Positions 1 to 64,000 of a DNA stretch of 64,000 nucleotides are shown one piece after another. Numbering within the stretch: position 1 is the first letter of the stretch; each line of letters opens with the position of its first letter. The position numbers were made by a program, and so were the translations under genes. The notes under the pieces are model-generated. The model ran no database searches, was not told where the DNA came from, and worked only from the letters and a program-made list of their open reading frames with translations. This DNA comes from Agrococcus jejuensis (GTDB lineage: Bacteria > Actinomycetota > Actinomycetes > Actinomycetales > Microbacteriaceae): assembly GCF_007679035.1 (NCBI RefSeq), contig NZ_VEFR01000001.1:496001-560000 (forward strand). The letters run 5' to 3'.

Positions 1-639
1 ATGCTCCTCGCGGCGCCGCTCGTGCCGCTGCAGGAGGAGCGCATCGTCGAGCTGAACTTCACGTTCATCACGCAGTCGTTCGACATCAAGATGCGCATCG
101 GCCTGCTCGTGGGCGTCATCGCCTCGAGCCCCGTCTGGCTCTACAACATCCTCGCGTTCCTGCTGCCCGGCCTGCACAAGGGCGAGCGCCGCTACGTCTG
201 GGGCTTCCTCGCCTCGGCGGTGCCGCTGTTCCTCGGCGGCTGCACCATGGGCTGGCTGCTGCTGCCGCGCATCGTGCAGCTCTTCGTGGGCTTCGCACCG
301 GCCGGCACGACGTCGGTGCTGTCCGCGCAGGAGTACTTCGACTTCTCCTTCAAGCTCGTCGTGGCGATCGGCCTCGGCTTCGTCGTGCCCGTCGTGATCG
401 TCTTCCTCAACCTCGCCGGCGCCATCACGGGAGCCGCGATCCTCAAGGGATGGCGATGGTCGGTGCTCGGCATCGCGCTGTTCGCGGCGTGCGTCACGCC
501 GGCCGGTGAGCTGCTGTCGATGTTCCTCATCGCCGGGCCGATCATCGTGCTCTACTTCGCCGCCGGCGGCTTCGCCGTGCTCAACGACCGCCGCCGCGCC
601 AAGCGGCTCGCCGCCGACTCCTCGGTCGGGACCGCGTGA
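1..639 (+). CDS. tatC: Sec-independent protein translocase TatC (5' partial)
   Basis: Polytopic core of the twin-arginine translocase, which binds Tat signal peptides and exports folded proteins across the membrane. The visible 212 residues contain about five hydrophobic segments (roughly 32-55, 66-90, 118-142, 150-166, 172-192) with TatC-type loops such as LLPGLHKGERRYV and CVTPAGELLSM. TatC proteins are usually about 250 residues, so about 40 N-terminal residues lie upstream of the window; the ATG at position 1 is then internal. The stop overlaps the GTG of the helicase, which suggests cotranscription and translational coupling. Confidence 0.93.
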   Translation: MLLAAPLVPLQEERIVELNFTFITQSFDIKMRIGLLVGVIASSPVWLYNILAFLLPGLHKGERRYVWGFLASAVPLFLGGCTMGWLLLPRIVQLFVGFAPAGTTSVLSAQEYFDFSFKLVVAIGLGFVVPVVIVFLNLAGAITGAAILKGWRWSVLGIALFAACVTPAGELLSMFLIAGPIIVLYFAAGGFAVLNDRRRAKRLAADSSVGTA

Positions 640-3074
640 CGCATCCCGCCACCGAGGCCTTCGGCGCAGCGCTCCCGTTCGGCCTCGATCCCTTCCAGCG
701 CCAGGCGTGCGAGCTCGTCGAGGACGGCCGCAGCGTGCTGGTCGCGGCCCCGACGGGTGCGGGCAAGACGATCGTGGCCGAGTTCGCGATCCATCTCACG
801 CTCGCCGCCCCCACGGGACGCGTCTTCTACACGACGCCGATGAAGGCGCTGTCGAACCAGAAGTTCCGCGAGCTGCAGGCCGTCTACGGCGACGACGCGG
901 GACTGCTCACCGGCGACTCGTCGATCCGCGGCGACGCCCGCGTCGTCGTCATGACGACCGAGGTGCTGCGCAACATGCTCTACGAGGGCCGCGACCTGTC
1001 GGACCTCGAGCACGTCGTGATGGACGAGGTGCACTACCTCGCCGACCGCTTCCGCGGCGCCGTCTGGGAGGAGGTCATCATCCACCTCCCGCGCCACGTG
1101 CGCATGGTGTCGCTCTCGGCGACCGTCTCGAACGCCGAGGAGTTCGGCGACTGGCTGCAGGCCGTGCGCGGCGAGACGAGCCTCGTCGTGAGCGAGCACC
1201 GACCGGTGCCGCTCGAGGGCCACGTGCTCGTGCGCGGCTCGCTCGTCGACCTCTTCGACTCCCGCGGCGACGCCGAGCAGCATCGTCCGAGCCGCGAGCT
1301 CGTGGAGCGCACGCGCGGCAGCGACGGCTCGGCGGCGCACGGGCATCGCGACCGCGGCGGCCACAACCGGCACGTCGGTCGCGGGCAGCAGGGGCGCAAG
1401 GGACAGCGCCGCGGTGCCGTCGCGCGCGACTCGTTCTCGTGGCGCGGCGACCGACGCCCGGCGCGCGTCGATCGCAGCGCGCTCATCGAGCTGCTCGACG
1501 ACGCGTCGATGCTGCCGGCCATCTGCTTCATCTTCTCCCGCAAGGGATGCGACGCCGCCGTCGAGCAGGTGCTGCGCGGCGGCGTCTCGCTGACGACTGC
1601 GGAGGAGCGCGGCGAGATCCGCGCGCTCGTCGAGGAGCGCACGCGCCGGCTCGACGAGTCCGACCTCGCGGTGCTGGGCTTCTGGGAGTGGGTCGACGGG
1701 CTCGAGCGCGGCGTCGCCGCCCACCACGCCGGCCTCCTGCCGGTGTTCAAGGAGATCGTCGAGGAGCTCTTCCAGCGGCGGCTGCTGCGCGTCGTGTTCG
1801 CGACCGAGACGCTCGCGCTCGGCATCAACATGCCGGCCCGCACGGTCGTGCTCGAGCAGCTCGAGAAGTTCAACGGCGAGGCGCGCGTGCGCATCACGCC
1901 GGGCGAGTACACGCAGCTCACGGGCCGGGCAGGACGGCGCGGCATCGACACCGAGGGGCACTCGGTCATCGCCTGGACGGGCGAGCAGACGCCGCAGGAG
2001 ATCGCGAACCTCGCCTCCCGCCGCTCGTACCCGCTGCAGTCCAGCTTCCGCCCGACGTACAACATGGCGGTGAACCTCATCGACCGCTTCGGCGTCGCCC
2101 GCACGCGCGGCGTGCTCGAGACGTCGTTCGCGCAGTTCCAGGCCGATCGCTCGGTGGTGCAGCTCGCCCGCAAGGTCGTCGACCAGCGTGCGAGCCTCGC
2201 GGGCTACGCCGAGTCGATGACGTGCCATCTCGGCGACTTCGCCGAGTACGCGGCCCTGCGACGCGAGTCGAGCGACCTCGAGCGCGAGAGCCAGCGCAAC
2301 GGCATGAGCCACGCCGAGCGCGACGCGCTGCAGCACCGGCTGCGCGACCTGCGGGCCCTCATGCGCTCGCATCCGTGCCACGCGTGCCCCGAACGCGAGA
2401 GCCACGCCCGCTGGGGCGAGCGCTACTGGCGCCTGCGTCGCGACGTCGACAAGGCCGACCAGCAGATCTCGCGCCGTACCGGCCAGGTCGCCGAGCGCTT
2501 CGATCGCATCTGCGACGTGCTGCGCACCCTCGAGTACGTCGTGCCGGGCGACGATGGCGAGTCGAGCGTGACGGAGGCCGGCGACCGGCTGCGCCGCATC
2601 TACGGCGAGCGCGACCTGCTCGTGGCCGAGTCGCTGCGCCGCGGGCTCTGGACGCACCTCGACGCCGCCGACCTCGCCGCGCTCGTCTGCGCGCTCGTCT
2701 TCGAGCCGCGCCGTGGCGAGCAGGCCTCGGAGCGGCACCTGCCCGGCGGACCCTTCCGCGACGCGCTCGCCGCCACCACGACGCTGTGGGCCGAGCTCGA
2801 CGACCTCGAGCGCGCGAAGCGCCTGCCGGGCTCGGAGCCGCCGCAGACGGGACTGTCGGTCGCGATGCACCGGTGGGCGCGCGGCGCGCACCTCGACGTC
2901 GTGCTGCGCGACACCGACCTCGCCGCCGGCGACTTCGTGCGCTGGGTGCGGCAGACCGTCGACGTGCTCGAGCAGCTGCAGGACGTGGGCACCGCCCGCA
3001 TCCGCCGCACCGCACGCGACGCCGTCGAGCGCATCCGTCGCGGCGTCGTCGACCTGGGACAGGAGGCCTCGTGA
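636..3074 (+). CDS. helY: HelY-type Ski2-like DEVH-box RNA helicase
   Basis: ATP-dependent superfamily 2 helicase of the Ski2/Mtr4-like actinobacterial HelY group, thought to act in RNA metabolism. Walker A APTGAGKT is near residue 38, DEVH at 130-133, SAT at 161-163 and the motif VI GRAGRRG near 430. Residues about 205-275 form an Arg/Gly/His-rich linker between the RecA-like domains. At 812 residues it is somewhat shorter than typical HelY. GTG start overlaps the tatC stop (GTGA), and its own stop overlaps the next start, so it sits in a tight operon with protein-export and lipoprotein genes. Confidence 0.9.
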   Translation: MTHPATEAFGAALPFGLDPFQRQACELVEDGRSVLVAAPTGAGKTIVAEFAIHLTLAAPTGRVFYTTPMKALSNQKFRELQAVYGDDAGLLTGDSSIRGDARVVVMTTEVLRNMLYEGRDLSDLEHVVMDEVHYLADRFRGAVWEEVIIHLPRHVRMVSLSATVSNAEEFGDWLQAVRGETSLVVSEHRPVPLEGHVLVRGSLVDLFDSRGDAEQHRPSRELVERTRGSDGSAAHGHRDRGGHNRHVGRGQQGRKGQRRGAVARDSFSWRGDRRPARVDRSALIELLDDASMLPAICFIFSRKGCDAAVEQVLRGGVSLTTAEERGEIRALVEERTRRLDESDLAVLGFWEWVDGLERGVAAHHAGLLPVFKEIVEELFQRRLLRVVFATETLALGINMPARTVVLEQLEKFNGEARVRITPGEYTQLTGRAGRRGIDTEGHSVIAWTGEQTPQEIANLASRRSYPLQSSFRPTYNMAVNLIDRFGVARTRGVLETSFAQFQADRSVVQLARKVVDQRASLAGYAESMTCHLGDFAEYAALRRESSDLERESQRNGMSHAERDALQHRLRDLRALMRSHPCHACPERESHARWGERYWRLRRDVDKADQQISRRTGQVAERFDRICDVLRTLEYVVPGDDGESSVTEAGDRLRRIYGERDLLVAESLRRGLWTHLDAADLAALVCALVFEPRRGEQASERHLPGGPFRDALAATTTLWAELDDLERAKRLPGSEPPQTGLSVAMHRWARGAHLDVVLRDTDLAAGDFVRWVRQTVDVLEQLQDVGTARIRRTARDAVERIRRGVVDLGQEAS

Positions 3075-4624
3075 CCGTGACGAAGCCGCGGCCGCTGCGC
3101 CTGCGCGCCCCGCTGCCCGCATGGGGCTCGGTGCTCTCCGCCCTCGGCGGCGCCGCGCTGCTCGTGCTGTCGTTCCAGCCGTTCGACTGGTGGCCGCTCG
3201 TGCTGCCCGGCGTCGCGCTGTCGCTCGTCGCGCTGCGCGGCCGCCGCATGTCGGCGGCGTTCGGCATCGGCGCGCTCACGGGCGGTGCGTTCTTCGCCGT
3301 GCACATCCAATGGATCACCGTCTACCTCGGGCCGTTGCCGCTCGTGGGCCTGACGGGGCTCATGGCGCTGTGGTGGGGGCTCGGCGGCATGCTGCTGACG
3401 CTCACCTGGCGCCTGGGGGAGCGGATGCGCGGCCCGTGGGCCCGGCTGGTGGCCGTGCCCGCGCTGCTCGCGGGCGTGTGGATGCTGCGCGAGTCGCTGT
3501 CGTCGACCGTGCCGTGGGGCGGGTTCTCGTGGGGCCGCCTCGCGTACTCGCAGGCCGCGAGCCCGCTCGGCGACACGTCGTCGTGGGTCGGCGCATCGGG
3601 ACTGTCGTTCCTGCTCGCCTTCGTCGCCGGCGTCGTGGCCTGCCTCGTGCTCGCGCGCGGCATGCTCGTGCGCCGTCGCGTCGTCGTCGGCACGGCGGTG
3701 GTCGTCGCGCTCGTCGCGATCCCGGCCTTCCCCGTCGTCGAGAGCGGCACGGTGCGCGTCGGAGCCGTGCAGGGCGACAGCGAGGCCGGGCTGCTCGCGC
3801 AGTACACGCCCGGCGAGATCCTGCAGCAGCACGCCGACGCGACCGCGCTGCTCGACGGCGAGCAGATGGACCTGCTCGTGTGGCCTGAGAACGCAGGCGA
3901 GCAGCAGCCGCAGGACTCCGTCGCGGCGTCGCGCATCATCGACGACGTGCAGCGGATGGTGGATGCGCCGATCGTGCTGGGCGCCGTCACGTACGAGCAG
4001 GACGGCGACGAGGTCCGCTCGTACAACTCCCTGCTGCTGTGGGACGAGGGCGTGCAGGCCGAGTACCACAAGCGCCACCCGGTGCCCTTCGCCGAGTACC
4101 TGCCGGAGCGCGACTTCTTCGGCCCCATCCTCGACGCCCTCGGCTTCCTCGAGCTCATCCCGCGGGACTACTCCCTCGACCCCACGAGCGAGAACGCCTT
4201 CGAGATCGACGACGTCGCGTACGGCCTCGCGATCTGCTTCGACATCATCGACGACGGCCTCGTGCGCGAGATGGTGGCCGACCACGGCGCCCAGATCATC
4301 CTGGCGCCCACGAACAACGCCGACTTCGGCGAGGGATCGTGGGAGAACGTGCAGCAGCTCGCGATCGCGCAGCTGCGGGCGCAGGAGGCGGGTCGAGCGC
4401 TCGTCAACGTGTCGACCGTCGGCACGAGCGCCATGGTGCTGCCGGACGGCACCATGGTGGATAGGCTGCCGCAGTACGAGCCAGGAGCCATGATCGAGAC
4501 CTTGCCGCTCAGCGACACCGTGACGCCGGCGATGGCCGCGGGTGCGTGGATCGAGCGCGCGATCGCGATCGCGACGCTCGCGGCGCTGCTGGCTCTCGCC
4601 CTCGTGAGGAGACGACGTGCCTAG
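3071..4624 (+). CDS. lnt: Apolipoprotein N-acyltransferase Lnt
   Basis: Membrane enzyme that transfers an acyl chain to the free N-terminal amine of diacylglyceryl-lipoproteins. The N-terminal ~225 residues are polytopic; the extracytoplasmic nitrilase-like domain carries the catalytic triad as Glu in WPENA (about 272), Lys in YHKRHPVPFAEY (about 333) and Cys in LAICFDI (about 389); a last TM segment follows. 517 residues is normal. GTG at 3071 overlaps the helicase TGA, and the 3' end overlaps the mannosyltransferase by 8 nt. In mycobacteria Lnt and Ppm are fused in one protein; here they are separate neighbours. The window encodes several lipoproteins that could be substrates. Confidence 0.93.
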   Translation: MTVTKPRPLRLRAPLPAWGSVLSALGGAALLVLSFQPFDWWPLVLPGVALSLVALRGRRMSAAFGIGALTGGAFFAVHIQWITVYLGPLPLVGLTGLMALWWGLGGMLLTLTWRLGERMRGPWARLVAVPALLAGVWMLRESLSSTVPWGGFSWGRLAYSQAASPLGDTSSWVGASGLSFLLAFVAGVVACLVLARGMLVRRRVVVGTAVVVALVAIPAFPVVESGTVRVGAVQGDSEAGLLAQYTPGEILQQHADATALLDGEQMDLLVWPENAGEQQPQDSVAASRIIDDVQRMVDAPIVLGAVTYEQDGDEVRSYNSLLLWDEGVQAEYHKRHPVPFAEYLPERDFFGPILDALGFLELIPRDYSLDPTSENAFEIDDVAYGLAICFDIIDDGLVREMVADHGAQIILAPTNNADFGEGSWENVQQLAIAQLRAQEAGRALVNVSTVGTSAMVLPDGTMVDRLPQYEPGAMIETLPLSDTVTPAMAAGAWIERAIAIATLAALLALALVRRRRA

Positions 4625-5345
4625 TGCCCTCGTGGTCGTGCCCACCTACGACGAGGTCGACAGCCTCGAGCGCACCATCGGCAGGCTGCGCCAGTCGGTG
4701 CCGCACGCGAGCGTGCTCATCGTCGACGACTCGAGCCCCGACGGCACGGGCGACCTCGCCGACCGTCTCGCCGCGGAGGACTCGGGCATCGAGGTGCTGC
4801 ATCGCACCGAGCGCGGCTACGGCTCGGCGGTGCGCGAGGGCTTCCGCCGCGGCATCGCCGCTGGCGTCGACGCCATCGCCGTCATCGATGCCGACGGCTC
4901 GTACGACGTGACGCTGCTGGGCGAGATGCTCGAGGCCGTCGGCGAGGACGTCGACCTCGTGATCGCGTCGCGCTGGGTGCCCGGCGGCGACGTGCGTGCC
5001 ATGGCGGGTCGTCGACGCGTGCTGTCGCGGGTCGGCAACCGCTACGCGCGCGCCGTGCTCGGCACCGACGTGCAGGACCTCACGTCGGCGTTCCGCGTCT
5101 ACTCCACGCGGGTGCTGCGCCGCATGCCGCTCGACCGCATGCGCTCGGACTCGATCGCGTTCCAGATCGAGCTCGCCGTGCGCGTCGCGCAGGCCGGCGG
5201 TCGCATCGTCGAGATGCCGGTGCAGTTCACCGAGCGCGCCGTCGGCGTCTCGAAGACGAACGTGGCCATGGCCCTCGGCACGCTGCGCCGCGTGACCCAG
5301 TGGGGCGTGCACGGCATCCGCGCGCGTCCGCGCACCAAGCCGTAG
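4617..5345 (+). CDS. ppm: Polyprenol monophosphomannose synthase (GT2)
   Basis: Family 2 glycosyltransferase of the dolichol-phosphate mannose synthase type; it would transfer mannose from GDP-mannose to polyprenyl phosphate, giving the donor for lipoglycan and protein mannosylation. The N-terminal VVVPTYDE and VDDSSPDGT motifs, the DADGS metal-binding motif near residue 91 and SRWVPGG are visible in a 242-residue soluble protein, as in actinobacterial Ppm catalytic domains. GTG start lies within the last codons of lnt, so translation is probably coupled. Confidence 0.88.
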   Translation: MPSALVVVPTYDEVDSLERTIGRLRQSVPHASVLIVDDSSPDGTGDLADRLAAEDSGIEVLHRTERGYGSAVREGFRRGIAAGVDAIAVIDADGSYDVTLLGEMLEAVGEDVDLVIASRWVPGGDVRAMAGRRRVLSRVGNRYARAVLGTDVQDLTSAFRVYSTRVLRRMPLDRMRSDSIAFQIELAVRVAQAGGRIVEMPVQFTERAVGVSKTNVAMALGTLRRVTQWGVHGIRARPRTKP

Positions 5346-5398
5346 CGATCCCCACCGCACGGCCCGCCCTCCGTCGAGGCCGTGACGACGGACGCGCG

Positions 5399-6139
5399 TC
5401 AGCGCAGCGTCGCCAGCGCGAGGTCGGCGCGGTCGGTGACGATGCCGTCGACGCCGAGCGTCACGAGCCTGCGCATGTCGTCGGGGTCGTTCACCGTCCA
5501 CACGTGGACCTCGACGCCGGCCGCATGGAAGGCGTCGATCGAGGCCCGGTCGACGATGCGGATGCGACCGAGCCGCTCGGGTACCTGCACGGCCGGGATC
5601 CCCGCGAGGATGCGCGCGAGCGCCGTCCGACGGCGCAGGCGCACGGCCACGAGCGCGCGCGCCATGACGCCGCGCGAGGCGCTCGTCGCGACGCCGGGGA
5701 GCGCCGCGACGGCCCGCGCGCGCGTCGCGTCGTCGAACGAGGTCACGAGGACGCGTCCCTCGGCGCCGGCCTCCAGGATCGCCCGCGCGGCGGGCTCCAC
5801 GGCCGCCGGCACCTTGAGGTCGAGGTTCCACCGCGCCTCGGGCAGCGCGTCGAGCGCCTCGGCGAGGGTCGGCACGCCGTGCCCGCCCCCGAGGTCGAGC
5901 GACTGCAGCGCCTGCGCCGACGACGCGTCGACGCGCGTCGCATCCTGCGACACCCGCTCGAACGTGGCGTCGTGCGCGAGCATGGCGACGCCGTCGGCGC
6001 TGACCCGAACGTCGGACTCGACGTGGGTGGCGCCGACGGCGACGGCCGCGCGGAACGCGGCGAGCGTGTTCTCGGGAGCCTCGGTCGCCAGCCCGCGGTG
6101 GGCGAGGATGCGCGGCCGAGGCCCCTCGAGGAAGGTCAC
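5399..6139 (-). CDS. Glycerophosphodiester phosphodiesterase
   Basis: GDPD-family hydrolase expected to cleave glycerophosphodiesters to glycerol-3-phosphate and an alcohol. N-terminal LAHRGLATEAPENT gives the catalytic His and metal ligands, HVESDVR follows near residue 40, and DLKVP and WTVND occur later, as in the TIM-barrel family. 246 residues is normal; there is no signal peptide, so it is probably cytosolic. GTG at 6139 overlaps the SPFH stop by 4 nt, so it is read after that gene. Its 3' end converges on the ppm gene with about 50 nt between. Confidence 0.88.
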   Translation of the reverse strand: MTFLEGPRPRILAHRGLATEAPENTLAAFRAAVAVGATHVESDVRVSADGVAMLAHDATFERVSQDATRVDASSAQALQSLDLGGGHGVPTLAEALDALPEARWNLDLKVPAAVEPAARAILEAGAEGRVLVTSFDDATRARAVAALPGVATSASRGVMARALVAVRLRRRTALARILAGIPAVQVPERLGRIRIVDRASIDAFHAAGVEVHVWTVNDPDDMRRLVTLGVDGIVTDRADLALATLR

Positions 6140-7377
6140 TGCTGGGGCGGCTGCGGCGTCGACGGCGGCTGGGGAGCCGGGGGCTGCGGCGCGGTGCCGG
6201 GCACCTCCTGCTCGGCCTCGCGCACCGAGTCGAGCGCGTCCTCGAGGCCCACGCCGGGCGTCTCGTCGGCGATCGACGTGCCCGACGAGATCGTCGGCGT
6301 CTCGCCGGCACCCTGCGGGTCGATGCCAGAGTCCTGCAGCGTCTCGGCGATCGACGGCACGGAGACGTCGCTCACCGAGTCGGGCTCGAAGGTCTCGTCG
6401 AGGATCGACGGGCCCTGGTTGTCGGAGAACGACTTGGTGGCCTTGAACGGCACCTCCGCCTTGCCCTCGAAGAATCCCTTGCCGATCTCCTGCAGCGCAT
6501 CCGTGAGCTCCGACGGGATGATCCACAGCTTGTTCGCGTCGCCCTCGGCCAGCTTCGGCAGGGTCTGCAGGTACTGGTAGGCCAGCAGCTTGTTGTCGGC
6601 GTCGCCGGCGTGGATGGCAGCGAAGACGCGCTCGATGGCCTCGGACTCACCCTTGGCGAGCACGACCTGCGCCTCGGCGTCACCCTTGGCGCGAAGCACC
6701 TGCGACTTGGCGTCACCCTCTGCACGGAGGATCGTCGACTGGCGCTGACCCTCGGCCTCGAGGATCTGCGACTGCTTGAGACCCTCTGCCGTGAGGATGG
6801 AGGCGCGACGCTCGCGCTCGGCGCGCATCTGCTTCTCCATCGGCTCGAGGATCGACTGGGGCGGGTCGATCGACTTCAGCTCGACGCGGGTCACCTTGAT
6901 GCCCCACTTGCCGGTGGCCTGGTCGAGCACGGCGCGCAGCTGCGAGTTGATGACGTCGCGGCTCGTGAGCGCCTCCTCGAGGTTCATCGAGCCGACCACG
7001 TTGCGGAGCGTCGTCGCCGTGAGCTGCTCGACTGCCGAGAGGTAGTCGGCGATCTCGTACGTCGCCGAGCGCGGGTCGTTGACCTGGAAGTAGACGACGG
7101 TGTCCATCGCGACGTTCAGGTTGTCCTCGGTGATCACCGAGAGCGGCGGGAACGTGCGCACCTGCTCGCGCATGTCGACGCTGTAGGCGAGTCGGTCGAT
7201 GACCGGCACGAGGATGTTGAGGCCGGGGCCGAGCACGCGGTGGAAGCGGCCGAGGCGCTCCACGATGCCGGTGAATCCCTGCTTGACGATGCGGATCGAC
7301 CTGGCGATGATCACGACGGCGACGATCAGGACGATCGCGACGATGATCAGCAGCAGGACTGGGCCGAAGAGGTCCAT
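6136..7377 (-). CDS. SPFH/band-7 (stomatin-like) membrane protein
   Basis: Membrane-anchored SPFH protein of the QmcA/stomatin-like group, which forms oligomeric cages or scaffolds at membranes, often with NfeD. Residues 5-25 are one TM helix, 27 to about 190 the SPFH domain, about 190-265 a coiled coil with repeated LRAEGDAKSQ-like segments, and the last 20 residues are a Pro/Gln tail. AGGAG lies 9 nt before ATG. The adjacent upstream NfeD gene supports the assignment, since SPFH-NfeD pairs are common. The exact client of the pair cannot be read from sequence. Confidence 0.92.
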   Translation of the reverse strand: MDLFGPVLLLIIVAIVLIVAVVIIARSIRIVKQGFTGIVERLGRFHRVLGPGLNILVPVIDRLAYSVDMREQVRTFPPLSVITEDNLNVAMDTVVYFQVNDPRSATYEIADYLSAVEQLTATTLRNVVGSMNLEEALTSRDVINSQLRAVLDQATGKWGIKVTRVELKSIDPPQSILEPMEKQMRAERERRASILTAEGLKQSQILEAEGQRQSTILRAEGDAKSQVLRAKGDAEAQVVLAKGESEAIERVFAAIHAGDADNKLLAYQYLQTLPKLAEGDANKLWIIPSELTDALQEIGKGFFEGKAEVPFKATKSFSDNQGPSILDETFEPDSVSDVSVPSIAETLQDSGIDPQGAGETPTISSGTSIADETPGVGLEDALDSVREAEQEVPGTAPQPPAPQPPSTPQPPQQ

Positions 7378-7429
7378 GTCTCGGTGCTCCTAGCTTCTCG
7401 GTGTGTGGTTCTCGGGTGTCTGGGGGCCG

Positions 7430-7888
7430 TCAGCGCTCGGCGGGCACGACGACGACGCTCGCGCCGTCGACGGCGGTGACGACGACGCGCTCGCCGACGT
7501 CGAGGTCGCGCGGGCGCGTGACGGGGGAGAGGCGTGCCGTCCAGGTCTCGCCGTTCACGAGCGTGACCTCGCCCACGAGGCGCACGAACTGCTTCGTGAC
7601 CTCGCCGCCGAGGCCCGCGATGGCGTCGACGTTCGTGCGGGCGCCCTGCCCGGATCGGTGCAGGCGCTCGAGCAGCGATGGGCGCACCAGGAAGAGCAGC
7701 AGCGCAGCGGCGACGGCGGCGATGATCACCTGGGCCCAGATGGGCAGCCCGGTGAGGCTCGCGACGAGGCCGACGAGCGACCCGGCGCCGAGCATGAGGA
7801 AGGTGAGCTCGAGCGTGATGAGCTCGATCACGAGGCAGATCAGGGCGATCGCGAGCCAGCCGACCCACGCCCACATCCAGATGTCCAT
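7430..7888 (-). CDS. NfeD-family membrane protein
   Basis: Short NfeD1b-like protein of 152 residues: three hydrophobic segments in the first ~75 residues followed by a small beta-rich domain (about 90-150, GEVTLVNGETWTARL) resembling the OB-fold that pairs with SPFH proteins. ATG at 7888 has GAGGAGG just upstream. It is 52 nt upstream of the SPFH gene on the same strand; the two probably make one complex in membrane quality control (family knowledge). It lacks the ClpP-like protease domain of long NfeD. Confidence 0.85.
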   Translation of the reverse strand: MDIWMWAWVGWLAIALICLVIELITLELTFLMLGAGSLVGLVASLTGLPIWAQVIIAAVAAALLLFLVRPSLLERLHRSGQGARTNVDAIAGLGGEVTKQFVRLVGEVTLVNGETWTARLSPVTRPRDLDVGERVVVTAVDGASVVVVPAER

Positions 7889-8024
7889 CCACCCTCCTCT
7901 GCACCCATCGTAGTCAGCGAGACCCGTCGCTCCCTGGGTGCGTTCGGAGGCTTCGGCGCTGCGACGATGCATGTGCCCGACGTGCCCCGAAGGTAGGGTC
8001 GAAGGTCGAGAAGAAGGAGCACTC

Positions 8025-8789
8025 GTGGACAACCCGCTGCAGCCGGCATCGCTGGCTGGCAAGGCCGCGCTCGTCACCGGATCGAGCCGCGGCATCGGTG
8101 CCGCGACGGTCGGCTACCTCGCCGGTGCCGGAGCCGACGTCGTCGTGAACTACCGCAACAAGGCGCCGCGTGCCGAGAAGGTCGCCGCGGCTGCGCGCGA
8201 GGCGGGCGTGCAGGCGCTCGTCGTGCAGGCCGACCTCACGGAGGCCGCGAGCGTCGAGGCGATGTTCCAGGCCGCGAAGGACGCCTTCGGCGGCCTCGAC
8301 GTGCTCGTAATGAACGCCTCCGGCGGCATGGAGGCGGGCCTCGGGGAGGACTACGCCATGCGGCTCAACCGCGACGCGCAGGTCGCCCTGCTCGACGCCG
8401 CGGTGCCCGTGCTGCGCGAGGGCGCGCGCGTCGTCTTCGTGACGAGCCACCAGGCGCACTTCATCCGCACGGTGCCGACGATGCCCGAGTACGAGGCCGT
8501 CGCGCTCTCGAAGCGTGCGGGCGAGGACGCGCTGCGCGACCGCATCGTCGAGCTGCAGGCGCGCGGCATCGAGTTCGTCGTCGTGTCTGGCGACATGATC
8601 GAGGGCACCATCACGGCGACGCTGCTCGAGCGCGCCAACCCCGGCGCCATCGCCGGTCGTCGCGAGGACGCCGGTCGCCTCTACGACGTCGACGAGTTCG
8701 CCGCCGAGGTCGCGCAGGCCGTCGTCGATCCCGTGCCGCACGACCACACGCGCCTCGTGGGCGACGTCTCCGGATTCCAGGGCCGCTGA
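8025..8789 (+). CDS. Short-chain dehydrogenase/reductase with atypical active site
   Basis: SDR-fold protein of 254 residues with an intact nucleotide-binding motif TGSSRGIG (18-25) and a Ser at 141 in the usual catalytic position. The canonical Tyr-x3-Lys is missing: the segment reads YEAVALSK with Lys163, so the residue four before Lys is Val159, and Tyr156 is displaced by three. The NNAG motif is also changed to NASGG. It may be a divergent dehydrogenase using another acid or a non-catalytic cofactor binder. GTG with AGAAGGAG upstream; the stop overlaps the peptidase start (TGATG). Confidence 0.85.
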   Translation: MDNPLQPASLAGKAALVTGSSRGIGAATVGYLAGAGADVVVNYRNKAPRAEKVAAAAREAGVQALVVQADLTEAASVEAMFQAAKDAFGGLDVLVMNASGGMEAGLGEDYAMRLNRDAQVALLDAAVPVLREGARVVFVTSHQAHFIRTVPTMPEYEAVALSKRAGEDALRDRIVELQARGIEFVVVSGDMIEGTITATLLERANPGAIAGRREDAGRLYDVDEFAAEVAQAVVDPVPHDHTRLVGDVSGFQGR

Positions 8790-10759
8790 TGCGCGCGCAG
8801 CACATCGAGCAGCTCGTCGAGCTCTCCCGGCCGGCCGTCCACCCCGAGGGGTGGGCGGTCGTCGCTGCCTCTCGGCCCGACGTCGCCGCGAACCGCCGCG
8901 TGGGCCAGCTGTGGCGCGTCTCGCTCGCCGACGGCGTCCGCACGCGCATCACGCAGGGCGTCGCCGACGGCGCGCCGCAGCTGACGCCCGACGGCACGCG
9001 CATCCTGTTCACGCGCGCCGACGCCAAGGGTCGCCCGCAGGTGTGGGTCATGCCCGCCGACGGCGGCGAGCCCGTGCAGACGACGGATGCGCCCGGCGGC
9101 GTGACCGGCTTCCGCATCTCGCCCGACGGCACGCGGCTCGCGCTCACGGTGCGCGAGGTCGAGCCGGGCCGTGCCGGCACGGTCGAGGGCCTCACGGCCG
9201 AGGCCCAGTCGCCGCGACGCATCGTCGACCTGCACGCGCAGCGCAACGGCGTCGGCTATCGCATCGATGCGCGCAGCCGCGTCGCGGTCGCGACGATCCT
9301 CGACGTCGGCGCCGAGCCCGACTACGAGCGCGCACCCGCGCCGGCCGATGCGGGCGCCGAGGCGCCGAAGCCCGGCTCGCGCATCCCCGAGGCGACGACG
9401 CTCACGTCGGGCGACGTCGAGCACGTCGGCGCCGTGTGGAGCGCCGACGGCCGCGAGGTGCTCGCGATCCGCGTCGACCTCGGACCCGTGACCGACCTGC
9501 GCGGCGCGATCGTCGCGATCCCGGTCGACGGCGGCGACGAGCGCGAGGTGCTCGGCACGGAAGCGAACCTGTCGATCGGCGAGATCGCGGCCGACGCGCA
9601 CGGCGTGTGGGCGATCGCCCAAGATGTCACCGAGTCGGGCATCGACTTCGTCGCCCGCAACGCCAGCCTCTACCGCGTCGTCGGCGACGCCGTCGAGCAG
9701 CGCACCGACGAGGAGTCCGTCGACCTCGCCGAGGGCCATCTGACCCTCGTCGACGACGGCGTGCTCGTGCAGGACCGCACGCGCGGTCGCGTGCAGGTGC
9801 TGCACGTCGGCATCGACGGCGTGACCCGGCTGACGACCGACGCGACGGAGGCCACGGGCGTCGCCACCCACGGCGACCAGGTGGTCGTCACGGTGCAGAC
9901 GCCGACGTCGTTCGGCGAGCTCGGCATCGTCGAGGGCGACGGCACCGTGCGCATCCTCACCGACTTCGGCGCGCCGCTGCAGGAGGCGGGCATCACGGTG
10001 CCGACCGAGCACGACCTCGTCGTGCGCGACGGCTCGCGCGTGCACGGCTGGGTGTGGCTGCCGGAGGGCGAGGGACCGCATCCCGTGCTGCTCAACATCC
10101 ACGGCGGCCCGTTCGCGCAGTACGGCGTGCACGTGTTCGACGAGGCGCAGGTCGCCGTCGACGCCGGCTACGCCGTCGTGCAGTGCAACCCGCGCGGCTC
10201 GGCGGGCTACGGTCGCGCGCACGGCCTGTCGATCCGGCAGCGGATGGGCACGGTCGACCTGCACGACGTGCTCGACTTCCTCGACGGCGCCCTCGCCGCG
10301 CATCCGTCGCTCGACGCCGATCGCGTGGGCATCATGGGCGGCTCGTACGGCGGCTACCTCACGGCGTGGGCCATCGCGCACGAGGACCGCTTCCGTGCGG
10401 CGATCGTCGAGCGCGGCTTCCTCGACCCCGACGCGTTCGTCGGCACGAGCGACATCGGCTCGTTCTTCGGCGACGAGTACGTGGGCACCGACCCCGAGCT
10501 CGTCGCGTCGCAGAGCCCCATGGCCGTCGTGTCGCAGGTCACGACGCCGACGCTCGTCATGCACTCCGAGCGCGACCTGCGGTGCCCGCTCGAGCAGGCG
10601 CAGCGGTACTTCGCCGCCCTGCACCGGCAGGGCACCGAGGCCGAGCTGCTCGTGTTCCCCGGCGAGGACCACGAGCTCACGCGCTCGGGCCAGCCCCGCC
10701 ACCGGATCGAGCGGTTCGACGCCGTGCTCGACTGGTTCGGCAGGCGCATCCCCGCCTGA
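8789..10759 (+). CDS. S9-family prolyl oligopeptidase-like peptidase
   Basis: Serine peptidase with an N-terminal beta-propeller built of WD40-like segments (LTPDGTRILFTRA, ISPDGTRLALTV) and a C-terminal alpha/beta-hydrolase domain. The nucleophile is Ser519 in GGSYGG, the acid is probably the Asp in SERDLRCP (about 597), and the base is His628 in GEDHEL. No signal peptide, so intracellular peptide or acyl-peptide hydrolysis is likely. 656 residues fits the acylaminoacyl-peptidase subgroup. Start overlaps the SDR stop by one base, indicating coupled translation. Confidence 0.92.
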   Translation: MRAQHIEQLVELSRPAVHPEGWAVVAASRPDVAANRRVGQLWRVSLADGVRTRITQGVADGAPQLTPDGTRILFTRADAKGRPQVWVMPADGGEPVQTTDAPGGVTGFRISPDGTRLALTVREVEPGRAGTVEGLTAEAQSPRRIVDLHAQRNGVGYRIDARSRVAVATILDVGAEPDYERAPAPADAGAEAPKPGSRIPEATTLTSGDVEHVGAVWSADGREVLAIRVDLGPVTDLRGAIVAIPVDGGDEREVLGTEANLSIGEIAADAHGVWAIAQDVTESGIDFVARNASLYRVVGDAVEQRTDEESVDLAEGHLTLVDDGVLVQDRTRGRVQVLHVGIDGVTRLTTDATEATGVATHGDQVVVTVQTPTSFGELGIVEGDGTVRILTDFGAPLQEAGITVPTEHDLVVRDGSRVHGWVWLPEGEGPHPVLLNIHGGPFAQYGVHVFDEAQVAVDAGYAVVQCNPRGSAGYGRAHGLSIRQRMGTVDLHDVLDFLDGALAAHPSLDADRVGIMGGSYGGYLTAWAIAHEDRFRAAIVERGFLDPDAFVGTSDIGSFFGDEYVGTDPELVASQSPMAVVSQVTTPTLVMHSERDLRCPLEQAQRYFAALHRQGTEAELLVFPGEDHELTRSGQPRHRIERFDAVLDWFGRRIPA

Positions 10760-10772
10760 TCCTCGGCACGCA

Positions 10773-10813
10773 GCACGAGGCCCCGCACGCCATGCGCGTG
10801 CGGGGCCTCGTGC
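10773..10813. terminator. Bidirectional rho-independent-type hairpin
   Basis: A perfect 18-bp inverted repeat (arms 10773-10790 and 10796-10813, 5-nt loop) lies between the convergent peptidase and MHS transporter genes. No T-tract follows, as is common in GC-rich actinobacteria. Confidence 0.8.
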
Positions 10814-10836
10814 GTCGCGGGCCTCGGCCTACGGGC

Positions 10837-12183
10837 TCAGCCCCGTCGAGCGCCGACGCGCTCGCGCATGCCGCGCTCGTCGTCGAGCCAGTTCTGGCCC
10901 TTGTTCTTCAGGAACAGCACGTAGACCACGAGCGACGCGGCGATCGCGATCGTCACGTAGCCGATGAAGAGCGGCACCTGACCGGCGCCGTTCGCCGCCG
11001 TGTAGAGCAGGGGAGCGGTGCCGCCGAACATCGAGTTCGCCAGCGCGTAGCCGAAGCCGACGCCCAGCGCGCGGATGTGCGTGGGGAAGAGCTCGGCCTT
11101 CACGACGGCGTTGATCGACGTGTAGCCCGTGAGGATCACGAAGCCGCCGACGAGGATCGCGAATGCCGCGACGGGGCTCGTCTGCTGCGGCAGCCACGTG
11201 AGCAGGAACCACGTGTAGAGCACGCCGCCGACGCCGAAGAACACCAGCAGCGTCTTGCGGCCCACGATGTCGGAGATCCAGCCGCCGAGCGGCTGCAGCA
11301 GCATGAGGATCGTCAGCGCGATGAGGTTGATGACCGTGCCGGTGACGACGTCGTCGCCCGCGAAGGCGCCCTTGACGATGTTGGGGCCGTTGACCGAGTA
11401 CGTGTAGAAGGCGACCGTGCCGCCCATCGTGACGAGGAAGCACAGCAGCAGCGGACGCCACTGCCGCGTGAGCAGCTCGCGCATCGAGCCCGACTGCGTC
11501 GACTGGCCGGTCTTCACCGCCTCGATCGTGTCGGAGGTGAGCGACTCGTCCATCGTGCGACGCAGCCAGAAGACGACGACCGCTGCGACGCCGCCGATGC
11601 CGAACGCGACGCGCCAGCCCCACTCGGAGATCGCCGCCGTGTCGAGGGTCAGCACCATGACGAGCAGCGTCGCCTGGGCGAGCACGTGGCCGCCGACGAG
11701 CGTCACGTAGTGGAACGACGAGAGGAAGCCGCGGCGGCCGGGGATCGCCGCCTCCGACATGTACGTCGCCGACGTGCCGTACTCGCCGCCCGTCGCGAAG
11801 CCCTGCGCGAGTCGGCAGAGGATGAGGATGACGGCGGCGCCGGCGCCGATGACCGCGGCGGTGGGCGTGATGGCGATGACGAACGAGCACGCCGCCATGA
11901 GCGACACCGAGACGGTGAGCGCGAAGCGGCGACCGCGGCGATCGGCGAGCCGACCGAAGAACCACGACCCGAGGGGACGCATGAGGAACGTGACGGCGAA
12001 GATCGCCCAGATGTAGATGCCGGAGTTCTGGTCGTCCTCGGCGAAGAACTGGGACTCGAAGTACGAGGCGAACACCGAGTAGACGTAGACGTCGAACCAC
12101 TCGACGAGGTTGCCCGCCGAGCCCTTCAACGTGTTGGAGACGGATCTGCGGAGGCTCGCGGGAGCGTGGGTCGTCGTCGACAT
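10837..12183 (-). CDS. MFS transporter, metabolite:H+ symporter (MHS) family
   Basis: Twelve-TM major facilitator of the MHS group (ProP/KgtP-like), expected to import a carboxylate or osmolyte with protons. Diagnostic features are NLVEWFDVYVYS near the N-terminus, FLMRPLGSWFFGRLADRRGRR in the loop 2-3 signature, and GFATGGEYG in TM4-5. ATG at 12183 was chosen because the protein then begins just before the conserved LKGSAGN region; an alternative in-frame ATG lies 9 nt upstream (12192). Substrate cannot be told. It is divergent from the two-component system. Confidence 0.88.
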   Translation of the reverse strand: MSTTTHAPASLRRSVSNTLKGSAGNLVEWFDVYVYSVFASYFESQFFAEDDQNSGIYIWAIFAVTFLMRPLGSWFFGRLADRRGRRFALTVSVSLMAACSFVIAITPTAAVIGAGAAVILILCRLAQGFATGGEYGTSATYMSEAAIPGRRGFLSSFHYVTLVGGHVLAQATLLVMVLTLDTAAISEWGWRVAFGIGGVAAVVVFWLRRTMDESLTSDTIEAVKTGQSTQSGSMRELLTRQWRPLLLCFLVTMGGTVAFYTYSVNGPNIVKGAFAGDDVVTGTVINLIALTILMLLQPLGGWISDIVGRKTLLVFFGVGGVLYTWFLLTWLPQQTSPVAAFAILVGGFVILTGYTSINAVVKAELFPTHIRALGVGFGYALANSMFGGTAPLLYTAANGAGQVPLFIGYVTIAIAASLVVYVLFLKNKGQNWLDDERGMRERVGARRG

Positions 12184-12297
12184 GCGCTCCATCCTGGGGT
12201 GGCCGCGGTCTCCCGGGCGCACCCAGCCGCGGATCCTTACGCGCCCTTTACGTTGGCCGTGCACGGTAGCGGGGCGGCGGCATGCCTACCATGCAGG

Positions 12298-12972
12298 GTG
12301 CGAGTGCTCATCGCGGAGGACGACGCCTCGGTCGCCGGGGCGCTCGCAGCCGTGCTCGCACGCGCCGGGCACGAGACGACGGGCGTCGCGCGCGGTGGCG
12401 ACGTGCTGCTGCGGCACCGCGACGCCGAGCTCGTGCTGCTCGACCTCGGCCTCGAGGACATGGACGGGCTCGAGGCGCTGCGCAGGCTGCGGGCCGTGAG
12501 CGACGTGCCGGCGATCGTGGTGACGGCGCGCGGCGACGAGCGCTCCACCGTGCGCGCGCTGCGGCTCGGTGCCGACGACTACCTCGTGAAGCCCGTGCGC
12601 ATGCACGAGCTGCTCGCGCGCATCGAGGCCGTCGCCCGCAGGCGCGGCGGTCCGGATGCGGGCGCGGGCGCCGCGGACGTCGTGATCGTCGACGACGTGC
12701 GCATCGACCTCGCCGCGCATCGGGTCTCGACGACCGCGGGCGACGTCGCGCTGACGCCCACGGAGCACGCGCTGCTCGCGGTGCTCGCGCGACGCGTCGG
12801 CGTCGCGGTGAGCAGGCAGCAGATCCTCGACGAGGTGTGGGGCGACGCGTACGCGGCGACGTCGCGCTCGTACGACGTGCACCTCGCGCAGGTGCGGCAG
12901 AAGCTGCCCGGCCTCACGATCACGACCATCCGCGGCTTCGGCTGCCGGCTCGAGGAGGGCGACGCCGCGTGA
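12298..12972 (+). CDS. OmpR-family response regulator
   Basis: DNA-binding response regulator of 224 residues. The receiver domain has the acidic pair EDD (7-9), phosphoacceptor Asp49 in LLDLGL, and Lys98 in YLVKPV; the C-terminal winged helix (about 130-222) has the SRQQILDEVWG and VDVH-type segments of OmpR/PhoB proteins. GTG lies 5 nt after a TACCAT hexamer with no Shine-Dalgarno, suggesting a leaderless message. The stop overlaps the kinase start. Order regulator-kinase-TAXI lipoprotein suggests control linked to the ligand of the binding protein. Confidence 0.92.
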   Translation: MRVLIAEDDASVAGALAAVLARAGHETTGVARGGDVLLRHRDAELVLLDLGLEDMDGLEALRRLRAVSDVPAIVVTARGDERSTVRALRLGADDYLVKPVRMHELLARIEAVARRRGGPDAGAGAADVVIVDDVRIDLAAHRVSTTAGDVALTPTEHALLAVLARRVGVAVSRQQILDEVWGDAYAATSRSYDVHLAQVRQKLPGLTITTIRGFGCRLEEGDAA

Positions 12973-14360
12973 GGCTGCGCGTGCTGCTGCCGCTGCTCGT
13001 GCTCGGCCTGCTCGCGGTGTGCGCGATCGTCGTGCCCGTCGCCGAGGGCATCGCGGTGTCGCGCACCCAGCAGCTCGCGCTGCAGCGCGCGACGGCGATG
13101 GACCAGATCGTGCAGCGGGCCGCCGCCGCCGTGCGCGACGACGATGCCGACGACCTTGCCCGCTACCTCGACCGCATGCATGCCACGTACGGCGAGGCCG
13201 TGCTCGTCGTCGACGCGGGCGGCGACGTCCTGGCGGCCGCCGGCGACATCGGCCGCGGCGCCGAGGTCGAGCGGCTCATGCTCACGGCATCGCGCGCCGT
13301 GCCGCAGTGGTCGCTGCCGACCGTCGTGCCGTGGAGCCCCGACGTGGCGCTCGTCGCCGAGCCCGTGCTCGCCGACGCGAGCGTGCCGGTCGCGGCGGTC
13401 GTGCTCGCCGTCGACCTCACGTCGGCACGTGCCGACGTCGTGCGCTCCTGGCTGCTCGTCGGGCTCGCGGGCCTGCTCGTGCTCGCGACGCTGCTCGTGG
13501 CGTCGCTGCAGTGGACGCGCTGGGTGCTGCGCCCGGTGCGCGCGCTCGATGCCGCTGCGACGGCGCTCGCCGAGCATCGGGATCCCGACCTGCGCGCCGA
13601 GTCGGGGCCGCCCGAGCTGCGCAGGCTCACCGACTCGTTCCGCCGCATGGCATCGAGCGTCGAGGATGCGCTCGAGCAGCAGCGCGGGTTCGTCGCCGAC
13701 GCCTCGCATCAGCTGCGCAACCCGCTCGCAGCCGTGCGGCTGCGGCTCGACGCGTCGTCGCGCGACGCGCCCGATCCCGAGATGCTCTCGGCGGTCGACG
13801 GCGACCTCGACCGCCTCGAGCGCACCGTCGACCGCATGCTCGACCTCGCCGACGCCGAGCATCGTGCCACGGCCGAGGCGAGCGGCCGGCGCTCGGGGTT
13901 CGCGGAGTCGTCGCCCCGCGCCCACGTCACGTCGGCGGCGGCGCTGGCGGAGCCCTGGATGCGGCAGGTGGCCGAGGCCGGGCAGCGGCTCGTCGTCGAG
14001 GGCGACGAGGAGGTGGCGGTCGCGTGCCGCCGCAGCGACCTCGAGGAGATGGTCGAGATCGCGATCGACAACGCCCGCAAGTACGCGGGCGAGGGTTCGA
14101 CCGTGGCGCTGCGGCTCGCGCGCGACGCCGACCGCGTCGTGCTCACGATCGCCGACGACGGGCCGGGCCTCGCTGCCGACGACCTCGCCAGGGCGGGCAC
14201 GCGCTTCTGGCGCGCGTCGGCGCACGGCAGCCTCCCCGGCACCGGGCTCGGCCTCGCCATCCTGCGGGAGCTCGCACGCGCGAACGACGCCACGGTCGTC
14301 GTCGGCGCCGCAGACGCGGGCGGCCTCGCCGTGTCGCTCCTGCTGAGGGCCGCGTCGTGA
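12969..14360 (+). CDS. Two-component sensor histidine kinase
   Basis: Membrane kinase of 463 residues. TM1 is about 4-26 and TM2 about 158-180, flanking a ~130-residue extracytoplasmic sensor; a HAMP segment follows, then the H-box DASHQLRNPL with His247, N-box IDNARKYA, and G-boxes DDGPGL and GTGLGLAI. The GTG start overlaps the regulator stop (GTGA) and its stop overlaps the TAXI gene, so all three are one translational unit. It probably phosphorylates the upstream response regulator. Confidence 0.93.
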   Translation: MRLRVLLPLLVLGLLAVCAIVVPVAEGIAVSRTQQLALQRATAMDQIVQRAAAAVRDDDADDLARYLDRMHATYGEAVLVVDAGGDVLAAAGDIGRGAEVERLMLTASRAVPQWSLPTVVPWSPDVALVAEPVLADASVPVAAVVLAVDLTSARADVVRSWLLVGLAGLLVLATLLVASLQWTRWVLRPVRALDAAATALAEHRDPDLRAESGPPELRRLTDSFRRMASSVEDALEQQRGFVADASHQLRNPLAAVRLRLDASSRDAPDPEMLSAVDGDLDRLERTVDRMLDLADAEHRATAEASGRRSGFAESSPRAHVTSAAALAEPWMRQVAEAGQRLVVEGDEEVAVACRRSDLEEMVEIAIDNARKYAGEGSTVALRLARDADRVVLTIADDGPGLAADDLARAGTRFWRASAHGSLPGTGLGLAILRELARANDATVVVGAADAGGLAVSLLLRAAS

Positions 14361-15298
14361 TCGCGCACGGCGTGCTCGCCAGGCGCACGGTCCTCGTCGG
14401 CGCTGCCGCGGCGCTCGCATCCGCGCTCGCCGGCTGCACGCTCGGGCAGTCGCCGCCGCGCCTCGCGATGGCGTGCGGCGAGCGCGGCGGCACCTACGTG
14501 CAGTTCGGCGACCTGCTGCGCACCGTGCTCGCCGACCGCGGCGCGGCGACGCTCGAGGTGCTCCCGTCCGGCGGCAGCGTCGAGAACCTCGCGATGCTCG
14601 CAGCCGGCGAGGCCGACCTCGCGATCGCGCTCGCCGACGCCGTGGCCGAGCATGACGGCGCACTCGCGGCCATCGGCCGCGTCTACCAGAACTACCTGCA
14701 GTGCGTCGTGCGCGCCGATGGCCCGGTGACGATGCTCGACGACCTCGCAGGGCGCCCCGTCGCGGTCGGGGCGCCGGGCTCGGGCGCCGCGCTCACGGCC
14801 GCGCGCGTGCTCGACGCGGCTGGGCTCGCGACGGGCACGGATGCGGTCGTGCCCGTCGCGCTGCTGCTGCCGGAGGCCGTCGACGCGCTGCGCGACGGCA
14901 CCATCGACGCGTTCTTCTGGTCGGGCGGCGTGCCGATCCCCGAGGTGCTGCGCCTGCAGCGCGACGTGGCCGTGACGCTCGTCGACCTCACGCCGACGCT
15001 GCCCGTGCTCACAGCAGCGCACCCCGGTGCGTATGCGTCGACGTCGGTGCCGAGCGGCGTCTACGACACGCCCGGGCCCATCCCCGCCATCGGGGTGTCG
15101 AACCTGCTGCTCGCACGACCGGACCTCGCCGACGACGTCGCCGCGCGCCTCGTCGACGCGCTCGTCGACGACGCCGAGGCGCTCGTGCCCGACGACTCCG
15201 TGGGCGTGCAGTACCTCACGGCCTCCAGCCTCATCGACACCGACCCCGTGCCGTTGCATGCCGCCGCGCGGGACCGCTATCGCGAACGCTACGGCTGA
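14357..15298 (+). CDS. TAXI-family TRAP solute-binding lipoprotein
   Basis: Periplasmic-type binding protein of the TRAP-associated extracytoplasmic immunogenic (TAXI) family. The signal peptide ends in LAGC with lipid-accepting Cys27; mature motifs ERGGTYVQFGD, PSGGSVENLAML, VGAPGSGAALTAARVLDAAG and AIGVSNLLL fit the family. TAXI proteins usually feed a fused TRAP permease, but no permease gene is nearby. Coupling to the two-component genes suggests a sensing role, presenting a ligand to the kinase, or service to a permease elsewhere. GTG start overlaps the kinase stop. Confidence 0.85.
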   Translation: MIAHGVLARRTVLVGAAAALASALAGCTLGQSPPRLAMACGERGGTYVQFGDLLRTVLADRGAATLEVLPSGGSVENLAMLAAGEADLAIALADAVAEHDGALAAIGRVYQNYLQCVVRADGPVTMLDDLAGRPVAVGAPGSGAALTAARVLDAAGLATGTDAVVPVALLLPEAVDALRDGTIDAFFWSGGVPIPEVLRLQRDVAVTLVDLTPTLPVLTAAHPGAYASTSVPSGVYDTPGPIPAIGVSNLLLARPDLADDVAARLVDALVDDAEALVPDDSVGVQYLTASSLIDTDPVPLHAAARDRYRERYG

Positions 15299-15333
15299 CG
15301 CTCTCGCCGGGCTCGCCGCGCCTCGCACCCCCG

Positions 15334-15339
15334 TAGGAT
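15334..15339 (+). promoter_or_regulatory. -10 TAGGAT, leaderless (gene 15347)
   Basis: Hexamer 7 nt before GTG; no Shine-Dalgarno. Confidence 0.6.
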
Positions 15340-15346
15340 CGGGGCC

Positions 15347-15598
15347 GTGGACGTCCTCGCCGTGGATCAGCTGCCCGTCACCGCGACCGAGATCGCATCG
15401 TGGGCGATCGCGCTCATCGCCGTCGCGATCGTCGTGATCGGGGGCATCGTGCTGCTGGTGTCGCGTCGCCGCAAGGCTGCGCAGGCGCAGGACGCCGCCG
15501 CTGCCGACGGCGCGGCGCCTGCCGACGGCGCGGGACCCTCCGACGCCGCGGGGCCTTCCGACGGCGCGGGGCCCTCCGACGGCCCGACGAATGCCTGA
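15347..15598 (+). CDS. Small membrane protein with hexapeptide-repeat tail
   Basis: 83 residues of no recognised family. Residues 9-13 read LPVTA, followed by one TM helix (about 18-39) and RRRK, an arrangement that looks like an LPxTG-type sorting signal placed at the N-terminus. The remaining ~40 residues are Ala/Gly/Pro/Asp-rich with the repeat DGAGPS encoded by 18-bp units. TAGGAT lies 7 nt before GTG with no Shine-Dalgarno, so probably leaderless. Overlaps the Nudix gene by 8 nt. The tail would be cytoplasmic by the positive-inside rule. Confidence 0.7.
   Translation: MDVLAVDQLPVTATEIASWAIALIAVAIVVIGGIVLLVSRRRKAAQAQDAAAADGAAPADGAGPSDAAGPSDGAGPSDGPTNA
15506..15586 (+). repeat. 18-bp tandem repeat (4.5 units) inside a gene
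   Basis: Units begin at exactly 15506, 15524, 15542, 15560 and 15578, each starting GACGSCGCGG or a close variant, and encode D-G/A-A-G/A-P-S/A hexapeptides. The strict 18-bp period makes it a candidate variable-number repeat that would change tail length without a frameshift. Confidence 0.8.
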
Positions 15599-16616
15599 CG
15601 ACGCCAGAGGCGTGCGCCGCACGGCGCGCGTGCTGTGCGTCGACGAGACGGGCGCGACGCTGCTGTTCCACACACGCTGGGACGACGAGGTCGCGCCGCC
15701 GCGCTGGCTGACGCCCGGCGGCGGCATCGAGGCCGACGAGAGCGAGCGCGAGGCAGCCGTGCGCGAGCTCTTCGAGGAGACCGGCCAGCGCATCGACCCC
15801 GCGGCGCTCGTGGGTCCCATCGGGCACGCGCGCGTGCCGCATCCCGACGGCCACCCGTATGCCGCGACCGACGCCGTGACGTTCCTGTGGCGCACGCCGC
15901 GCTTCACGCCCGTCGACGACCACCGCATGCCCGACGAGCTCGACGACATCCTCGCCCATCGCTGGTGGACGGCCGACGAGATCCGCGCATCCGACGACGA
16001 CTTCAGCACCGAGGACGCGCTCGCAGCGCTCGACCGGCTCGCGGGCGGCGACCCGCAGCCGGGCGACGCGGTGCGCGTCGAGGGCGCGAAGTGGAACGGC
16101 AAGCCCCACTGGCGCTACGACGCTCGCGTGCTCGGCACCGACGAGCACGGCCTGTGGATCGGCGTCGACGCCGGCACGACCGTGCAGAAGGGCTGGCGCA
16201 AGGAGTACCTCACGGGGCACGCATTCGTGCGGCTCGTGCCGCCGACGACCGTGGCATGGGACGACGGGTCGTGGATGCTGCCCGGCTGGTGGGACCGTGC
16301 CGACGTCGACGCCTACGTCGACGTCACGACGCCGCCGACCGTGCGACGCGACGCGACGGGGGAAGGCTGGATCGTCGAGTACGTCGACCTCGACCTCGAC
16401 CTCGTCGTGCCGGCGAGCGGCCTGCCCGCGTGGATCGACGACGAGGACGAGTTCGCGGCGCGATCGGTGTCGCACGGCTGGCCGGCATGGCTCGTCGAGC
16501 GCGCCCGCGCCACGGCCGACGACCTGCTCGCCCGCTCGTCGAGCACGCCGGCCGTCGCGATGGAGGCGGGGCACGCCTGGCTCGCGAGGCAGCTCGAGGC
16601 CGCCGACGGCGAGTGA
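15591..16616 (+). CDS. Nudix hydrolase fused to a DUF402 domain
   Basis: Two-domain protein of 341 residues. The N-terminal half is a Nudix hydrolase with the full box G-x5-E-x7-RE-x2-EE-x-G at 44-66, so pyrophosphate-linked substrates are expected. From about 160 to 341 the sequence fits DUF402 (FomD/Ntdp-like), with KWNGKPHWRYDA, KGWRKEYLT, WMLPGWW and a DLDLDLV acidic run that may bind metal; characterised DUF402 enzymes hydrolyse nucleoside di- and triphosphates. The two phosphohydrolase folds in one chain could act on successive products. ATG overlaps the small membrane gene by 8 nt. Confidence 0.85.
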   Translation: MPDDARGVRRTARVLCVDETGATLLFHTRWDDEVAPPRWLTPGGGIEADESEREAAVRELFEETGQRIDPAALVGPIGHARVPHPDGHPYAATDAVTFLWRTPRFTPVDDHRMPDELDDILAHRWWTADEIRASDDDFSTEDALAALDRLAGGDPQPGDAVRVEGAKWNGKPHWRYDARVLGTDEHGLWIGVDAGTTVQKGWRKEYLTGHAFVRLVPPTTVAWDDGSWMLPGWWDRADVDAYVDVTTPPTVRRDATGEGWIVEYVDLDLDLVVPASGLPAWIDDEDEFAARSVSHGWPAWLVERARATADDLLARSSSTPAVAMEAGHAWLARQLEAADGE

Positions 16617-16634
16617 CCGGCAGGCGGTGAGCGC

Positions 16635-17735
16635 CTAGGCCTGCACCTCGCGCTCGGCCGCCGCGACGAGCGCATCCCGATGCCCCGGCTTCACCGCGTC
16701 GGACTCGAGGCCCTCGAGCACCGCCGCGTGCACTCGCTCGACCCCCGCCTCGGAGACGAGGCCGAGGCCGTGCGCGATGCGCGCGGCGCCCGAGTACGTC
16801 TGGAACGTCGACACGCCCTGGCGGGACCATCGCGCACGGCGCTCGGCGTCGACGCCCGTGACGTCGTGGATGAGCACGCGTGCGACGAACTCGGGGGCGC
16901 GCGCGACCATCGCGGCGCCCACCTGCGGATCCGCCTGCCCGGAGTCGCCGACGAACACGTACCGGCACTCGGGGAAGAGCTGCCGCTCGTGCTCGAAGTT
17001 GTGCAGCTTGCGCGCCGCGATCGACGCCTTCGTGACGAGGTTGAGGAAGGAGCCGCCGAGCACGGCGTGCGGCGGCAGGCCGAGCGGTGCGAGGGCGTCG
17101 CGCGTGTACTGCTCGATGAGCGCCTTCGGCCCCTCGGGTCGCGCGGTGACGAACGTGAGGTCGCCGGGTCGGCTCGGCTCGGCGGCCGCGCCGTTGTCGA
17201 GCTCGGTGAGGAACGCCACCGCGCCGGGGTAGACGACTCCGCGCACGTAGCGACGATCGTGGAGCATGCACTTCACGGTGTCGTCGATGTCGCTGAGGAT
17301 GCGCAGCTCGTGGTCGTCGCGCTTGCTCGACTCGTGCGCGATGCGCCGCAGCACGTGTCGACGGTCCGCGAGCGTGAGGCGCTCGAAGACGAGATGCTCG
17401 AGGTCGTGCCGATCGCCCGTCGCGTTGAGCCGGTACTTGAAGTCGCGGAAGCCCTCGCCCTCGAGCGCATCGAACACGCTGCGGATCGCGCTCGAGAACG
17501 TCGCGCGATTGCGCACCGAGCGCATGGCGTGCACGACGCGCGCGAGGACGCCGGGGGAGAGGTCGCCCGCCCGGTCGAGGCAGAGCAGCGCGACGAGCTC
17601 CGGCCGTCGATCCGTCCTGAGCCACGGCCCGTCGAAGCCGCGCATGAGGCGTTCGAGGTCGAAGCCGTCGAGCACGGCGTCGAGGTCGTCGGCATCGCGG
17701 AGCGTCGCGAGGATGCGCGAGCGGGGGTCGGTCAT
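16635..17735 (-). CDS. App1-like phosphatase (DUF2183) domain protein
   Basis: 366-residue HAD-like phosphatase of the App1 catalytic family, whose yeast member dephosphorylates phosphatidic acid and diacylglycerol pyrophosphate. The catalytic signature is D149-I-D151-D-T in LSDIDDTVK; later conserved parts include VTARPEGPK and FVGDSGQADPQ. AGGAGGACGACG precedes ATG 17735. Its first four bases overlap the diacylglycerol kinase stop, so the two enzymes, which catalyse opposite steps between phosphatidate and diacylglycerol, are translationally coupled. Cytoplasmic, no signal peptide. Confidence 0.88.
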   Translation of the reverse strand: MTDPRSRILATLRDADDLDAVLDGFDLERLMRGFDGPWLRTDRRPELVALLCLDRAGDLSPGVLARVVHAMRSVRNRATFSSAIRSVFDALEGEGFRDFKYRLNATGDRHDLEHLVFERLTLADRRHVLRRIAHESSKRDDHELRILSDIDDTVKCMLHDRRYVRGVVYPGAVAFLTELDNGAAAEPSRPGDLTFVTARPEGPKALIEQYTRDALAPLGLPPHAVLGGSFLNLVTKASIAARKLHNFEHERQLFPECRYVFVGDSGQADPQVGAAMVARAPEFVARVLIHDVTGVDAERRARWSRQGVSTFQTYSGAARIAHGLGLVSEAGVERVHAAVLEGLESDAVKPGHRDALVAAAEREVQA

Positions 17736-18616
17736 CGTCGTCCTCCTGGTCGGCGCACGAGCAGCACGCCGGGGTCGATCCACGCGTCGAGGCGGGTGAT
17801 GCGGCCGTGCGCGTCGCCGTCGATCTGCACGGGGATGCGGTCGGCATCGAGCCGCACGCGCCGCCCGGTGCGGTGCGAGAGCACGCCCTCCGCGCGCGCG
17901 AGCCCCATGCCGGATGCGGCGATGCGACCCCAGTGCGCGATGCGGCGCGGCGAGACGGCCGCGAGATGCAGCAGCCCGTCGTCGGGCCGCGTGCCGGGCA
18001 CGACGCGCAGGCCCATCGTGATGCGGGCGGTGTTGTGCACGAGCACCGTCCACGCCTGGGTGCGCATCGCCGGCTCGTCGTCGAGCCGTGCGCGCACGTC
18101 GAGGAGCGGATTGGCGAAGCGACGCGCACCCGCGATGACGTACGCGCCCCAGCCGAGGCGGCGCTTGCGAGCCAGCGACGCGGCCTCGACGGCCGTGGCG
18201 TCATGACCGATGCCGACGACGACGAGGAACACGCGCGGGGCGTGCTCGCGGCCGTCGGCATGGAGCACGACGCGGCCGAGGTCCGTCGGCAGGGGAGCGG
18301 CGTCGAGCGCGATGGCCGCCGCGCGATCGAGGTCGCGCAGCGGGAGGTCGAGGTTGCGGGCGAAGAGGTTCGCGGTGCCGGCGGGCACGATGCCCGTCGG
18401 CACGCCCGTGCCGGCGAGCACGTCGGCGACGTCTCGGATCGTGCCGTCGCCGCCGACGACGATCACCGCATCCGCACCCTCGGCGAGCGCGTCGCGCGCG
18501 AGCGCATCCGCGCGGGCCTCGCCCGTCCATCGCACGTCGACGGCTCCGCGCGCCTCGAGCGCACGCACGCCACGCGCCGATGCGCGCGCGATCGGATTCG
18601 CGACGACGACCGGCAT
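17732..18616 (-). CDS. Diacylglycerol/lipid kinase (DAGK catalytic domain)
   Basis: 294-residue soluble lipid kinase of the DgkB/YegS type. The nucleotide-binding GGDGT is at 55-59, followed by GIVPAGTANLFARNL and a C-terminal beta-sandwich with VQIDGDAHG. It would phosphorylate diacylglycerol or a related lipid such as a sphingoid or polyprenol. TAGCCT lies 7 nt before ATG 18616, so the operon is probably leaderless. The next gene overlaps by 4 nt and encodes an App1-like phosphatase. Confidence 0.88.
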   Translation of the reverse strand: MPVVVANPIARASARGVRALEARGAVDVRWTGEARADALARDALAEGADAVIVVGGDGTIRDVADVLAGTGVPTGIVPAGTANLFARNLDLPLRDLDRAAAIALDAAPLPTDLGRVVLHADGREHAPRVFLVVVGIGHDATAVEAASLARKRRLGWGAYVIAGARRFANPLLDVRARLDDEPAMRTQAWTVLVHNTARITMGLRVVPGTRPDDGLLHLAAVSPRRIAHWGRIAASGMGLARAEGVLSHRTGRRVRLDADRIPVQIDGDAHGRITRLDAWIDPGVLLVRRPGGRR

Positions 18617-18623
18617 GCGCGCC

Positions 18624-18629
18624 AGGCTA
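18624..18629 (-). promoter_or_regulatory. -10 TAGCCT, leaderless (lipid kinase)
   Basis: Hexamer 7 nt before ATG 18616. Confidence 0.6.
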
Positions 18630-18705
18630 TCCGTGCCCGCTGGGCGCGGCGTCCAGCGGGCCGCGCGCTGGCGGGTGGATGCCCGGCCCGGCTCCCGCGA
18701 GCGAA

Positions 18706-18711
18706 TAGCGT
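18706..18711 (+). promoter_or_regulatory. -10 TAGCGT, leaderless (transsulfuration enzyme)
   Basis: Hexamer 6 nt before GTG 18718. Confidence 0.6.
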
Positions 18712-18717
18712 GGGGGC

Positions 18718-19776
18718 GTGACCCACGCGAGCCAGCACCCCGCCACCATCGCCGTCACGGCAGGCCGCCCGCCCGCCGAGTCGGATCAGCCGCTCAACGC
18801 GCAGATCATGCTCGCGTCGTCGTTCATCGCGGGTGGCGACCTCGAGTACGCGCGCTTCCAGAACCCCACGTGGACTGCGCTGGAGGAGACGATCGGGCAG
18901 CTCGAGGGCGGCCGTGCCCTCGCGTTCGCATCGGGCATGGCCGCCGTCGCCGCCGTGCTCGACCAGGTGCCCGTCGGCGGCCGCGTCGTCGTGCCGCGGC
19001 ACGCCTACCAGGGCTCGCTCGGCCTGCTCGAGCAGCACCGCGTCGCAGGCCGCATCGAGCCCGTGCTCGTCGACGTCGAGGACGTCGACGCCGTCGTCGC
19101 CGCCATCCCGGGCGCGTCGCTCGTGTGGATGGAGACGCCCACGAACCCCGCGCTCGAGGTCGCGGACCTCGAGCGCATCGTCGCCGCGGGGAAGGAGGCG
19201 GGCGTGCCCGTGGCCGTCGACAACACGTTCGCGACGCCGCTGCTGCAGCGTCCGCTCGAGGACGGCGCCGACGTCGTCGTCCACTCGGCCACGAAGCTCA
19301 TGTCGGGGCACTCCGACGTCATCATGGGCGCCGTCGTGACGAACGACGACGACTGGTTCACGCGCCTGCACGGCAACCGCTCGCTGCACGGCGCGATCCC
19401 GGGCCCGTTCGAGGCGTTCCTCGTGCTGCGCGGCCTCCGCACGCTCGACGTGCGGCTCGAGCGCGCGCAGGCGAACGCCAAGGCGGTCGTCGCCGCGCTC
19501 GAGGCGCACCCCGCCGTGTCGCGCGTGCGGTACCCGGGCTTCTCGACCGTCGTCTCGTTCGAGCTCGAGTCAGCGGAGCGCGCCGACCGCGTCGTCGCCG
19601 CCGTGCGGCTCGCGCGGCACGCGACGAGCCTCGGCGGCGTCGAGACGACGCTCGAGCGCCGTCGTCGCTGGGCGAGCGAGTCGAAGAGCATCCCCGAGGG
19701 CCTCATCCGCCTCTCGGTCGGCATCGAGCACGCCGACGACGTCGTCGCCGACCTGCTGCAGGCGCTCGACGCGTAG
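18718..19776 (+). CDS. PLP-dependent transsulfuration enzyme (cystathionine gamma-synthase/lyase family)
   Basis: Cys/Met metabolism PLP enzyme of 352 residues. The phosphate-binding SGMAAV is at 72-77, METPTNP at 138-144, the cofactor Asp in VAVDNTFATP (about 168) and the Schiff-base Lys193 in SATKLMSGHSD. Shorter than typical 380-400-residue members because the N- and C-termini are trimmed. Synthase, lyase or methionine lyase activity cannot be separated here. GTG follows TAGCGT by 6 nt, with no Shine-Dalgarno (leaderless layout). Confidence 0.88.
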   Translation: MTHASQHPATIAVTAGRPPAESDQPLNAQIMLASSFIAGGDLEYARFQNPTWTALEETIGQLEGGRALAFASGMAAVAAVLDQVPVGGRVVVPRHAYQGSLGLLEQHRVAGRIEPVLVDVEDVDAVVAAIPGASLVWMETPTNPALEVADLERIVAAGKEAGVPVAVDNTFATPLLQRPLEDGADVVVHSATKLMSGHSDVIMGAVVTNDDDWFTRLHGNRSLHGAIPGPFEAFLVLRGLRTLDVRLERAQANAKAVVAALEAHPAVSRVRYPGFSTVVSFELESAERADRVVAAVRLARHATSLGGVETTLERRRRWASESKSIPEGLIRLSVGIEHADDVVADLLQALDA

Positions 19777-19885
19777 GGGCGCCGCCCGCCGCGTCCCTCG
19801 CCGGGATGCACCGGTCGGAGGTCGGTCCTAGGCTGATCGAGGCGTCGCGGCACCCGTGACGCGTCGACTCGACCGACGGAGCACC

Positions 19886-22249
<2,364 letters not shown>

Positions 22250-22284
22250 ATGGCATTCAGGATTCTCACAGGTTCGGGGGAGCG

Positions 22285-22491
22285 ATGACGAGGCGCCGAG
22301 GGATCTCGCGGGCGTTCCTGCCGCTCGCGGCGCTGTTCGGCATCCTCACGTTCGTGCTCCTGCCCCTCGGGCAGGCGCTGTGGATCGTGTGCATGCCCAT
22401 CGCGGCGACCTTCGTCGTGCTCGCGGTGCGCACCCGCGACGAGGGCGAGTCCGACGAGGACGTCGAGGATGCCATCGACGAGTCGCGCTGA
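22285..22491 (+). CDS. Small membrane protein, unknown
   Basis: 68 residues: a basic N-terminus, two adjoining hydrophobic stretches (about 9-25 and 28-46) and an acidic tail (EGESDEDVED). GGGGGAG is just upstream of ATG. It lies 35 nt after the UvrA-like gene and its stop overlaps the next ATG, so all three may be one operon. No family recognised. Confidence 0.7.
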   Translation: MTRRRGISRAFLPLAALFGILTFVLLPLGQALWIVCMPIAATFVVLAVRTRDEGESDEDVEDAIDESR

Positions 22492-22841
22492 TGGCCGGCT
22501 TCGTGCAGGCCAGCGCGGCGAGGCGACTCGAGCGTCAGATCCACCGACGCTCCGGCGCACTCATGCCGTCGCTCGAGCTGCCGATGCCGCCCTGGGGTCC
22601 GGAGCTGGCCGACGACCTGGTCGACGTCGCCTCGGACGTCGTGGTGCTGCAGGCGACGCTGGCCGGATCGCGCGCCTGGCAGCACGACGACGACGGCGCG
22701 CGCCTGCGACGCGATGCGCTCACGACCATCCAGTCGATCCGCGAGCGTTGCCTCGCGCTCGACCTGACGATCACCGAGCACGCGGTACACGAGGTCGAGT
22801 CGCTCGTGCGCGCCTGGGAGGCACTGACCCTCCGGCCCTGA
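22491..22841 (+). CDS. Hypothetical protein, 116 aa
   Basis: Soluble, mostly helical-looking protein with no family I recognise. ATG overlaps the stop of the small membrane gene (TGATG). The last ~60 residues contain regular charged heptad-like spacing (RLRRDALTTIQSIRERCLAL). It is the last gene before the dif-like site, whose first base is 22 nt beyond the stop. Confidence 0.65.
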   Translation: MAGFVQASAARRLERQIHRRSGALMPSLELPMPPWGPELADDLVDVASDVVVLQATLAGSRAWQHDDDGARLRRDALTTIQSIRERCLALDLTITEHAVHEVESLVRAWEALTLRP

Positions 22842-22863
22842 ACTCTCTCCCGCACCGTGACGT

Positions 22864-22891
22864 TACGCCGATAATGCACATTATGTCGGAC
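22864..22891 (+). other. dif-like XerC/XerD recombination site
   Basis: A 28-bp site with 11-6-11 architecture: left arm 22864-22874 ending ATAA, 6-bp spacer 22875-22880, right arm 22881-22891 beginning TTATGT. The core ATAATGCACATTAT is a palindrome, unusually AT-rich for this DNA, and the right half matches the conserved XerD arm of bacterial dif sites. It is intergenic and occurs once in the window. If genuine, chromosome dimers are resolved here and the terminus is within this window. Confidence 0.78.
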
Positions 22892-23020
22892 TGAAGTAGG
22901 TGGCACCCCTCTCTCGCTCGTTCGGCAACGGCAGAGGCGTGGGTCGTGCGGGCCGGTCGACGCGACCGATGGGATGCCGATCGGCCGACCATGCGCGGAC
23001 AGCACGCGCGTCGCTCGGCC

Positions 23021-23026
23021 TACGCT
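23021..23026 (+). promoter_or_regulatory. -10 TACGCT, leaderless (zinc-ribbon gene)
   Basis: Hexamer 6 nt before ATG 23033. Confidence 0.6.
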
Positions 23027-23032
23027 GATCGG

Positions 23033-23341
23033 ATGAGTCCGTTTCTTCCTGGCTCGCGCGGAACGCAGCCTTGCCCGAACTGCGGCGCACAGGTTGCTCA
23101 GTCCGACCGGTACCCCTCATACCTGTGCCAGGAATGCGAGGCTCGCGCAGTCGATGCGAACGGCGCACGCGTGGCTGGATCGAACGCGTCGTTCGGCGGC
23201 GGGTTCGTGCTGCACTGGCCGGACGGCGAGCACGAACCGCTCCCCTGCATCTCGGCACGGGTGTGGGTCGACGGACGCGAGTGGGACTACTCCGAGGCAC
23301 GATTCGGCGGAGTGCTGATCACGCCAGCGCGAGAGCGCTGA
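23033..23341 (+). CDS. Small zinc-ribbon-like protein
   Basis: 102 residues; the N-terminal CPNC (14-17) and CQEC (32-35) pairs probably bind one zinc ion, followed by a beta-rich domain (FGGGFVLHWPDG, ISARVWVDGREWDYSEARFGG). TACGCT stands 6 nt before ATG with no Shine-Dalgarno, supporting this start and a leaderless message. Function unknown. First gene on the other side of the dif-like site. Confidence 0.72.
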   Translation: MSPFLPGSRGTQPCPNCGAQVAQSDRYPSYLCQECEARAVDANGARVAGSNASFGGGFVLHWPDGEHEPLPCISARVWVDGREWDYSEARFGGVLITPARER

Positions 23342-23728
23342 CCTGCGTCACGTCTGTGGAGCTCCCCGCTCCGGGCAATCGACTGCATCTCGGTCGCTCG
23401 CCGCTCACGGCGAGGGCTGCCCGTCTTCGGCGGCGATCGGTGGCCCGCGCCTCCCTGCCGTAGTCATCGGAGCATCTCGCCGTTCCAGCAGCGCGACGCC
23501 GTTCACGGAGGCGCACCGCCGGGACGAAGCCGACAGCGCGCCCTTCCCAGGTGCCGCTCCTTCGCGCACATCCCCAGCCTCGTGCTCATCGACACGCAGC
23601 TCGTCGTGAACGCACCCGTGCAGTTCCTGCGGACCGCCACCCGCACGCACATCGCGCAGGCGGGCGACAGTCGACACGAGCTCACGACCTACGTTGGCAT
23701 CCCCGAGATCCAGTCGAGGACGGCATGA
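23342..23728 (+). pseudogene. Open coding remnant without a start
   Basis: The frame stays open for 128 codons after the stop of the zinc-ribbon gene and ends at TGA 23726-23728. The first ~70 codons look non-coding, but the last ~55 have G or C at nearly every third position and read like a real C-terminus (LVLIDTQLVVNAPVQFLR, then HELTTYVGIPEIQSRTA). No convincing start exists, so a decayed gene is likely. The repeat copy at 23678 is inside its end. Confidence 0.4.
23678..23711 (+). repeat. Boundary repeat copy A (~34 bp)
   Basis: Starts GAGCTCACGACCTACGTTGG and continues CATCCCCGAGATCC. It matches the copy at 26908 in 28 of 34 positions; weaker copies are at 24682 and 25566. Confidence 0.6.
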
Positions 23729-23956
23729 AGGACTCGCGACGTGTTCGTACGCTTCCGACTCTCGAGCACGTGTGCGTCCGAATCGTTCCCTGACCGACGC
23801 CTTCTCGATGCGGAAGGCAGGCGTGAGCCGCGACCCGACCACGCTGATGTTGCAGAACATGCACCACGCGTGACCACTGGCTGACCGCCACCTTCGTCCT
23901 GGATGTTGCGGAATCTGCATCACAGGTGCAGGTTCCGCGACGCAGGAGATGGCTGC
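23729..23956. other. Intergenic stretch with an imperfect direct repeat
   Basis: No gene is convincing here. Two ~28-bp imperfect direct repeats begin near 23843 (GATGTTGCAGAACATGCACC) and 23901 (GATGTTGCGGAATCTGCATC), about 58 bp apart. The stretch is less GC-rich than the flanks. Confidence 0.45.
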
Positions 23957-24478
23957 TCAGACGGGGCGCACCCAGACGTGCTCGCCGTTCGCCGCGGCCG
24001 TGCGAACGTGCACGTCGAGAAGGGTGGCCTTCGTCGCGATGCCCCGTTCGGCGGCAGCGGCGGCGACCTGCTCGCTGAGGTCCTGCCAGTCGCGCGTACC
24101 CTGCATGATCTGCCCGAACTCAGGCGCCTGACGGCTGCTCAGTCGCACACCGGTCGGATGCGCGACGAGATCGACGATCAGCTGGCCCGCGGAGACCGCG
24201 ATGCTCCAAGCGTTGGACCCCGGCACGCTGCTGACCCTCTTCTTCGATGCCGACGCCACGCCCTGGACGAGTGCGTTCGCGGACGCGAGATCCGTATCGA
24301 GATCGAGCGAGGTCGCCATCGCCTCGAGCGCTGTCGTGATCGTTCGGGAGGACGCGCGGCGCCCTAGCTCGCCGCCCTTCGCCTGAGCGAGACGCCGGAG
24401 ACGTCGTCGAACGAGCGGGTATCCGACGAGCAGCGCAGCGATCAGAACACCGATCAAGAGCGCGAGAACGGGATCCAT
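23957..24478 (-). CDS. Membrane-anchored protein, unknown
   Basis: 173 residues with one N-terminal TM helix (about 3-23), a basic RRRLRRLAQ stop-transfer segment, and a soluble domain that I do not recognise. The region TLLDVHVRTAAANGEHVW at the C-terminus looks like an amphipathic strand pair. ATG 24478 is preceded by GGAGGA at a rather long distance (about 14 nt). Bounded on both sides by copies of the 34-bp boundary repeat, suggesting an acquired single-gene unit. Confidence 0.6.
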   Translation of the reverse strand: MDPVLALLIGVLIAALLVGYPLVRRRLRRLAQAKGGELGRRASSRTITTALEAMATSLDLDTDLASANALVQGVASASKKRVSSVPGSNAWSIAVSAGQLIVDLVAHPTGVRLSSRQAPEFGQIMQGTRDWQDLSEQVAAAAAERGIATKATLLDVHVRTAAANGEHVWVRPV

Positions 24479-24761
24479 GGCGGTACGAGGTCTCCTCCAC
24501 GAGTGGGTTCTCGCGAAGAGTAGCGCGCCGCACCTGGAGATCTCCGCTCGACGAGTTCGTGAAGCGAGCTGGGACCAGCTGAGACCGTGAACCAAGGGAA
24601 CGGACCACCCGCCGCCAGAGCCTCGATGGAGCGACGGCGAGCGCCAGCCCATGCGCACCCTTCCGCCCCGACGAGTTCGTGCGTTCGCGACCGAGGTCGA
24701 CGTCCCCGGGATCGACCATCGTCGCTCGACCGATGCTCTCCCCCATGGGGGTCGCGTCAGG
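24479..24761. other. Intergenic region with no gene seen
   Basis: Lower GC than the rest of the window. It holds boundary repeat copy B, and the phrase CGACGAGTTCGTG occurs twice (near 24548 and 24669). I see no start codon with signals on either strand. Confidence 0.5.
24682..24717 (+). repeat. Boundary repeat copy B (degenerate)
   Basis: Contains TTCGCGACCGAGGTCGACGT followed by CCCCGGGATC, a weaker relative of copies A and D. It separates the genes at 23957 and 24762. Confidence 0.45.
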
Positions 24762-25547
24762 TCAGGCCAGGAACGAAGAGGTGACGTCCACCCAGGCGTC
24801 GCGTGCGTCGAGATGCGCGTCGTGCGATGCGTCCACGAGATCGGTCCGACGGGCGTTCGCGTTGTGTGCGACGAAGGCGCGCTTCTGCCCCTCGGTGAAC
24901 ATGCCGCCGTCGGCGTAGACGACCAATGTCGGCGCCGTGACCGAGCCCCACTCGTCCCAGCGTGGAACCGCGACGTGACCGATCACGTCGATCATGACGT
25001 CAGCGTCGAAGCGCGGCCGCAAGCCATCTGGAGCCTGCTCGAGGTCGGCAGCCCACGCGCGTGCGAGCGCGCCGCCGCCGAGCGCCTCGGCTGCCTGTGC
25101 ACGCGTCGCGAACGGGACCTCCCAAGCAGCGAGCCATGCGCCGAGCGCCGCATGCTCCTCGGGCGATCCGCTCCCCTCATCGACCTCGAGCAGCACGAGC
25201 CGACGCACGAGATCCGGATGCGCCGCGGCGACGAGCATCGCGGTGTGCGCCCCCATCGATTGACCGATGAGGTCGACTGGCTCGGAGGCCTCAGCACGGA
25301 TGACCGCGACGACGTCGTCGACGAACGCCGCCCGCGATCGATCGGCAGGTCTGCGAGTGCTGCGACCGTGCCCGCGTTGATCGAGCAGCACGACCTTCCG
25401 CCCGCGGAGCGCCAGCGCGGTCGGCTCGAACTCCGTCCCGCTTCCAGCGAGGCCATGCAGCACGACGACCGCGGGCTCGGCGCCCGAGAACACCTGCACC
25501 GACAGCTCGACGTCGCCCCGTGCGATCGTGCGACGTTCGCCACCCAT
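24762..25547 (-). CDS. Alpha/beta-fold hydrolase
   Basis: 261-residue hydrolase with VVLHGLAG (oxyanion hole), DQRGHGRS, nucleophile elbow GQSMGAH and the terminal His in ASHDAHLD; the acid is probably the Asp in VVYADGG. Substrate unknown (ester, lactone or epoxide are all possible). ATG 25547 is supported by TACGGT 7 nt upstream and lack of Shine-Dalgarno; longer frames upstream run through a repeat and lack signals. Isolated between repeat copies B and C. Confidence 0.82.
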   Translation of the reverse strand: MGGERRTIARGDVELSVQVFSGAEPAVVVLHGLAGSGTEFEPTALALRGRKVVLLDQRGHGRSTRRPADRSRAAFVDDVVAVIRAEASEPVDLIGQSMGAHTAMLVAAAHPDLVRRLVLLEVDEGSGSPEEHAALGAWLAAWEVPFATRAQAAEALGGGALARAWAADLEQAPDGLRPRFDADVMIDVIGHVAVPRWDEWGSVTAPTLVVYADGGMFTEGQKRAFVAHNANARRTDLVDASHDAHLDARDAWVDVTSSFLA

Positions 25548-25554
25548 GCTCTCG

Positions 25555-25560
25555 ACCGTA
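25555..25560 (-). promoter_or_regulatory. -10 TACGGT, leaderless (alpha/beta hydrolase)
   Basis: Hexamer 7 nt before ATG 25547; it decides the start. Confidence 0.6.
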
Positions 25561-25565
25561 CGCGC

Positions 25566-25595
25566 GTCCACGTCCCGGGTCGACATCCCCGATCT
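25566..25595 (+). repeat. Boundary repeat copy C
   Basis: Carries CGGGTCGACATCCCCGATCT, sharing the GGTCGACATCCCCG core with copy D. It lies just upstream of the hydrolase promoter. Confidence 0.5.
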
Positions 25596-25744
25596 CCAGT
25601 GGAGAGCGGGATGCAGCACGCGCGTCGTGTCGAGACGCCTCCCTGCACCGGCGCACCATCTGTCGGTCACCGTGTGCTCGGACCGGAGACCTCTCGACCT
25701 CCTGAGCGACGGGAGGCGCAGCTGCCCGAGATGGCGATCCAGCC

Positions 25745-25915
25745 GTCAGCGGTCAGCGCGCTCCGGCGGCCAGACGACCGAGAAGCGCTCGAGCACGATC
25801 TCGTCGTCCTCAGACCACGTGCCTCCGCGCGCCGCTGCCACGCGCTCCCAGTAGCGGCGGTGTCGGCATCTCTACGACCTCGTCGAGCTGGACGATGCAC
25901 TCATGCGCAAGGCCT
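25745..25915 (-). pseudogene. Frameshifted C-terminal gene fragment
   Basis: On the minus strand two adjoining frames each look like coding sequence: an upstream part LAHECIVQLDEVVEMP and, after a frameshift, RYWERVAAARGGTWSEDDE continuing to VWPPERADR and a stop at 25745. Codons use G/C in the third position. No intact start is present. Probably a broken gene; the family is not recognised. Confidence 0.4.
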
Positions 25916-25949
25916 GGAGCGGTCCGCACTCGACGGCTTGGCTGTGACG

Positions 25950-26921
25950 ATGGCTCCTACTCCCCTGGACGCTGTTCATCGCAATGTCCCGACGACTCGG
26001 CTGACCGTGCTGGGCGTGCCGAACAGCGCGAGTGCGTATTGCATGGGAGTCGAGAGAGCCCCGGCAGCGTTGCGAGAGGCGGGTCTGCTCGAGGCGCTGA
26101 GCGCGACCGGCCTCGAGGTGGTCGATGCGGGCGACCTCACGATGCGGCCATGGCGTCCGGATCCGCGCCACCCGTTCGCGCAGAACGTCGACGAGGAGGC
26201 AGAGGCAACCGCCGAATTGGCGGCGGCGGCCGGGACGCTCCTGGGCAAGGGCCGTCGGCTGCTCGTCCTCGGCGGCAGTTGCGTCGTTGCGATCGGTGTG
26301 TGCGCAGGAATGAGGATCGCTGGCGCGCGTCCGCAGCTCGTCTATCTTGACCGCCACCTCGACCTCAACACGCCTGCCTCGACGACCGAGGGGTCGCTGA
26401 GCTGGATGGGCATGGCTCACGCGCTGGGCCTCGAGGGCGCGGTGCCCGAGCTCATGGATGCGGCAGGCCGCTCGCCGATCCTCGCTCCGGCCGACCTCGT
26501 CTATCTCGGGGCTGACCTGACCGATGGGACGACGCAGTGGGAACGTGACCAGATCGAAGCGCTCGGGATCGAGATCGTCGGTCAAGCGGCGATGTGCGCG
26601 GACCCGACCCGCGCCGCCACACGCGCGAGAGGGCACCTGGCCGACGAGCCGTACGTCGTGCATCTCGACGTCGACGTCCTCGACTTCCTCGACGCCCCGA
26701 TCGCTGAGAACGTGAACGGCCGCAACAGCGGGCCGACGATCTCAGCGCTCGGGCGATCTCTCGCCGTGCTGATCGGAGATCCGCAGTGCTGGGGCCTCTC
26801 GATCGGCCAGCTCGACCCGAACCACGCCGCCTCGGACCCCACCGCGCTCCCCCGGCTGATCGGGACTCTCGGCGCCGCATTCACGCCCGCCCCTTCGGCC
26901 GGTGAGGAGCTCGCGACCTAG
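25950..26921 (+). CDS. Arginase/agmatinase-family protein with altered metal site
   Basis: Ureohydrolase-fold protein of 323 residues. Two metal motifs are kept: D134-R-H136-L-D138 (family DAHxD) and HLD240-V-D242-VLD (family SxDxD). The first motif, usually GGDH with a His ligand for one manganese, is GGS110-C111 here. Other members carry GGDC, so Cys may still bind, but loss of Asp is unusual. Substrate could be a guanidino compound or the enzyme may be divergent. ATG 25950 chosen; GTG 25944 is possible. Ends directly at repeat copy D. Confidence 0.8.
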   Translation: MAPTPLDAVHRNVPTTRLTVLGVPNSASAYCMGVERAPAALREAGLLEALSATGLEVVDAGDLTMRPWRPDPRHPFAQNVDEEAEATAELAAAAGTLLGKGRRLLVLGGSCVVAIGVCAGMRIAGARPQLVYLDRHLDLNTPASTTEGSLSWMGMAHALGLEGAVPELMDAAGRSPILAPADLVYLGADLTDGTTQWERDQIEALGIEIVGQAAMCADPTRAATRARGHLADEPYVVHLDVDVLDFLDAPIAENVNGRNSGPTISALGRSLAVLIGDPQCWGLSIGQLDPNHAASDPTALPRLIGTLGAAFTPAPSAGEELAT

Positions 26922-26941
26922 GTCGACATCCCCGCTATCCG
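26908..26941 (+). repeat. Boundary repeat copy D (~34 bp)
   Basis: Starts GAGCTCGCGACCTAGGTCGA and continues CATCCCCGCTATCC. It overlaps the stop of the arginase-like gene and is exactly 3230 bp from copy A. Confidence 0.6.
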
Positions 26942-26982
26942 TGGCGGGGGGGCTCCGCACGTCCTCCGGCATCGTCGCGCGC

Positions 26983-27726
26983 TCAGGAGGTGACGATGGC
27001 GATCCCCTGCGCGAGGATCGTGCGTCCCTCGCTCTCGATGGCGGCGAAGCGCCAGAGCTGCTCCGGGTACTCGAAGTCCGCTCCGTAGCCGGACTCGGCG
27101 CCGTTGTTATACGGCTGCACGCGCACCTCGAAGCTGCTCGCACCGTCTGCGCTCTCACCGGCGAGGTCGATGGCGACGATCTGGTTGCCCTGCTCGTAGC
27201 CGATGCCGGACGCCAGTGCCGTCTGCACGTAGGGGATGAGCAGGTTGACGTTGTAGCTCTCCATCATCGAGATGTCCTGAGCTGCGATCCGCGTCTCCCA
27301 GTCGGCACCGTAGAGTGCCTCGGCATAGGCGGGGGTCTGCGCTTGCGCGATCGCCCGCGCGAAGTCGGCCAGGTCGGGGCGGTCGGAGTCGAAGTCCGTG
27401 ATGTCGGGATCGACGTCGAGCGTGATGGCGAGCTCGACGGTCTCGGTCGTGGTCCCTGCCATCCCCCACCGGTCGAATGCGGAGACGACGGCCGTCGCGA
27501 GGTCATCGCCTGAGAGACCAGCGGGGATGGCGATGTCGTCGGCCGAGGCGACGGGGATGCTCGAGACGTCGATGCTGCCTTCAGGGCGCTCCGTGGCGTC
27601 GGGGACGACGGGCGACGATGTCGCCGACGGAGCAGCGGACGGCTCCGCCGCCGCATCGGCGGAGCATCCGCTCACGACGAGGGTGGCCGCGAGCACGGTC
27701 GCCAGCCGACCAGGAAGGGATCGCAT
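26983..27726 (-). CDS. Lipoprotein, unknown function
   Basis: 247 residues with a signal peptide ending VVSGC (lipidated Cys near 21), a Ser/Ala/Pro linker to about residue 55, and a ~190-residue domain of unrecognised fold that resembles in composition secreted actinobacterial lipoproteins. GGAGGATGAAGC precedes ATG. Divergent from a second lipoprotein gene with 73 nt between. Attached to the outer face of the membrane by Lnt-pathway processing (inference). Confidence 0.78.
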   Translation of the reverse strand: MRSLPGRLATVLAATLVVSGCSADAAAEPSAAPSATSSPVVPDATERPEGSIDVSSIPVASADDIAIPAGLSGDDLATAVVSAFDRWGMAGTTTETVELAITLDVDPDITDFDSDRPDLADFARAIAQAQTPAYAEALYGADWETRIAAQDISMMESYNVNLLIPYVQTALASGIGYEQGNQIVAIDLAGESADGASSFEVRVQPYNNGAESGYGADFEYPEQLWRFAAIESEGRTILAQGIAIVTS

Positions 27727-27786
27727 GCTTCATCCTCCGATGGCGGGCTGAGCAGCGGCTGTCGGCTGCGTCTCGGCAGCGGCTCG

Positions 27787-27792
27787 TACGCT
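27787..27792 (+). promoter_or_regulatory. -10 TACGCT, leaderless (lipoprotein 27800)
   Basis: Hexamer 7 nt before ATG. Confidence 0.6.
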
Positions 27793-27799
27793 GCCGGCC

Positions 27800-28354
27800 A
27801 TGCGTTCTCCCCTGGTCGTGCTGTGCCTCGCGAGCGCGCTCGCCCTCGCGGGATGCTCCACCGCGGTGCCCGCCCCGGAGCCGTCCACGCCGGTCGACGC
27901 CCGCGTCGAGGTCCCCTCGGAGCCGAGCCATCCTCCGTACGTGCCGTCGTCGTTCTTCCCACCGGGTACGACGGGACCGGGCATCTGGGACGCGCGGCAG
28001 GTGCCCATCGTCGTCGCGGCCAGCATCGACGGCATCGGCTACCCGCTGCCGCCCGGCGCCGCGTACGACGGTTGGGAAGACGTCGATCCGAACGTCGGAT
28101 TCGAGATCGGCACGATCGAGTCCGGGGTCGCGTTCCAGTGGCACTGCGCCTGGCTGGTCGAATGGGATGCTGCGAGCGACGCCGGCGACGACGAGCTGGC
28201 CACGGACATCGAGGCCCTGCTCGAGCAGTTCTGGACCCTCCCCCACATCACGCTGCTGACCGATGGCGAAGGCACGTTCCGCGAGCAGCAGACCGCGGCC
28301 GCGCCTCCTGGAGCAGACCTCAATCGTTGGTTCCTGCACTCGCTCTGCGACTGA
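27800..28354 (+). CDS. Lipoprotein, unknown function
   Basis: 184 residues; signal peptide with LALAGC lipobox (Cys19), Pro-rich linker, then a domain with several Trp and two Cys (FQWHCAWLVEW and the C-terminal SLCD) that could form a disulfide. TACGCT is 7 nt before ATG (leaderless layout). The 3' end overlaps by 35 nt, antisense, a possible small gene on the other strand. Confidence 0.75.
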   Translation: MRSPLVVLCLASALALAGCSTAVPAPEPSTPVDARVEVPSEPSHPPYVPSSFFPPGTTGPGIWDARQVPIVVAASIDGIGYPLPPGAAYDGWEDVDPNVGFEIGTIESGVAFQWHCAWLVEWDAASDAGDDELATDIEALLEQFWTLPHITLLTDGEGTFREQQTAAAPPGADLNRWFLHSLCD

Positions 28355-28559
28355 CTTCGCGCGGCATGTGGCAATGCTCTCCGCGACGTGATTCCACTCG
28401 CATCCGGAGCCGCGAGTCGGTCGCCACGAAGACGCTTCGCTCGACGATGGTGTCGCGACCGCCCCTGAGCATGGAGCACCCGGTCCGACTGCCGACGAGA
28501 GCCGGGGAGCCCAACGCCGAGAAGCCAGCGATCCAGCCGACGATGCTCGATGCCAGCAC
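28320..28559 (-). CDS. Possible small membrane protein
   Basis: 79-codon frame starting GTG with GAGAG 7 nt upstream. Hydrophobic residues about 1-22 (LASSIVGWIAGFSALG) are followed by a polar basic tail (RDTIVERSVFVATDSRLRMR). It lies 27 nt downstream of another small membrane gene on the same strand. The 35-nt overlap with a lipoprotein gene end lowers confidence. Confidence 0.4.
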   Translation of the reverse strand: MLASSIVGWIAGFSALGSPALVGSRTGCSMLRGGRDTIVERSVFVATDSRLRMRVESRRGEHCHMPREVSRRASAGTND

Positions 28560-28586
28560 GAGCAGCTCTCCGAGCCGCCGGGCCGG

Positions 28587-28823
28587 TCAGATGAAGACCC
28601 GGAGCGCCAGCGACAAGCCCGATGCGACGACCAAGGCGACAAGCGCCCGGCGGTTGAGTCTCTGGGCCGCACGCAGACGCTGCTCGTCGACCTCCACTCG
28701 CCGCCCGTCGGCATCGCGAGGATCCTTCGCTCGATGCGTGCGGACCAGCGTCACGATCCAGAAGGTCAACGTCGGCAAGACCAGGAGCGCGAAGATGAGA
28801 CTGTCGTTCGGACCATAGAGCAC
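28587..28823 (-). CDS. Small two-TM membrane protein, unknown
   Basis: About 78 residues with TM segments near 8-25 (SLIFALLVLPTLTFWIV) and 60-78 (RRALVALVVASGLSLALR) around a charged loop. GTG 28823 is the best start, although no clear ribosome-binding site is seen; a longer frame extends upstream. No family recognised. Confidence 0.5.
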   Translation of the reverse strand: MLYGPNDSLIFALLVLPTLTFWIVTLVRTHRAKDPRDADGRRVEVDEQRLRAAQRLNRRALVALVVASGLSLALRVFI

Positions 28824-29015
28824 ATGACGAGACTGCCCGGTCGCGCCTGAAGGACATCCCAAGCGCTGATCTGCGGCTCCGGATCGCCGGCTCGGCGGTT
28901 CCAGGTGATGGTGCGCTCTGCTCGCTCGCTTCCCCACGGCGAAGCAACCGCGGGTGCTGGCGCGTCCGCTGATCGACGACCGCCGCCCCTCCTCGGCGCC
29001 CGCACCCCGCCTCTC

Positions 29016-29021
29016 TATGCT
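29016..29021 (+). promoter_or_regulatory. -10 TATGCT, leaderless (methyltransferase)
   Basis: Hexamer 6 nt before ATG 29028. Confidence 0.6.
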
Positions 29022-29027
29022 GTCGCC

Positions 29028-29696
29028 ATGTCAGATGCGTGGTTGTCCGACACCCGGCGTTCGTACGACGAGGACGCTCCCGGATACGCCCAGAAGGTCG
29101 ACGGGCTGTTGGCGGAGCAGCCCTACCTGCGTGGATGCCTGGCACTCTTCGCAGAGACCGTGCAGCGGAATGGCGGGGGTCCGGTCGCCGACGTCGGCTG
29201 CGGTCCTGGATACGTCACCCGTCATCTCCACGACCTGGGTGTGGATGCCTTCGGCATCGATCTCTCTCCCGAGATGATCGCGATCGCCAAGCGCGACCAC
29301 CCCGACCTCCGCTTCGAGGTAGGGACCATGACGGACCTTGCGCTGGAGACCGGCTCGGTCGCCGGCGTGCTGGCGTTCTGGTCGGTGGTCCACGTCCCCG
29401 ACCACGCCGTGCCTGGCGTCTTCGCCGAGTTCCGGCGAGTCTTGCGTCCGAGGGGGGCCCTGCTGGTCGGGTTCCACGTCGGGGACGATGTCGAGCACAG
29501 CTCCGAGGCATACACGGGCCGCCCTGTCTCCATCGACACGTATCGACGCCACCCGGCCGTCGTCGAGGGCTGGCTCCGCGACGCTGGGTTCGCGATCGGC
29601 GCCACCCTGGTCATGAGACCCGGAGGAGACCGACCCGGCGCAGTCGTCTTCGCGACGAGCGGTCCGGCTTCGGCGCAGACCGACGCAGGAGCCTGA
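29028..29696 (+). CDS. Class I SAM-dependent methyltransferase
   Basis: 222-residue Rossmann methyltransferase: motif I VADVGCGPGYVT (about 50-61), motif II FGIDLSPEM, motif IV-like VLAFWSVVHV and post-I acidic residues fit the Methyltransf_11/25 group. Small-molecule substrate unknown. TATGCT is 6 nt before ATG with no Shine-Dalgarno (leaderless). Stands alone in the accessory region. Confidence 0.85.
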   Translation: MSDAWLSDTRRSYDEDAPGYAQKVDGLLAEQPYLRGCLALFAETVQRNGGGPVADVGCGPGYVTRHLHDLGVDAFGIDLSPEMIAIAKRDHPDLRFEVGTMTDLALETGSVAGVLAFWSVVHVPDHAVPGVFAEFRRVLRPRGALLVGFHVGDDVEHSSEAYTGRPVSIDTYRRHPAVVEGWLRDAGFAIGATLVMRPGGDRPGAVVFATSGPASAQTDAGA

Positions 29697-29855
29697 CTCC
29701 CCCGCCACGTGCGCATCTCCGAGATCGAGCCGCCTCCGGGCTTGGCTCTCGGCGAAGCCTGCGATCGAGCTCGGCCGAGACGTCCCGCCATCACCCGGTG
29801 GCGGCGGATCATGGTCGGCAGCATCCTGGGAACCACGACGAGAGGACGGTGCGCG

Positions 29856-30434
29856 ATGCACGATGTGGCATGGGAAGACGGCACGTGGACGACCCCTCCG
29901 GCGAGCGTGGAGCACGACGCCGACGGGCTGCGGGTCACCGCACGGGAGGGCAGCGACGCCTGGCGCCTCACCTCGTACGGCTTCGTCCACGACACGGAGC
30001 ATGCGTTGCTCGCACCGTTCCCGACGGACACGGCGATCGAGGTCACCTTCCGGCTGGCGTTCGAGGAGCAGTTCGATCAGGCCGGGCTCTTCGTGCGACT
30101 CGACGACGAGCACTGGGTGAAGGCCGGGGTCGAGCGCAGCGATGGCACCGAGAGCCTCGGCGCCGTCGTCACCCGTGGAGCGTCGGACTGGTCATTGGCG
30201 CCCGTCTCGCATTGGAGCGGACGACTCGTCACCATCCGAGCCAGCCGCTCGGGGAACGCGCTGACGGTCCGCGCTCGCGCCGACGATGCGCCGTGGCAGC
30301 TGGTGCGGGTGGCTCCGCTCGATGCCGAAGCCGTGCTGACCGCCGGCCCCTACTGCTGCGCGCCGACACGGGCGGGATTGACGGTCCACTTCACTGCATG
30401 GAAGACGGGCCCCGCGGACACGTCGCTGCACTGA
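29856..30434 (+). CDS. DUF1349 concanavalin-like protein
   Basis: 192 residues matching the DUF1349 family (beta-sandwich, concanavalin-like): WEDGTWTTPPASV at the start, VTFRLAFEEQFDQAGLFVRLDDEHWVK-type core in the middle, and TAGPYCCAPTRAGLTVHF near the end. Some members are carbohydrate-binding or called regulators of enolase. GAGAGG precedes ATG 29856. An in-frame start at 29709 exists but runs through non-coding-looking sequence. Confidence 0.8.
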   Translation: MHDVAWEDGTWTTPPASVEHDADGLRVTAREGSDAWRLTSYGFVHDTEHALLAPFPTDTAIEVTFRLAFEEQFDQAGLFVRLDDEHWVKAGVERSDGTESLGAVVTRGASDWSLAPVSHWSGRLVTIRASRSGNALTVRARADDAPWQLVRVAPLDAEAVLTAGPYCCAPTRAGLTVHFTAWKTGPADTSLH

Positions 30435-30568
30435 GCCCGATCGGCCTGGCCGGAGGGATGGTCAGCGCAGCACGCCGAGCCGCGCAAGGGGTCTGCGACC
30501 CTCCCGCCTTCGAGGCGCCGTCTCAGTAGCGTCGACAGCGCCAGCAGATGGCGAACGAGGAGATGGTC

Positions 30569-31957
30569 ATGACCGAGCAGCCGCGCATCGCCACGATCGA
30601 CGACGTCACGGGTCCGCGCACGATCGCGATCCTGGGCGCGGGAGGCGATCTCACGGAGCGGCTGCTGCTGCCGGGCATCGGGCAGGTGGCGGAGCTCGCC
30701 CGCATCGACGACCTGACGCTCGTCGGCGCGGCTCGCACGCCGAAGACCGACGAGGAGTGGCAGGAGGTCGTGCGCCGCAGCCTCGAGGACGCCGACGTCG
30801 CCGCGCACACCGTCGACGCGCTCGTCTCTCGCGCGCGGTTCGTCGCGACGGATGCGTCCGATCCCGAGCAGCTGGCCGCGCTCCTGGATGCGTGTCCCTC
30901 CTCCCCCGTGCTGTACGTGGCGCTGCCGCCGGCGATGGGGCATGCCGTCGCCGCCTCGCTCGCGGCGATCCAGCTGCCCGACGACCTCGTGGTCGCGATC
31001 GAGAAGCCGTTCGGCGAGGATCTCGACGACGCGATCGCGCTCGACGACGCTCTGGCAGCGGTGCTGCCGCCCGAGCGACTGTGGCGCATCGACCACTTCC
31101 TCGGCAACGCCGCCGTGGTGGGCATGCTGGGGCTCCGCTTCGGCAACGGACTGCTCGAGGCGGCATGGTCGACGCAGCACGTCGAGAAGGTCGAGATCGT
31201 CTACGACGAGGTGCTGGGCATCGAGGGGCGCGGCGCGTTCTACGACGGCACGGGGGCGCTCCGCGACATGCTGCAGAGCCACCTGCTCATGGTGCTCGCG
31301 TTCGTGGCCATGGAACGGCCCGAGGATGTGACCGTCGCCGAGGTGCATGCCCGGATGGCGGAGGTGCTCGGCGCCGTGCGGCCGTGGCGCGACGATCCGT
31401 CGACCGCGCGCCGGGCCCGCTACACCGAGGGACGCCTCGACGGGCGACTGCTGCCGGCGTACGTCGACGAGGCGGACGTCGACGCCGACGCAGGGACCGA
31501 GACCCTCGCGCAGCTGCTGCTCCAGGTCGACGTGCCGCGGTGGGACGGCGTGCCGTTCGTGCTGCGCTCCGGCAAGGCGATCGGAGCCCCTCGGGCCGAG
31601 ATCGCCCTGCACCTGCGGCCGACCGCACCTCCCACGGGCATCGCGGCACGGGACGCGGGCTCGGTCCTGCGCATCTCGCTGGTCGACGGCGGGATCGCGC
31701 TCGACCTCCACGTCGACGACGCGATGCACCAGGCGCTCGTCCCGCTCGCGCTCGCCGGCGACGCACCCGAGGGGCCGCTCAGCGCGTACGGCCAGGTCGT
31801 GCTCGGGCTGCTCGCGGGCGACCGGCTGCTCTCGGTCTCCCGCGACGTCGCCGAGCAGTGCTGGCGCATCGTCACCCCCGTCCTCGCCGCCTGGGCCGAC
31901 GGCGCCGCACCGCTCGAGGAGTACGAGGCCGGCAGTGCGGGGCCCGAGGATTGGTGA
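30569..31957 (+). CDS. Divergent glucose-6-phosphate dehydrogenase
   Basis: G6PD-family NADP-dependent dehydrogenase, 462 residues (usual 480-510). The nucleotide motif is GAGGDLTE (23-30), EKPFGED is kept, and GAFYDGTGALRDMLQSHLL keeps the second catalytic His. The active-site segment RIDHYLGK reads RIDHFLGN: His176 is kept, but the substrate-binding Lys is Asn180. Activity on another sugar phosphate, or weak activity, is possible. GAGGAG precedes ATG 30569; an upstream ATG at 30548 is less likely. No zwf partners (opcA, pgl, gnd) are nearby. Confidence 0.85.
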   Translation: MTEQPRIATIDDVTGPRTIAILGAGGDLTERLLLPGIGQVAELARIDDLTLVGAARTPKTDEEWQEVVRRSLEDADVAAHTVDALVSRARFVATDASDPEQLAALLDACPSSPVLYVALPPAMGHAVAASLAAIQLPDDLVVAIEKPFGEDLDDAIALDDALAAVLPPERLWRIDHFLGNAAVVGMLGLRFGNGLLEAAWSTQHVEKVEIVYDEVLGIEGRGAFYDGTGALRDMLQSHLLMVLAFVAMERPEDVTVAEVHARMAEVLGAVRPWRDDPSTARRARYTEGRLDGRLLPAYVDEADVDADAGTETLAQLLLQVDVPRWDGVPFVLRSGKAIGAPRAEIALHLRPTAPPTGIAARDAGSVLRISLVDGGIALDLHVDDAMHQALVPLALAGDAPEGPLSAYGQVVLGLLAGDRLLSVSRDVAEQCWRIVTPVLAAWADGAAPLEEYEAGSAGPEDW

Positions 31958-31993
31958 GCACCCGGCGCCCGAGGAGGCCGGCCGACGCCAGCG

Positions 31994-32557
31994 TCACGCG
32001 TCGAAGAGCTCGCGAGCGCGCCGCCACAGGTCGGCCTGCGCATCGACGAGCGTACGGCCGGAGCGAGGTTCGAGCCACGTCTCGACGGCGAGCTCGAAGC
32101 AGGCGGCCGCGACGTCGGCCAGCAGCGCCGCATCGCGGGCGTCCGTGCCACGATCCACCAGCGCCGCCGCGATGGCGCCTGCCAGGTGTCGCCTGCTGAG
32201 GAGGTTGCGTTCGACGAGGCCCTGCTCCGTGCGGATGATCGCACGTCGTCGCGCGAAGTCCTCGTGTAGCGGCTCGAGCCCGCGACAGGCGATCTCGAGA
32301 CCGAGCCGAACGGCGTCGGCCGACGACGTCGCGGCATCGACACCTCGCAGCGACTCCTCGACCACGAGCGGCAGCTCACGGTCGCGCAGGAACATCACGT
32401 CCCGCTTGTCGGCGAAGTGACGGAAGAACGTCCGGGTCGTCAGCCCGGCGCCGGCCGCGATCTGCGCCACGGTCGTCTCCGCGAATCCCTGCGTCTCGAA
32501 GAGCGACAGCGCTGAGGCCTCGAGCCGCAGCGCGGCATCGGGTGACCAACGTCCCAT
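31994..32557 (-). CDS. TetR-family transcriptional regulator
   Basis: 187 residues with an N-terminal TetR helix-turn-helix (about 20-50: FAETTVAQIAAGAGLTTRTFFRHF) and a ligand-binding C-terminal region. Divergent from an oxidoreductase gene; the 80-bp intergenic region carries two palindromes with TGATGACA half-sites, one overlapping the likely -10 of the oxidoreductase and one adjoining its own start. It therefore probably represses both, releasing on a substrate of the oxidoreductase. Confidence 0.9.
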   Translation of the reverse strand: MGRWSPDAALRLEASALSLFETQGFAETTVAQIAAGAGLTTRTFFRHFADKRDVMFLRDRELPLVVEESLRGVDAATSSADAVRLGLEIACRGLEPLHEDFARRRAIIRTEQGLVERNLLSRRHLAGAIAAALVDRGTDARDAALLADVAAACFELAVETWLEPRSGRTLVDAQADLWRRARELFDA

Positions 32558-32564
32558 GCGTCCA

Positions 32565-32585
32565 TGATGACACGAGGTGACATCA
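32565..32585. promoter_or_regulatory. TetR operator 1 (imperfect)
   Basis: Half-sites TGATGACA (32565-32572) and TGACATCA (32578-32585) around 5 bp, immediately upstream of the regulator ATG. Confidence 0.65.
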
Positions 32586-32593
32586 CGAGTACA

Positions 32594-32616
32594 GTGATGA
32601 CATTCCGTGTCATCAC
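32594..32616. promoter_or_regulatory. TetR operator 2 (perfect palindrome)
   Basis: GTGATGACA (32594-32602), 5-bp spacer, TGTCATCAC (32608-32616). It overlaps the TACAGT -10 hexamer (32590-32595) of the oxidoreductase gene, fitting repression by occlusion. Confidence 0.8.
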
Positions 32617-32637
32617 GGTGCGAGTCGAGGAGAGCCC

Positions 32638-33813
32638 GTGGTCGAGAACGTCGCAGCCTGGATCGATGCCCCGTATGCAGACCTGCAGGTCCGGAGGGCC
32701 CCGATGCCCGTCGCCGGTCCCGGGCAGCTGCTGGTGCGAGTGCGCGCGGTGGCGGTGAACCCCCTGGATGCGGTGATCCAGTCGAACGGGACCCTGATGT
32801 ACGGCTGGCTGCGATACCCCGTCGTCCTCGGCGAGGACGTCGCCGGCGAGGTCGTCGCGATCGGCGCCGACGTGCGCTCCTTCGCCGTCGGCGATCGCGT
32901 CATCGCGTACGCGATGGGCTTGGAGAAGGGCCGCGATGCACGTGGTGGCGCCGGGTTCCAGACGTTCGTCGCGGTCGAGGCTGCGATGGCAGCGCCCATC
33001 CCCGCCGAGGTCCCGTACGAGCGCGCGGTCGTGCTGCCGCTGGCAGTGAGCACGGCGGCCGCTGGACTGTTCGAGGCGAAGCAGCTCGGGCTCGACTCGT
33101 CGAGCCTGGGGCGCTCGCCCGCGCGCGACGAGACGGTCGTGATCTGGGGCGGCGCGACGAGCGTGGGCGGCAACGCCATCCAGCTCGCCCGGGCGGCGGG
33201 GTACCAGGTCATCACCACGGCCTCGCCGCGCAACCACGCGCGCATGCACGAGCTCGGCGCACGTGCGGCGTTCGACTACCGCAGCCCCGACGTCGTGGAG
33301 CGCGTCGCGGCGGCCGCGAGCGGCACGACGGTCGTCGGCGTGCTCGCGATCGCCACGGGTTCAGCAGCGCCCAGCATCGCGATCGCGCGAGCGACGCAGG
33401 CCAGGCGGGTGGCGATGGCGAGCCCGCCGGTGTCGTTCTACGATCAGCCCCGACGTCCCGGCGTGTCGGCGGCACGGATCAGGCTCATCGCACGCCTCGC
33501 CTCGCGCTCCGCCGCGCTGCAGCTCCGCAGCCGCGCCGGCGGCGTGCGGGCTTCGTACGTCTGGGGCAGTGCGATCGCCGACTCGGAGGTCGGTGTCGCG
33601 GTGTGGGAGCGGCATCTGCCTGCAGCGATCGCATCCGGGATGCACGTGCTCTACCCGGAGGCGCGCGTCGTCGGGTCCGGCCTGTCCGAGGTGCAGGGGG
33701 CGATCGACGCCGTCCGAGCAGGCGTGTCGGCTCAGAAGCTCGTCGTCAGGCTCGACGAGCGGACGACGGCCGACGACATGGGCACCGTCCGCGAGGCCCC
33801 TCCCGCTCCGTGA
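32638..33813 (+). CDS. Zinc-type alcohol dehydrogenase-like/quinone oxidoreductase
   Basis: 391-residue MDR-superfamily NADP-dependent oxidoreductase: GroES-like N-terminal part with VNPLDAVIQ and GEDVAGEVVAIG, then a Rossmann domain with WGGATSVGGNAIQLARAAGY. No structural or catalytic zinc Cys cluster is seen, so it fits the quinone-reductase/enoyl-reductase subgroup; the ~40 residues after VLPLAVS form an insertion. GTG with CGAGGAGAG upstream. Controlled by the divergent TetR regulator, likely as a detoxification gene. Confidence 0.87.
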   Translation: MVENVAAWIDAPYADLQVRRAPMPVAGPGQLLVRVRAVAVNPLDAVIQSNGTLMYGWLRYPVVLGEDVAGEVVAIGADVRSFAVGDRVIAYAMGLEKGRDARGGAGFQTFVAVEAAMAAPIPAEVPYERAVVLPLAVSTAAAGLFEAKQLGLDSSSLGRSPARDETVVIWGGATSVGGNAIQLARAAGYQVITTASPRNHARMHELGARAAFDYRSPDVVERVAAAASGTTVVGVLAIATGSAAPSIAIARATQARRVAMASPPVSFYDQPRRPGVSAARIRLIARLASRSAALQLRSRAGGVRASYVWGSAIADSEVGVAVWERHLPAAIASGMHVLYPEARVVGSGLSEVQGAIDAVRAGVSAQKLVVRLDERTTADDMGTVREAPPAP

Positions 33814-34267
33814 AGCTGCGCCACGCGGCGATCTCCGAGCATGGCTACCGGGTCGTCGGGGAGACCGGACGTCGCCGGCGCAGGCTTCCGTCATCGGGCG
33901 GTTCGGGCGTGGAGATGATCTGCACGGCCGCCGGGCTCGACAGGTCGATCCGCACGACCTTGCCGAACGATCGGCGACGAACGAGCTGCATCGTCGAGAC
34001 GGCAGGCGCCGAGGATGGGCGCAGCGTGGACTCCGTGGGCAAGGGCACCCTCCCGGCAGCTCGACGAGGGCGATGGTCCGCCTCGGTTCGATGGGTGGTT
34101 CGGAGCTCGAGCCGTTCCGGCTCGGAGTCGAGACCGTGGTGCGCCGGGCAGACCGGAGCCGGTCCGAGCGGATGCGGGATCCGGACGACGGGCGGAGGGC
34201 GAGTATCACAGCCGGACCGTCGGCGCGACGCTCGGCGCCGCCGATCGGAAGACCCTACGCTCGCAGC
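33814..34267. other. 454-bp region without a convincing gene
   Basis: Frames on both strands are open but Arg/Ser/Pro-rich with irregular codon third positions. A minus-strand stretch near 33900-33990 (VVRIDLSSPAAVQIIS) looks weakly coding and may be a gene remnant. The TACGCT -10 of the next gene is at 34256. Confidence 0.45.
34256..34261 (+). promoter_or_regulatory. -10 TACGCT, leaderless (gene 34268)
   Basis: Hexamer 6 nt before ATG. Confidence 0.6.
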
Positions 34268-34525
34268 ATGCTCCTCGCAGACCAGCGCATCATCACCTTC
34301 AGCGGCGACAGCCTCGACGCCGCCGCCACCGACCTCCGCACGCAGATCGACGACCTGCCCCTGACCGCGCGCATCACGTCGCTCACCTCCGGGTGCGACG
34401 AGGGCGTGTTCTCCGGGATGGCGATCGTCGACATGATCCCCGAGGTCGACGCCAGCGCGCCCGTGAGCGACGAGGGCACCGTCACCCAGCTGTCGCAGGC
34501 CGACGGCCTCCCCGACGAGATCTGA
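34268..34525 (+). CDS. Hypothetical protein, 85 aa
   Basis: Small acidic protein, no family recognised. TACGCT lies 6 nt before ATG with no Shine-Dalgarno, which fixes the start as leaderless. Contains SLTSGCDEGVFSGMAIVDM; no membrane segment. Confidence 0.65.
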   Translation: MLLADQRIITFSGDSLDAAATDLRTQIDDLPLTARITSLTSGCDEGVFSGMAIVDMIPEVDASAPVSDEGTVTQLSQADGLPDEI

Positions 34526-34653
34526 TCCGCCGCGCGCGGAGGCGCGCCAGCGTCGGCAGCAGGCGCCTCGAGCACCGCTGCGGGCGTGGGGCAATCCATC
34601 CTGGGTGTCCGTGTCGAAGAAGGCAAGGAATGTTCACGTTCCGAGAAGGGACG

Positions 34654-34659
34654 TACGTT
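34654..34659 (+). promoter_or_regulatory. -10 TACGTT, leaderless (gene 34666)
   Basis: Hexamer 6 nt before ATG; it decides the start. Confidence 0.55.
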
Positions 34660-34665
34660 CCAGCC

Positions 34666-34893
34666 ATGACTCGTCACACGATCCAGGTGTCGGTCACCGT
34701 CGACGTCGATGACCCTACGCTCGTCCGCGCGAACGAGCTCCGCCTCACCGATGCGGTGCCCACCGCACGAGAGGCGATGGGCTCCGCCATCGTCGATGCC
34801 ATCGCGGACCACGCAGCCAGCCCCCTCCACGAGCAGGGCATCGAGTTCGTCGTCGTCGCGCTCGCCGAGGACGAGCACGGCGTCGACCCCTAG
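34666..34893 (+). CDS. Hypothetical protein, 75 aa
   Basis: Small alpha/beta-looking protein beginning TRHTIQVSVTVDVDDP, with a helical middle (TAREAMGSAIVDAIADHA) and a C-terminal strand (IEFVVVALAEDE). TACGTT lies 6 nt before ATG, a leaderless layout; an in-frame ATG 36 nt upstream is less likely. Family unknown. Confidence 0.65.
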   Translation: MTRHTIQVSVTVDVDDPTLVRANELRLTDAVPTAREAMGSAIVDAIADHAASPLHEQGIEFVVVALAEDEHGVDP

Positions 34894-34944
34894 GGTCAGG
34901 CGGCGAGGGCCGCGGCCCCGTCGTCGACCGGCGGGTGCAGCCAC

Positions 34945-35604
34945 CTAGGCCCGGCGCGTGAAGAGCTGGTGCACGACACCCGACGGCGACGCCGTCGACT
35001 CGATCGCGAACCGCTGCTCGAGGCCCTCGAGCCCGTCCCAGAGCCGCACGCCGCGGCCGAGCACGACGGGCGAGACGACCAGGTGCATCTCGTCGACGAG
35101 GTCGGCCTCGAGGAACGCGCGCACCGTCGTCGGCCCGCCGCCGAGGCGCACGTCGAGGCCGCCCGCGAGGTCGGCGGCGAGCGCGAGCGCGTCGGCGGGC
35201 GCGAGATCGCGGAACGTGAAGGTCGTCTCGCCGAGCGTGAGATCGGGACGCTCGTGGTGCGTCAGCACGACGACGGGGCTGCGGAACGGCGGCTCCGCGC
35301 CCCACCAGCCCTCCCATGCGAGGTCCTCCCACGGCCCCTCCTGCGGGCCGAACTTGCCACGCCCCATGATCTCGGCGCCGATGCCGTGGTGCGTGCGAGC
35401 GGCGAAGGCGTCGTCGAGTCCCGTCGTGCCAGAGCCGACGGCCTCGTCCTCGTGACCGGAGCCCTCGACGAACGTGCGTGTGGGGAAGAACCACTCCATG
35501 AGACGCCCGCCCGCATGCCCGAACGGCGCCTCGACCGTGCGCCCCTCCCCCGTCGCGAACCCGTCGAGCGAGATCGCGAGATTGTGCACGCGCAGCTTCG
35601 TCAT
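34945..35604 (-). CDS. DHFR-like reductase (RibD C-terminal family)
   Basis: 219-residue protein of the dihydrofolate reductase/RibD C-terminal superfamily: NLAISLDGFATG at the N-terminus, GAEIMGRGKFG, RLGGGPTTVRAFLEADLVDEMHLVVSPVVLG at 150-185. NADPH-dependent reduction of an unknown pterin-like or other substrate is expected. TAGCGT lies 6 nt upstream of ATG 35604, and the same ATG overlaps the stop of the upstream membrane gene, so it may be read from its own leaderless and the operon message. Confidence 0.87.
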   Translation of the reverse strand: MTKLRVHNLAISLDGFATGEGRTVEAPFGHAGGRLMEWFFPTRTFVEGSGHEDEAVGSGTTGLDDAFAARTHHGIGAEIMGRGKFGPQEGPWEDLAWEGWWGAEPPFRSPVVVLTHHERPDLTLGETTFTFRDLAPADALALAADLAGGLDVRLGGGPTTVRAFLEADLVDEMHLVVSPVVLGRGVRLWDGLEGLEQRFAIESTASPSGVVHQLFTRRA

Positions 35605-35984
35605 GCGCTCACGCTAGACCCGGGCTCGCCGTCGGCATCCGTGGAGCCCGCGATCTCCGTCTCGAGCGCGCGCAGCGCACGACGGAACCGGTGGAGGTAC
35701 ACGGACGTCGTGACGATCGAGCTCACCGACAGCGCCGCGACGCCCCAGAGGATCGGATGCGCGACGGCGGCGAGCACGCCGAACGCGACCGCGCCGATGG
35801 CATGCACGACGATGCTGCCGACGCCGTGCGCCTCGACCCGTCCCGGCCTCGAGAGCAGGATGCGCTCGCGCAGGTCGTCGGGCCGCGCGGTGCGTCGAAC
35901 GACGAGGATCGGCATCGCGACGCCGAGCGCCACGACGATGGCGGCGACGATCGCGACGTGCGGCGCGGCGCTCGGGTCGATCAC
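35601..35984 (-). CDS. Small membrane protein, unknown
   Basis: 127 residues with about four hydrophobic segments (HVAIVAAIVVALGVAMPIL; then three between 60 and 105) and an acidic tail. GTG 35984 starts 5 nt after the lipoprotein stop; its own TGA overlaps the DHFR-like ATG. Gene order lipoprotein-membrane protein-reductase suggests an operon. No family recognised. Confidence 0.68.
   Translation of the reverse strand: MIDPSAAPHVAIVAAIVVALGVAMPILVVRRTARPDDLRERILLSRPGRVEAHGVGSIVVHAIGAVAFGVLAAVAHPILWGVAALSVSSIVTTSVYLHRFRRALRALETEIAGSTDADGEPGSSVSA
35611..35616 (-). promoter_or_regulatory. -10 TAGCGT, leaderless (DHFR-like 35604)
   Basis: Hexamer 6 nt before ATG, inside the end of the upstream gene. 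Confidence 0.5.
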
Positions 35985-35989
35985 CCGGG

Positions 35990-36643
35990 TCAGCCCTGTC
36001 CGGGACCGCCGAGCGACTGGCCCGGCGGTGGCGTGGGACAGACCGTCGTGTCGCCGAAGGCGCCGACCTCCGCACGCACGACGACGCCGTCGGATGCGAG
36101 CGCGACGGTGAGGCCGATGCCCTCGATCGCACCGACAGCCGGGACGTGCGCGACCGGTGCGCCGTCGATGGCGACGTCGTCCTCGACGCGCTGCGACGTC
36201 GGCGACAGGAGTCCGGGCCCCGGGTTGGCTGCCAGCCAGTTCGCGGTGTCGATGACACCGGCGCCGGGCACCCGCCAGAAGCCGGTCGCGAGGCCCATGG
36301 GCGCGCACCACCACTCCTGCCACTGCAGGTCCAGCTGCGGAGCGTCCGCCGGCTCCTCGGTCACCGCGACAGCGCCCGGCGGCATCACGACGCCGGCGAG
36401 CCATGCATCCGCCTGCGCCTGCCCGGCCGCGTCGGCAGACGGCATCGTCGACGCACCGAACGTCCGCGGCGGCCACGCCGTCGGATCGACCACCGGCTCG
36501 TCGAGCGAGCCCTCCTCCACGGACGGCTCAGGGGTCGGCTGCGATGCGACCTCGCTCTCTGCATCGACGAGGAGCTGCGGCGCGCACGCCGTCAGCGCGA
36601 GCGCGGCGACGACGATGGTCACGACCATGCGGCGGTGGGGCAT
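35990..36643 (-). CDS. Lipoprotein, unknown function
   Basis: 217 residues; signal peptide ending ALTAC (Cys near 20), a Pro/Glu-rich linker, then a domain with WQEWWCAP and FGDTTVCPTPP, whose two Cys may pair. TAGCGT is 7 nt before ATG 36643 with no Shine-Dalgarno (leaderless). First gene of a three-gene minus-strand cluster. Confidence 0.75.
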   Translation of the reverse strand: MPHRRMVVTIVVAALALTACAPQLLVDAESEVASQPTPEPSVEEGSLDEPVVDPTAWPPRTFGASTMPSADAAGQAQADAWLAGVVMPPGAVAVTEEPADAPQLDLQWQEWWCAPMGLATGFWRVPGAGVIDTANWLAANPGPGLLSPTSQRVEDDVAIDGAPVAHVPAVGAIEGIGLTVALASDGVVVRAEVGAFGDTTVCPTPPPGQSLGGPGQG

Positions 36644-36650
36644 GAGCCGA

Positions 36651-36656
36651 ACGCTA
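36651..36656 (-). promoter_or_regulatory. -10 TAGCGT, leaderless (lipoprotein 36643)
   Basis: Hexamer 7 nt before ATG. Confidence 0.6.
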
Positions 36657-36783
36657 GGGGCACGGTCTGCGAGCCTGGTGCATGCTGCGAGATGCAGCCG
36701 TCTGCGCGTGCGCGCATCGCACCGCATCCGCCTCAGCCGCGATGGACCCCACGACTGCCGCTCCGACGTCGACCAGCTGCCCT

Positions 36784-36804
36784 GGCGCTGACCGCGTCAG
36801 CGCC
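36784..36804 (-). terminator. Hairpin at the end of a DHFR-like gene
   Basis: Perfect 9-bp arms GGCGCTGAC (36784-36792) and GTCAGCGCC (36796-36804) with a 3-nt loop; it includes the stop codon of the gene at 36797. Confidence 0.6.
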
Positions 36805-37354
36805 GCGTGTGGTGCAGGTGCACGAGTCCCGACGGGAATGCGCGATGCTCGACGAGGTCGAGGTCGAGACGCACGTCGTCGGGCCAGAAGCGGGTGCCGC
36901 CGCCGACCACGCTCGTCGTCACGAACTGATGGAAGTCGTCGACGAGGCCGGCACGGATCGCCTGCGCCGCGAGCATCGGTCCATCGATCGTGAGGTCCGC
37001 CGATGCGGACGCGATGAGCGCCCGCACGGTCTCGACGTCGAAGTCGCGCTCGATGCGCGTGCGCGCGCTGCGGACCTCCTGGAGCGTCGTGGAGTACACG
37101 ACCTTCTCGGCGCGCTGCCAGTCCCGCGCGAACTGCACGATGTGCGGTGGAGCGTCGGGATGCGCATGCGCGGTCTCCCAGAAGACCATCGTCTCGTACA
37201 TGCGCCGGCCGTAGAGGTAGGTGCCAACGTCGCGGAAGCGATCGCCGATGAAGGTGTGCACCTCCTCGTCCTCCGCTCCCCTGCCGAGGTCGCCGTCCGC
37301 CGCGACGGCGTAGCCGTCGAGCGACGTGATCATGCCGTAGATGAGCCGCGCCAT
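36797..37354 (-). CDS. DHFR-like reductase (RibD C-terminal family)
   Basis: 185-residue member of the same superfamily as the gene at 34945 but from a different subgroup: MITSLDGYAVAADGD, YLYGRRMYETMVFWE and LTIDGPMLAAQAIRAGLVDDFHQFV. NADPH-dependent reductase of unknown substrate. GGGAGGCGATCGCG precedes ATG 37354. Orphan, with its own terminator hairpin. Confidence 0.87.
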   Translation of the reverse strand: MARLIYGMITSLDGYAVAADGDLGRGAEDEEVHTFIGDRFRDVGTYLYGRRMYETMVFWETAHAHPDAPPHIVQFARDWQRAEKVVYSTTLQEVRSARTRIERDFDVETVRALIASASADLTIDGPMLAAQAIRAGLVDDFHQFVTTSVVGGGTRFWPDDVRLDLDLVEHRAFPSGLVHLHHTRR

Positions 37355-37459
37355 CGCGATCGCCTCCCGAGCTCCGCGCCCACCGTCGCGCGGATGCCGG
37401 CGAACCGCAACCCTTCCGACGCACGGGTGACGCATCGACACATGAGCCGCCGTGCAGCG

Positions 37460-37465
37460 TATGAT
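37460..37465 (+). promoter_or_regulatory. -10 TATGAT of the GNAT gene 37493
   Basis: Near-consensus hexamer giving a ~25-nt leader with a Shine-Dalgarno sequence. Confidence 0.55.
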
Positions 37466-37492
37466 GAATCAGGCTCAGTTTCTGGAGGACCC

Positions 37493-38098
37493 GTGCACAT
37501 CCGGCCCGCGACGATCGACGAGGCTCGGCGGTGCGCCGGCGTCGTCGCCGCCGCGCTGCTGCACGACCCGGTCGGGGTGCGCGCCGTGCGCAGCACGCAC
37601 GACCGCCTGCGACGGATGACGAGCCTCTACGAGGCCGAGCTGCGCCTCGGCGCCTTCCTCCACGGCCTGGTCGACGTCGCCGTCGTCGACGACGAGATCG
37701 TCGGCGTCGCCGCCTGGGTCGAGCCCAGCCCGTCCCGCGACATGCTCGCGATCCTGCGACAGGTGCCGCGCTACGTGCACGCGATCGGTCCGGCGCACGC
37801 CCTGAGCGCCGTCCTCGTACGACGCGCTCGCCGACGCGCTCGCCCCGACCGCCCGCACTGGCTGCTGGCCGACGTCGCCGTCGTCGATCGGGCCCGCGGC
37901 CTCGGCATCGGCGGCGCCCTCATCGAGCACGGTCTCGCGCGCATCGATGGCCCGACCTACCTCGAGGCCACGACCGCAGGGAGCCAGCGCCTCTACGAGC
38001 GCCACGGATTCACGCTGCGATCCCGCATCGGCATCGCGCCCGGCGGCTTCCCCGTGGGCATGTGGCGCGAGCCGCATCCCGTGCCCGTGCTGCGCTAG
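37493..38098 (+). CDS. GNAT-family N-acetyltransferase
   Basis: 201-residue acetyltransferase. The acetyl-CoA-binding motif A is LADVAVVDRARGLGIGGALIEHGL near 125-148, followed by YLEATTAGSQRLYERHGF. Substrate unknown. GTG 37493 has TGGAGGAC upstream; a near-consensus TATGAT at 37460 would give a 25-nt leader, so this gene uses a conventional leadered message unlike many neighbours. Confidence 0.87.
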   Translation: MHIRPATIDEARRCAGVVAAALLHDPVGVRAVRSTHDRLRRMTSLYEAELRLGAFLHGLVDVAVVDDEIVGVAAWVEPSPSRDMLAILRQVPRYVHAIGPAHALSAVLVRRARRRARPDRPHWLLADVAVVDRARGLGIGGALIEHGLARIDGPTYLEATTAGSQRLYERHGFTLRSRIGIAPGGFPVGMWREPHPVPVLR

Positions 38099-38105
38099 CC
38101 GACCC

Positions 38106-39065
38106 TCACGGCCGCACCGTGCGAGGCTGCGGCCCCGGCGACCGACGGGGCGCTCGACGCGGCGCTCGCTCGAAGCCGCCGGCGTACACGAGCCGCGCCA
38201 CCCGGTACCGATGCCCGCGCCACGGCTCGAGGTACGCCACGAGCTCCGCGTCGTCGAACGCACGGCCCGCGAGCGTCTGCCCGACGACCGTCGCGAGATG
38301 GAAGTCGCCCACCGACACCGCATCGGCATCGCCCAGCACGCGCTGTCGCACCTCCGCCGACGTCCATGCACCGATGCCGGGCAACGAGCGCAGGGCGCGG
38401 TCGACGGATGCGAGGTCACGGCCGTCGTCGACGAGTCGCTGGAGGCTGCGCTCGCGAGCGGCCGCCCATCGGATCGCGGTGGCACGGCCGAGGTCGACGT
38501 CGAACGCCCGCCACTCCCCCTGCTCGACGCCGAGCCAGGCTGCGCCCGACGGGAACATGCGCATGCCCGACGGCGCGGGGGCAGGCGCCGGGTCGCCGAG
38601 ACGGCGCACGAGGCGCGTCCACGACGTGAACGCCACGAGCGACTCGACGCGCTGCTCGAGGATCGCACCGACCATGCCGTGCAGCATGTCGCCGCTGCCC
38701 GCGATGCGCATGCCCGGATGCCCGCGGTGCGCGACCTCGAGGAACGGATGCGCCGGCACGAACCCGCTCGGGTCGTCGGCGTCGCCGAGGAGCACGGGAG
38801 CGATGGCCGCGACGTGCTCGGCACCCTCGCCCCATGCGAGGCAGCGCACGGCATCGCCGACGTGATCGAACCGCGCGACGGCCGCTCCGGTCGGCGTGCG
38901 GACCGTGCGCCACACGGCGCCGTCGCGGGCCCGCTGCTGCGTCGGATCCGCCCCGCCCTGCTGCGCGCGCCCGAGCGTCAGCCGCACCGACGTCGCGTGC
39001 CGCGGCACCCATTCGACGCGCGCGTCGGGCGTCGGCAGCACCGTGGGCAGGTCGAGGGCGGGCAC
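38106..39065 (-). CDS. DNA-3-methyladenine glycosylase (AlkA-type)
   Basis: 319-residue base-excision-repair glycosylase with an N-terminal domain and a HhH-GPD core: SMVGAILEQRVES-like helix, hairpin LRSLPGIGAWTSAEV near 225-240, and catalytic Asp in SVGDFHLATVVG. It should remove alkylated purines. GTG start with TAGGGT 6 nt upstream (leaderless). The C-terminus is Arg/Pro-rich. Convergent with the GNAT gene, 7 nt apart. Confidence 0.88.
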   Translation of the reverse strand: MPALDLPTVLPTPDARVEWVPRHATSVRLTLGRAQQGGADPTQQRARDGAVWRTVRTPTGAAVARFDHVGDAVRCLAWGEGAEHVAAIAPVLLGDADDPSGFVPAHPFLEVAHRGHPGMRIAGSGDMLHGMVGAILEQRVESLVAFTSWTRLVRRLGDPAPAPAPSGMRMFPSGAAWLGVEQGEWRAFDVDLGRATAIRWAAARERSLQRLVDDGRDLASVDRALRSLPGIGAWTSAEVRQRVLGDADAVSVGDFHLATVVGQTLAGRAFDDAELVAYLEPWRGHRYRVARLVYAGGFERAPRRAPRRSPGPQPRTVRP

Positions 39066-39071
39066 GCTGCG

Positions 39072-39077
39072 ACCCTA
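39072..39077 (-). promoter_or_regulatory. -10 TAGGGT, leaderless (DNA glycosylase)
   Basis: Hexamer 6 nt before GTG 39065. Confidence 0.6.
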
Positions 39078-39173
39078 CGGCCGACCACCGCCATGCCTGC
39101 CGATCGCATCGAACCGCGATGATCGGGTGCACGCGCACGCATCCGACGAGCATCGAGTGCGAAGGAGGCCACC

Positions 39174-40040
39174 GTGATCGCCGCGCTCAACCGCATCGTC
39201 GACGTCGTCGAGCAGCACCTCGCCGAGGACCTCGACCTCGATGCGCTCGCTCGCGACGCCGGCACGACCGGCTATCACCTGCGGCGCATGTTCTCGTCGC
39301 TCGCCGGCATGCCGCTGTCGGAGTACGTGCGGCGCCGCCGCATGACGCTCGCGGCCGCCGAGGTGCTCGGCGAGGCCGAGCTGCTCGACGTCGCCGTGCG
39401 GCACGGCTACGGGTCGACCGAGGCGTTCGGGCGCGCGTTCCGTGCCGTGCACGGCGCCTCGGTCGCCGACGTGCGGCGAGACGGCGGCCCCCTTCGTCCG
39501 CAACCGCTGCTCAGGTTCCGCCTGACCGTCGAAGGGAGCACGTCCATGGACGTCCGCATCGCCGACCAGCCCGCCATCCACCTCGTCGGGCACGCCGCGC
39601 GCGTGCCGCTCATCCACGAGGGGGTGAATCCGCACATCGCCGCGCACGTCGCGGCGATCCCGGCCGACGAGCACACGCGCCTCAAGGCGCTCAGTGCCGC
39701 CGAGCCCGCCGGCCTCCTGCAGGTGAGCGCCGACGTCGACCCCGATGCTCGCGAGGGCTCCGAGCTGACCTATCTGCACGGCGTCGCGACGCCCGCCGGC
39801 GCCGAGGTGCCCGACGACCTCGACGTCATCGAGGTGCCCGCGGGCGAGTGGGCCGTGTTCCGCACGTCCGGACCGCATCCCGCCGCGCTGCAGACCGTCT
39901 GGGCGGCGACGGCCACCGAGTGGTTCCCGTCGAACCCGTGGCGGCTGCGCCCGGGGCCGTCGATCGTCGCGATCCTCGACCGCGCCGACGACTTCAGCAC
40001 GGCCACCTGCGAGCTCTGGCTCCCCGTCGAGCGCGCCTGA
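39174..40040 (+). CDS. AraC-family regulator with GyrI-like effector domain
   Basis: 288 residues: N-terminal double helix-turn-helix of AraC type (1-100, with LDLDALARDAGTTGYHLRRMF and YVRRRRMTLAAAEVL), then a GyrI-like small-molecule-binding domain (about 125-288, ending TCELWLPVE). This Rob/BmrR-like layout suits a multidrug or stress sensor. GTG 39174 is preceded by GAAGGAGG. The neighbouring DNA glycosylase and YdeI genes are plausible targets (inference). Confidence 0.88.
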   Translation: MIAALNRIVDVVEQHLAEDLDLDALARDAGTTGYHLRRMFSSLAGMPLSEYVRRRRMTLAAAEVLGEAELLDVAVRHGYGSTEAFGRAFRAVHGASVADVRRDGGPLRPQPLLRFRLTVEGSTSMDVRIADQPAIHLVGHAARVPLIHEGVNPHIAAHVAAIPADEHTRLKALSAAEPAGLLQVSADVDPDAREGSELTYLHGVATPAGAEVPDDLDVIEVPAGEWAVFRTSGPHPAALQTVWAATATEWFPSNPWRLRPGPSIVAILDRADDFSTATCELWLPVERA

Positions 40041-40089
40041 GGCGATCGTGGTGGACGGGGCGGGTGCATCCGCCTCGCCCGCCACTGCC

Positions 40090-40095
40090 TACGAT
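40090..40095 (+). promoter_or_regulatory. -10 TACGAT, leaderless (YdeI-like)
   Basis: Hexamer 6 nt before ATG 40102. Confidence 0.6.
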
Positions 40096-40101
40096 GGCGG
40101 C

Positions 40102-40629
40102 ATGCCGAAGACCGGATCCCCCGTCGCGATCCGCTTCGAGGGCGACGTCGTGCAGGTGGGCGATCGCCGCATCGTGCGACTGCCCACCGACGTGAGCGCC
40201 ACGCTGCCCTCGCGCGGACAGGTCGCAGCCGCCGGCTCGATCGACGGCGTCGAGACCGTGACGGTCGTCGAGCCCGATGGCGAGAAGGGGCACTGGCTCG
40301 ACGTCGCCGGCGCCGACGGCGACGCGGTCTCGGTCGATCTCGCGGTGCTGCCGACGACGCAGTGGCCGGAGCCGACGATCCCTGTCGACCTCGGCAGCGC
40401 GCTCGACCACTCCGCCACGGCCTCCGCCCGCTGGCAGGCGATCACGCCCATGGCCAGGTGGGAGTGGGTGCGCTGGGTCGCCGCGACGCGCAACGCCGAC
40501 ACGCGCAGCCGCCGCGTGGAGGTGAGCATCTCGAAGCTCGACGCCGGCAGCAGCCGCCCGTGCTGCTTCGACCTGTCGTCGTGCACCGACCCCGAGCTCG
40601 CGCGCAGCGGCAGGCTCGTCGCCGACTGA
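40102..40629 (+). CDS. DUF1905/YdeI-like protein
   Basis: 175 residues: an N-terminal DUF1905-like beta-barrel region and a C-terminal YdeI/OmdA (bacteriocin-protection) region, ending in the conserved PMARWEWVRWVAATRNADT segment and a Cys-containing PCCFDLSSC. Cytoplasmic; mechanism unknown. TACGAT 6 nt before ATG marks a leaderless start. Two further DUF1905 genes lie at 43464 and 46931. Confidence 0.78.
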   Translation: MPKTGSPVAIRFEGDVVQVGDRRIVRLPTDVSATLPSRGQVAAAGSIDGVETVTVVEPDGEKGHWLDVAGADGDAVSVDLAVLPTTQWPEPTIPVDLGSALDHSATASARWQAITPMARWEWVRWVAATRNADTRSRRVEVSISKLDAGSSRPCCFDLSSCTDPELARSGRLVAD

Positions 40630-40665
40630 CGCAGGCGAGCGAGCGTCCGAGGCCCGGCGCCACCG

Positions 40666-41058
40666 TCAGCCCAGGCAGTGCTCGTCGCCCTCGGGATCCT
40701 GCATGACGAGGCACGACTCGTCCTCGTCGTTCGCCGGCAGCAGCCGAAGACGCGTCCCGCCATGCGCGACGAGCCGTGCGCACTCCGCCTCCAGCGCAGC
40801 GACGCGGGCGTCGCCAACGAGATCCCGCGCGACGCGCACGTCGAGGTGCACGCGATTCTTCACGACCTTGCCCTCGGGCACGCGCTGGAAGTACAGGCGG
40901 GGCCCGGCGCCGGTCGGATCCTCGGCGACCGCCCACGACCCGTCGCCCGCGCGCGCCGACTCGGGCACCGCGTAGCCGAGCGCCGCGCACCAGTACTCGG
41001 CCACGCGCACGGGGTCCGCGCAGTCGAACGTCACCTGCACCTGCCGCACGATCGTCAT
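40666..41058 (-). CDS. VOC-superfamily (glyoxalase-like) protein
   Basis: 130-residue member of the vicinal-oxygen-chelate fold, of the Glyoxalase_6 type: VQVTFDCADPVRVAEYWCAALGY at the N-terminus (repeat 1) and NRVHLDVRV with MQDPEGDEHCLG (repeat 2). His and Glu residues in these motifs may bind a metal; substrate unknown. TAGCGT lies 6 nt before ATG (leaderless). Confidence 0.83.
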   Translation of the reverse strand: MTIVRQVQVTFDCADPVRVAEYWCAALGYAVPESARAGDGSWAVAEDPTGAGPRLYFQRVPEGKVVKNRVHLDVRVARDLVGDARVAALEAECARLVAHGGTRLRLLPANDEDESCLVMQDPEGDEHCLG

Positions 41059-41064
41059 GGCAGC

Positions 41065-41070
41065 ACGCTA
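41065..41070 (-). promoter_or_regulatory. -10 TAGCGT, leaderless (VOC protein)
   Basis: Hexamer 6 nt before ATG 41058. Confidence 0.6.
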
Positions 41071-41165
41071 GCCACCGCATCGGGTCCGGTTCCATCCGTC
41101 GCCCACCCTCGCCGACGATCCCGCGGGTCTAGGCTGCAGCCACGCACCGTCGCGAGGAGGCACGG

Positions 41166-42419
41166 ATGAGCACGCTCCACCAGCAGGTCGACCCGGCGGA
41201 CGTCGGGATGTCGGGTCCGCATCTCGAGCACCTCGAGACGCTGCAGCGCAGCAACCTCGCCGAGCACGCGTACCAGGGCTCCGTCATGGCGATCGCGCGG
41301 CACGGCAAGGTCGCGTACGCAGAGGCCTTCGGCAAGGCCGACGAAGGCGTGCCGATGACCACCGAGGCGATCTTCCGCTTCGCGTCGATGTCGAAGACGG
41401 TCGCCGCCGCCTGCGTGCTGCAGCTCTGGGAGCGCGGCCTGCTGGGCCTCCACGATCCCGTCGCGCAGTGGCTGCCCGAGCTGGCGGATCCGCGCGTCGC
41501 CGTCGTCGAGGACTGGAACGTCACCCGCCTCGCCTCGGCCGAGCGACCGATCACGGTCCACCATCTGCTCACGATGACGGCCGGCTACACGAACACGTGG
41601 TGGCATCGCATGTTCGAGCCGTCGGTGTACGGCGTCGTGCCGCAGCTGCTCAAGGACGCCGGCGTGGTCGACACGTTCGAGACGCCGGCGACGACGCTCG
41701 AGGAGGTCGTGCAGCGGCTCGCGACCGTGCCGCTCATCGCGCAGCCGGGCACGACGTTCGACTACTCCAACAACTCGGTGAACGTGCTCTGCCGACTCGT
41801 CGAGGTGGTGTCCGGCCTCGACTTCGACACGTACCAGCGGCGCAACGTGCTCGAGCCGCTGGGCATGGACGAGACGTGGTTCTTCGTGCCGGAGTCCGAG
41901 CAGCACCGCATCGCCGCCGTGTACTGGGCCGGACGCGACGAGCGCCAGCTCGAGGATGCTCCGCTCGGCGCCGGCCTGCTTGGCCCGGAGTACTCGTTCA
42001 GCGAGCACCGCACGCTCACGATGGGCGCGGGCGGCCTGCACGGCACGACGGGCGACTACCTGCGGTTCGCGCAGATGCTGCTGAACATGGGCGAGCTCGA
42101 CGGCGTCCGCGTCCTCTCCCCTGCCGCCGTGCGCCTCATGACGACGAACCAGATCGGCGACCTCACGAACTGGCAGCTCACGCAGAACCGCTGGGGCTAC
42201 ATGGTCGACATCCAGGAGGGCGAGAACGCGCCCGCGGGCTCCCAGCACTACCTGGGCGGCCCGGGCGCCTACTCGTGGCAGGGCTTCTTCTCGACGAAGT
42301 TCGTCGTCAACCCGCGCGCCGACACCGTCATCCTCACGATGTCGACGCCCGGCTTCGACGGCGCGCTGCCGCACAACCTGCGCCTCGTCGCGGCGGCGAA
42401 CGCGGCGGTGCTCGACTGA
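41166..42419 (+). CDS. Serine hydrolase, beta-lactamase/esterase family
   Basis: 417-residue penicillin-binding-protein-like hydrolase (class C beta-lactamase/EstB family). Nucleophile motif Ser74-M-S-Lys77 in RFASMSKTVAA and the YSN motif in FDYSNNSVN are present. No signal peptide, so an intracellular esterase is more likely than a beta-lactamase. GAGGAGG precedes ATG, and a TAGGCT -10 at 41129 would leave a ~25-nt leader. Confidence 0.88.
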   Translation: MSTLHQQVDPADVGMSGPHLEHLETLQRSNLAEHAYQGSVMAIARHGKVAYAEAFGKADEGVPMTTEAIFRFASMSKTVAAACVLQLWERGLLGLHDPVAQWLPELADPRVAVVEDWNVTRLASAERPITVHHLLTMTAGYTNTWWHRMFEPSVYGVVPQLLKDAGVVDTFETPATTLEEVVQRLATVPLIAQPGTTFDYSNNSVNVLCRLVEVVSGLDFDTYQRRNVLEPLGMDETWFFVPESEQHRIAAVYWAGRDERQLEDAPLGAGLLGPEYSFSEHRTLTMGAGGLHGTTGDYLRFAQMLLNMGELDGVRVLSPAAVRLMTTNQIGDLTNWQLTQNRWGYMVDIQEGENAPAGSQHYLGGPGAYSWQGFFSTKFVVNPRADTVILTMSTPGFDGALPHNLRLVAAANAAVLD

Positions 42420-42444
42420 CGGTGCGGCGCGCGAGGATGGAGGC

Positions 42445-43467
42445 ATGAGCCTTCCCCCCGCGCTCCGGCACGCTCGCGTCGTGACGGTCGCGCCGATGGC
42501 GGGCGGCGCGACGACGCCGGCGCTCGTCGCCGCCGCCGAGGCGCACGGCGCGTTCGCCCAGCTGGCCGCCGGCTACCTGTCGGCGGATGCGCTGCGGACG
42601 CGGATCGCCGAGACGCGAGCGCTCGGCGCGACCCGGTTCGGCGTCAACCTGTTCGTGCCGAACCTGCACCGCATCGCAGCCGACGACTACGCGGCCTACT
42701 GGCGGTCGATCGCGGCCGATGCCGCCCGCGTGCTGCCGGACGCATCGATGTCGCCGCTCGTCGAGGACGACGACGACTGGCACGCGAAGCTCGACGTGGT
42801 GATCGAGGCCCGGGTGCCCGTCGTGAGCCTCACGTTCGGCCCACCGGACGTTGCCGCGCTCACGCGTCTGCGCACGGCGGGCATCCTCGTGCTCCAGACC
42901 GTGACCTCGGCAGCCGAGGCGAGGTCCGCGACGGACGCGGGCGTGGATGCGCTCACCGTGCAGGCGTCGGCCGCGGGTGGGCACTCGGGCATCTGGACGC
43001 GCGACGAGGTGCCCGCCGAGGTGCCGCTGCCCGAGCTCGTCGCCGCCGTCCGCCCAACGTCGTCGCTGCCGATCGTCGCCGCAGGCGGCATCGCGTCGCG
43101 CCGCGACGTGCAGCGCGCGCTCGGCGCGGGCGCCGATGCCGTCGCGATCGGCACCCTCGCCCTGCGGGCCACGGAGGCGGGCACGTCGGCCACCCATCGT
43201 GCCGCGCTCGCGGATCCTGCGCTCGTCGGCACCGAGCTCACGCGAGCCTTCACGGGGCGACCGGCGCGAGCGCTCGTGACGCCGTTCGTCGAGGCGCACC
43301 GCGACGCACCCTCGGGCTACCCTGCGCTGCATCACCTCACGCGGCCGATGCGCGCCGCGTCGGCGGCATCCGGCGACGCGTCGCTCGTGCATCTCTGGGC
43401 GGGCGAGGGCTGGCGCGCCGCACGGGACGCCCCGATCGCCGACATCCTCGACGACCTGGAGCCGTGA
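42445..43467 (+). CDS. Nitronate monooxygenase-like FMN protein
   Basis: 340-residue TIM-barrel flavoprotein of the nitronate monooxygenase (2-nitropropane dioxygenase) family. The APMAGG start, GVNLFVPN, VQASAAGGHSG with the conserved His, and FMN-phosphate binding AAGGIASRRDVQRALGAGADAVAIGT fit the family. It would oxidise alkyl nitronates such as propionate-3-nitronate. Its stop overlaps the DUF1905 start (GTGA). Confidence 0.88.
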   Translation: MSLPPALRHARVVTVAPMAGGATTPALVAAAEAHGAFAQLAAGYLSADALRTRIAETRALGATRFGVNLFVPNLHRIAADDYAAYWRSIAADAARVLPDASMSPLVEDDDDWHAKLDVVIEARVPVVSLTFGPPDVAALTRLRTAGILVLQTVTSAAEARSATDAGVDALTVQASAAGGHSGIWTRDEVPAEVPLPELVAAVRPTSSLPIVAAGGIASRRDVQRALGAGADAVAIGTLALRATEAGTSATHRAALADPALVGTELTRAFTGRPARALVTPFVEAHRDAPSGYPALHHLTRPMRAASAASGDASLVHLWAGEGWRAARDAPIADILDDLEP

Positions 43468-43769
43468 GGATGCGCTACGAGTTCGACGCCCTGCTCTACC
43501 GCTGGAGCGCCCGACGGGAGCTGTGGACGTTCGTCGACGTGCCGGCGGACGCCGGTCGGGAGATCCGCGAGGTGGTCGGCGCGCTCGCCGGCGGCTTCGG
43601 CGCCGTACGCGTGGACGCGCGCATCGGTGCGACGACGTTCCGCACCTCGATCTTCCCCGGCGCGGACGGCACGTACGTGCTGCCCGTCAAGCGAGCGGTG
43701 CGCGACGCCGAGGGGCTCGTGCTGGATGCGCTCGTGCGCGGCGTCGCCATCGAGCTCGTCGACCACTGA
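43464..43769 (+). CDS. DUF1905 protein
   Basis: 101 residues forming a stand-alone DUF1905 barrel: LLYRWSARRELWTFVDVP, GAVRVDARIGATTFRTSIFP and YVLPVKRAVR. Cellular role unknown. GTG overlaps the monooxygenase stop; an alternative ATG lies at 43470. Related genes are at 40102 and 46931. Confidence 0.82.
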   Translation: MRMRYEFDALLYRWSARRELWTFVDVPADAGREIREVVGALAGGFGAVRVDARIGATTFRTSIFPGADGTYVLPVKRAVRDAEGLVLDALVRGVAIELVDH

Positions 43770-43790
43770 CGCGGCCGACGAGCGCGGGCG

Positions 43791-43889
43791 TCACTCGCCG
43801 TGGTTGATGAGGCCGAGCCACTGCCCGAACGGCGCCTCGACGGGCTCGTCGGGCCACGCTGCCTGCGTGTCGCTGTCGCGGTCTGCCAT
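43791..43889 (-). CDS. Putative 32-aa small protein
   Basis: ATG 43889 with GGGGAG 8 nt upstream, then MADRDSDTQAAWPDEPVE, a Phe/Gly/Trp-containing end (APFGQWLGLINHGE) and TGA. It is acidic with no membrane helix. It is convergent to the DUF1905 gene. Support is limited to start signals and a plausible composition. Confidence 0.45.
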   Translation of the reverse strand: MADRDSDTQAAWPDEPVEAPFGQWLGLINHGE

Positions 43890-44153
43890 GGGTCGCTCCC
43901 CTCGTGCTGCCGACCGCGCTCCGGATGGGATCGCGACGGCGTTCGCGCGATCCGGTGGTCACCGGCTCGCCCTCTCAGCATGCGCCCGCGCGCACCGCCT
44001 GGACCGGCGCGCGAGGCAGAAAGTTCACGACTTCTTTCCGTGAGCGTGGAGGATCGCGCTTCGCATCCGCGCCCATCGTCGCTCGATGCTCGGATCCTTG
44101 CCGGCGAGCGGCGCGCCGCGGACATCGAGGCGGTGCACGAGGCCGTTGACCCC

Positions 44154-44172
44154 GATACCCCAGCGGGGTATC
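44154..44172. promoter_or_regulatory. CsoR-like operator 1
   Basis: Perfect inverted repeat GATACCCC-AGC-GGGGTATC, the G-tract/C-tract form bound by copper-sensing CsoR repressors. Confidence 0.8.
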
Positions 44173-44183
44173 GTGCTGATCGG

Positions 44184-44202
44184 GATACCCCACAGGGGTA
44201 TC
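44184..44202. promoter_or_regulatory. CsoR-like operator 2
   Basis: Perfect inverted repeat GATACCCC-ACA-GGGGTATC, 30 bp (about three helical turns) from operator 1 and ending 12 nt before the ATPase start codon. Confidence 0.82.
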
Positions 44203-44214
44203 GACGGAGGGGCC

Positions 44215-46290
44215 ATGGACCACGACACGCAGCAGCACGCCGAGCACGAGCACGCGCAGCACGCCGCTCCGGCCGGGCACGACGCGCACGCCGGCCATGC
44301 GGGCCACGGCGACCACGTCGCGCAGTTCCGCTCGCGCTTCTGGCTCGCGCTCGTGCTCGCGGTGCCGACCGTGGCGCTCTCGGGCATGTTCGCCTCGATC
44401 GTCGGCTACGCCGTGCCCGACGTCGCCGTGCTCGCCTGGGTGTCGCCCGCGCTCGGCACCGTCCTGTACGCGTGGGGCGGCTGGCCGTTCCTGCGCGGCG
44501 CCGTCGACGAGCTGCGCGCACGGCAGCCGGGGATGATGCTGCTCGTCGCGCTGGCGATCACGGTCGCGTTCGTCGCGTCCTGGGCGGCGACCCTCGGCCT
44601 CGCACCCCACCACCTCGACTTCTGGTGGGAGCTCGCGCTGCTCGTCGTGATCATGCTGCTGGGTCACTGGATCGAGATGCGATCGCTCGCACGCACGACG
44701 TCGGCGCTCGATGCCCTCGCGGCTCTGCTGCCCGACACGGCCGAGCGCGTCACGCACGCCGGGATCGAGCGCGTCGCCCCCGCCGACCTCCGGCTCGACG
44801 ACGTCGTGCTCGTGCGCCCGGGAGCGGCGGTGCCCGCCGACGGCCGGATCATCGAGGGTGCGGCCGCGCTCGACGAGTCGATGATCACCGGCGAGTCGCG
44901 CTCCGTGCAGCGCGCCGTCGGCGACGCCGTCACCGCCGGCACCGTCGCGACCGACTCGAGCCTGCGCGTGCGCGTGACCGCGATCGGCGACGACACGGCG
45001 CTCGCGGGCATCCGCAGGCTCGTCGCCGACGCGCAGGCGTCGACGTCGCGCGCGCAGCGCATCGCCGACCGGGCGGCGGCGCTGCTGTTCTGGTTCGCGC
45101 TCGGCGCCGCCGCGATCACGGCCGTCGCATGGCTCGCGCTCGGCACGCCCGAGGACGCCGTCGTGCGCACGGTCACGGTGCTCGTCATCGCCTGCCCGCA
45201 CGCGCTCGGGCTCGCGATCCCGCTCGTCGTCGCGATCTCGACGGAGCGCGCCGCTCGCGGCGGCGTGCTCGTGCACGACCGACTCGCGCTCGAGCGCATG
45301 CGCCTCGTCGACGTCGTCGTGCTCGACAAGACCGGCACGCTCACGCGCGGCGAGCCCGCGGTGCTCGACGTCGCCACGATCGGCGATCTCGACGCCGACG
45401 CCGTGCTCGCGCTCGCCGCGGCCGCGGAGGCCGACAGCGAGCATCCGCTCGCCCGTGCGATCGTGCGCGCCGCCGACGCTCGCGGGCTCGCACGCGACGC
45501 GGCGACCGCCGCGACCTCCTCCCCCGCCGTCGGCGTCGTCGCGACCGTCGCGGGCGCCCGCATCCACGTCGGCGGTCCGCGCATGCTCGCCGGGCAGGGC
45601 CTGGATGCGATCGAGCGCGCCGACGCGTGGTCGACCGAGGGCTCGACGGTGCTGCACGTCGTGCGCGACGGCGCCGTCGTCGGAGCGCTGCGCCTCGCCG
45701 ACGAGATCCGGCCGGAGTCACCGGATGCCGTGCGTGCGCTGCACGCGCTGGGCATCGAGGTCATGATGCTCACGGGGGACGCCGAGCCCGTCGCGCGCAG
45801 CGTCGCAAGCGAGCTCGGGATCGACCGGTTCGTCGCCGGCGTGCGCCCCGAGGACAAGGCCGAGCACGTCGCAGCGCTGCAGGCGGACGGGCGCGTCGTC
45901 GCGATGGTCGGCGACGGCGTCAACGACGCCCCCGCGCTCGCGCGCGCCGACGTCGGCATCGCGATCGGCGCAGGCACCGACGTGGCGATCGCATCGGCGG
46001 GCGTCATCCTCGCGGGCTCCGACCCGCGCTCGGTCGTCTCCGTCGTCGCGCTCTCGCGCGCCGGCTTCGCGAAGATGCGGCAGAACCTGTGGTGGGCGGC
46101 CGGCTACAACCTGCTCTCGGTGCCGCTCGCCGCCGGCGTGCTCGCCCCGATCGGCTTCGTGCTGCCCATGTCGGTCGGCGCCATCCTCATGTCGCTGTCG
46201 ACGCTCGTCGTCGCCGCCAATGCCCAGCTGCTGCGCAGGCTCGACCTGCGCCCCGACCGCAGCGTCGCCGCCGTGCTCGGCGACCGCTGA
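44215..46290 (+). CDS. copB: CopB-type copper-transporting P1B ATPase
   Basis: 691-residue heavy-metal efflux ATPase. A His-rich N-terminus (residues 1-36, ten or more His) replaces CxxC metal-binding domains; the TM6 motif is C327-P-H329, marking the P1B-3 subgroup that exports Cu(II)/Cu(I). Phosphorylation site D371KTGT, TGES and GDGVNDAP are intact. CGGAGGGG precedes ATG. Two CsoR-like operators sit in the leader, so copper should derepress it; csoR itself is outside the window. A DUF305 lipoprotein follows at 26 nt. Confidence 0.92.
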   Translation: MDHDTQQHAEHEHAQHAAPAGHDAHAGHAGHGDHVAQFRSRFWLALVLAVPTVALSGMFASIVGYAVPDVAVLAWVSPALGTVLYAWGGWPFLRGAVDELRARQPGMMLLVALAITVAFVASWAATLGLAPHHLDFWWELALLVVIMLLGHWIEMRSLARTTSALDALAALLPDTAERVTHAGIERVAPADLRLDDVVLVRPGAAVPADGRIIEGAAALDESMITGESRSVQRAVGDAVTAGTVATDSSLRVRVTAIGDDTALAGIRRLVADAQASTSRAQRIADRAAALLFWFALGAAAITAVAWLALGTPEDAVVRTVTVLVIACPHALGLAIPLVVAISTERAARGGVLVHDRLALERMRLVDVVVLDKTGTLTRGEPAVLDVATIGDLDADAVLALAAAAEADSEHPLARAIVRAADARGLARDAATAATSSPAVGVVATVAGARIHVGGPRMLAGQGLDAIERADAWSTEGSTVLHVVRDGAVVGALRLADEIRPESPDAVRALHALGIEVMMLTGDAEPVARSVASELGIDRFVAGVRPEDKAEHVAALQADGRVVAMVGDGVNDAPALARADVGIAIGAGTDVAIASAGVILAGSDPRSVVSVVALSRAGFAKMRQNLWWAAGYNLLSVPLAAGVLAPIGFVLPMSVGAILMSLSTLVVAANAQLLRRLDLRPDRSVAAVLGDR

Positions 46291-46316
46291 TCCATCCCCA
46301 CCCACGAAGGAGCCGC

Positions 46317-46913
46317 ATGCGCCGCCGCATCGCATCCACGTCCGCTGCCATCGCCGTCGCCGCCCTCGCCCTCGCCCTCGCAGGGTGCGCCTCGAGCGGC
46401 GACGGCTCGAGCCACGAGGGGCACGGCACCGGCTCGAGCGCCGAGTCGTCGTCGGGCGCGTCGGCCGCCGACGTCATGTTCGCGTCGGCGATGATCCCGC
46501 ACCACGAGCAGGCGGTCGAGATGGCCGACATCGTGCTGGCGAAGCCCGGTCTCGACCCGCGCGTCGTCGAGCTGGCGACGCGCATCCGCGACGCGCAGGC
46601 GCCCGAGATCGCCACGATGGAGGGCTGGCTCGAGGCGTGGGGCGCGGATGCCGAGAGCCACGCTGGCATGGAACACGGCGACGACGGCATGCTGAGCGAC
46701 GACGAGCTCGCGGCGCTCGAGGCCGCCGACGGCGCCGAGGCCTCGCGCCTCTTCCTCGAGGGCATGATCGCGCACCACGAGGGCGCGGTCGCGATGGCCG
46801 AGCAGCAGCTCGCCGACGGCACCGACCCCGACGCGCTCGCGTTGGCCGAGTCGATCGTCGCGACGCAGCAGGCCGAGATCGACGAGATGCAGGCGCTGCT
46901 CGACGAGGGCTGA
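46317..46913 (+). CDS. DUF305 lipoprotein (metal/copper-associated)
   Basis: 198 residues; signal peptide with LALAGC lipobox (Cys24), a His/Ser-rich linker (SSHEGHGTGSS), then a DUF305 ferritin-like domain with duplicated MIPHHEQAVEMA and MIAHHEGAVAMA motifs. DUF305 proteins are often encoded beside copper efflux genes and may bind copper outside the cell. GAAGGAG precedes ATG; probably in the CsoR-controlled operon. Confidence 0.88.
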   Translation: MRRRIASTSAAIAVAALALALAGCASSGDGSSHEGHGTGSSAESSSGASAADVMFASAMIPHHEQAVEMADIVLAKPGLDPRVVELATRIRDAQAPEIATMEGWLEAWGADAESHAGMEHGDDGMLSDDELAALEAADGAEASRLFLEGMIAHHEGAVAMAEQQLADGTDPDALALAESIVATQQAEIDEMQALLDEG

Positions 46914-46936
46914 CTCGCGCCGTGCGCGCATCAGCC
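46908..46936. terminator. Bidirectional hairpin between convergent genes
   Basis: GGCTGA (46908-46913) pairs with TCAGCC (46931-46936), with an inner GCGC/GCGC stem; both stop codons are inside it. Confidence 0.5.
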
Positions 46937-47215
46937 GATGCGCAGGCGGATCGCCACGCGGTCGTCGAGCTCGACGCCCTCCGCCCGTCGCACCGCATCC
47001 TTGAGCGGCACGAGGTAGCCGCCGTCGCGCGGGAACAGCGACGTCGTGAACTCGGTGTCGCCGACCCAGCCGCGCACGGGGATGACGCCCCAGCCGTAGG
47101 AGACGATCGTCGCCAGCTCGCGGATCGCCTCCGCCTCGGCGTCGGGCACGCGCACGAAGTGGAAGGGCGCGGGCCCGCGCCACTCGAACACGACGCCCTC
47201 GATGGTCACGTCCAT
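46931..47215 (-). CDS. DUF1905 protein
   Basis: 94-residue DUF1905 barrel: VVFEWRGPAPFHFVRVP, WGVIPVRGWVGDTEFTTSLFP and YLVPLKDAVRRAEGV, clearly related to the gene at 43464. GGAAGGGG precedes ATG 47215. It lies 45 nt downstream of the DsbA-like gene on the same strand. Role unknown. Confidence 0.82.
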   Translation of the reverse strand: MDVTIEGVVFEWRGPAPFHFVRVPDAEAEAIRELATIVSYGWGVIPVRGWVGDTEFTTSLFPRDGGYLVPLKDAVRRAEGVELDDRVAIRLRIG

Positions 47216-47260
47216 GCCGCCCCTTCCGTCGAGCGGCATCCTCGCACGAGCGTGCGACGC

Positions 47261-47923
47261 TCAGTCGGCGAGCGCCGCCTCGATGCCCGCCTCGATGTCG
47301 TCGACGTGGCTGAGCTCGAGCTGCTGGCCGTCGATGTAGATCGTCGGCGTGCTCTGCACGCCGAGCGCGACGCCCGCCTCGTAGTCGGCCTCGATGCGGT
47401 CGCCGGTCGCGGGATCGGCGACGGCGGCGTCGTACGCATCCATGTCGAGCCCGAGGTCCTCGGCGAAGCCGCGGAAGGTCTCGGCGGCGTCGTCGGTGCC
47501 CGCCCAGTCGGAGTGCGTCTCGAACAGGCGCTGGTACATCGCCTCGAACTCGCCCTGCTGCGCGGCGGCCTCGGCGGCGAGCGCGGCGGGGAACGCGTTC
47601 TGGTGCGATGCGAGCGGGAAGTAGCGCACGGCGAAGGTGACCTCGCCCGAGTACTCGGCGCGCAGGGTCTCCATCGTCGGGTACACGAGCGCGCACGACG
47701 GGCACTCGAAGTCGAGGAACTCGACCACGACCGGCGCACCCTCGTCGGCGTCGTCGAGGATGTGGGTGTCGGCGGCGAGCGTGTCGGCGGCCGAGACGTC
47801 GCCGGCGGGCTCTGCGGCGGTCCCCGCCTGCTCCCAGGGGCGCACGACGAGGGCGATCGTGATGCCCACGATCACCACCGCGGCGGCGACGATGCCGAGG
47901 ATGTTCCAGGTCTTGGCGGTCAT
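47261..47923 (-). CDS. DsbA-family thiol-disulfide oxidoreductase, membrane-anchored
   Basis: 220 residues: N-terminal TM anchor (about 8-28), acidic linker, and a DsbA/thioredoxin_4 domain with active-site C74-P-S-C77 and cis-Pro segment STPTIYIDG. It would form or shuffle disulfides in exported proteins. Its place beside copper genes is fitting, since copper damages disulfides (inference). GAGAGG lies upstream of ATG. Confidence 0.9.
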   Translation of the reverse strand: MTAKTWNILGIVAAAVVIVGITIALVVRPWEQAGTAAEPAGDVSAADTLAADTHILDDADEGAPVVVEFLDFECPSCALVYPTMETLRAEYSGEVTFAVRYFPLASHQNAFPAALAAEAAAQQGEFEAMYQRLFETHSDWAGTDDAAETFRGFAEDLGLDMDAYDAAVADPATGDRIEADYEAGVALGVQSTPTIYIDGQQLELSHVDDIEAGIEAALAD

Positions 47924-48070
47924 GGGCGGCGGCCTCTCGGTCGTCGAGGTGTCAGGGGGATGCCTCGAGCCTATGCAGCACGCCTATGGAACGCCGATGG
48001 CGCGCGGACGGCTCGATGGACGTCGAGCGCGCCCTCCACAACCCCCGACCGTGGTGTCGGCGCTCGATCG

Positions 48071-48076
48071 TAGGGT
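48071..48076 (+). promoter_or_regulatory. -10 TAGGGT, leaderless (M4 peptidase)
   Basis: Hexamer 6 nt before ATG 48083. Confidence 0.6.
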
Positions 48077-48082
48077 CGTGGC

Positions 48083-49438
48083 ATGCACGGCATCGTCCCC
48101 CCGTTCCTGCTCGAGCGCCTCGGCGACCATCCGACGGCCGCCGTCGCTCGGTGCGCGCAGCGCACCCTCACGCTCGACGAGGCGGTGCGCACGACGCGCC
48201 GCACCGCGCGACCCGCCAGCGGGCCCGAGCGCGGGCTCGTCGCCGGCGAGGCCGCACCGCGCCGCACGATCGCCGATGCGGAGCGCACGACGCGGCTGCC
48301 CGGCACGACGATGCGCAACGAGGGCGACGACCCCACGGGCGACACGGCGGTCGACGAGGCCTACGACGGCCTCGGCATCACGTGGACGCTGCTGCACGAG
48401 GCCTTCGACCGCGACTCGCTCGACGGCGCCGGCATGCCGCTGCTCGCGACCGTGCACTACGGCGAGGCCTACGACAACGCGTTCTGGAACGGCGAGCGCA
48501 TGGTCTTCGGCGACGGCGACGGCGAGGTCTTCCTCGGCTTCACCGGCGCGGTCGACGTCATCGGCCACGAGCTCGCGCACGGCCTCGTCCAGTCGACGAC
48601 CGACCTCGTCTACCAGGGCCAGTCGGGCGCGCTCAACGAGTCGGTCGCCGACGTCATCGGCTCGCTCGCGAAGCAGCACGCGCTCGGCCAGAGCGCCGAC
48701 GAGGCCGACTGGCTCGTCGGCGCCGGGCTCTTCGCGCCCGGCGTCGAGGGCGTCGCCCTGCGCTCTCTGCGCGCGCCGGGCACCGCGTACGACGACGACG
48801 TGCTCGGCAAGGATCCGCAGCCGGCGACGATGGCCGACTACGTCGAGACCACGAGCGACAACGGCGGGGTGCACATCAACTCCGGCATCCCCAACCACGC
48901 GTTCTACCTCGCCGCGACGGCGATCGGCGGACGCGCGTGGGAGGGAGCGGGCCTCGTGTGGCTCGACGTGCTCACGAACGGCTCGATCGACGTGCGTGCC
49001 GACTTCGCAGCCTTCGCCGCCGCGACGGTCGCTGCGGCCGAGACGCGCTTCGGCGCCGACTCGACGCAGCGCACCGCGATCGCCGAGGCGTGGGATGCCG
49101 TGGGGGTCACGGGCGAGGCGGCGCCCGTGTCGACGCCCGCGGCCGACGACGTCGAGACGGTGCGCGTCGAGCGATCGGGCGGCCTGCTGGGGCGCGAGCG
49201 CGTCGGCGAGCTGCCGGAGTCGGCGCTGCCGAGCCGCGACCAGCGTGCGCTCGAGACGCTCATCGACTCCGGCGAGCTCGCGGGGCTCGCCGCCGACGAC
49301 GACGACCGCGTGCGCGACGGCTACGTGTGGCGCATCACGATCGAGACGCGGATCGACGTGACGCTCGTCGAGCCCGCGCTGCCCGACGAGGTGCTCGTGC
49401 TGCTGCACCGCATCCTCGAGCTCGGCGAGCGCCGCTAG
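48083..49438 (+). CDS. Protealysin-like M4 metallopeptidase with fused emfourin-like domain
   Basis: 451-residue thermolysin-family zinc protease without a signal peptide. N-terminal IVPPFLLERL matches the short protealysin-type propeptide. Zinc site H162-E-L-A-H166 with the NESVADVIG glutamate, and catalytic His in GIPNHAFY. From about 360 to 451 the sequence (VERSGGLLGRERVGELP, then YVWRITIETRIDVTLVEP) resembles emfourin, the protein inhibitor of protealysin, normally a separate gene. TAGGGT lies 6 nt before ATG (leaderless). Confidence 0.88.
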   Translation: MHGIVPPFLLERLGDHPTAAVARCAQRTLTLDEAVRTTRRTARPASGPERGLVAGEAAPRRTIADAERTTRLPGTTMRNEGDDPTGDTAVDEAYDGLGITWTLLHEAFDRDSLDGAGMPLLATVHYGEAYDNAFWNGERMVFGDGDGEVFLGFTGAVDVIGHELAHGLVQSTTDLVYQGQSGALNESVADVIGSLAKQHALGQSADEADWLVGAGLFAPGVEGVALRSLRAPGTAYDDDVLGKDPQPATMADYVETTSDNGGVHINSGIPNHAFYLAATAIGGRAWEGAGLVWLDVLTNGSIDVRADFAAFAAATVAAAETRFGADSTQRTAIAEAWDAVGVTGEAAPVSTPAADDVETVRVERSGGLLGRERVGELPESALPSRDQRALETLIDSGELAGLAADDDDRVRDGYVWRITIETRIDVTLVEPALPDEVLVLLHRILELGERR

Positions 49439-49460
49439 CCGCGCGCTGCGCGATCGCAGG

Positions 49461-50342
49461 TCAGACGACGGCGGCGATCGCCTCGACGACGGCGCGGATC
49501 GCGGGCACGCGGTCGGCGCCCGCACGGTGACGGATGGCGAGGGCTCGACCCGAGCCGTCGGCGAGGGGACGCGCGACGACGTCGGGCCGCTGGTGCGCCG
49601 CGACCGCCATGGCCGGCAGCAGCGCCACGGCGCCCGTGCGCGCGACGAACGACTGCGCCGCGACGAGGTCGTCGGTCGAGTGCTGCACGTCGGGCGCGAA
49701 CCCCGCCTTGTCGGCGAGCGTCTCGAGGTGCGTGCGGCACCGCGGGCAGCCGGCGACCCAGCGCTCCTCGGCGAGGTCGACGAGGGCGATGGCGTCGCGG
49801 CTCGCGAGCCGGTGCCCCTCGGGCACGACGATGAGGCTCGGGTCGTCGCCGAGCGCGACGCGGTCGAGCCCGACGTCGTCGTGCGACTCGGCGTACTCGA
49901 ACACGACCGCGAGGTCGACGTCGTTGCCCGCCACGGCCGCGAGGGCCTCGGGTGGCTCGGACTCGACGACGCGCACCTGCACCTGCGGCGCCTCCTGCAG
50001 CAGGTAGGCGATCGCGCGCGGCACGAGGTCGGCCATGGCCGACGGGAAGGCTGCGAGCGTCACGGTGCCGCCACCGGCTGCGAGCTCGGCGAGCTCGGCC
50101 TCCGCCTGCCGCAGCGCCGCCTCGATCGCGTCGGCGCGCGCCAGCAGCCGCTCCCCCGCCTCCGTGAGGGTCACGCCCGTCGGTCCGCGCAGCAGCAGCG
50201 CCGTGCCGAGCTCGCCCTCGAGCGTGCGGAGATGCTGGCTGACGGCGGGCTGCGTCCATCCGAGCGTCCGCGCCCCGCCCGAGACGGAGCCGGCGCGCGC
50301 GACGGCGCGGAAGATGAGCACGCGGCGCGGATCGATGTCCAT
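49461..50342 (-). CDS. LysR-family transcriptional regulator
   Basis: 293 residues: N-terminal winged HTH (VFRAVARAGSVSGGARTLGWTQPAVSQHLR-type, 10-40) and a LysR substrate-binding domain with a CPRC pair near 198. Divergent from a racemase gene, its likely target. TATGCT is 6 nt before ATG with no Shine-Dalgarno (leaderless). Convergent with the protease gene, 22 nt apart. Confidence 0.9.
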   Translation of the reverse strand: MDIDPRRVLIFRAVARAGSVSGGARTLGWTQPAVSQHLRTLEGELGTALLLRGPTGVTLTEAGERLLARADAIEAALRQAEAELAELAAGGGTVTLAAFPSAMADLVPRAIAYLLQEAPQVQVRVVESEPPEALAAVAGNDVDLAVVFEYAESHDDVGLDRVALGDDPSLIVVPEGHRLASRDAIALVDLAEERWVAGCPRCRTHLETLADKAGFAPDVQHSTDDLVAAQSFVARTGAVALLPAMAVAAHQRPDVVARPLADGSGRALAIRHRAGADRVPAIRAVVEAIAAVV

Positions 50343-50348
50343 GACATA

Positions 50349-50354
50349 AGCATA
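50349..50354 (-). promoter_or_regulatory. -10 TATGCT, leaderless (LysR regulator)
   Basis: Hexamer 6 nt before ATG 50342. Confidence 0.6.
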
Positions 50355-50418
50355 CGTGATGGATCATCGAGGCAACAGAAGGCTAGCCAATGGCATCCAC
50401 GCCTGCTGTCGTAGAGGC

Positions 50419-51120
50419 ATGGAGACGATCGGCCTCATCGGCGGCATGAGCTGGCACTCGACGCTCGACTACTACCGTGCCATCAACGCGCGCACGGCGG
50501 AAGCGCTCGGCGGCCACCACTCCGCCCGCATCCTGCTGACGAGCCTCGACTTCGCCGAGGTGCGCGACTGCCAGGTGCGCGAGGACTGGGATGCGGCGGG
50601 CACGCTGCTGGCCGCCGAGGCGCGACGCCTCGAGGCCGCCGGCGCCGACCGCATCGCCATCTGCACCAACCTCATGCACAAGGTCGCGCCGGCCGTCGAG
50701 GCGGCGATCGCGGTTCCGCTCGAGCACATCGGCGACGCGGTCGCGACCGCGGCGATCGACCGCGGCATCACGACGCTCGGCGTCCTCGGCACCGACTGGG
50801 TCATGCGCGAGCCGTTCTACGCCGAGCGCCTCGCGCGCCACGGCGTCGCCGCGGTGATGCCCGGCGCCGACGACCGCGCGGTCGTCGACCGCATCATCTG
50901 GGACGAGCTCACACGCGGCATCGTCACCGAGGCCTCGCGCGCCGCCTATCTCGCGGTCGTCGAGCGCCTCGTCGCCGACGGCGCCGACGGCATCGTGCTG
51001 GCCTGCACCGAGATCCAGCTGCTGCTCGGCGACGCCGACGTCGCGGTGCCGGTCATCGACTCGATGGCGGCGCACGCCGAGTCCATCGCGCAGCACGCGC
51101 TCGCACCCGTCGCCGCCTGA
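50419..51120 (+). CDS. Aspartate/glutamate racemase-family protein
   Basis: 233-residue member of the Asp/Glu racemase superfamily: LIGGMSWHSTLDYY at the start and the second catalytic Cys196 in VLACTEIQLL. The first catalytic region reads IC82-T-N-L85-MHK where racemases have Cys or Thr at the Leu position, so acid/base chemistry there may be lost or moved to Cys82. It may be a one-base enzyme or a hydantoin/other isomerase. Divergent LysR gene probably regulates it. Confidence 0.85.
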   Translation: METIGLIGGMSWHSTLDYYRAINARTAEALGGHHSARILLTSLDFAEVRDCQVREDWDAAGTLLAAEARRLEAAGADRIAICTNLMHKVAPAVEAAIAVPLEHIGDAVATAAIDRGITTLGVLGTDWVMREPFYAERLARHGVAAVMPGADDRAVVDRIIWDELTRGIVTEASRAAYLAVVERLVADGADGIVLACTEIQLLLGDADVAVPVIDSMAAHAESIAQHALAPVAA

Positions 51121-51178
51121 CCCGCGCACGCGTGCGACCGATTCGCGCCAGCCCCTCGTGTCGCGCGTCGCGCAGCCC

Positions 51179-51184
51179 TACCCT
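51179..51184 (+). promoter_or_regulatory. -10 TACCCT, leaderless (small GNAT)
   Basis: Hexamer 6 nt before ATG 51191. Confidence 0.6.
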
Positions 51185-51190
51185 GACTGC

Positions 51191-51493
51191 ATGAGCGAGG
51201 CGCAGCAGGACCCCACGGTCGAGATCGTGGACGCCGTCGAGCAGGGCCGATTCGAGCTGCGCGTCGACGGTCGGCTCGTGAGCTTCGTCGACTACGCCGA
51301 CCACGCGGGGCGCCGCGCGTTCCCGCACACGCAGACGTATCCCGAGTTCGGCGGCCGCGGGTACGGCACGCAGGTGGTGCGCGCCGCCCTCGACGAGGCG
51401 GTCGCAGCCGGACGCTCGATCGTGCCGTCGTGCCCGTTCGTGCGCGCGCTCGTGCAGCAGCACCCCGACGAGTACGGCGCCCTCGTCGTCTGA
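51191..51493 (+). CDS. Small GNAT-like N-acetyltransferase (YidJ/NATD1 type)
   Basis: 100-residue minimal acetyltransferase: SFVDYADHAGRRAFPHTQT, acetyl-CoA loop GGRGYGTQVV, and VPSCPFVRALVQQHPDEY, as in the short GCN5-related Yjdj/NATD1 family. Substrate unknown. TACCCT lies 6 nt before ATG (leaderless). Confidence 0.85.
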   Translation: MSEAQQDPTVEIVDAVEQGRFELRVDGRLVSFVDYADHAGRRAFPHTQTYPEFGGRGYGTQVVRAALDEAVAAGRSIVPSCPFVRALVQQHPDEYGALVV

Positions 51494-51553
51494 CGACCGA
51501 CCGCCGCACCGCGCGGGCTTGCCCTCCGCGCCGCGCAGGCGGAGAGTGCACTG

Positions 51554-53155
51554 GTGACCACGGAACGCAGCGCCCGCAGCCGGTGGCTCGGGCTCGTCGC
51601 CATCAGCATCGCCGTCGCGCTCATCATCGTCGACTCGACGATCGTGAACGTGGCGATCCCGGCGATCGTCGGGGATCTCGACATCACGTCGACGCAGGTG
51701 CAGTGGGTGCAGGAGAGCTACACGCTCGTCTTCGCCGCGCTGCTGCTCACGCTCGGTGCGATCGCCGATCGCGTCGGACGACGCCGCATGCTGCTCGTCG
51801 GCGTCGCGATCTTCATGGGCGCGTCGGTGCTGGCCGCCCTCGCCCCGACGGGCGACCTGCTCATCGGCGCTCGCGTGCTGCAGGGCGTCGGTGGCGCGAT
51901 GATCCTGCCGACGACCCTGTCGATCATCAACGCGACCTTCCGCGGCAAGGACCGGGGCATCGCGTTCGCGATCTGGGGCTCGACCATCGGCGGCATGGCC
52001 GCCGTCGGTCCGCTGCTGGGCGGCTGGCTCACGACGGCGTTCTCGTGGCGATGGGCCTTCGGCATCAACGTGCCCCTCGGCGCGCTCGTCGTCGTCGGCC
52101 TGCTGCTGTTCGTCGCCGAGTCGCGGGATGCGGAGCGCGGCGGGATCGACGTGCTCGGCGCGCTCCTCGCGATCGTCACGACGGGTGCGCTGGTCTTCGG
52201 CCTCATCGAGGGGCGCAGCTACGGCTGGTGGACGGCCACCGACGACGTGCCCTCGTGGTGGACGCTCGAGGTGTCCCCCATCCCGTTCGCCTTCGCGCTC
52301 ACCCTCGTCGCCGGCGCATGCTTCGTCTGGTGGGGCCTGCGGCGCGAGCGCTCGGGCCGGTCGGCGATGCTCGCCTTCTCGCTGCTGCGCATCCCGTCGT
52401 TCCGCAACGGCAACGTCGCGGCCCTCATCGTGTCGCTCGGCGAGTTCGGCATCATCCTCTCGCTGCCGCTGTGGCTGCAGGGCGTGCTCGGCTACGACGC
52501 CCTGCAGACGGGCACGGTGCTGCTGGCGCTCGCGATCGGCTCGTTCGTCGCGAGCGGCTTCGCCGGCGCGTTCGGATCGCGGCTGCCCGCCGTGCGCATC
52601 GTGCGCGTCGGCCTCCTCGCCGAGGTCGTGGGCCTCGTCGGCGTCGCGGTCGCGATCCGCCCCGACAGCCCCTGGTACGCGATCGTGCCCGGCCTGTTCG
52701 TCTACGGCTTCGGCGTCGGCCTCGCGACGGCGCAGCTCACGAACGTCGTGCTGCAGGACGTGCCCGTCGACCGCAGCGGCCAGGGCTCCGGCACCCAGAG
52801 CACCGCGAGGCAGGTCGGCTCCGCGCTGGGCATCGCCGTGCTCGGCACCATCCTGTTCTCGAGCGTGTCGGGCATCCTCGACGCGCGCCTCGACGACCGC
52901 GGCGTGCCCGATGCCGCGCGGCAGCAGATCGTCGCGACCGTCGTCGACTCGAGCGGCACCGCGATCGCCGGGCTCGAGGCGCAGGATGCGGCGGCGGCCG
53001 ACGACGCGCGCATCGCGTTCAGCGACGGCACCCGTGCCGCCGCGTTCGCAGCGGCGGGCTTCGTGGCGCTGGGCTTCGTCGCGACGCTGCGGCTCTCGCC
53101 TCGGCGACGCGAGGACGAGGCCGACGAGACGTCCGAGGACGTCGCGGCCCGCTGA
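51554..53155 (+). CDS. MFS drug exporter, DHA2 (14-TM) family
   Basis: 533-residue H+-antiporter. Motif A GAIADRVGRRR, motif C region in TM5 and the DSTIVNVAIP start are typical of EmrB/QacA-type DHA2 exporters; 14 hydrophobic segments can be counted. Likely exports a toxic cationic or hydrophobic compound. GTG with GGAGAG upstream. No regulator gene adjoins it. Confidence 0.9.
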   Translation: MTTERSARSRWLGLVAISIAVALIIVDSTIVNVAIPAIVGDLDITSTQVQWVQESYTLVFAALLLTLGAIADRVGRRRMLLVGVAIFMGASVLAALAPTGDLLIGARVLQGVGGAMILPTTLSIINATFRGKDRGIAFAIWGSTIGGMAAVGPLLGGWLTTAFSWRWAFGINVPLGALVVVGLLLFVAESRDAERGGIDVLGALLAIVTTGALVFGLIEGRSYGWWTATDDVPSWWTLEVSPIPFAFALTLVAGACFVWWGLRRERSGRSAMLAFSLLRIPSFRNGNVAALIVSLGEFGIILSLPLWLQGVLGYDALQTGTVLLALAIGSFVASGFAGAFGSRLPAVRIVRVGLLAEVVGLVGVAVAIRPDSPWYAIVPGLFVYGFGVGLATAQLTNVVLQDVPVDRSGQGSGTQSTARQVGSALGIAVLGTILFSSVSGILDARLDDRGVPDAARQQIVATVVDSSGTAIAGLEAQDAAAADDARIAFSDGTRAAAFAAAGFVALGFVATLRLSPRRREDEADETSEDVAAR

Positions 53156-53181
53156 CGCCGGTCGTCGCGGGACGCTCGCCG

Positions 53182-54057
53182 TCAGGCCGCGAGCACGCCC
53201 TCGCGCACGATCGGGCGTCCGCCCGCCTCGATCCGAGCGGCGAGGACGCGACGCAGGCTCGTGTCGCGCGGCAGCGCGGCGAGCGCCGGCCATGGCGGAC
53301 GGCGGCCCCAGACGAACCACAGCACGTCGTCGGCGGCGTCCTCGTCGTCGGCCACGGGCTCGAACCGCGCAGCGAGGGCGGCGAGCCTGCTGCCCGGCAG
53401 GGCCTCGACGATCCACGGGTCGAGCATCCACGACGCGCAGTGCACGACGTCGGTCGTGCGCTCGGGGAACGCCAGCGCGCCGACGACGGCCGAGGCGGCG
53501 ATCGATGCGTCGACGGACGCCCGGTCGAGCGGCGCGTCGGCCGGCACGTGCAGCGACCGCACCCAGCCGAGACGCGGATGCCGCACGTGCTCGACCTGCA
53601 GGGCTCCGTGCCGCAGCAGCGCGCCCGACCACGGCGACGCGAGCCAGTCGGCCGTGTCGATGCCGCCGACCCCGGTCGCGCGACGATGCACGCGCAGCTG
53701 CTGCCCGAGGTCGGCGACCCCCGACGAGGCGGTCTCCTCGTCGAGGCCGCGCGCCTGCAGCCACGCGACCACGTCGGCGGCGGTCGCCACGAGCGCGAGG
53801 ATCGGCAGCATCCCCGGTGCGCGCGCGTCGGGCCGATCGAGCGCGGCGAACGGATGCGCGGGCGACCGCTCGGCGCGGCCGATGCCGGCGAGGAGGGCGG
53901 TCGACGCCGCGGCCACCTGCGCCGCGTCGTCGTCGTCGAGCGCGCCGATGGCGTCGACGACGAGCGCCCGGTCGACGTCGTCGAGGTCCAACGCGTCGAG
54001 CGGTGGGGCGGCCAGGCGAGCGCGCAGGTCGTCGACCCCGACGACGCCGCCGCTCAC
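53182..54057 (-). CDS. Acyltransferase-like protein (NAT_N/GNAT_C type)
   Basis: 291-residue protein resembling the actinobacterial acyltransferase-domain family (DUF5596 N-terminal plus GNAT-like C-terminal): SWMLDPWIVEALPGSRL and LPRDTSLRRVLAARI near the C-terminus. GTG 54057 overlaps the dhaM stop, so it is the last gene of the dha operon. Biochemical role unknown; a link to dihydroxyacetone or glycerol metabolism is inferred only from position. Confidence 0.75.
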   Translation of the reverse strand: MSGGVVGVDDLRARLAAPPLDALDLDDVDRALVVDAIGALDDDDAAQVAAASTALLAGIGRAERSPAHPFAALDRPDARAPGMLPILALVATAADVVAWLQARGLDEETASSGVADLGQQLRVHRRATGVGGIDTADWLASPWSGALLRHGALQVEHVRHPRLGWVRSLHVPADAPLDRASVDASIAASAVVGALAFPERTTDVVHCASWMLDPWIVEALPGSRLAALAARFEPVADDEDAADDVLWFVWGRRPPWPALAALPRDTSLRRVLAARIEAGGRPIVREGVLAA

Positions 54058-54725
54058 GACTCGCCGAAGCCGCGCTCGACGAGCGCGGCGACGGCCTCGA
54101 CGGCCTCCCGCGCCTGCGCGCCGGTGGCGGACACCTCGATCGTCGCGCCGCGGTCGAGCCCGAGCCCGAGGATGCGCAGCATGCTGCGCGCGTCGACGCC
54201 GTTCACGAGCACGGTGGCGTCGAACGTCGCGATGAGCTGCACGAGCTCGGCGGCCGGACGCGCGTGGAGGCCGGAGGCGTTCACGAGCGTGAGCGTGCGC
54301 GACGGGCCGGCCGGCACGCCCGGCTCCGCGGCGTCGGCGTGCGCCGATCCCCGTGCCGTCTCCGCCGCCGACAGCACGGCCTCGAGGACGTCGCCCGCCT
54401 GGGCCGCGACCGCCGCGGCGACCGCGCCCTCGACGATCGGCGCATCCGCGACGCGCACGCGCGCCCGTGCGTCGTCGTCGAGCAGGTCGAGCGCCGTCTC
54501 GGCCGTGAGCACCGCCGACCCGAGGTCGCACAGCACGACGACGCCGTCGCCCGAGTCCGCAGCCTCCAGCCCCGCCGTCACGAGGTCGAACGACGTGCCG
54601 ATGCCGCCGTCGTCGGTGCCACCCGCCGCGACGATGGCGACGTCGTCGGCCATCTGGCCCGCGAGCTCCACGATCCCCGCCGCGATCTGCGCGGAGTGCG
54701 AGACGACGACGAGGCCGACGCTCAC
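54054..54725 (-). CDS. dhaM: DhaM phosphotransferase subunit with fused HPr domain
   Basis: 223 residues: an EIIA-Man-like domain with phospho-His10 (VVVSHSAQIA), then an HPr domain from about 140 with NASGLHARPAAEL, whose His receives phosphate. It passes phosphate from PTS components to DhaL-ADP for dihydroxyacetone phosphorylation. Having its own HPr reduces dependence on a general HPr. GTG start overlaps the dhaL stop. Confidence 0.9.
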   Translation of the reverse strand: MSVGLVVVSHSAQIAAGIVELAGQMADDVAIVAAGGTDDGGIGTSFDLVTAGLEAADSGDGVVVLCDLGSAVLTAETALDLLDDDARARVRVADAPIVEGAVAAAVAAQAGDVLEAVLSAAETARGSAHADAAEPGVPAGPSRTLTLVNASGLHARPAAELVQLIATFDATVLVNGVDARSMLRILGLGLDRGATIEVSATGAQAREAVEAVAALVERGFGES

Positions 54726-55333
54726 GCCTCGGCCGCCGCGCGCAGGATGAGCGCCGTCGACTCGCTGCCCGGGTCGCGGTGCCCCATGGCGCGCTCCCCC
54801 AGGTAGGACGCACGACCCTTGCGCGCGACGAGCGGCTCGGTCGCCGCCGCGCCGGCCTCCGCGGCGTCGGCTGCCGCGGCGAGCGCCGCGACGGCGTCGG
54901 GTGCCGCGGCTGCCGCGTCGACGGCCGGGGTCCACGCATCCACCATCGTCTTGTCGCCGACCTCGGCCTTGCCGCGCGCCACGATGCCGTCGCGCGCCGC
55001 CGCCAGCACGTCGGCGAGACGGTCGTCGAGCGTCTCGGCGTCGCCGGCAGCCATCGACGCCTTGAGGAACGCCGTGCCGTAGAGCGGGCCGCTCGCGCCG
55101 CCGACCGTCGAGATGAGCGTCGTCGCGACGAGCTTGAGGATGGCGCCCGGCGTCGCGTCGGCATCGAGGTCCGCGAGGCGCGACCGCACCGCCGTGAAGC
55201 CGCGGTCGAGGTTCTCGCCGTGATCGCCGTCGCCGATGTCGCGGTCGAGGTGCGACAGCTCGGCCTTGCGCTCCGCGACGCGGTCGGCGACGAGCTCGAT
55301 CCAGCGCCGCGTCCAGTCGGCGTCGAGCGCCAT
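54722..55333 (-). CDS. dhaL: Dihydroxyacetone kinase subunit DhaL
   Basis: 203-residue ADP-binding subunit: DRDIGDGDHGENLDRGF binds the two Mg ions and ADP, with GGASGPLYGTAF and GDKTMVDAW. ADP here stays bound and is rephosphorylated by DhaM. ATG 55333 overlaps the dhaK stop (TGATG on the minus strand). Confidence 0.92.
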   Translation of the reverse strand: MALDADWTRRWIELVADRVAERKAELSHLDRDIGDGDHGENLDRGFTAVRSRLADLDADATPGAILKLVATTLISTVGGASGPLYGTAFLKASMAAGDAETLDDRLADVLAAARDGIVARGKAEVGDKTMVDAWTPAVDAAAAAPDAVAALAAAADAAEAGAAATEPLVARKGRASYLGERAMGHRDPGSESTALILRAAAEA

Positions 55334-56334
55334 CAGCGTCCCCAGCGCAGCGCCGGCGTCTGCACCGGCGCGTCCCACAGCTCCGTGAGCGCGTCGTCGA
55401 GCCGCAGCACCGAGATCGAGCAGCCCTGCATGTCGAGGCTCGTGACGTAGCTGCCCACGAGCGTGCGCGCGACCTGGATCCCGTGCGAGGCCAGCACCTC
55501 GGCAGCGCGTCGGAAGACGACGTAGAGCTCGACGAGCGGCGTGCCGCCCATGCCGTTGACGAACAGCAGCACGCGGTCGCCGGACGCGAACGGCAGGTCG
55601 TCGAGGATCGGTGCGAGCAGGCGGTCGACGATGGCATCGGCCGGCTCCATCGCGATGCGCGCCCGGCCGGGCTCGCCATGGATGCCGATGCCGATCTCGA
55701 TCTCGTCGGGGCCGAGGTCGAACGAGGGCTCGCCGGCGTGCGGCACGGTGCAGGGGGCCAGCGCCATGCCCATCGAGCGCACGTTGGCGTTGACGGTGCG
55801 TGCGATCTCAGCGACCTCGGCGAGCGCGTCGCCGCGCTCGGCGGCGGCCCCGGCGATCTTCTCGACGAGCAGCGTGCCCGCGACGCCGCGACGCCCGGCC
55901 GTGTAGAGCGAGTCCTGCACCGCGACGTCGTCGTCGATGATCACCGACTCGACCTCGATGCCCTCGGCGAGCGCGAGGTCGGCCGCCGTCTCGAAGTTCA
56001 GCACGTCGCCCGTGTAGTTCTTCACGATGTGCAGCACGCCCGCGCCGCCGTCGACGGCCTTCGTCGCGGCGACGATGGGGTCGGGCGTCGGCGACGTGAA
56101 GACCGCGCCGGGCACGGCCGCGTCGAGCATGCCGTGTCCCACGAAGCCGCCGTGCAGCGGCTCGTGGCCCGAGCCGCCGCCCGAGACGAGCCCGACCTTG
56201 CCCTGCACGGGTGCGTCGCCGCGCGCGATGACGTAGGGCGGATCGACGATCACCCGCAGCTCGGGGTGCGCTGCGGCGATGCCCGCGACGGCCTCGTCCA
56301 CCACCTTCGACGGGTCGTTGATCAGCTTCTTCAT
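55333..56334 (-). CDS. dhaK: Dihydroxyacetone kinase subunit DhaK
   Basis: 333-residue substrate-binding subunit: [26 protein letters not shown], and GIGIHGEPG (about residue 220), whose His forms the covalent hemiaminal with dihydroxyacetone. GGGAGACC precedes ATG. First gene of dhaK-dhaL-dhaM-acyltransferase, divergent from glpF-glpK, so both triose and glycerol uptake are encoded side by side. Confidence 0.94.
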
Positions 56335-56418
56335 GGTCTCCCACTTCCATCGGGGGCGGACGTCACGGCCAACCTACGCCCGCCGGCTCGACGGCGGCCA
56401 GGGATGTCCCGCGACGCG

Positions 56419-56428
56419 TGACGTGTCA
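56419..56428. promoter_or_regulatory. Candidate operator between dhaK and glpF
   Basis: 10-bp palindrome TGACGTGTCA in the divergent region, about 28 bp before a TAGGCT -10 hexamer (56456-56461) facing glpF. The binding factor is unknown. Confidence 0.35.
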
Positions 56429-56525
56429 CACCTCCCGCCGTGCATGGCGCAGGCATAGGCTGGCGCTGCTCTCGCTGGCGAGGGCCCGGGTGACCGCCCG
56501 CGTCGATGTGGAAAGCAGGTTCCAG

Positions 56526-57290
56526 TTGGACAATCTCGGTTTGGTCTTCCTGTCGGAGACCGTGGGCACGGCGATGCTGCTGCTCCTCGGTGCCGGCGTC
56601 GTCGCGAACGTCGTCCTCGCGAAGACGAAGGGCTTCGGCGGCGGCTTCCTCATGATCAACTTCGGCTGGGGACTCGCGGTCTTCGCAGGCGTCCTCGTCT
56701 CCGGCTACTCCGGTGCGCAGCTCAACCCGGCCGTCACGGTCGGCCTCATCGCCAACGGCCTCGCCACCGGCGCCGAGGTGCAGTGGGCCGCGTACGGCGT
56801 CTCCATCCTCGGCCAGCTCGTCGGTGCGTTCATCGGTGCCGTGCTCGCATGGGCGTCGTACAAGCAGCACTTCGACGCGGAGGAGGACCCGGGCGCCAAG
56901 CTCGGCACGTTCTCGACCGGCCCGGGCATCCGCTCGTACGGCTGGAACCTCGTGACGGAGATCATCGCGACGTTCGTGCTCGTGTTCGTCATCCTCTCGT
57001 TCGGCCTCAACGGCGGCGGCGGCGATGCCACGGTCGTCGGCCCGCTCGGCGCCCTCGCCGTGGCCTTCACGGTCGTCGCGATCGGCGCCTCGCTCGGTGG
57101 CCCCACCGGCTACGCCATCAACCCCGCCCGTGACCTCATGCCGCGCATCGCGCACGCCGTCCTGCCCATCAAGGGCAAGGGCGACAGCGACTGGGGCTAC
57201 GCATGGGTGCCCGTCGTGGGCCCCCTCATCGGTGGCGCGCTCGCAGGCGTGCTCGCACCCGTGCTGCTCGCGAGCGGCATCGCAGCCTGA
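56526..57290 (+). CDS. glpF: Glycerol uptake facilitator (aquaglyceroporin)
   Basis: 254-residue MIP-family channel with six TM helices and two half-helices: NPAVTVG (67) and NPARDLMPR (about 199), where Asp after NPAR marks glycerol-conducting members. A TTG start (56526) gives the usual N-terminus; an in-frame GTG at 56508 is possible. -10 TAGGCT at 56456 gives a ~58-nt leader. A strong hairpin follows before glpK. Confidence 0.88.
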   Translation: MDNLGLVFLSETVGTAMLLLLGAGVVANVVLAKTKGFGGGFLMINFGWGLAVFAGVLVSGYSGAQLNPAVTVGLIANGLATGAEVQWAAYGVSILGQLVGAFIGAVLAWASYKQHFDAEEDPGAKLGTFSTGPGIRSYGWNLVTEIIATFVLVFVILSFGLNGGGGDATVVGPLGALAVAFTVVAIGASLGGPTGYAINPARDLMPRIAHAVLPIKGKGDSDWGYAWVPVVGPLIGGALAGVLAPVLLASGIAA

Positions 57291-57295
57291 CCCGC

Positions 57296-57328
57296 GGCGA
57301 TGGAGGGGGCGCGTCCCCCTCCATCGCC
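57296..57328 (+). terminator. Hairpin between glpF and glpK
   Basis: Perfect 14-bp stem (57296-57309 with 57315-57328) and 5-nt loop, no T-tract. It may partly end glpF transcription and lower glpK expression. Confidence 0.75.
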
Positions 57329-57394
57329 ACCCCAGGGTCCGCGCACAGCGCGCACCCCTAGCCTCAGCGAAGAACCCACCACGAAGGAGTGACA

Positions 57395-58909
57395 ATGGCT
57401 GACGACTACGTCATCGCGATCGATCAGGGCACCACCTCGACGCGCGCCATCCTGTTCGACCACGCCGGGAGCATCGTCTCGACCGGCCAGCTCGAGCACG
57501 AGCAGATCTTCCCCAAGGCCGGATGGGTCGAGCACGACCCGAAGCAGATCTGGTCCAACACGCGCGAGGTCATCGGCCAGGCGCTGTCGAAGGCCAACGT
57601 GACCCGTCACAACGTGAAGGCCATCGGCATCACCAACCAGCGCGAGACCGCGGTCGTCTGGGACAAGACCACGGGCGAGCCCGTCTACAACGCCATCGTG
57701 TGGCAGGACACGCGCACGCAGAAGATCGTCGACCGTCTCGCCGACGGCGACGTCGAGCGCTACAAGAAGACCGTGGGCCTGCCGCTCGCGACGTACTTCT
57801 CGGGCACGAAGATCGTGTGGATCCTCGAGAACGTCGAGGGTGCGCGCGAGAAGGCCGAGGCCGGCGACCTGCTGTTCGGCACGACCGACACCTGGGTGCT
57901 GTGGAACCTCACGGGCGGCGTCGACGGCGGCGTGCACGCGACCGACGTGACGAACGCGTCCCGCACGCTCTTCATGGACCTCGAGACGCTCTCGTGGGAC
58001 GAGTCGATCCTCGCCGACTTCGGCGTGCCGGCCTCGATGCTCCCGGAGATCAGGTCGTCGTCCGGCGAGTTCGGCGTCGCGAGCGACGCGAGCCTGCTGC
58101 GCGAGACGCCCATCACGGGCATCCTCGGCGACCAGCAGGCGGCGACGTTCGGCCAGGCGGCGTTCGACAAGGGCGAGGCGAAGAACACCTACGGCACGGG
58201 CAACTTCCTCATCTTCAACACGGGCGAGGAGATCGTCCACTCGAAGAACGGGCTGCTCACGACCGTCGGCTACAAGATCGGCGACGAGCCCACCCACTAC
58301 GCGCTCGAGGGATCGATCGCCGTGACGGGCTCGCTCATCCAGTGGCTGCGCGACAACCTGGGGCTCATCAACGACGCTCCCTCGGTCGAGCAGCTCGCGA
58401 CGAGCGTCGACGACAACGGCGGCGCGTACTTCGTGCCGGCGTTCTCGGGCCTCTTCGCGCCGTACTGGCGTCCCGACGCCCGCGGTGCGCTCGTGGGCCT
58501 CACGCGATTCGTGAACAAGGGGCACATCGCTCGTGCGGCGCTCGAGTCGACGGCGTTCCAGACGGCGGAGGTCGTGGATGCGGTCAACGCCGACTCCGGC
58601 GTGGACCTCACGGAGCTCAAGGTCGACGGCGGCATGGTCGCCAACGATCTGCTCATGCAGTTCCAGGCCGACATCCTGCGCGTCGCGGTCGTGCGCCCGG
58701 TCGTCGCCGAGACGACGGCGCTCGGCGCCGCCTACGCCGCCGGCCTCGCCGTCGGCTTCTGGGCGAACCTCGACGAGCTGCGCGCCAACTGGCAGGAGGA
58801 CAAGCGCTGGGAGCCGCAGCTCGACGAGGCCGAGCGCGAGCGCACCTACCGCCTGTGGAAGAAGGCCGTGCAGAAGACCCTCGACTGGGTCGACGACGAC
58901 GTGCAGTAG
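57395..58909 (+). CDS. glpK: Glycerol kinase
   Basis: 504-residue FGGY kinase forming glycerol-3-phosphate. Phosphate-1 loop [31 protein letters not shown], and adenosine motif [13 protein letters not shown] are present, and the length is standard. GAAGGAG precedes ATG; an in-frame GTG lies 6 nt upstream. Cotranscribed with or attenuated after glpF. Its product feeds phospholipid synthesis or GlpD. Confidence 0.95.
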
Positions 58910-58920
58910 GCGCACGCGCA

Positions 58921-58955
58921 GCGAGAGGGGGTCGGCATCGCCGGCCCCCTCTCGC
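58921..58955 (+). terminator. Hairpin after glpK
   Basis: 16-bp stem with one T-G wobble (58921-58936 with 58940-58955), 3-nt loop; it may also serve the convergent membrane gene. Confidence 0.75.
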
Positions 58956-58972
58956 GCGTCGTGGCGGCTTCG

Positions 58973-59950
58973 CTACGACCAGGTGGGATCGAGCAGCCAG
59001 ATCGCGATCGTGGTGACGGCGACCCAGCAGATCGTGAGCTTCGCGTACGCGACGACGAGCAGCGCCGTCGCGAACCAGTCCTCGTCGTCGTCGAGGCGCG
59101 ACTCGGCCGTCGGCTGCTTGGCGAGGTGCAGCAGCACGATCGCCACGGGGTCGAGCATGCACGCCGTGAGGATGCCGGCGAGACGGATGCGGTCGCGCTC
59201 GCTGCGCACGGGCACCGACGGGTCGGGCGCCTCGAGCGGCAGCAGCACGCGAGCCCAGCCGTCGATCCACCACGCGAAGATCACGAGGGCCACGCCGACG
59301 CCGACGATGACGAGGCTCGCGATCGCGTCGTCGTCGACCGTGAGCACGGCGACCTGGCCGCCGTCCTTCTCCGCGAAGCGCTCGCGCACGAGCGGCAGCA
59401 CGCGTCCGAAGAACGCGAGCCCGGCGAGGCAGCCGCCCATGAGGCTCGTGAGGACCGTGAGCGGATGCCGCATGCGCAGCAGCAGCATGACGGCGACCCA
59501 GGTGATGAAGCCGGCGAACTCCACGGCCGACACGGCCCCGATGCGCAGCCTGCCGAAGACGTCGGTCGACACCATGACCGTGCCCGCGATCGCGACGAGC
59601 GCGTGCAGCAGCAGCGCCCAGCTCGCGAGCAGCCGGGCATCCCGGGACGCGGGCGCGAGCGCGATGGCGAGCACGAGCAGCACGATGCCGAGCACGCGCA
59701 GCGCGAGCAGCGCCTCGAGCGCCGGCGGCTGCTCGAGCAGCAGCGTGATGCCGTAGGCGACGAGCACGGCGCTCGCGGTCAGCGCCGTGACGAGCAGCGA
59801 GCGCGTGCCGTGGTCGCCCCAGCGCACGGGCACGCGGCGCCACGGCTCGACGGTGTCGCGCGAGCCGAGACGCGCGTCGACGGTGCGATCCTCGAGCAGC
59901 GTCGCCATGGGGCCGGCGCCCAGCGCCTGCTCGGCGACGCGCCGCTCCAC
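58973..59950 (-). CDS. Polytopic membrane protein, unknown
   Basis: About 325 residues with seven or eight hydrophobic segments (for example TALTASAVLVAYGITLLLE, GIVLLVLAIALAP, AIWLLDPTW at the end). It resembles in layout YtpR/CopD-like or DUF2269-type proteins but I cannot assign a family. GTG 59950 follows the trpD stop by 2 nt; a later ATG (MATLLEDR) is possible. Coupled to trpD only by position. Confidence 0.65.
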   Translation of the reverse strand: MERRVAEQALGAGPMATLLEDRTVDARLGSRDTVEPWRRVPVRWGDHGTRSLLVTALTASAVLVAYGITLLLEQPPALEALLALRVLGIVLLVLAIALAPASRDARLLASWALLLHALVAIAGTVMVSTDVFGRLRIGAVSAVEFAGFITWVAVMLLLRMRHPLTVLTSLMGGCLAGLAFFGRVLPLVRERFAEKDGGQVAVLTVDDDAIASLVIVGVGVALVIFAWWIDGWARVLLPLEAPDPSVPVRSERDRIRLAGILTACMLDPVAIVLLHLAKQPTAESRLDDDEDWFATALLVVAYAKLTICWVAVTTIAIWLLDPTWS

Positions 59951-59952
59951 GG

Positions 59953-61020
59953 TCAGGCGCCCGTTCGGGTGCGCGAGGCCGCGACGCGCCAGCGCTCGAG
60001 GGTCGCAGCGGCGGCGCCGGAGTCGATGGCGTCCGCGGCGACGAGCAGCGTCTCGGCCATGCGCTCGCGCAGCGATCGGTCGCCCTGGCGCGGGTCGGCG
60101 TGCACGCGCCATGCGGCGAGCGCGGCGGCGGCGTTGAGCAGCACGATGTCCCGCACGGGTCCCCGCTCCCCCGTGATCGTGCGTCGCACCGTCTCGGCGT
60201 TCGCCGCCGGGTCGCCGCCGACGAGGTCGCTCATCGACGCGAGCGGGATGCCGAGCTCGCGCGGATCGACGTCGTGCTCGACGACGTCGCCGCGCACGAC
60301 CTCCCACAGCTCGGAGTGGCCGGTGGTCGTGAGCTCGTCGAGGCCGTCCTCGCCGCGGAACACGAACGCCGTGCCGCCGCGCGTCGCGAAGACGCCGACG
60401 AAGTTCTGGATGCGCGAGCGGTCAGCGACGCCGCATGCCGTGACCTCGGGACGCGCAGGGTGCACGAGCGGGCCGAGCTGGTTGAACACGGTCGACACGC
60501 CGAGCGCCGCGCGCACGGGTCCGGCGTGTCGGAATCCGGGGTGGAACCGCATGGCCCAGGCGAACGAGATGCCGGCCTCGTCGAGGATCGCCCGCACGAC
60601 GCCGGGGTCGTCGTCGGCGGGGATGACGCCGAGCTCGGAGAGCACGTCCGACGCGCCCGTGAGCGACGACACGGCACGGTTGCCGTGCTTCAGCACCGGC
60701 ACGCCGGCGGCGGCGCACACGATGCTCGCCATCGTCGAGACGTTGACGGTGCCGTGCCGATCGCCGCCCGTGCCGACGATGTCGAGGACGAGCGACTCGC
60801 CCGGGAGCTCGACGGCGTTCGCGAGGATCGCATCCCGGAATCCGACGAGCTCGTCGACCGACTCGCGCTTCGCACGCAGGGCAGCGAGGAACGCGCCGAG
60901 CTGCGCAGGCTCCGCGCGGCCGGTGACGACCTGGTCCATCGCCCACTCCGCCTGCCCGATCGTGAGATCATCAGGGGTCAACAGCGTCTCGAGGACGCCG
61001 GGCCAGGACTTGGGCTCCAT
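59953..61020 (-). CDS. trpD: Anthranilate phosphoribosyltransferase
   Basis: 355-residue second enzyme of tryptophan synthesis, joining anthranilate and PRPP. GTGGDRHGTVNVST (83-96) binds PRPP, and KHGNRAVSS and RFHPGFRHAGPVR bind anthranilate. TAGGCT lies 7 nt before ATG 61020 (leaderless). Other trp genes are absent; trpD next to the cytochrome bc1-aa3 genes is a known actinobacterial arrangement. Divergent from ctaE. Confidence 0.94.
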   Translation of the reverse strand: MEPKSWPGVLETLLTPDDLTIGQAEWAMDQVVTGRAEPAQLGAFLAALRAKRESVDELVGFRDAILANAVELPGESLVLDIVGTGGDRHGTVNVSTMASIVCAAAGVPVLKHGNRAVSSLTGASDVLSELGVIPADDDPGVVRAILDEAGISFAWAMRFHPGFRHAGPVRAALGVSTVFNQLGPLVHPARPEVTACGVADRSRIQNFVGVFATRGGTAFVFRGEDGLDELTTTGHSELWEVVRGDVVEHDVDPRELGIPLASMSDLVGGDPAANAETVRRTITGERGPVRDIVLLNAAAALAAWRVHADPRQGDRSLRERMAETLLVAADAIDSGAAAATLERWRVAASRTRTGA

Positions 61021-61027
61021 GGGCGAC

Positions 61028-61033
61028 AGCCTA
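61028..61033 (-). promoter_or_regulatory. -10 TAGGCT, leaderless (trpD)
   Basis: Hexamer 7 nt before ATG 61020. Confidence 0.6.
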
Positions 61034-61081
61034 TCGACGCCACGCCTGGCACCTGCCGCCGAGAGCGCCCCGAGAGTCGCC

Positions 61082-61087
61082 TAGGAT
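61082..61087 (+). promoter_or_regulatory. -10 TAGGAT, leaderless (ctaE)
   Basis: Hexamer 6 nt before GTG 61094. Confidence 0.6.
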
Positions 61088-61093
61088 GGACCT

Positions 61094-61729
61094 GTGACCA
61101 GCACCTCCCTCTCCCACCCTGGGACGACGCAGCTCGTGCGTCGGCCCAACAGCGTCGCGGTCGGGACCATCGTGTGGCTGGGCAGCGAGGTCATGTTCTT
61201 CGCGGCTCTCTTCGCGATCTACTTCACCCTGCGCTCCACGACCGGCGACCTGTTCCAGAACGAGTCCTCGCTGCTGAACGTGCCGTTCGCGACGATCAAC
61301 ACGACGATCCTCGTGCTGTCGTCGGTGACGTGCCAGTTCGGCGTCTTCGCGGCCGAGCGCCTGCAGAAGGTGCGCACGGGCGCGCTGTGGAACGTCAAGT
61401 CCTGGGGCATGGTCGAGTGGTTCTTCCTCACCTACGCCATGGGCGCCGTCTTCATCATCCTGCAGGTGTTCGAGTACGCCGTGCTCGTGCACGAGGGCGT
61501 GACGCTCGCGACGAGCGCGTACGGCTCCGCGTTCTACATCACCACGGGCTTCCACGGCCTCCACGTCTCGGGCGGCCTCATCGCCTTCCTCTTCGTGATC
61601 GGTCGGGCCTACGCGGTCAAGCACTTCGGTCACAAGGAGGCGACCAGCGCCATCGTCGTGTCGTACTACTGGCACTTCGTCGACGTGGTCTGGATCGCCC
61701 TGTACCTCATCATCTACTGGCTCCGCTAG
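61094..61729 (+). CDS. ctaE: Cytochrome c oxidase subunit III
   Basis: 211-residue subunit of the aa3 terminal oxidase with five TM helices: [33 protein letters not shown] and the C-terminal [20 protein letters not shown]. Part of the bcc-aa3 supercomplex in actinobacteria. GTG start lies 6 nt after TAGGAT, so its message is probably leaderless. Followed by qcrC at 14 nt. Confidence 0.94.
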
Positions 61730-61743
61730 GAAGGGCGCTTCTC

Positions 61744-62541
61744 TTGGCACACCGCAGCAAGAAGACCGGCAGGCGACACCCGCTCGCGAGCCTCGGTCTC
61801 CTCGTGCTCGGCCTCGTCGCAGCAGGCGGCGTCTCGACGGTCGTCGGGCAGGTCGCATCCGCAGACGCGTCGTCGCAGGCGCCGACGCAGCTCACGGCCG
61901 ACGACGGCGAGCAGCTCTTCCAGGCCAACTGCGCCTCCTGCCACGGCGTCAACGCCGAGGGCACGCCCGAGGGCCCGAGCCTCATCGGCGTCGGCGCGGC
62001 CTCGGTCGACTTCCAGGTCATGACGGGCCGCATGCCGCTCGCGTTCTCCGGCCCGCAGGGCATGGCGCGCACGCCGCAGTTCTCGCAGGAGCAGTCCGAC
62101 GCGATGGGCGAGTACATCGCCGCGCTCGCACCGGGACCCGACGTGCCGAGCGAGGAGGTGCTCGACACCGCCGACGCCAACGTCGCCAACGGTGGCGAGA
62201 TCTTCCGCATCAACTGCGCCATGTGCCACAACGTGGCCGGCGCCGGCGGTGCGCTCACCGAGGGCAAGTTCGCCCCCGACCTGCACGACATCGACGCCGC
62301 GCACATCTACGAGGCCATGCTCACGGGTCCGCAGAACATGCCGGTGTTCAACGACGACAACATCTCGCCCGAGGAGAAGGCCGACATCATCGCCTACCTC
62401 CACTTCCTCGACGAGAACCCGAGCGTCGGTGGCTTCGACCTGGGCTCGCTCGGCCCCGTGTCCGAGGGTCTGTTCATCTGGATCTTCGGTCTCGGCGGCA
62501 TCGTGGCGATCACGGTCTGGCTGACGGCGAAGCCCAACTGA
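61744..62541 (+). CDS. qcrC: Diheme cytochrome c of the bcc complex (QcrC)
   Basis: 265 residues: N-terminal TM (about 15-38), two heme c sites C63-ASC66-H67 and C158-AMC161-H162, and a C-terminal TM anchor. It replaces soluble cytochrome c, passing electrons from QcrB/QcrA to the aa3 oxidase. TTG start with GGAAGG upstream. Stop overlaps the qcrA start (TGATG). Confidence 0.95.
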   Translation: MAHRSKKTGRRHPLASLGLLVLGLVAAGGVSTVVGQVASADASSQAPTQLTADDGEQLFQANCASCHGVNAEGTPEGPSLIGVGAASVDFQVMTGRMPLAFSGPQGMARTPQFSQEQSDAMGEYIAALAPGPDVPSEEVLDTADANVANGGEIFRINCAMCHNVAGAGGALTEGKFAPDLHDIDAAHIYEAMLTGPQNMPVFNDDNISPEEKADIIAYLHFLDENPSVGGFDLGSLGPVSEGLFIWIFGLGGIVAITVWLTAKPN

Positions 62542-63635
62542 TGGCCGAGGAGACGAAGATGCAGGACGTCGAGCTCCACCGCGATGCGGCGCTCGAGCGA
62601 TCGAGCGAGTTCGAGAACCCTGGGCTGCCCCCGCACCGGAAGCGCCAGACCGATCTCCACCCCGAGAAGGCGAAGCGCGCCGAGCGCACGGTCTTCACGT
62701 GGTTCCTCGTGTCGGCCCTCGGCTCGATCGTCGCCGTCGCGGCGTACATCGCCGTGCCGATCACCCCGGGCGACCTCACGACGACGAGGATGAACAACCT
62801 CCTCCTCGGCCTCGGCATCGCGCTCGCGCTGCTGTCCATCGGCATCGGTGCGGTGCACTGGTCGAAGCAGCTCATGAGCGACGAGGAGCACGTCGACCTG
62901 CGTCACCCGACGCGCGGCTCCGACGCCACCCGCGCGAAGGCCGTCGAGGTCTTCACGCTCGGCGACCAGGAGTCGGGCTTCTCGCGCCGCTCGCTCATCC
63001 GCAACTCGCTCATCGGCGCCCTCGCCGTCGTGCCGCTGCCCGCCGTCGTGCTCTTCCGCGACCTCGCACCGGCCGACGAGGTGCCCACGGACGTGTTCGC
63101 CCACACCATGTGGGAGGCGGGCACGCGACTGTGCCTCGACCCCACCGGCACGCCCATCCGTGCCGAGGACGTGTCCTACGGCTCCGCCTTCCACGTGATC
63201 CCCGAGGATCTCGAGGAGTCGGAGCACCCGCTCGACGAGAAGGCCAAGGCAGCGGTGCTGCTCATGCGCCTGCCCGCCGACGCGCTCAACGAGTCCCCCG
63301 AACGTGCAGGCTGGTCGTACGACGGCATCGTCGCCTACTCCAAGATCTGCACCCACGTCGGTTGCCCTGTCGCTCTGTACGAGCAGCAGACGCACCACCT
63401 GCTCTGCCCGTGCCACCAGTCGACCTTCGACGTGAAGAACCACTGCAAGGTCATCTTCGGCCCCGCGAAGCGCCCCCTGCCCCAGCTGCCGATCACGGTC
63501 GACGACGAGGGCTACCTCATCGCACAGCGCGACTTCACCGAGCCCGTCGGTCCCTCGTACTTCGAGCGTCTCCATGACGTCGACGAGGACGGACACGTGC
63601 AGGTCGCCGGCACCACCACGGAGCAGCGAGCATGA
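62541..63635 (+). CDS. qcrA: Rieske iron-sulfur protein of the bcc complex (QcrA)
   Basis: 364-residue actinobacterial Rieske subunit with three N-terminal TM segments (about 50-72, 85-105, 155-175) and a Rieske cluster site C270-T-H272-VGC275 and C289-P-C291-H292. It takes electrons from menaquinol. ATG overlaps the qcrC stop and its TGA overlaps qcrB. Confidence 0.95.
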
Positions 63636-64000
63636 CCACCACCCAGTCCCCCAACGCAGCGCCCGCGTCGCAGGCGCCGCAGCAGCGCAAGACGGTCACG
63701 TCGTGGGCTGCGAACTACCTCGACGAGCGCACGAGCATCTCGGGCGTCACCGCCTACCTCGGGCGCAAGATCTTCCCCGACCACTGGTCGTTCATGCTCG
63801 GCGAGGTCGCGCTCTACTCGTTCGTCGTGATCCTGCTCTCGGGCACGTTCCTGACGTTCTTCTTCGACCCGTCGATGGGGCACACGACCTACGAGGGCTC
63901 GTACGTGCCGCTCAAGGGCATCGAGATGTCGATCGCCTACGCGTCGTCGCTCGACATCTCGTTCGACATCCGCGGCGGCCTGCTCATGCGCCAGGTGCAC
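63632..64000 (+). CDS. qcrB: Cytochrome b subunit QcrB (3' partial)
   Basis: First 123 residues of the menaquinol-cytochrome c reductase cytochrome b, cut by the window end (full length usually about 540). [36 protein letters not shown] (TM1 region) and [11 protein letters not shown], with a heme-ligand His, are diagnostic. ATG overlaps the qcrA stop (ATGA). Confidence 0.93.

Follow-up and report, generated by a model that had tools for sequence, protein, structure and literature searches.

The DNA analyzed in this study is a 64-kb window of the Agrococcus jejuensis genome, corresponding to positions 496001-560000 of contig C11 (1.45 Mb) in a draft assembly of 3,354,810 bases and 64 contigs. 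A 28-bp dif site is located on the plus strand at 22864-22891 of the window (C11:518864-518891), and was identified via comparison within the genome and the genus and via a weight matrix. The site reads TACGCCGATAA TGCACA TTATGTCGGAC with an 11-6-11 geometry, and is composed of a putative XerC-binding arm (22864-22874), a central hexamer (22875-22880), and a putative XerD-binding arm (22881-22891), all on the plus strand. The arms were named by analogy with known dif sites, which we take to hold here. The left arm ends with ATAA and the right arm starts with TTATGT; both the coordinates and the letters are exactly those of the original prediction. The 14-bp core ATAATGCACATTAT had been described as palindromic. 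It is a near-palindrome, in which 12 of the 14 positions are paired and the central CA is mismatched.

The site is placed in an intergenic gap, since one open reading frame ends at 22841 and the next one starts at 22946. A mechanical open reading frame at 22469-22894 overlaps dif and is read by us as a spurious frame. The neighbor on the XerC side is a gene for an ABC-domain protein (Pfam ABC_tran; 19856-22249, plus strand), whose translation suggests to us a UvrA-like product. DNA matching this gene is also present in 9 of 17 Agromyces loci.

On the XerD side, dif is directly followed by a strain-variable block of 12 kb (22892-34944), defined by comparison with G007, the closest relative compared. 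Homology to G007 runs from the left flank through dif to 22896 and restarts at 34945, and the 12 kb of the window replaces 2.4 kb of G007. Accessory DNA had been proposed immediately to the right of dif, and the loss of homology five bases past the site, followed by the 12-kb gap, bears this out. The further proposal that this DNA is owed to dif or to the terminus is compatible with the data, and the mechanism is conjectural. Where the homology restarts, a RibD_C-domain gene was found by homology and Pfam (34945-35604, minus strand). Pfam matches were obtained for 7 of the 12 block proteins scanned (22946-34944), and comprise an alpha/beta hydrolase, a member of the arginase family, a methyltransferase, DUF1349, a glucose-6-phosphate dehydrogenase, TetR, and an alcohol dehydrogenase. 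Pfam identified none of these 12 proteins as an integrase, a transposase, or a phage protein; 5 of them had no match.

The GC content of the block is 0.702, compared with 0.726 and 0.728 on its two sides. Low GC content does not characterize the variable side in general. When the 20-kb flanks were compared in 10 genomes, the right flank was lower in GC in 6 (the window, G006, G007, G021, G002, and G009), by 0.001-0.002 in G007 and G021, and was higher in the other 4.

Uniqueness and conservation of the dif site

Within the 64-kb window, one match to the site was found at up to 3 mismatches, compared with zero in 100 shuffles. Similarly, the 18-bp core at up to 3 mismatches matched once in the 3,354,810 bases of the genome, and the reversed-pattern control gave zero matches. 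When scored with a weight matrix derived from the 23 remaining genomes of the genus, the site reached 48.7 bits, and the next-best place on C11 reached 5.7 bits. The site is single in the genome, and C11 has no better dif match. Exactly one copy of dif, at up to 2 mismatches, is present in each of the 24 Agrococcus genomes, and 19 of the 28 positions are invariant among them. The 24-base core was found in 26 stretches of the genome contig collection, all titled as Agrococcus or Agromyces. Both genera are members of the Microbacteriaceae. The exact 28-mer had zero matches in the same collection. TTATNNNNNNTTATGT, a misread form of the site, had no matches.

The predicted dif of Frankia alni, as given in the available text of PMC3025954, is also 28 bp long with an 11-6-11 geometry, and 23 of its 28 bases are identical to those of the present site. 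Bases 2-24 (ACGCCGATAATGCACATTATGTC) are the same, and the two sites differ only at position 1 and at positions 25-28. The literature search for Agrococcus and dif together returned nothing.

The protein components required by such a site were also searched. Three genes of the Phage_integrase family were found in the genome, all of them on C11. One is identified as the XerD gene (TIGR02225, 335.5 bits; cut-off 329.6). A second is the XerC candidate, with TIGR02224 as its best family at 290.3 bits, below the curated cut-off of 335.15. The remaining gene encodes a more distant tyrosine recombinase, whose best family is again TIGR02224 at 107.7 bits. One FtsK_gamma domain is present in the genome (80.4 bits; cut-off 30.6). 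The identification of 22864-22891 as the chromosomal dif is supported by its uniqueness in the genome, its conservation in the genus, its match to a published dif, the XerC, XerD, and FtsK genes, and the reversal of octamer polarity described below. These data confirm a genuine, ordinary actinobacterial dif.

Octamer polarity, GC skew, and the replication terminus

Every 8-mer that occurs 60 times or more on C11 was screened on a 10-kb grid for a reversal of strand preference. The strongest switch on the contig was that of CGGGGGAG at the grid point of 520 kb, and dif is located at 518.9 kb. On the left of dif, 91 of 91 copies on C11 point toward the site. On the right, 107 of 130 point toward it and 23 away, giving 198 of 221 toward dif over the whole contig. 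The best change point falls between 518275 and 522847, which is -0.6 to +4.0 kb from dif. The bootstrap range of 519595-524910 begins just above dif (518.88 kb), because change points are midpoints between neighboring octamers and the nearest octamer on the right is 4 kb off. This nearest right-hand copy (26847-26854, minus strand) points back to dif, and the nearest left-hand copy (22275-22282, plus strand) points to it. The other copies in the window are at 7522, 17552, 20344, 20989, and 22215 on the left, all on the plus strand, and at 29697, 30901, 35545, 45519, 50151, and 60166 on the right, all on the minus strand. Every copy in the window is directed toward dif, including the three right-hand copies inside the variable block and the four further right.

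The octamer was picked on the same contig that displays the switch, and the relatives were therefore used as an independent check. In G006, 55 of 55 copies of CGGGGGAG and 97 of 98 copies of GGGGGAG within 200 kb converge on dif. Summed over nine genomes including the window, 188 copies of GGGGGAG point toward dif and 2 point away. G003, which was kept out of this sum for its odd layout, has 42 toward and 0 away. The reversed octamer GAGGGGGC, used as a control on C11, had 29 of 57 copies toward dif.

Other motifs were counted on C11 in the same way, namely GGGCAGGG, GAGAAGGG, GGGAAGGG, and GGGTAGGG, which we take to be E. coli-type KOPS variants and one B. subtilis-type motif. No polarity around dif was seen for GGGCAGGG (toward/away 19/15 on the left and 28/31 on the right) or for GAGAAGGG (5/9 and 9/14). 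The copies of GGGAAGGG (7/3 and 11/3) and GGGTAGGG (1/1 and 3/1) were too few to judge.

The architecture-imparting AIMS octamers of Corynebacterium, G(A/T/C)GGGGGA and (T/C)GGGGGAG, were used to find dif, and CGGGGGAG is a member of this published set, as far as the available text of PMC2830990 and PMC3350403 describes it. The same text places the dif of Corynebacterium aurimucosum and C. resistens at the octamer convergence, as is found here. For C. aurimucosum, the text of PMC2830990 gives 856 leading and 61 lagging copies for the octamer set, and states that GC skew also marked the dif region. On C11, in contrast, 198 of 221 CGGGGGAG copies point to dif, with 22 of the 23 exceptions located from the polarity flip at 1.27-1.29 Mb on, and the skew does not mark dif.

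The original prediction held that the cumulative GC skew should switch near 22.9 kb of the window. No turn was found at dif (518.9 kb) on C11, and the minimum is at 1,061,639. By the prediction's own criterion this counts against it. We read the skew as uninformative rather than as a refutation, because it is weak and irregular throughout C11. A strong correlation between dif and the GC-skew shift point is reported in the available part of PMC3025954; the shift point is a correlate of dif rather than its definition.

The dnaA gene of this genome is on C61 and not on C11, so the distance between dif and the origin is unmeasurable in this draft. The relatives were analyzed instead, using the nine genomes in which a single contig covers nearly the whole genome and carries both dnaA and dif. 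G016 and G023 were left out, as the contig shared by the two loci falls well short of genome length. The dnaA-dif distance is 0.454-0.489 of the contig in eight of the nine, and 0.041 in the exception, G003. In G007, whose long blocks are mostly 90-95% identical to C11, the distance is 0.482, and collinearity with C11 is seen both in the region of dif and at the ends of the contig. Because dif is approximately opposite to dnaA in eight of nine relatives and G007 is collinear, placement of the terminus near dif is well supported by octamer polarity together with collinearity. The prediction that the replication terminus lies here is upheld to this extent, since the octamers converge on dif, and what is placed is the center of polarity as seen here and in the relatives, not the meeting point of the forks. 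In Pseudomonas aeruginosa, according to the available part of PMC6199493, replication does not terminate at dif.

The 23 wrong-way copies of CGGGGGAG on C11 are confined to the right of dif, one at 1,167,962 and the other 22 from 1,290,326 on. A second flip of polarity is found at C11:1273935-1290326, diverging in the manner of an origin, though dnaA is carried by C61. The joints of this flip (1278540-1279098 and 1284221-1284386) hold copies of a palindromic repeat about 160 bp long. The segment past the flip adjoins the start of C11 in G007, where 5.4 kb separates the end of C11 from its start. The search of C11:1260001-1300000 returned no rRNA at gathering scores and one tRNA. The flip is probably a false contig join at the repeat; less probably, the rearrangement is real and may even reflect a split replicon. 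The repeat itself is interspersed and nearly palindromic, with both strands matching, and dozens of copies occur genome-wide (for example C22:397412-397591 and C61:31914-32070). We read it as possibly REP- or MITE-like. A separate oddity was observed in G003, where a polarity block centered on dif (about 835-1070 kb, within C1:820-1100 kb) lies directly beside dnaA (1,077,306), and further polarity flips occur in the stretches fetched. We read this layout as a misassembly or a drastic rearrangement.

Proposed function and alternative readings

With a probability of about 0.97, this Agrococcus has its single chromosomal dif at 22864-22891, where chromosome dimers would be resolved via FtsK and XerC/XerD. 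An odd number of crossovers would join the sister chromosomes into a dimer. FtsK would load on polar sequences of the CGGGGGAG type and pump each arm toward dif, where it would activate XerC/XerD, and recombination between the two dif copies would restore monomers at cell division. Binding of XerC/XerD, strand exchange, activation by FtsK, and the reading of CGGGGGAG by FtsK are all assigned here from established Xer/dif knowledge.

The site could instead belong to an integrated mobile element (IMEX) as its dif-like attachment site, in which case it would mark one junction of the element and not be the resident dif. Elements of this type are known to use dif-like sites, and in the available text of PMC9765430 they resemble the present locus, with variable DNA abutting dif and, here, no integrase found among the 12 scanned block proteins. 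The non-homologous DNA that starts five bases past the site and ends 12 kb on would fit such an insertion, as would the 10 IMG/VR stretches that carry the XerC arm plus core (0 for the reversed pattern) and the overlap of three of five weak plasmid matches with the dif core. However, the site is single in the genome (5.7 bits for the next best on C11 against 48.7), and no second dif or half-site flanking the block was found on C11 or in the window at 34700-35200, around the far end. The block differs in this from the elements described in the available text of PMC9765430, and its Pfam-named genes are ordinary metabolic and regulatory ones; no mobile-element protein was recognized among the 12 scanned, 5 of which have no Pfam match. 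One site is present in 24 of 24 genomes whatever adjoins it on the right. The site is also the point where polarity converges; past use by an element would therefore not change its standing as the resident dif. Insertion as the origin of the site is thus very improbable. Even less probable is that the palindrome arose by chance or serves as an operator for a transcription factor. The intergenic location and the AT-rich, nearly palindromic core would suit either one, but the site is unique, is kept in all 24 genomes despite changing right-hand neighbors, is identical in most bases to a published dif, and coincides with a polarity reversal.

Mobile elements were further searched for dif-like sequences. 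Among the matches listed for the 20 kb around dif in 8 relatives, no tyrosine integrase (PF00589) was found, and phage records gave no dif-like sites. Plasmids gave five short matches with E values of 0.1-6. Two of them, in Gordonia (NZ_CP047236.1, 36224-36249) and Microbacterium (NZ_CP072877.1, 402970-402990), match the XerC arm plus core at 92-100% over 21-26 bases (E 0.5), and are possible plasmid dif sites judging from sequence. In IMG/VR, the 10 stretches with the XerC arm plus core include L203 and L204, which share the same 971 bases; the XerD arm plus core was found in 21 stretches, compared with 8 for the reversed pattern. Five of the 10 (L205-L207, L211, and L212) have a degenerate XerD arm, like Xer-exploiting phages. 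PHROG comparison identified head (capsid) and terminase genes in L207 and a head (capsid) gene in L211, and found no match for two L205 proteins. These five stretches may come from tailed phages with actinobacterial dif as their integration site. By our reasoning, a phage whose attP keeps the XerC arm intact but has a degenerate XerD arm would come to lie on the XerC side of the functional dif, opposite to the side that varies here, and such phages therefore fail to explain variability on the XerD side.

One-sided variability beside dif

The flanks of dif were compared in all 276 pairs of the 24 genomes, using up to 1.4 kb per side, with less sequence to the left of dif in L088 and to the right in L099. 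Similarity was found on the XerC side only in 103 pairs, on the XerD side only in 7, on both sides in 3, and on neither side in 163. When flanks of up to 20 kb were used in 10 genomes, the nearest homologous block was closer on the XerC side in 43 of 45 pairs. Both exceptions involve G002, with a right flank of just 7.8 kb, and the right flank of G009 is just 6.1 kb, biasing its pairs toward asymmetry. For the eight genomes with full flanks, the XerC side was closer in 28 of 28 pairs. Genome pairs are not independent because of their shared ancestry. Agromyces points in the same direction: among 136 pairs from 17 loci, with 16 pairs skipped for short flanks, the XerC side only was similar in 22, the XerD side only in 2, both in 6, and neither in 90.

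The same border is seen over longer distances. Between G006 and C11, at least 0.59 of the sequence is aligned in 18 of 19 10-kb bins to 190 kb on the left, with one bin at 0.03. On the right, the aligned fraction starts at 0.08-0.26 (0-40 kb), rises to 0.78-0.82 (40-60 kb), falls to 0.06-0.45 (60-100 kb), and lies between 0.24 and 0.93 farther out. For G003, whose layout is doubtful, the fraction is 0.50-1.00 to 130 kb on the left and 0.00-0.20 to 140 kb on the right.

These data show dif as a sharp one-sided border in Agrococcus, with the XerC side conserved and the XerD side variable. In many pairs, the left side may be anchored by a single conserved neighbor, namely the ABC-domain gene (19856-22249) or an equivalent of it. 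It is conceivable, as a conjecture, that the border is made by Xer, with circular DNA captured repeatedly at dif, which would act as a polar, integrase-free gate for gene capture. After each insertion, the old XerC flank would retain a functional dif, the distal copy would be lost, and the gate would keep DNA only if it obeyed the GGGGGAG polarity. This conjecture is given a low probability, because the relict distal site that it predicts was not found on C11 or around the far end of the block. The other reading is ordinary insertion and loss beside a conserved cluster, with selection preserving dif at the edge. In the titles and abstract openings of the literature searched, one-sided plasticity at dif is not named. 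It is the only surprising part of this locus and is worth following.

The identification of dif fixes the point of dimer resolution and the polarity of segregation in a draft genome for which GC skew is of no help. Under the same circumstances, the polarity of CGGGGGAG can place dif to within a few kb and flag suspect contig joins. If the one-sided turnover is confirmed in closed genomes, a role of Xer/dif in shaping polar gene acquisition at the terminus would be directly testable in a culturable genus.
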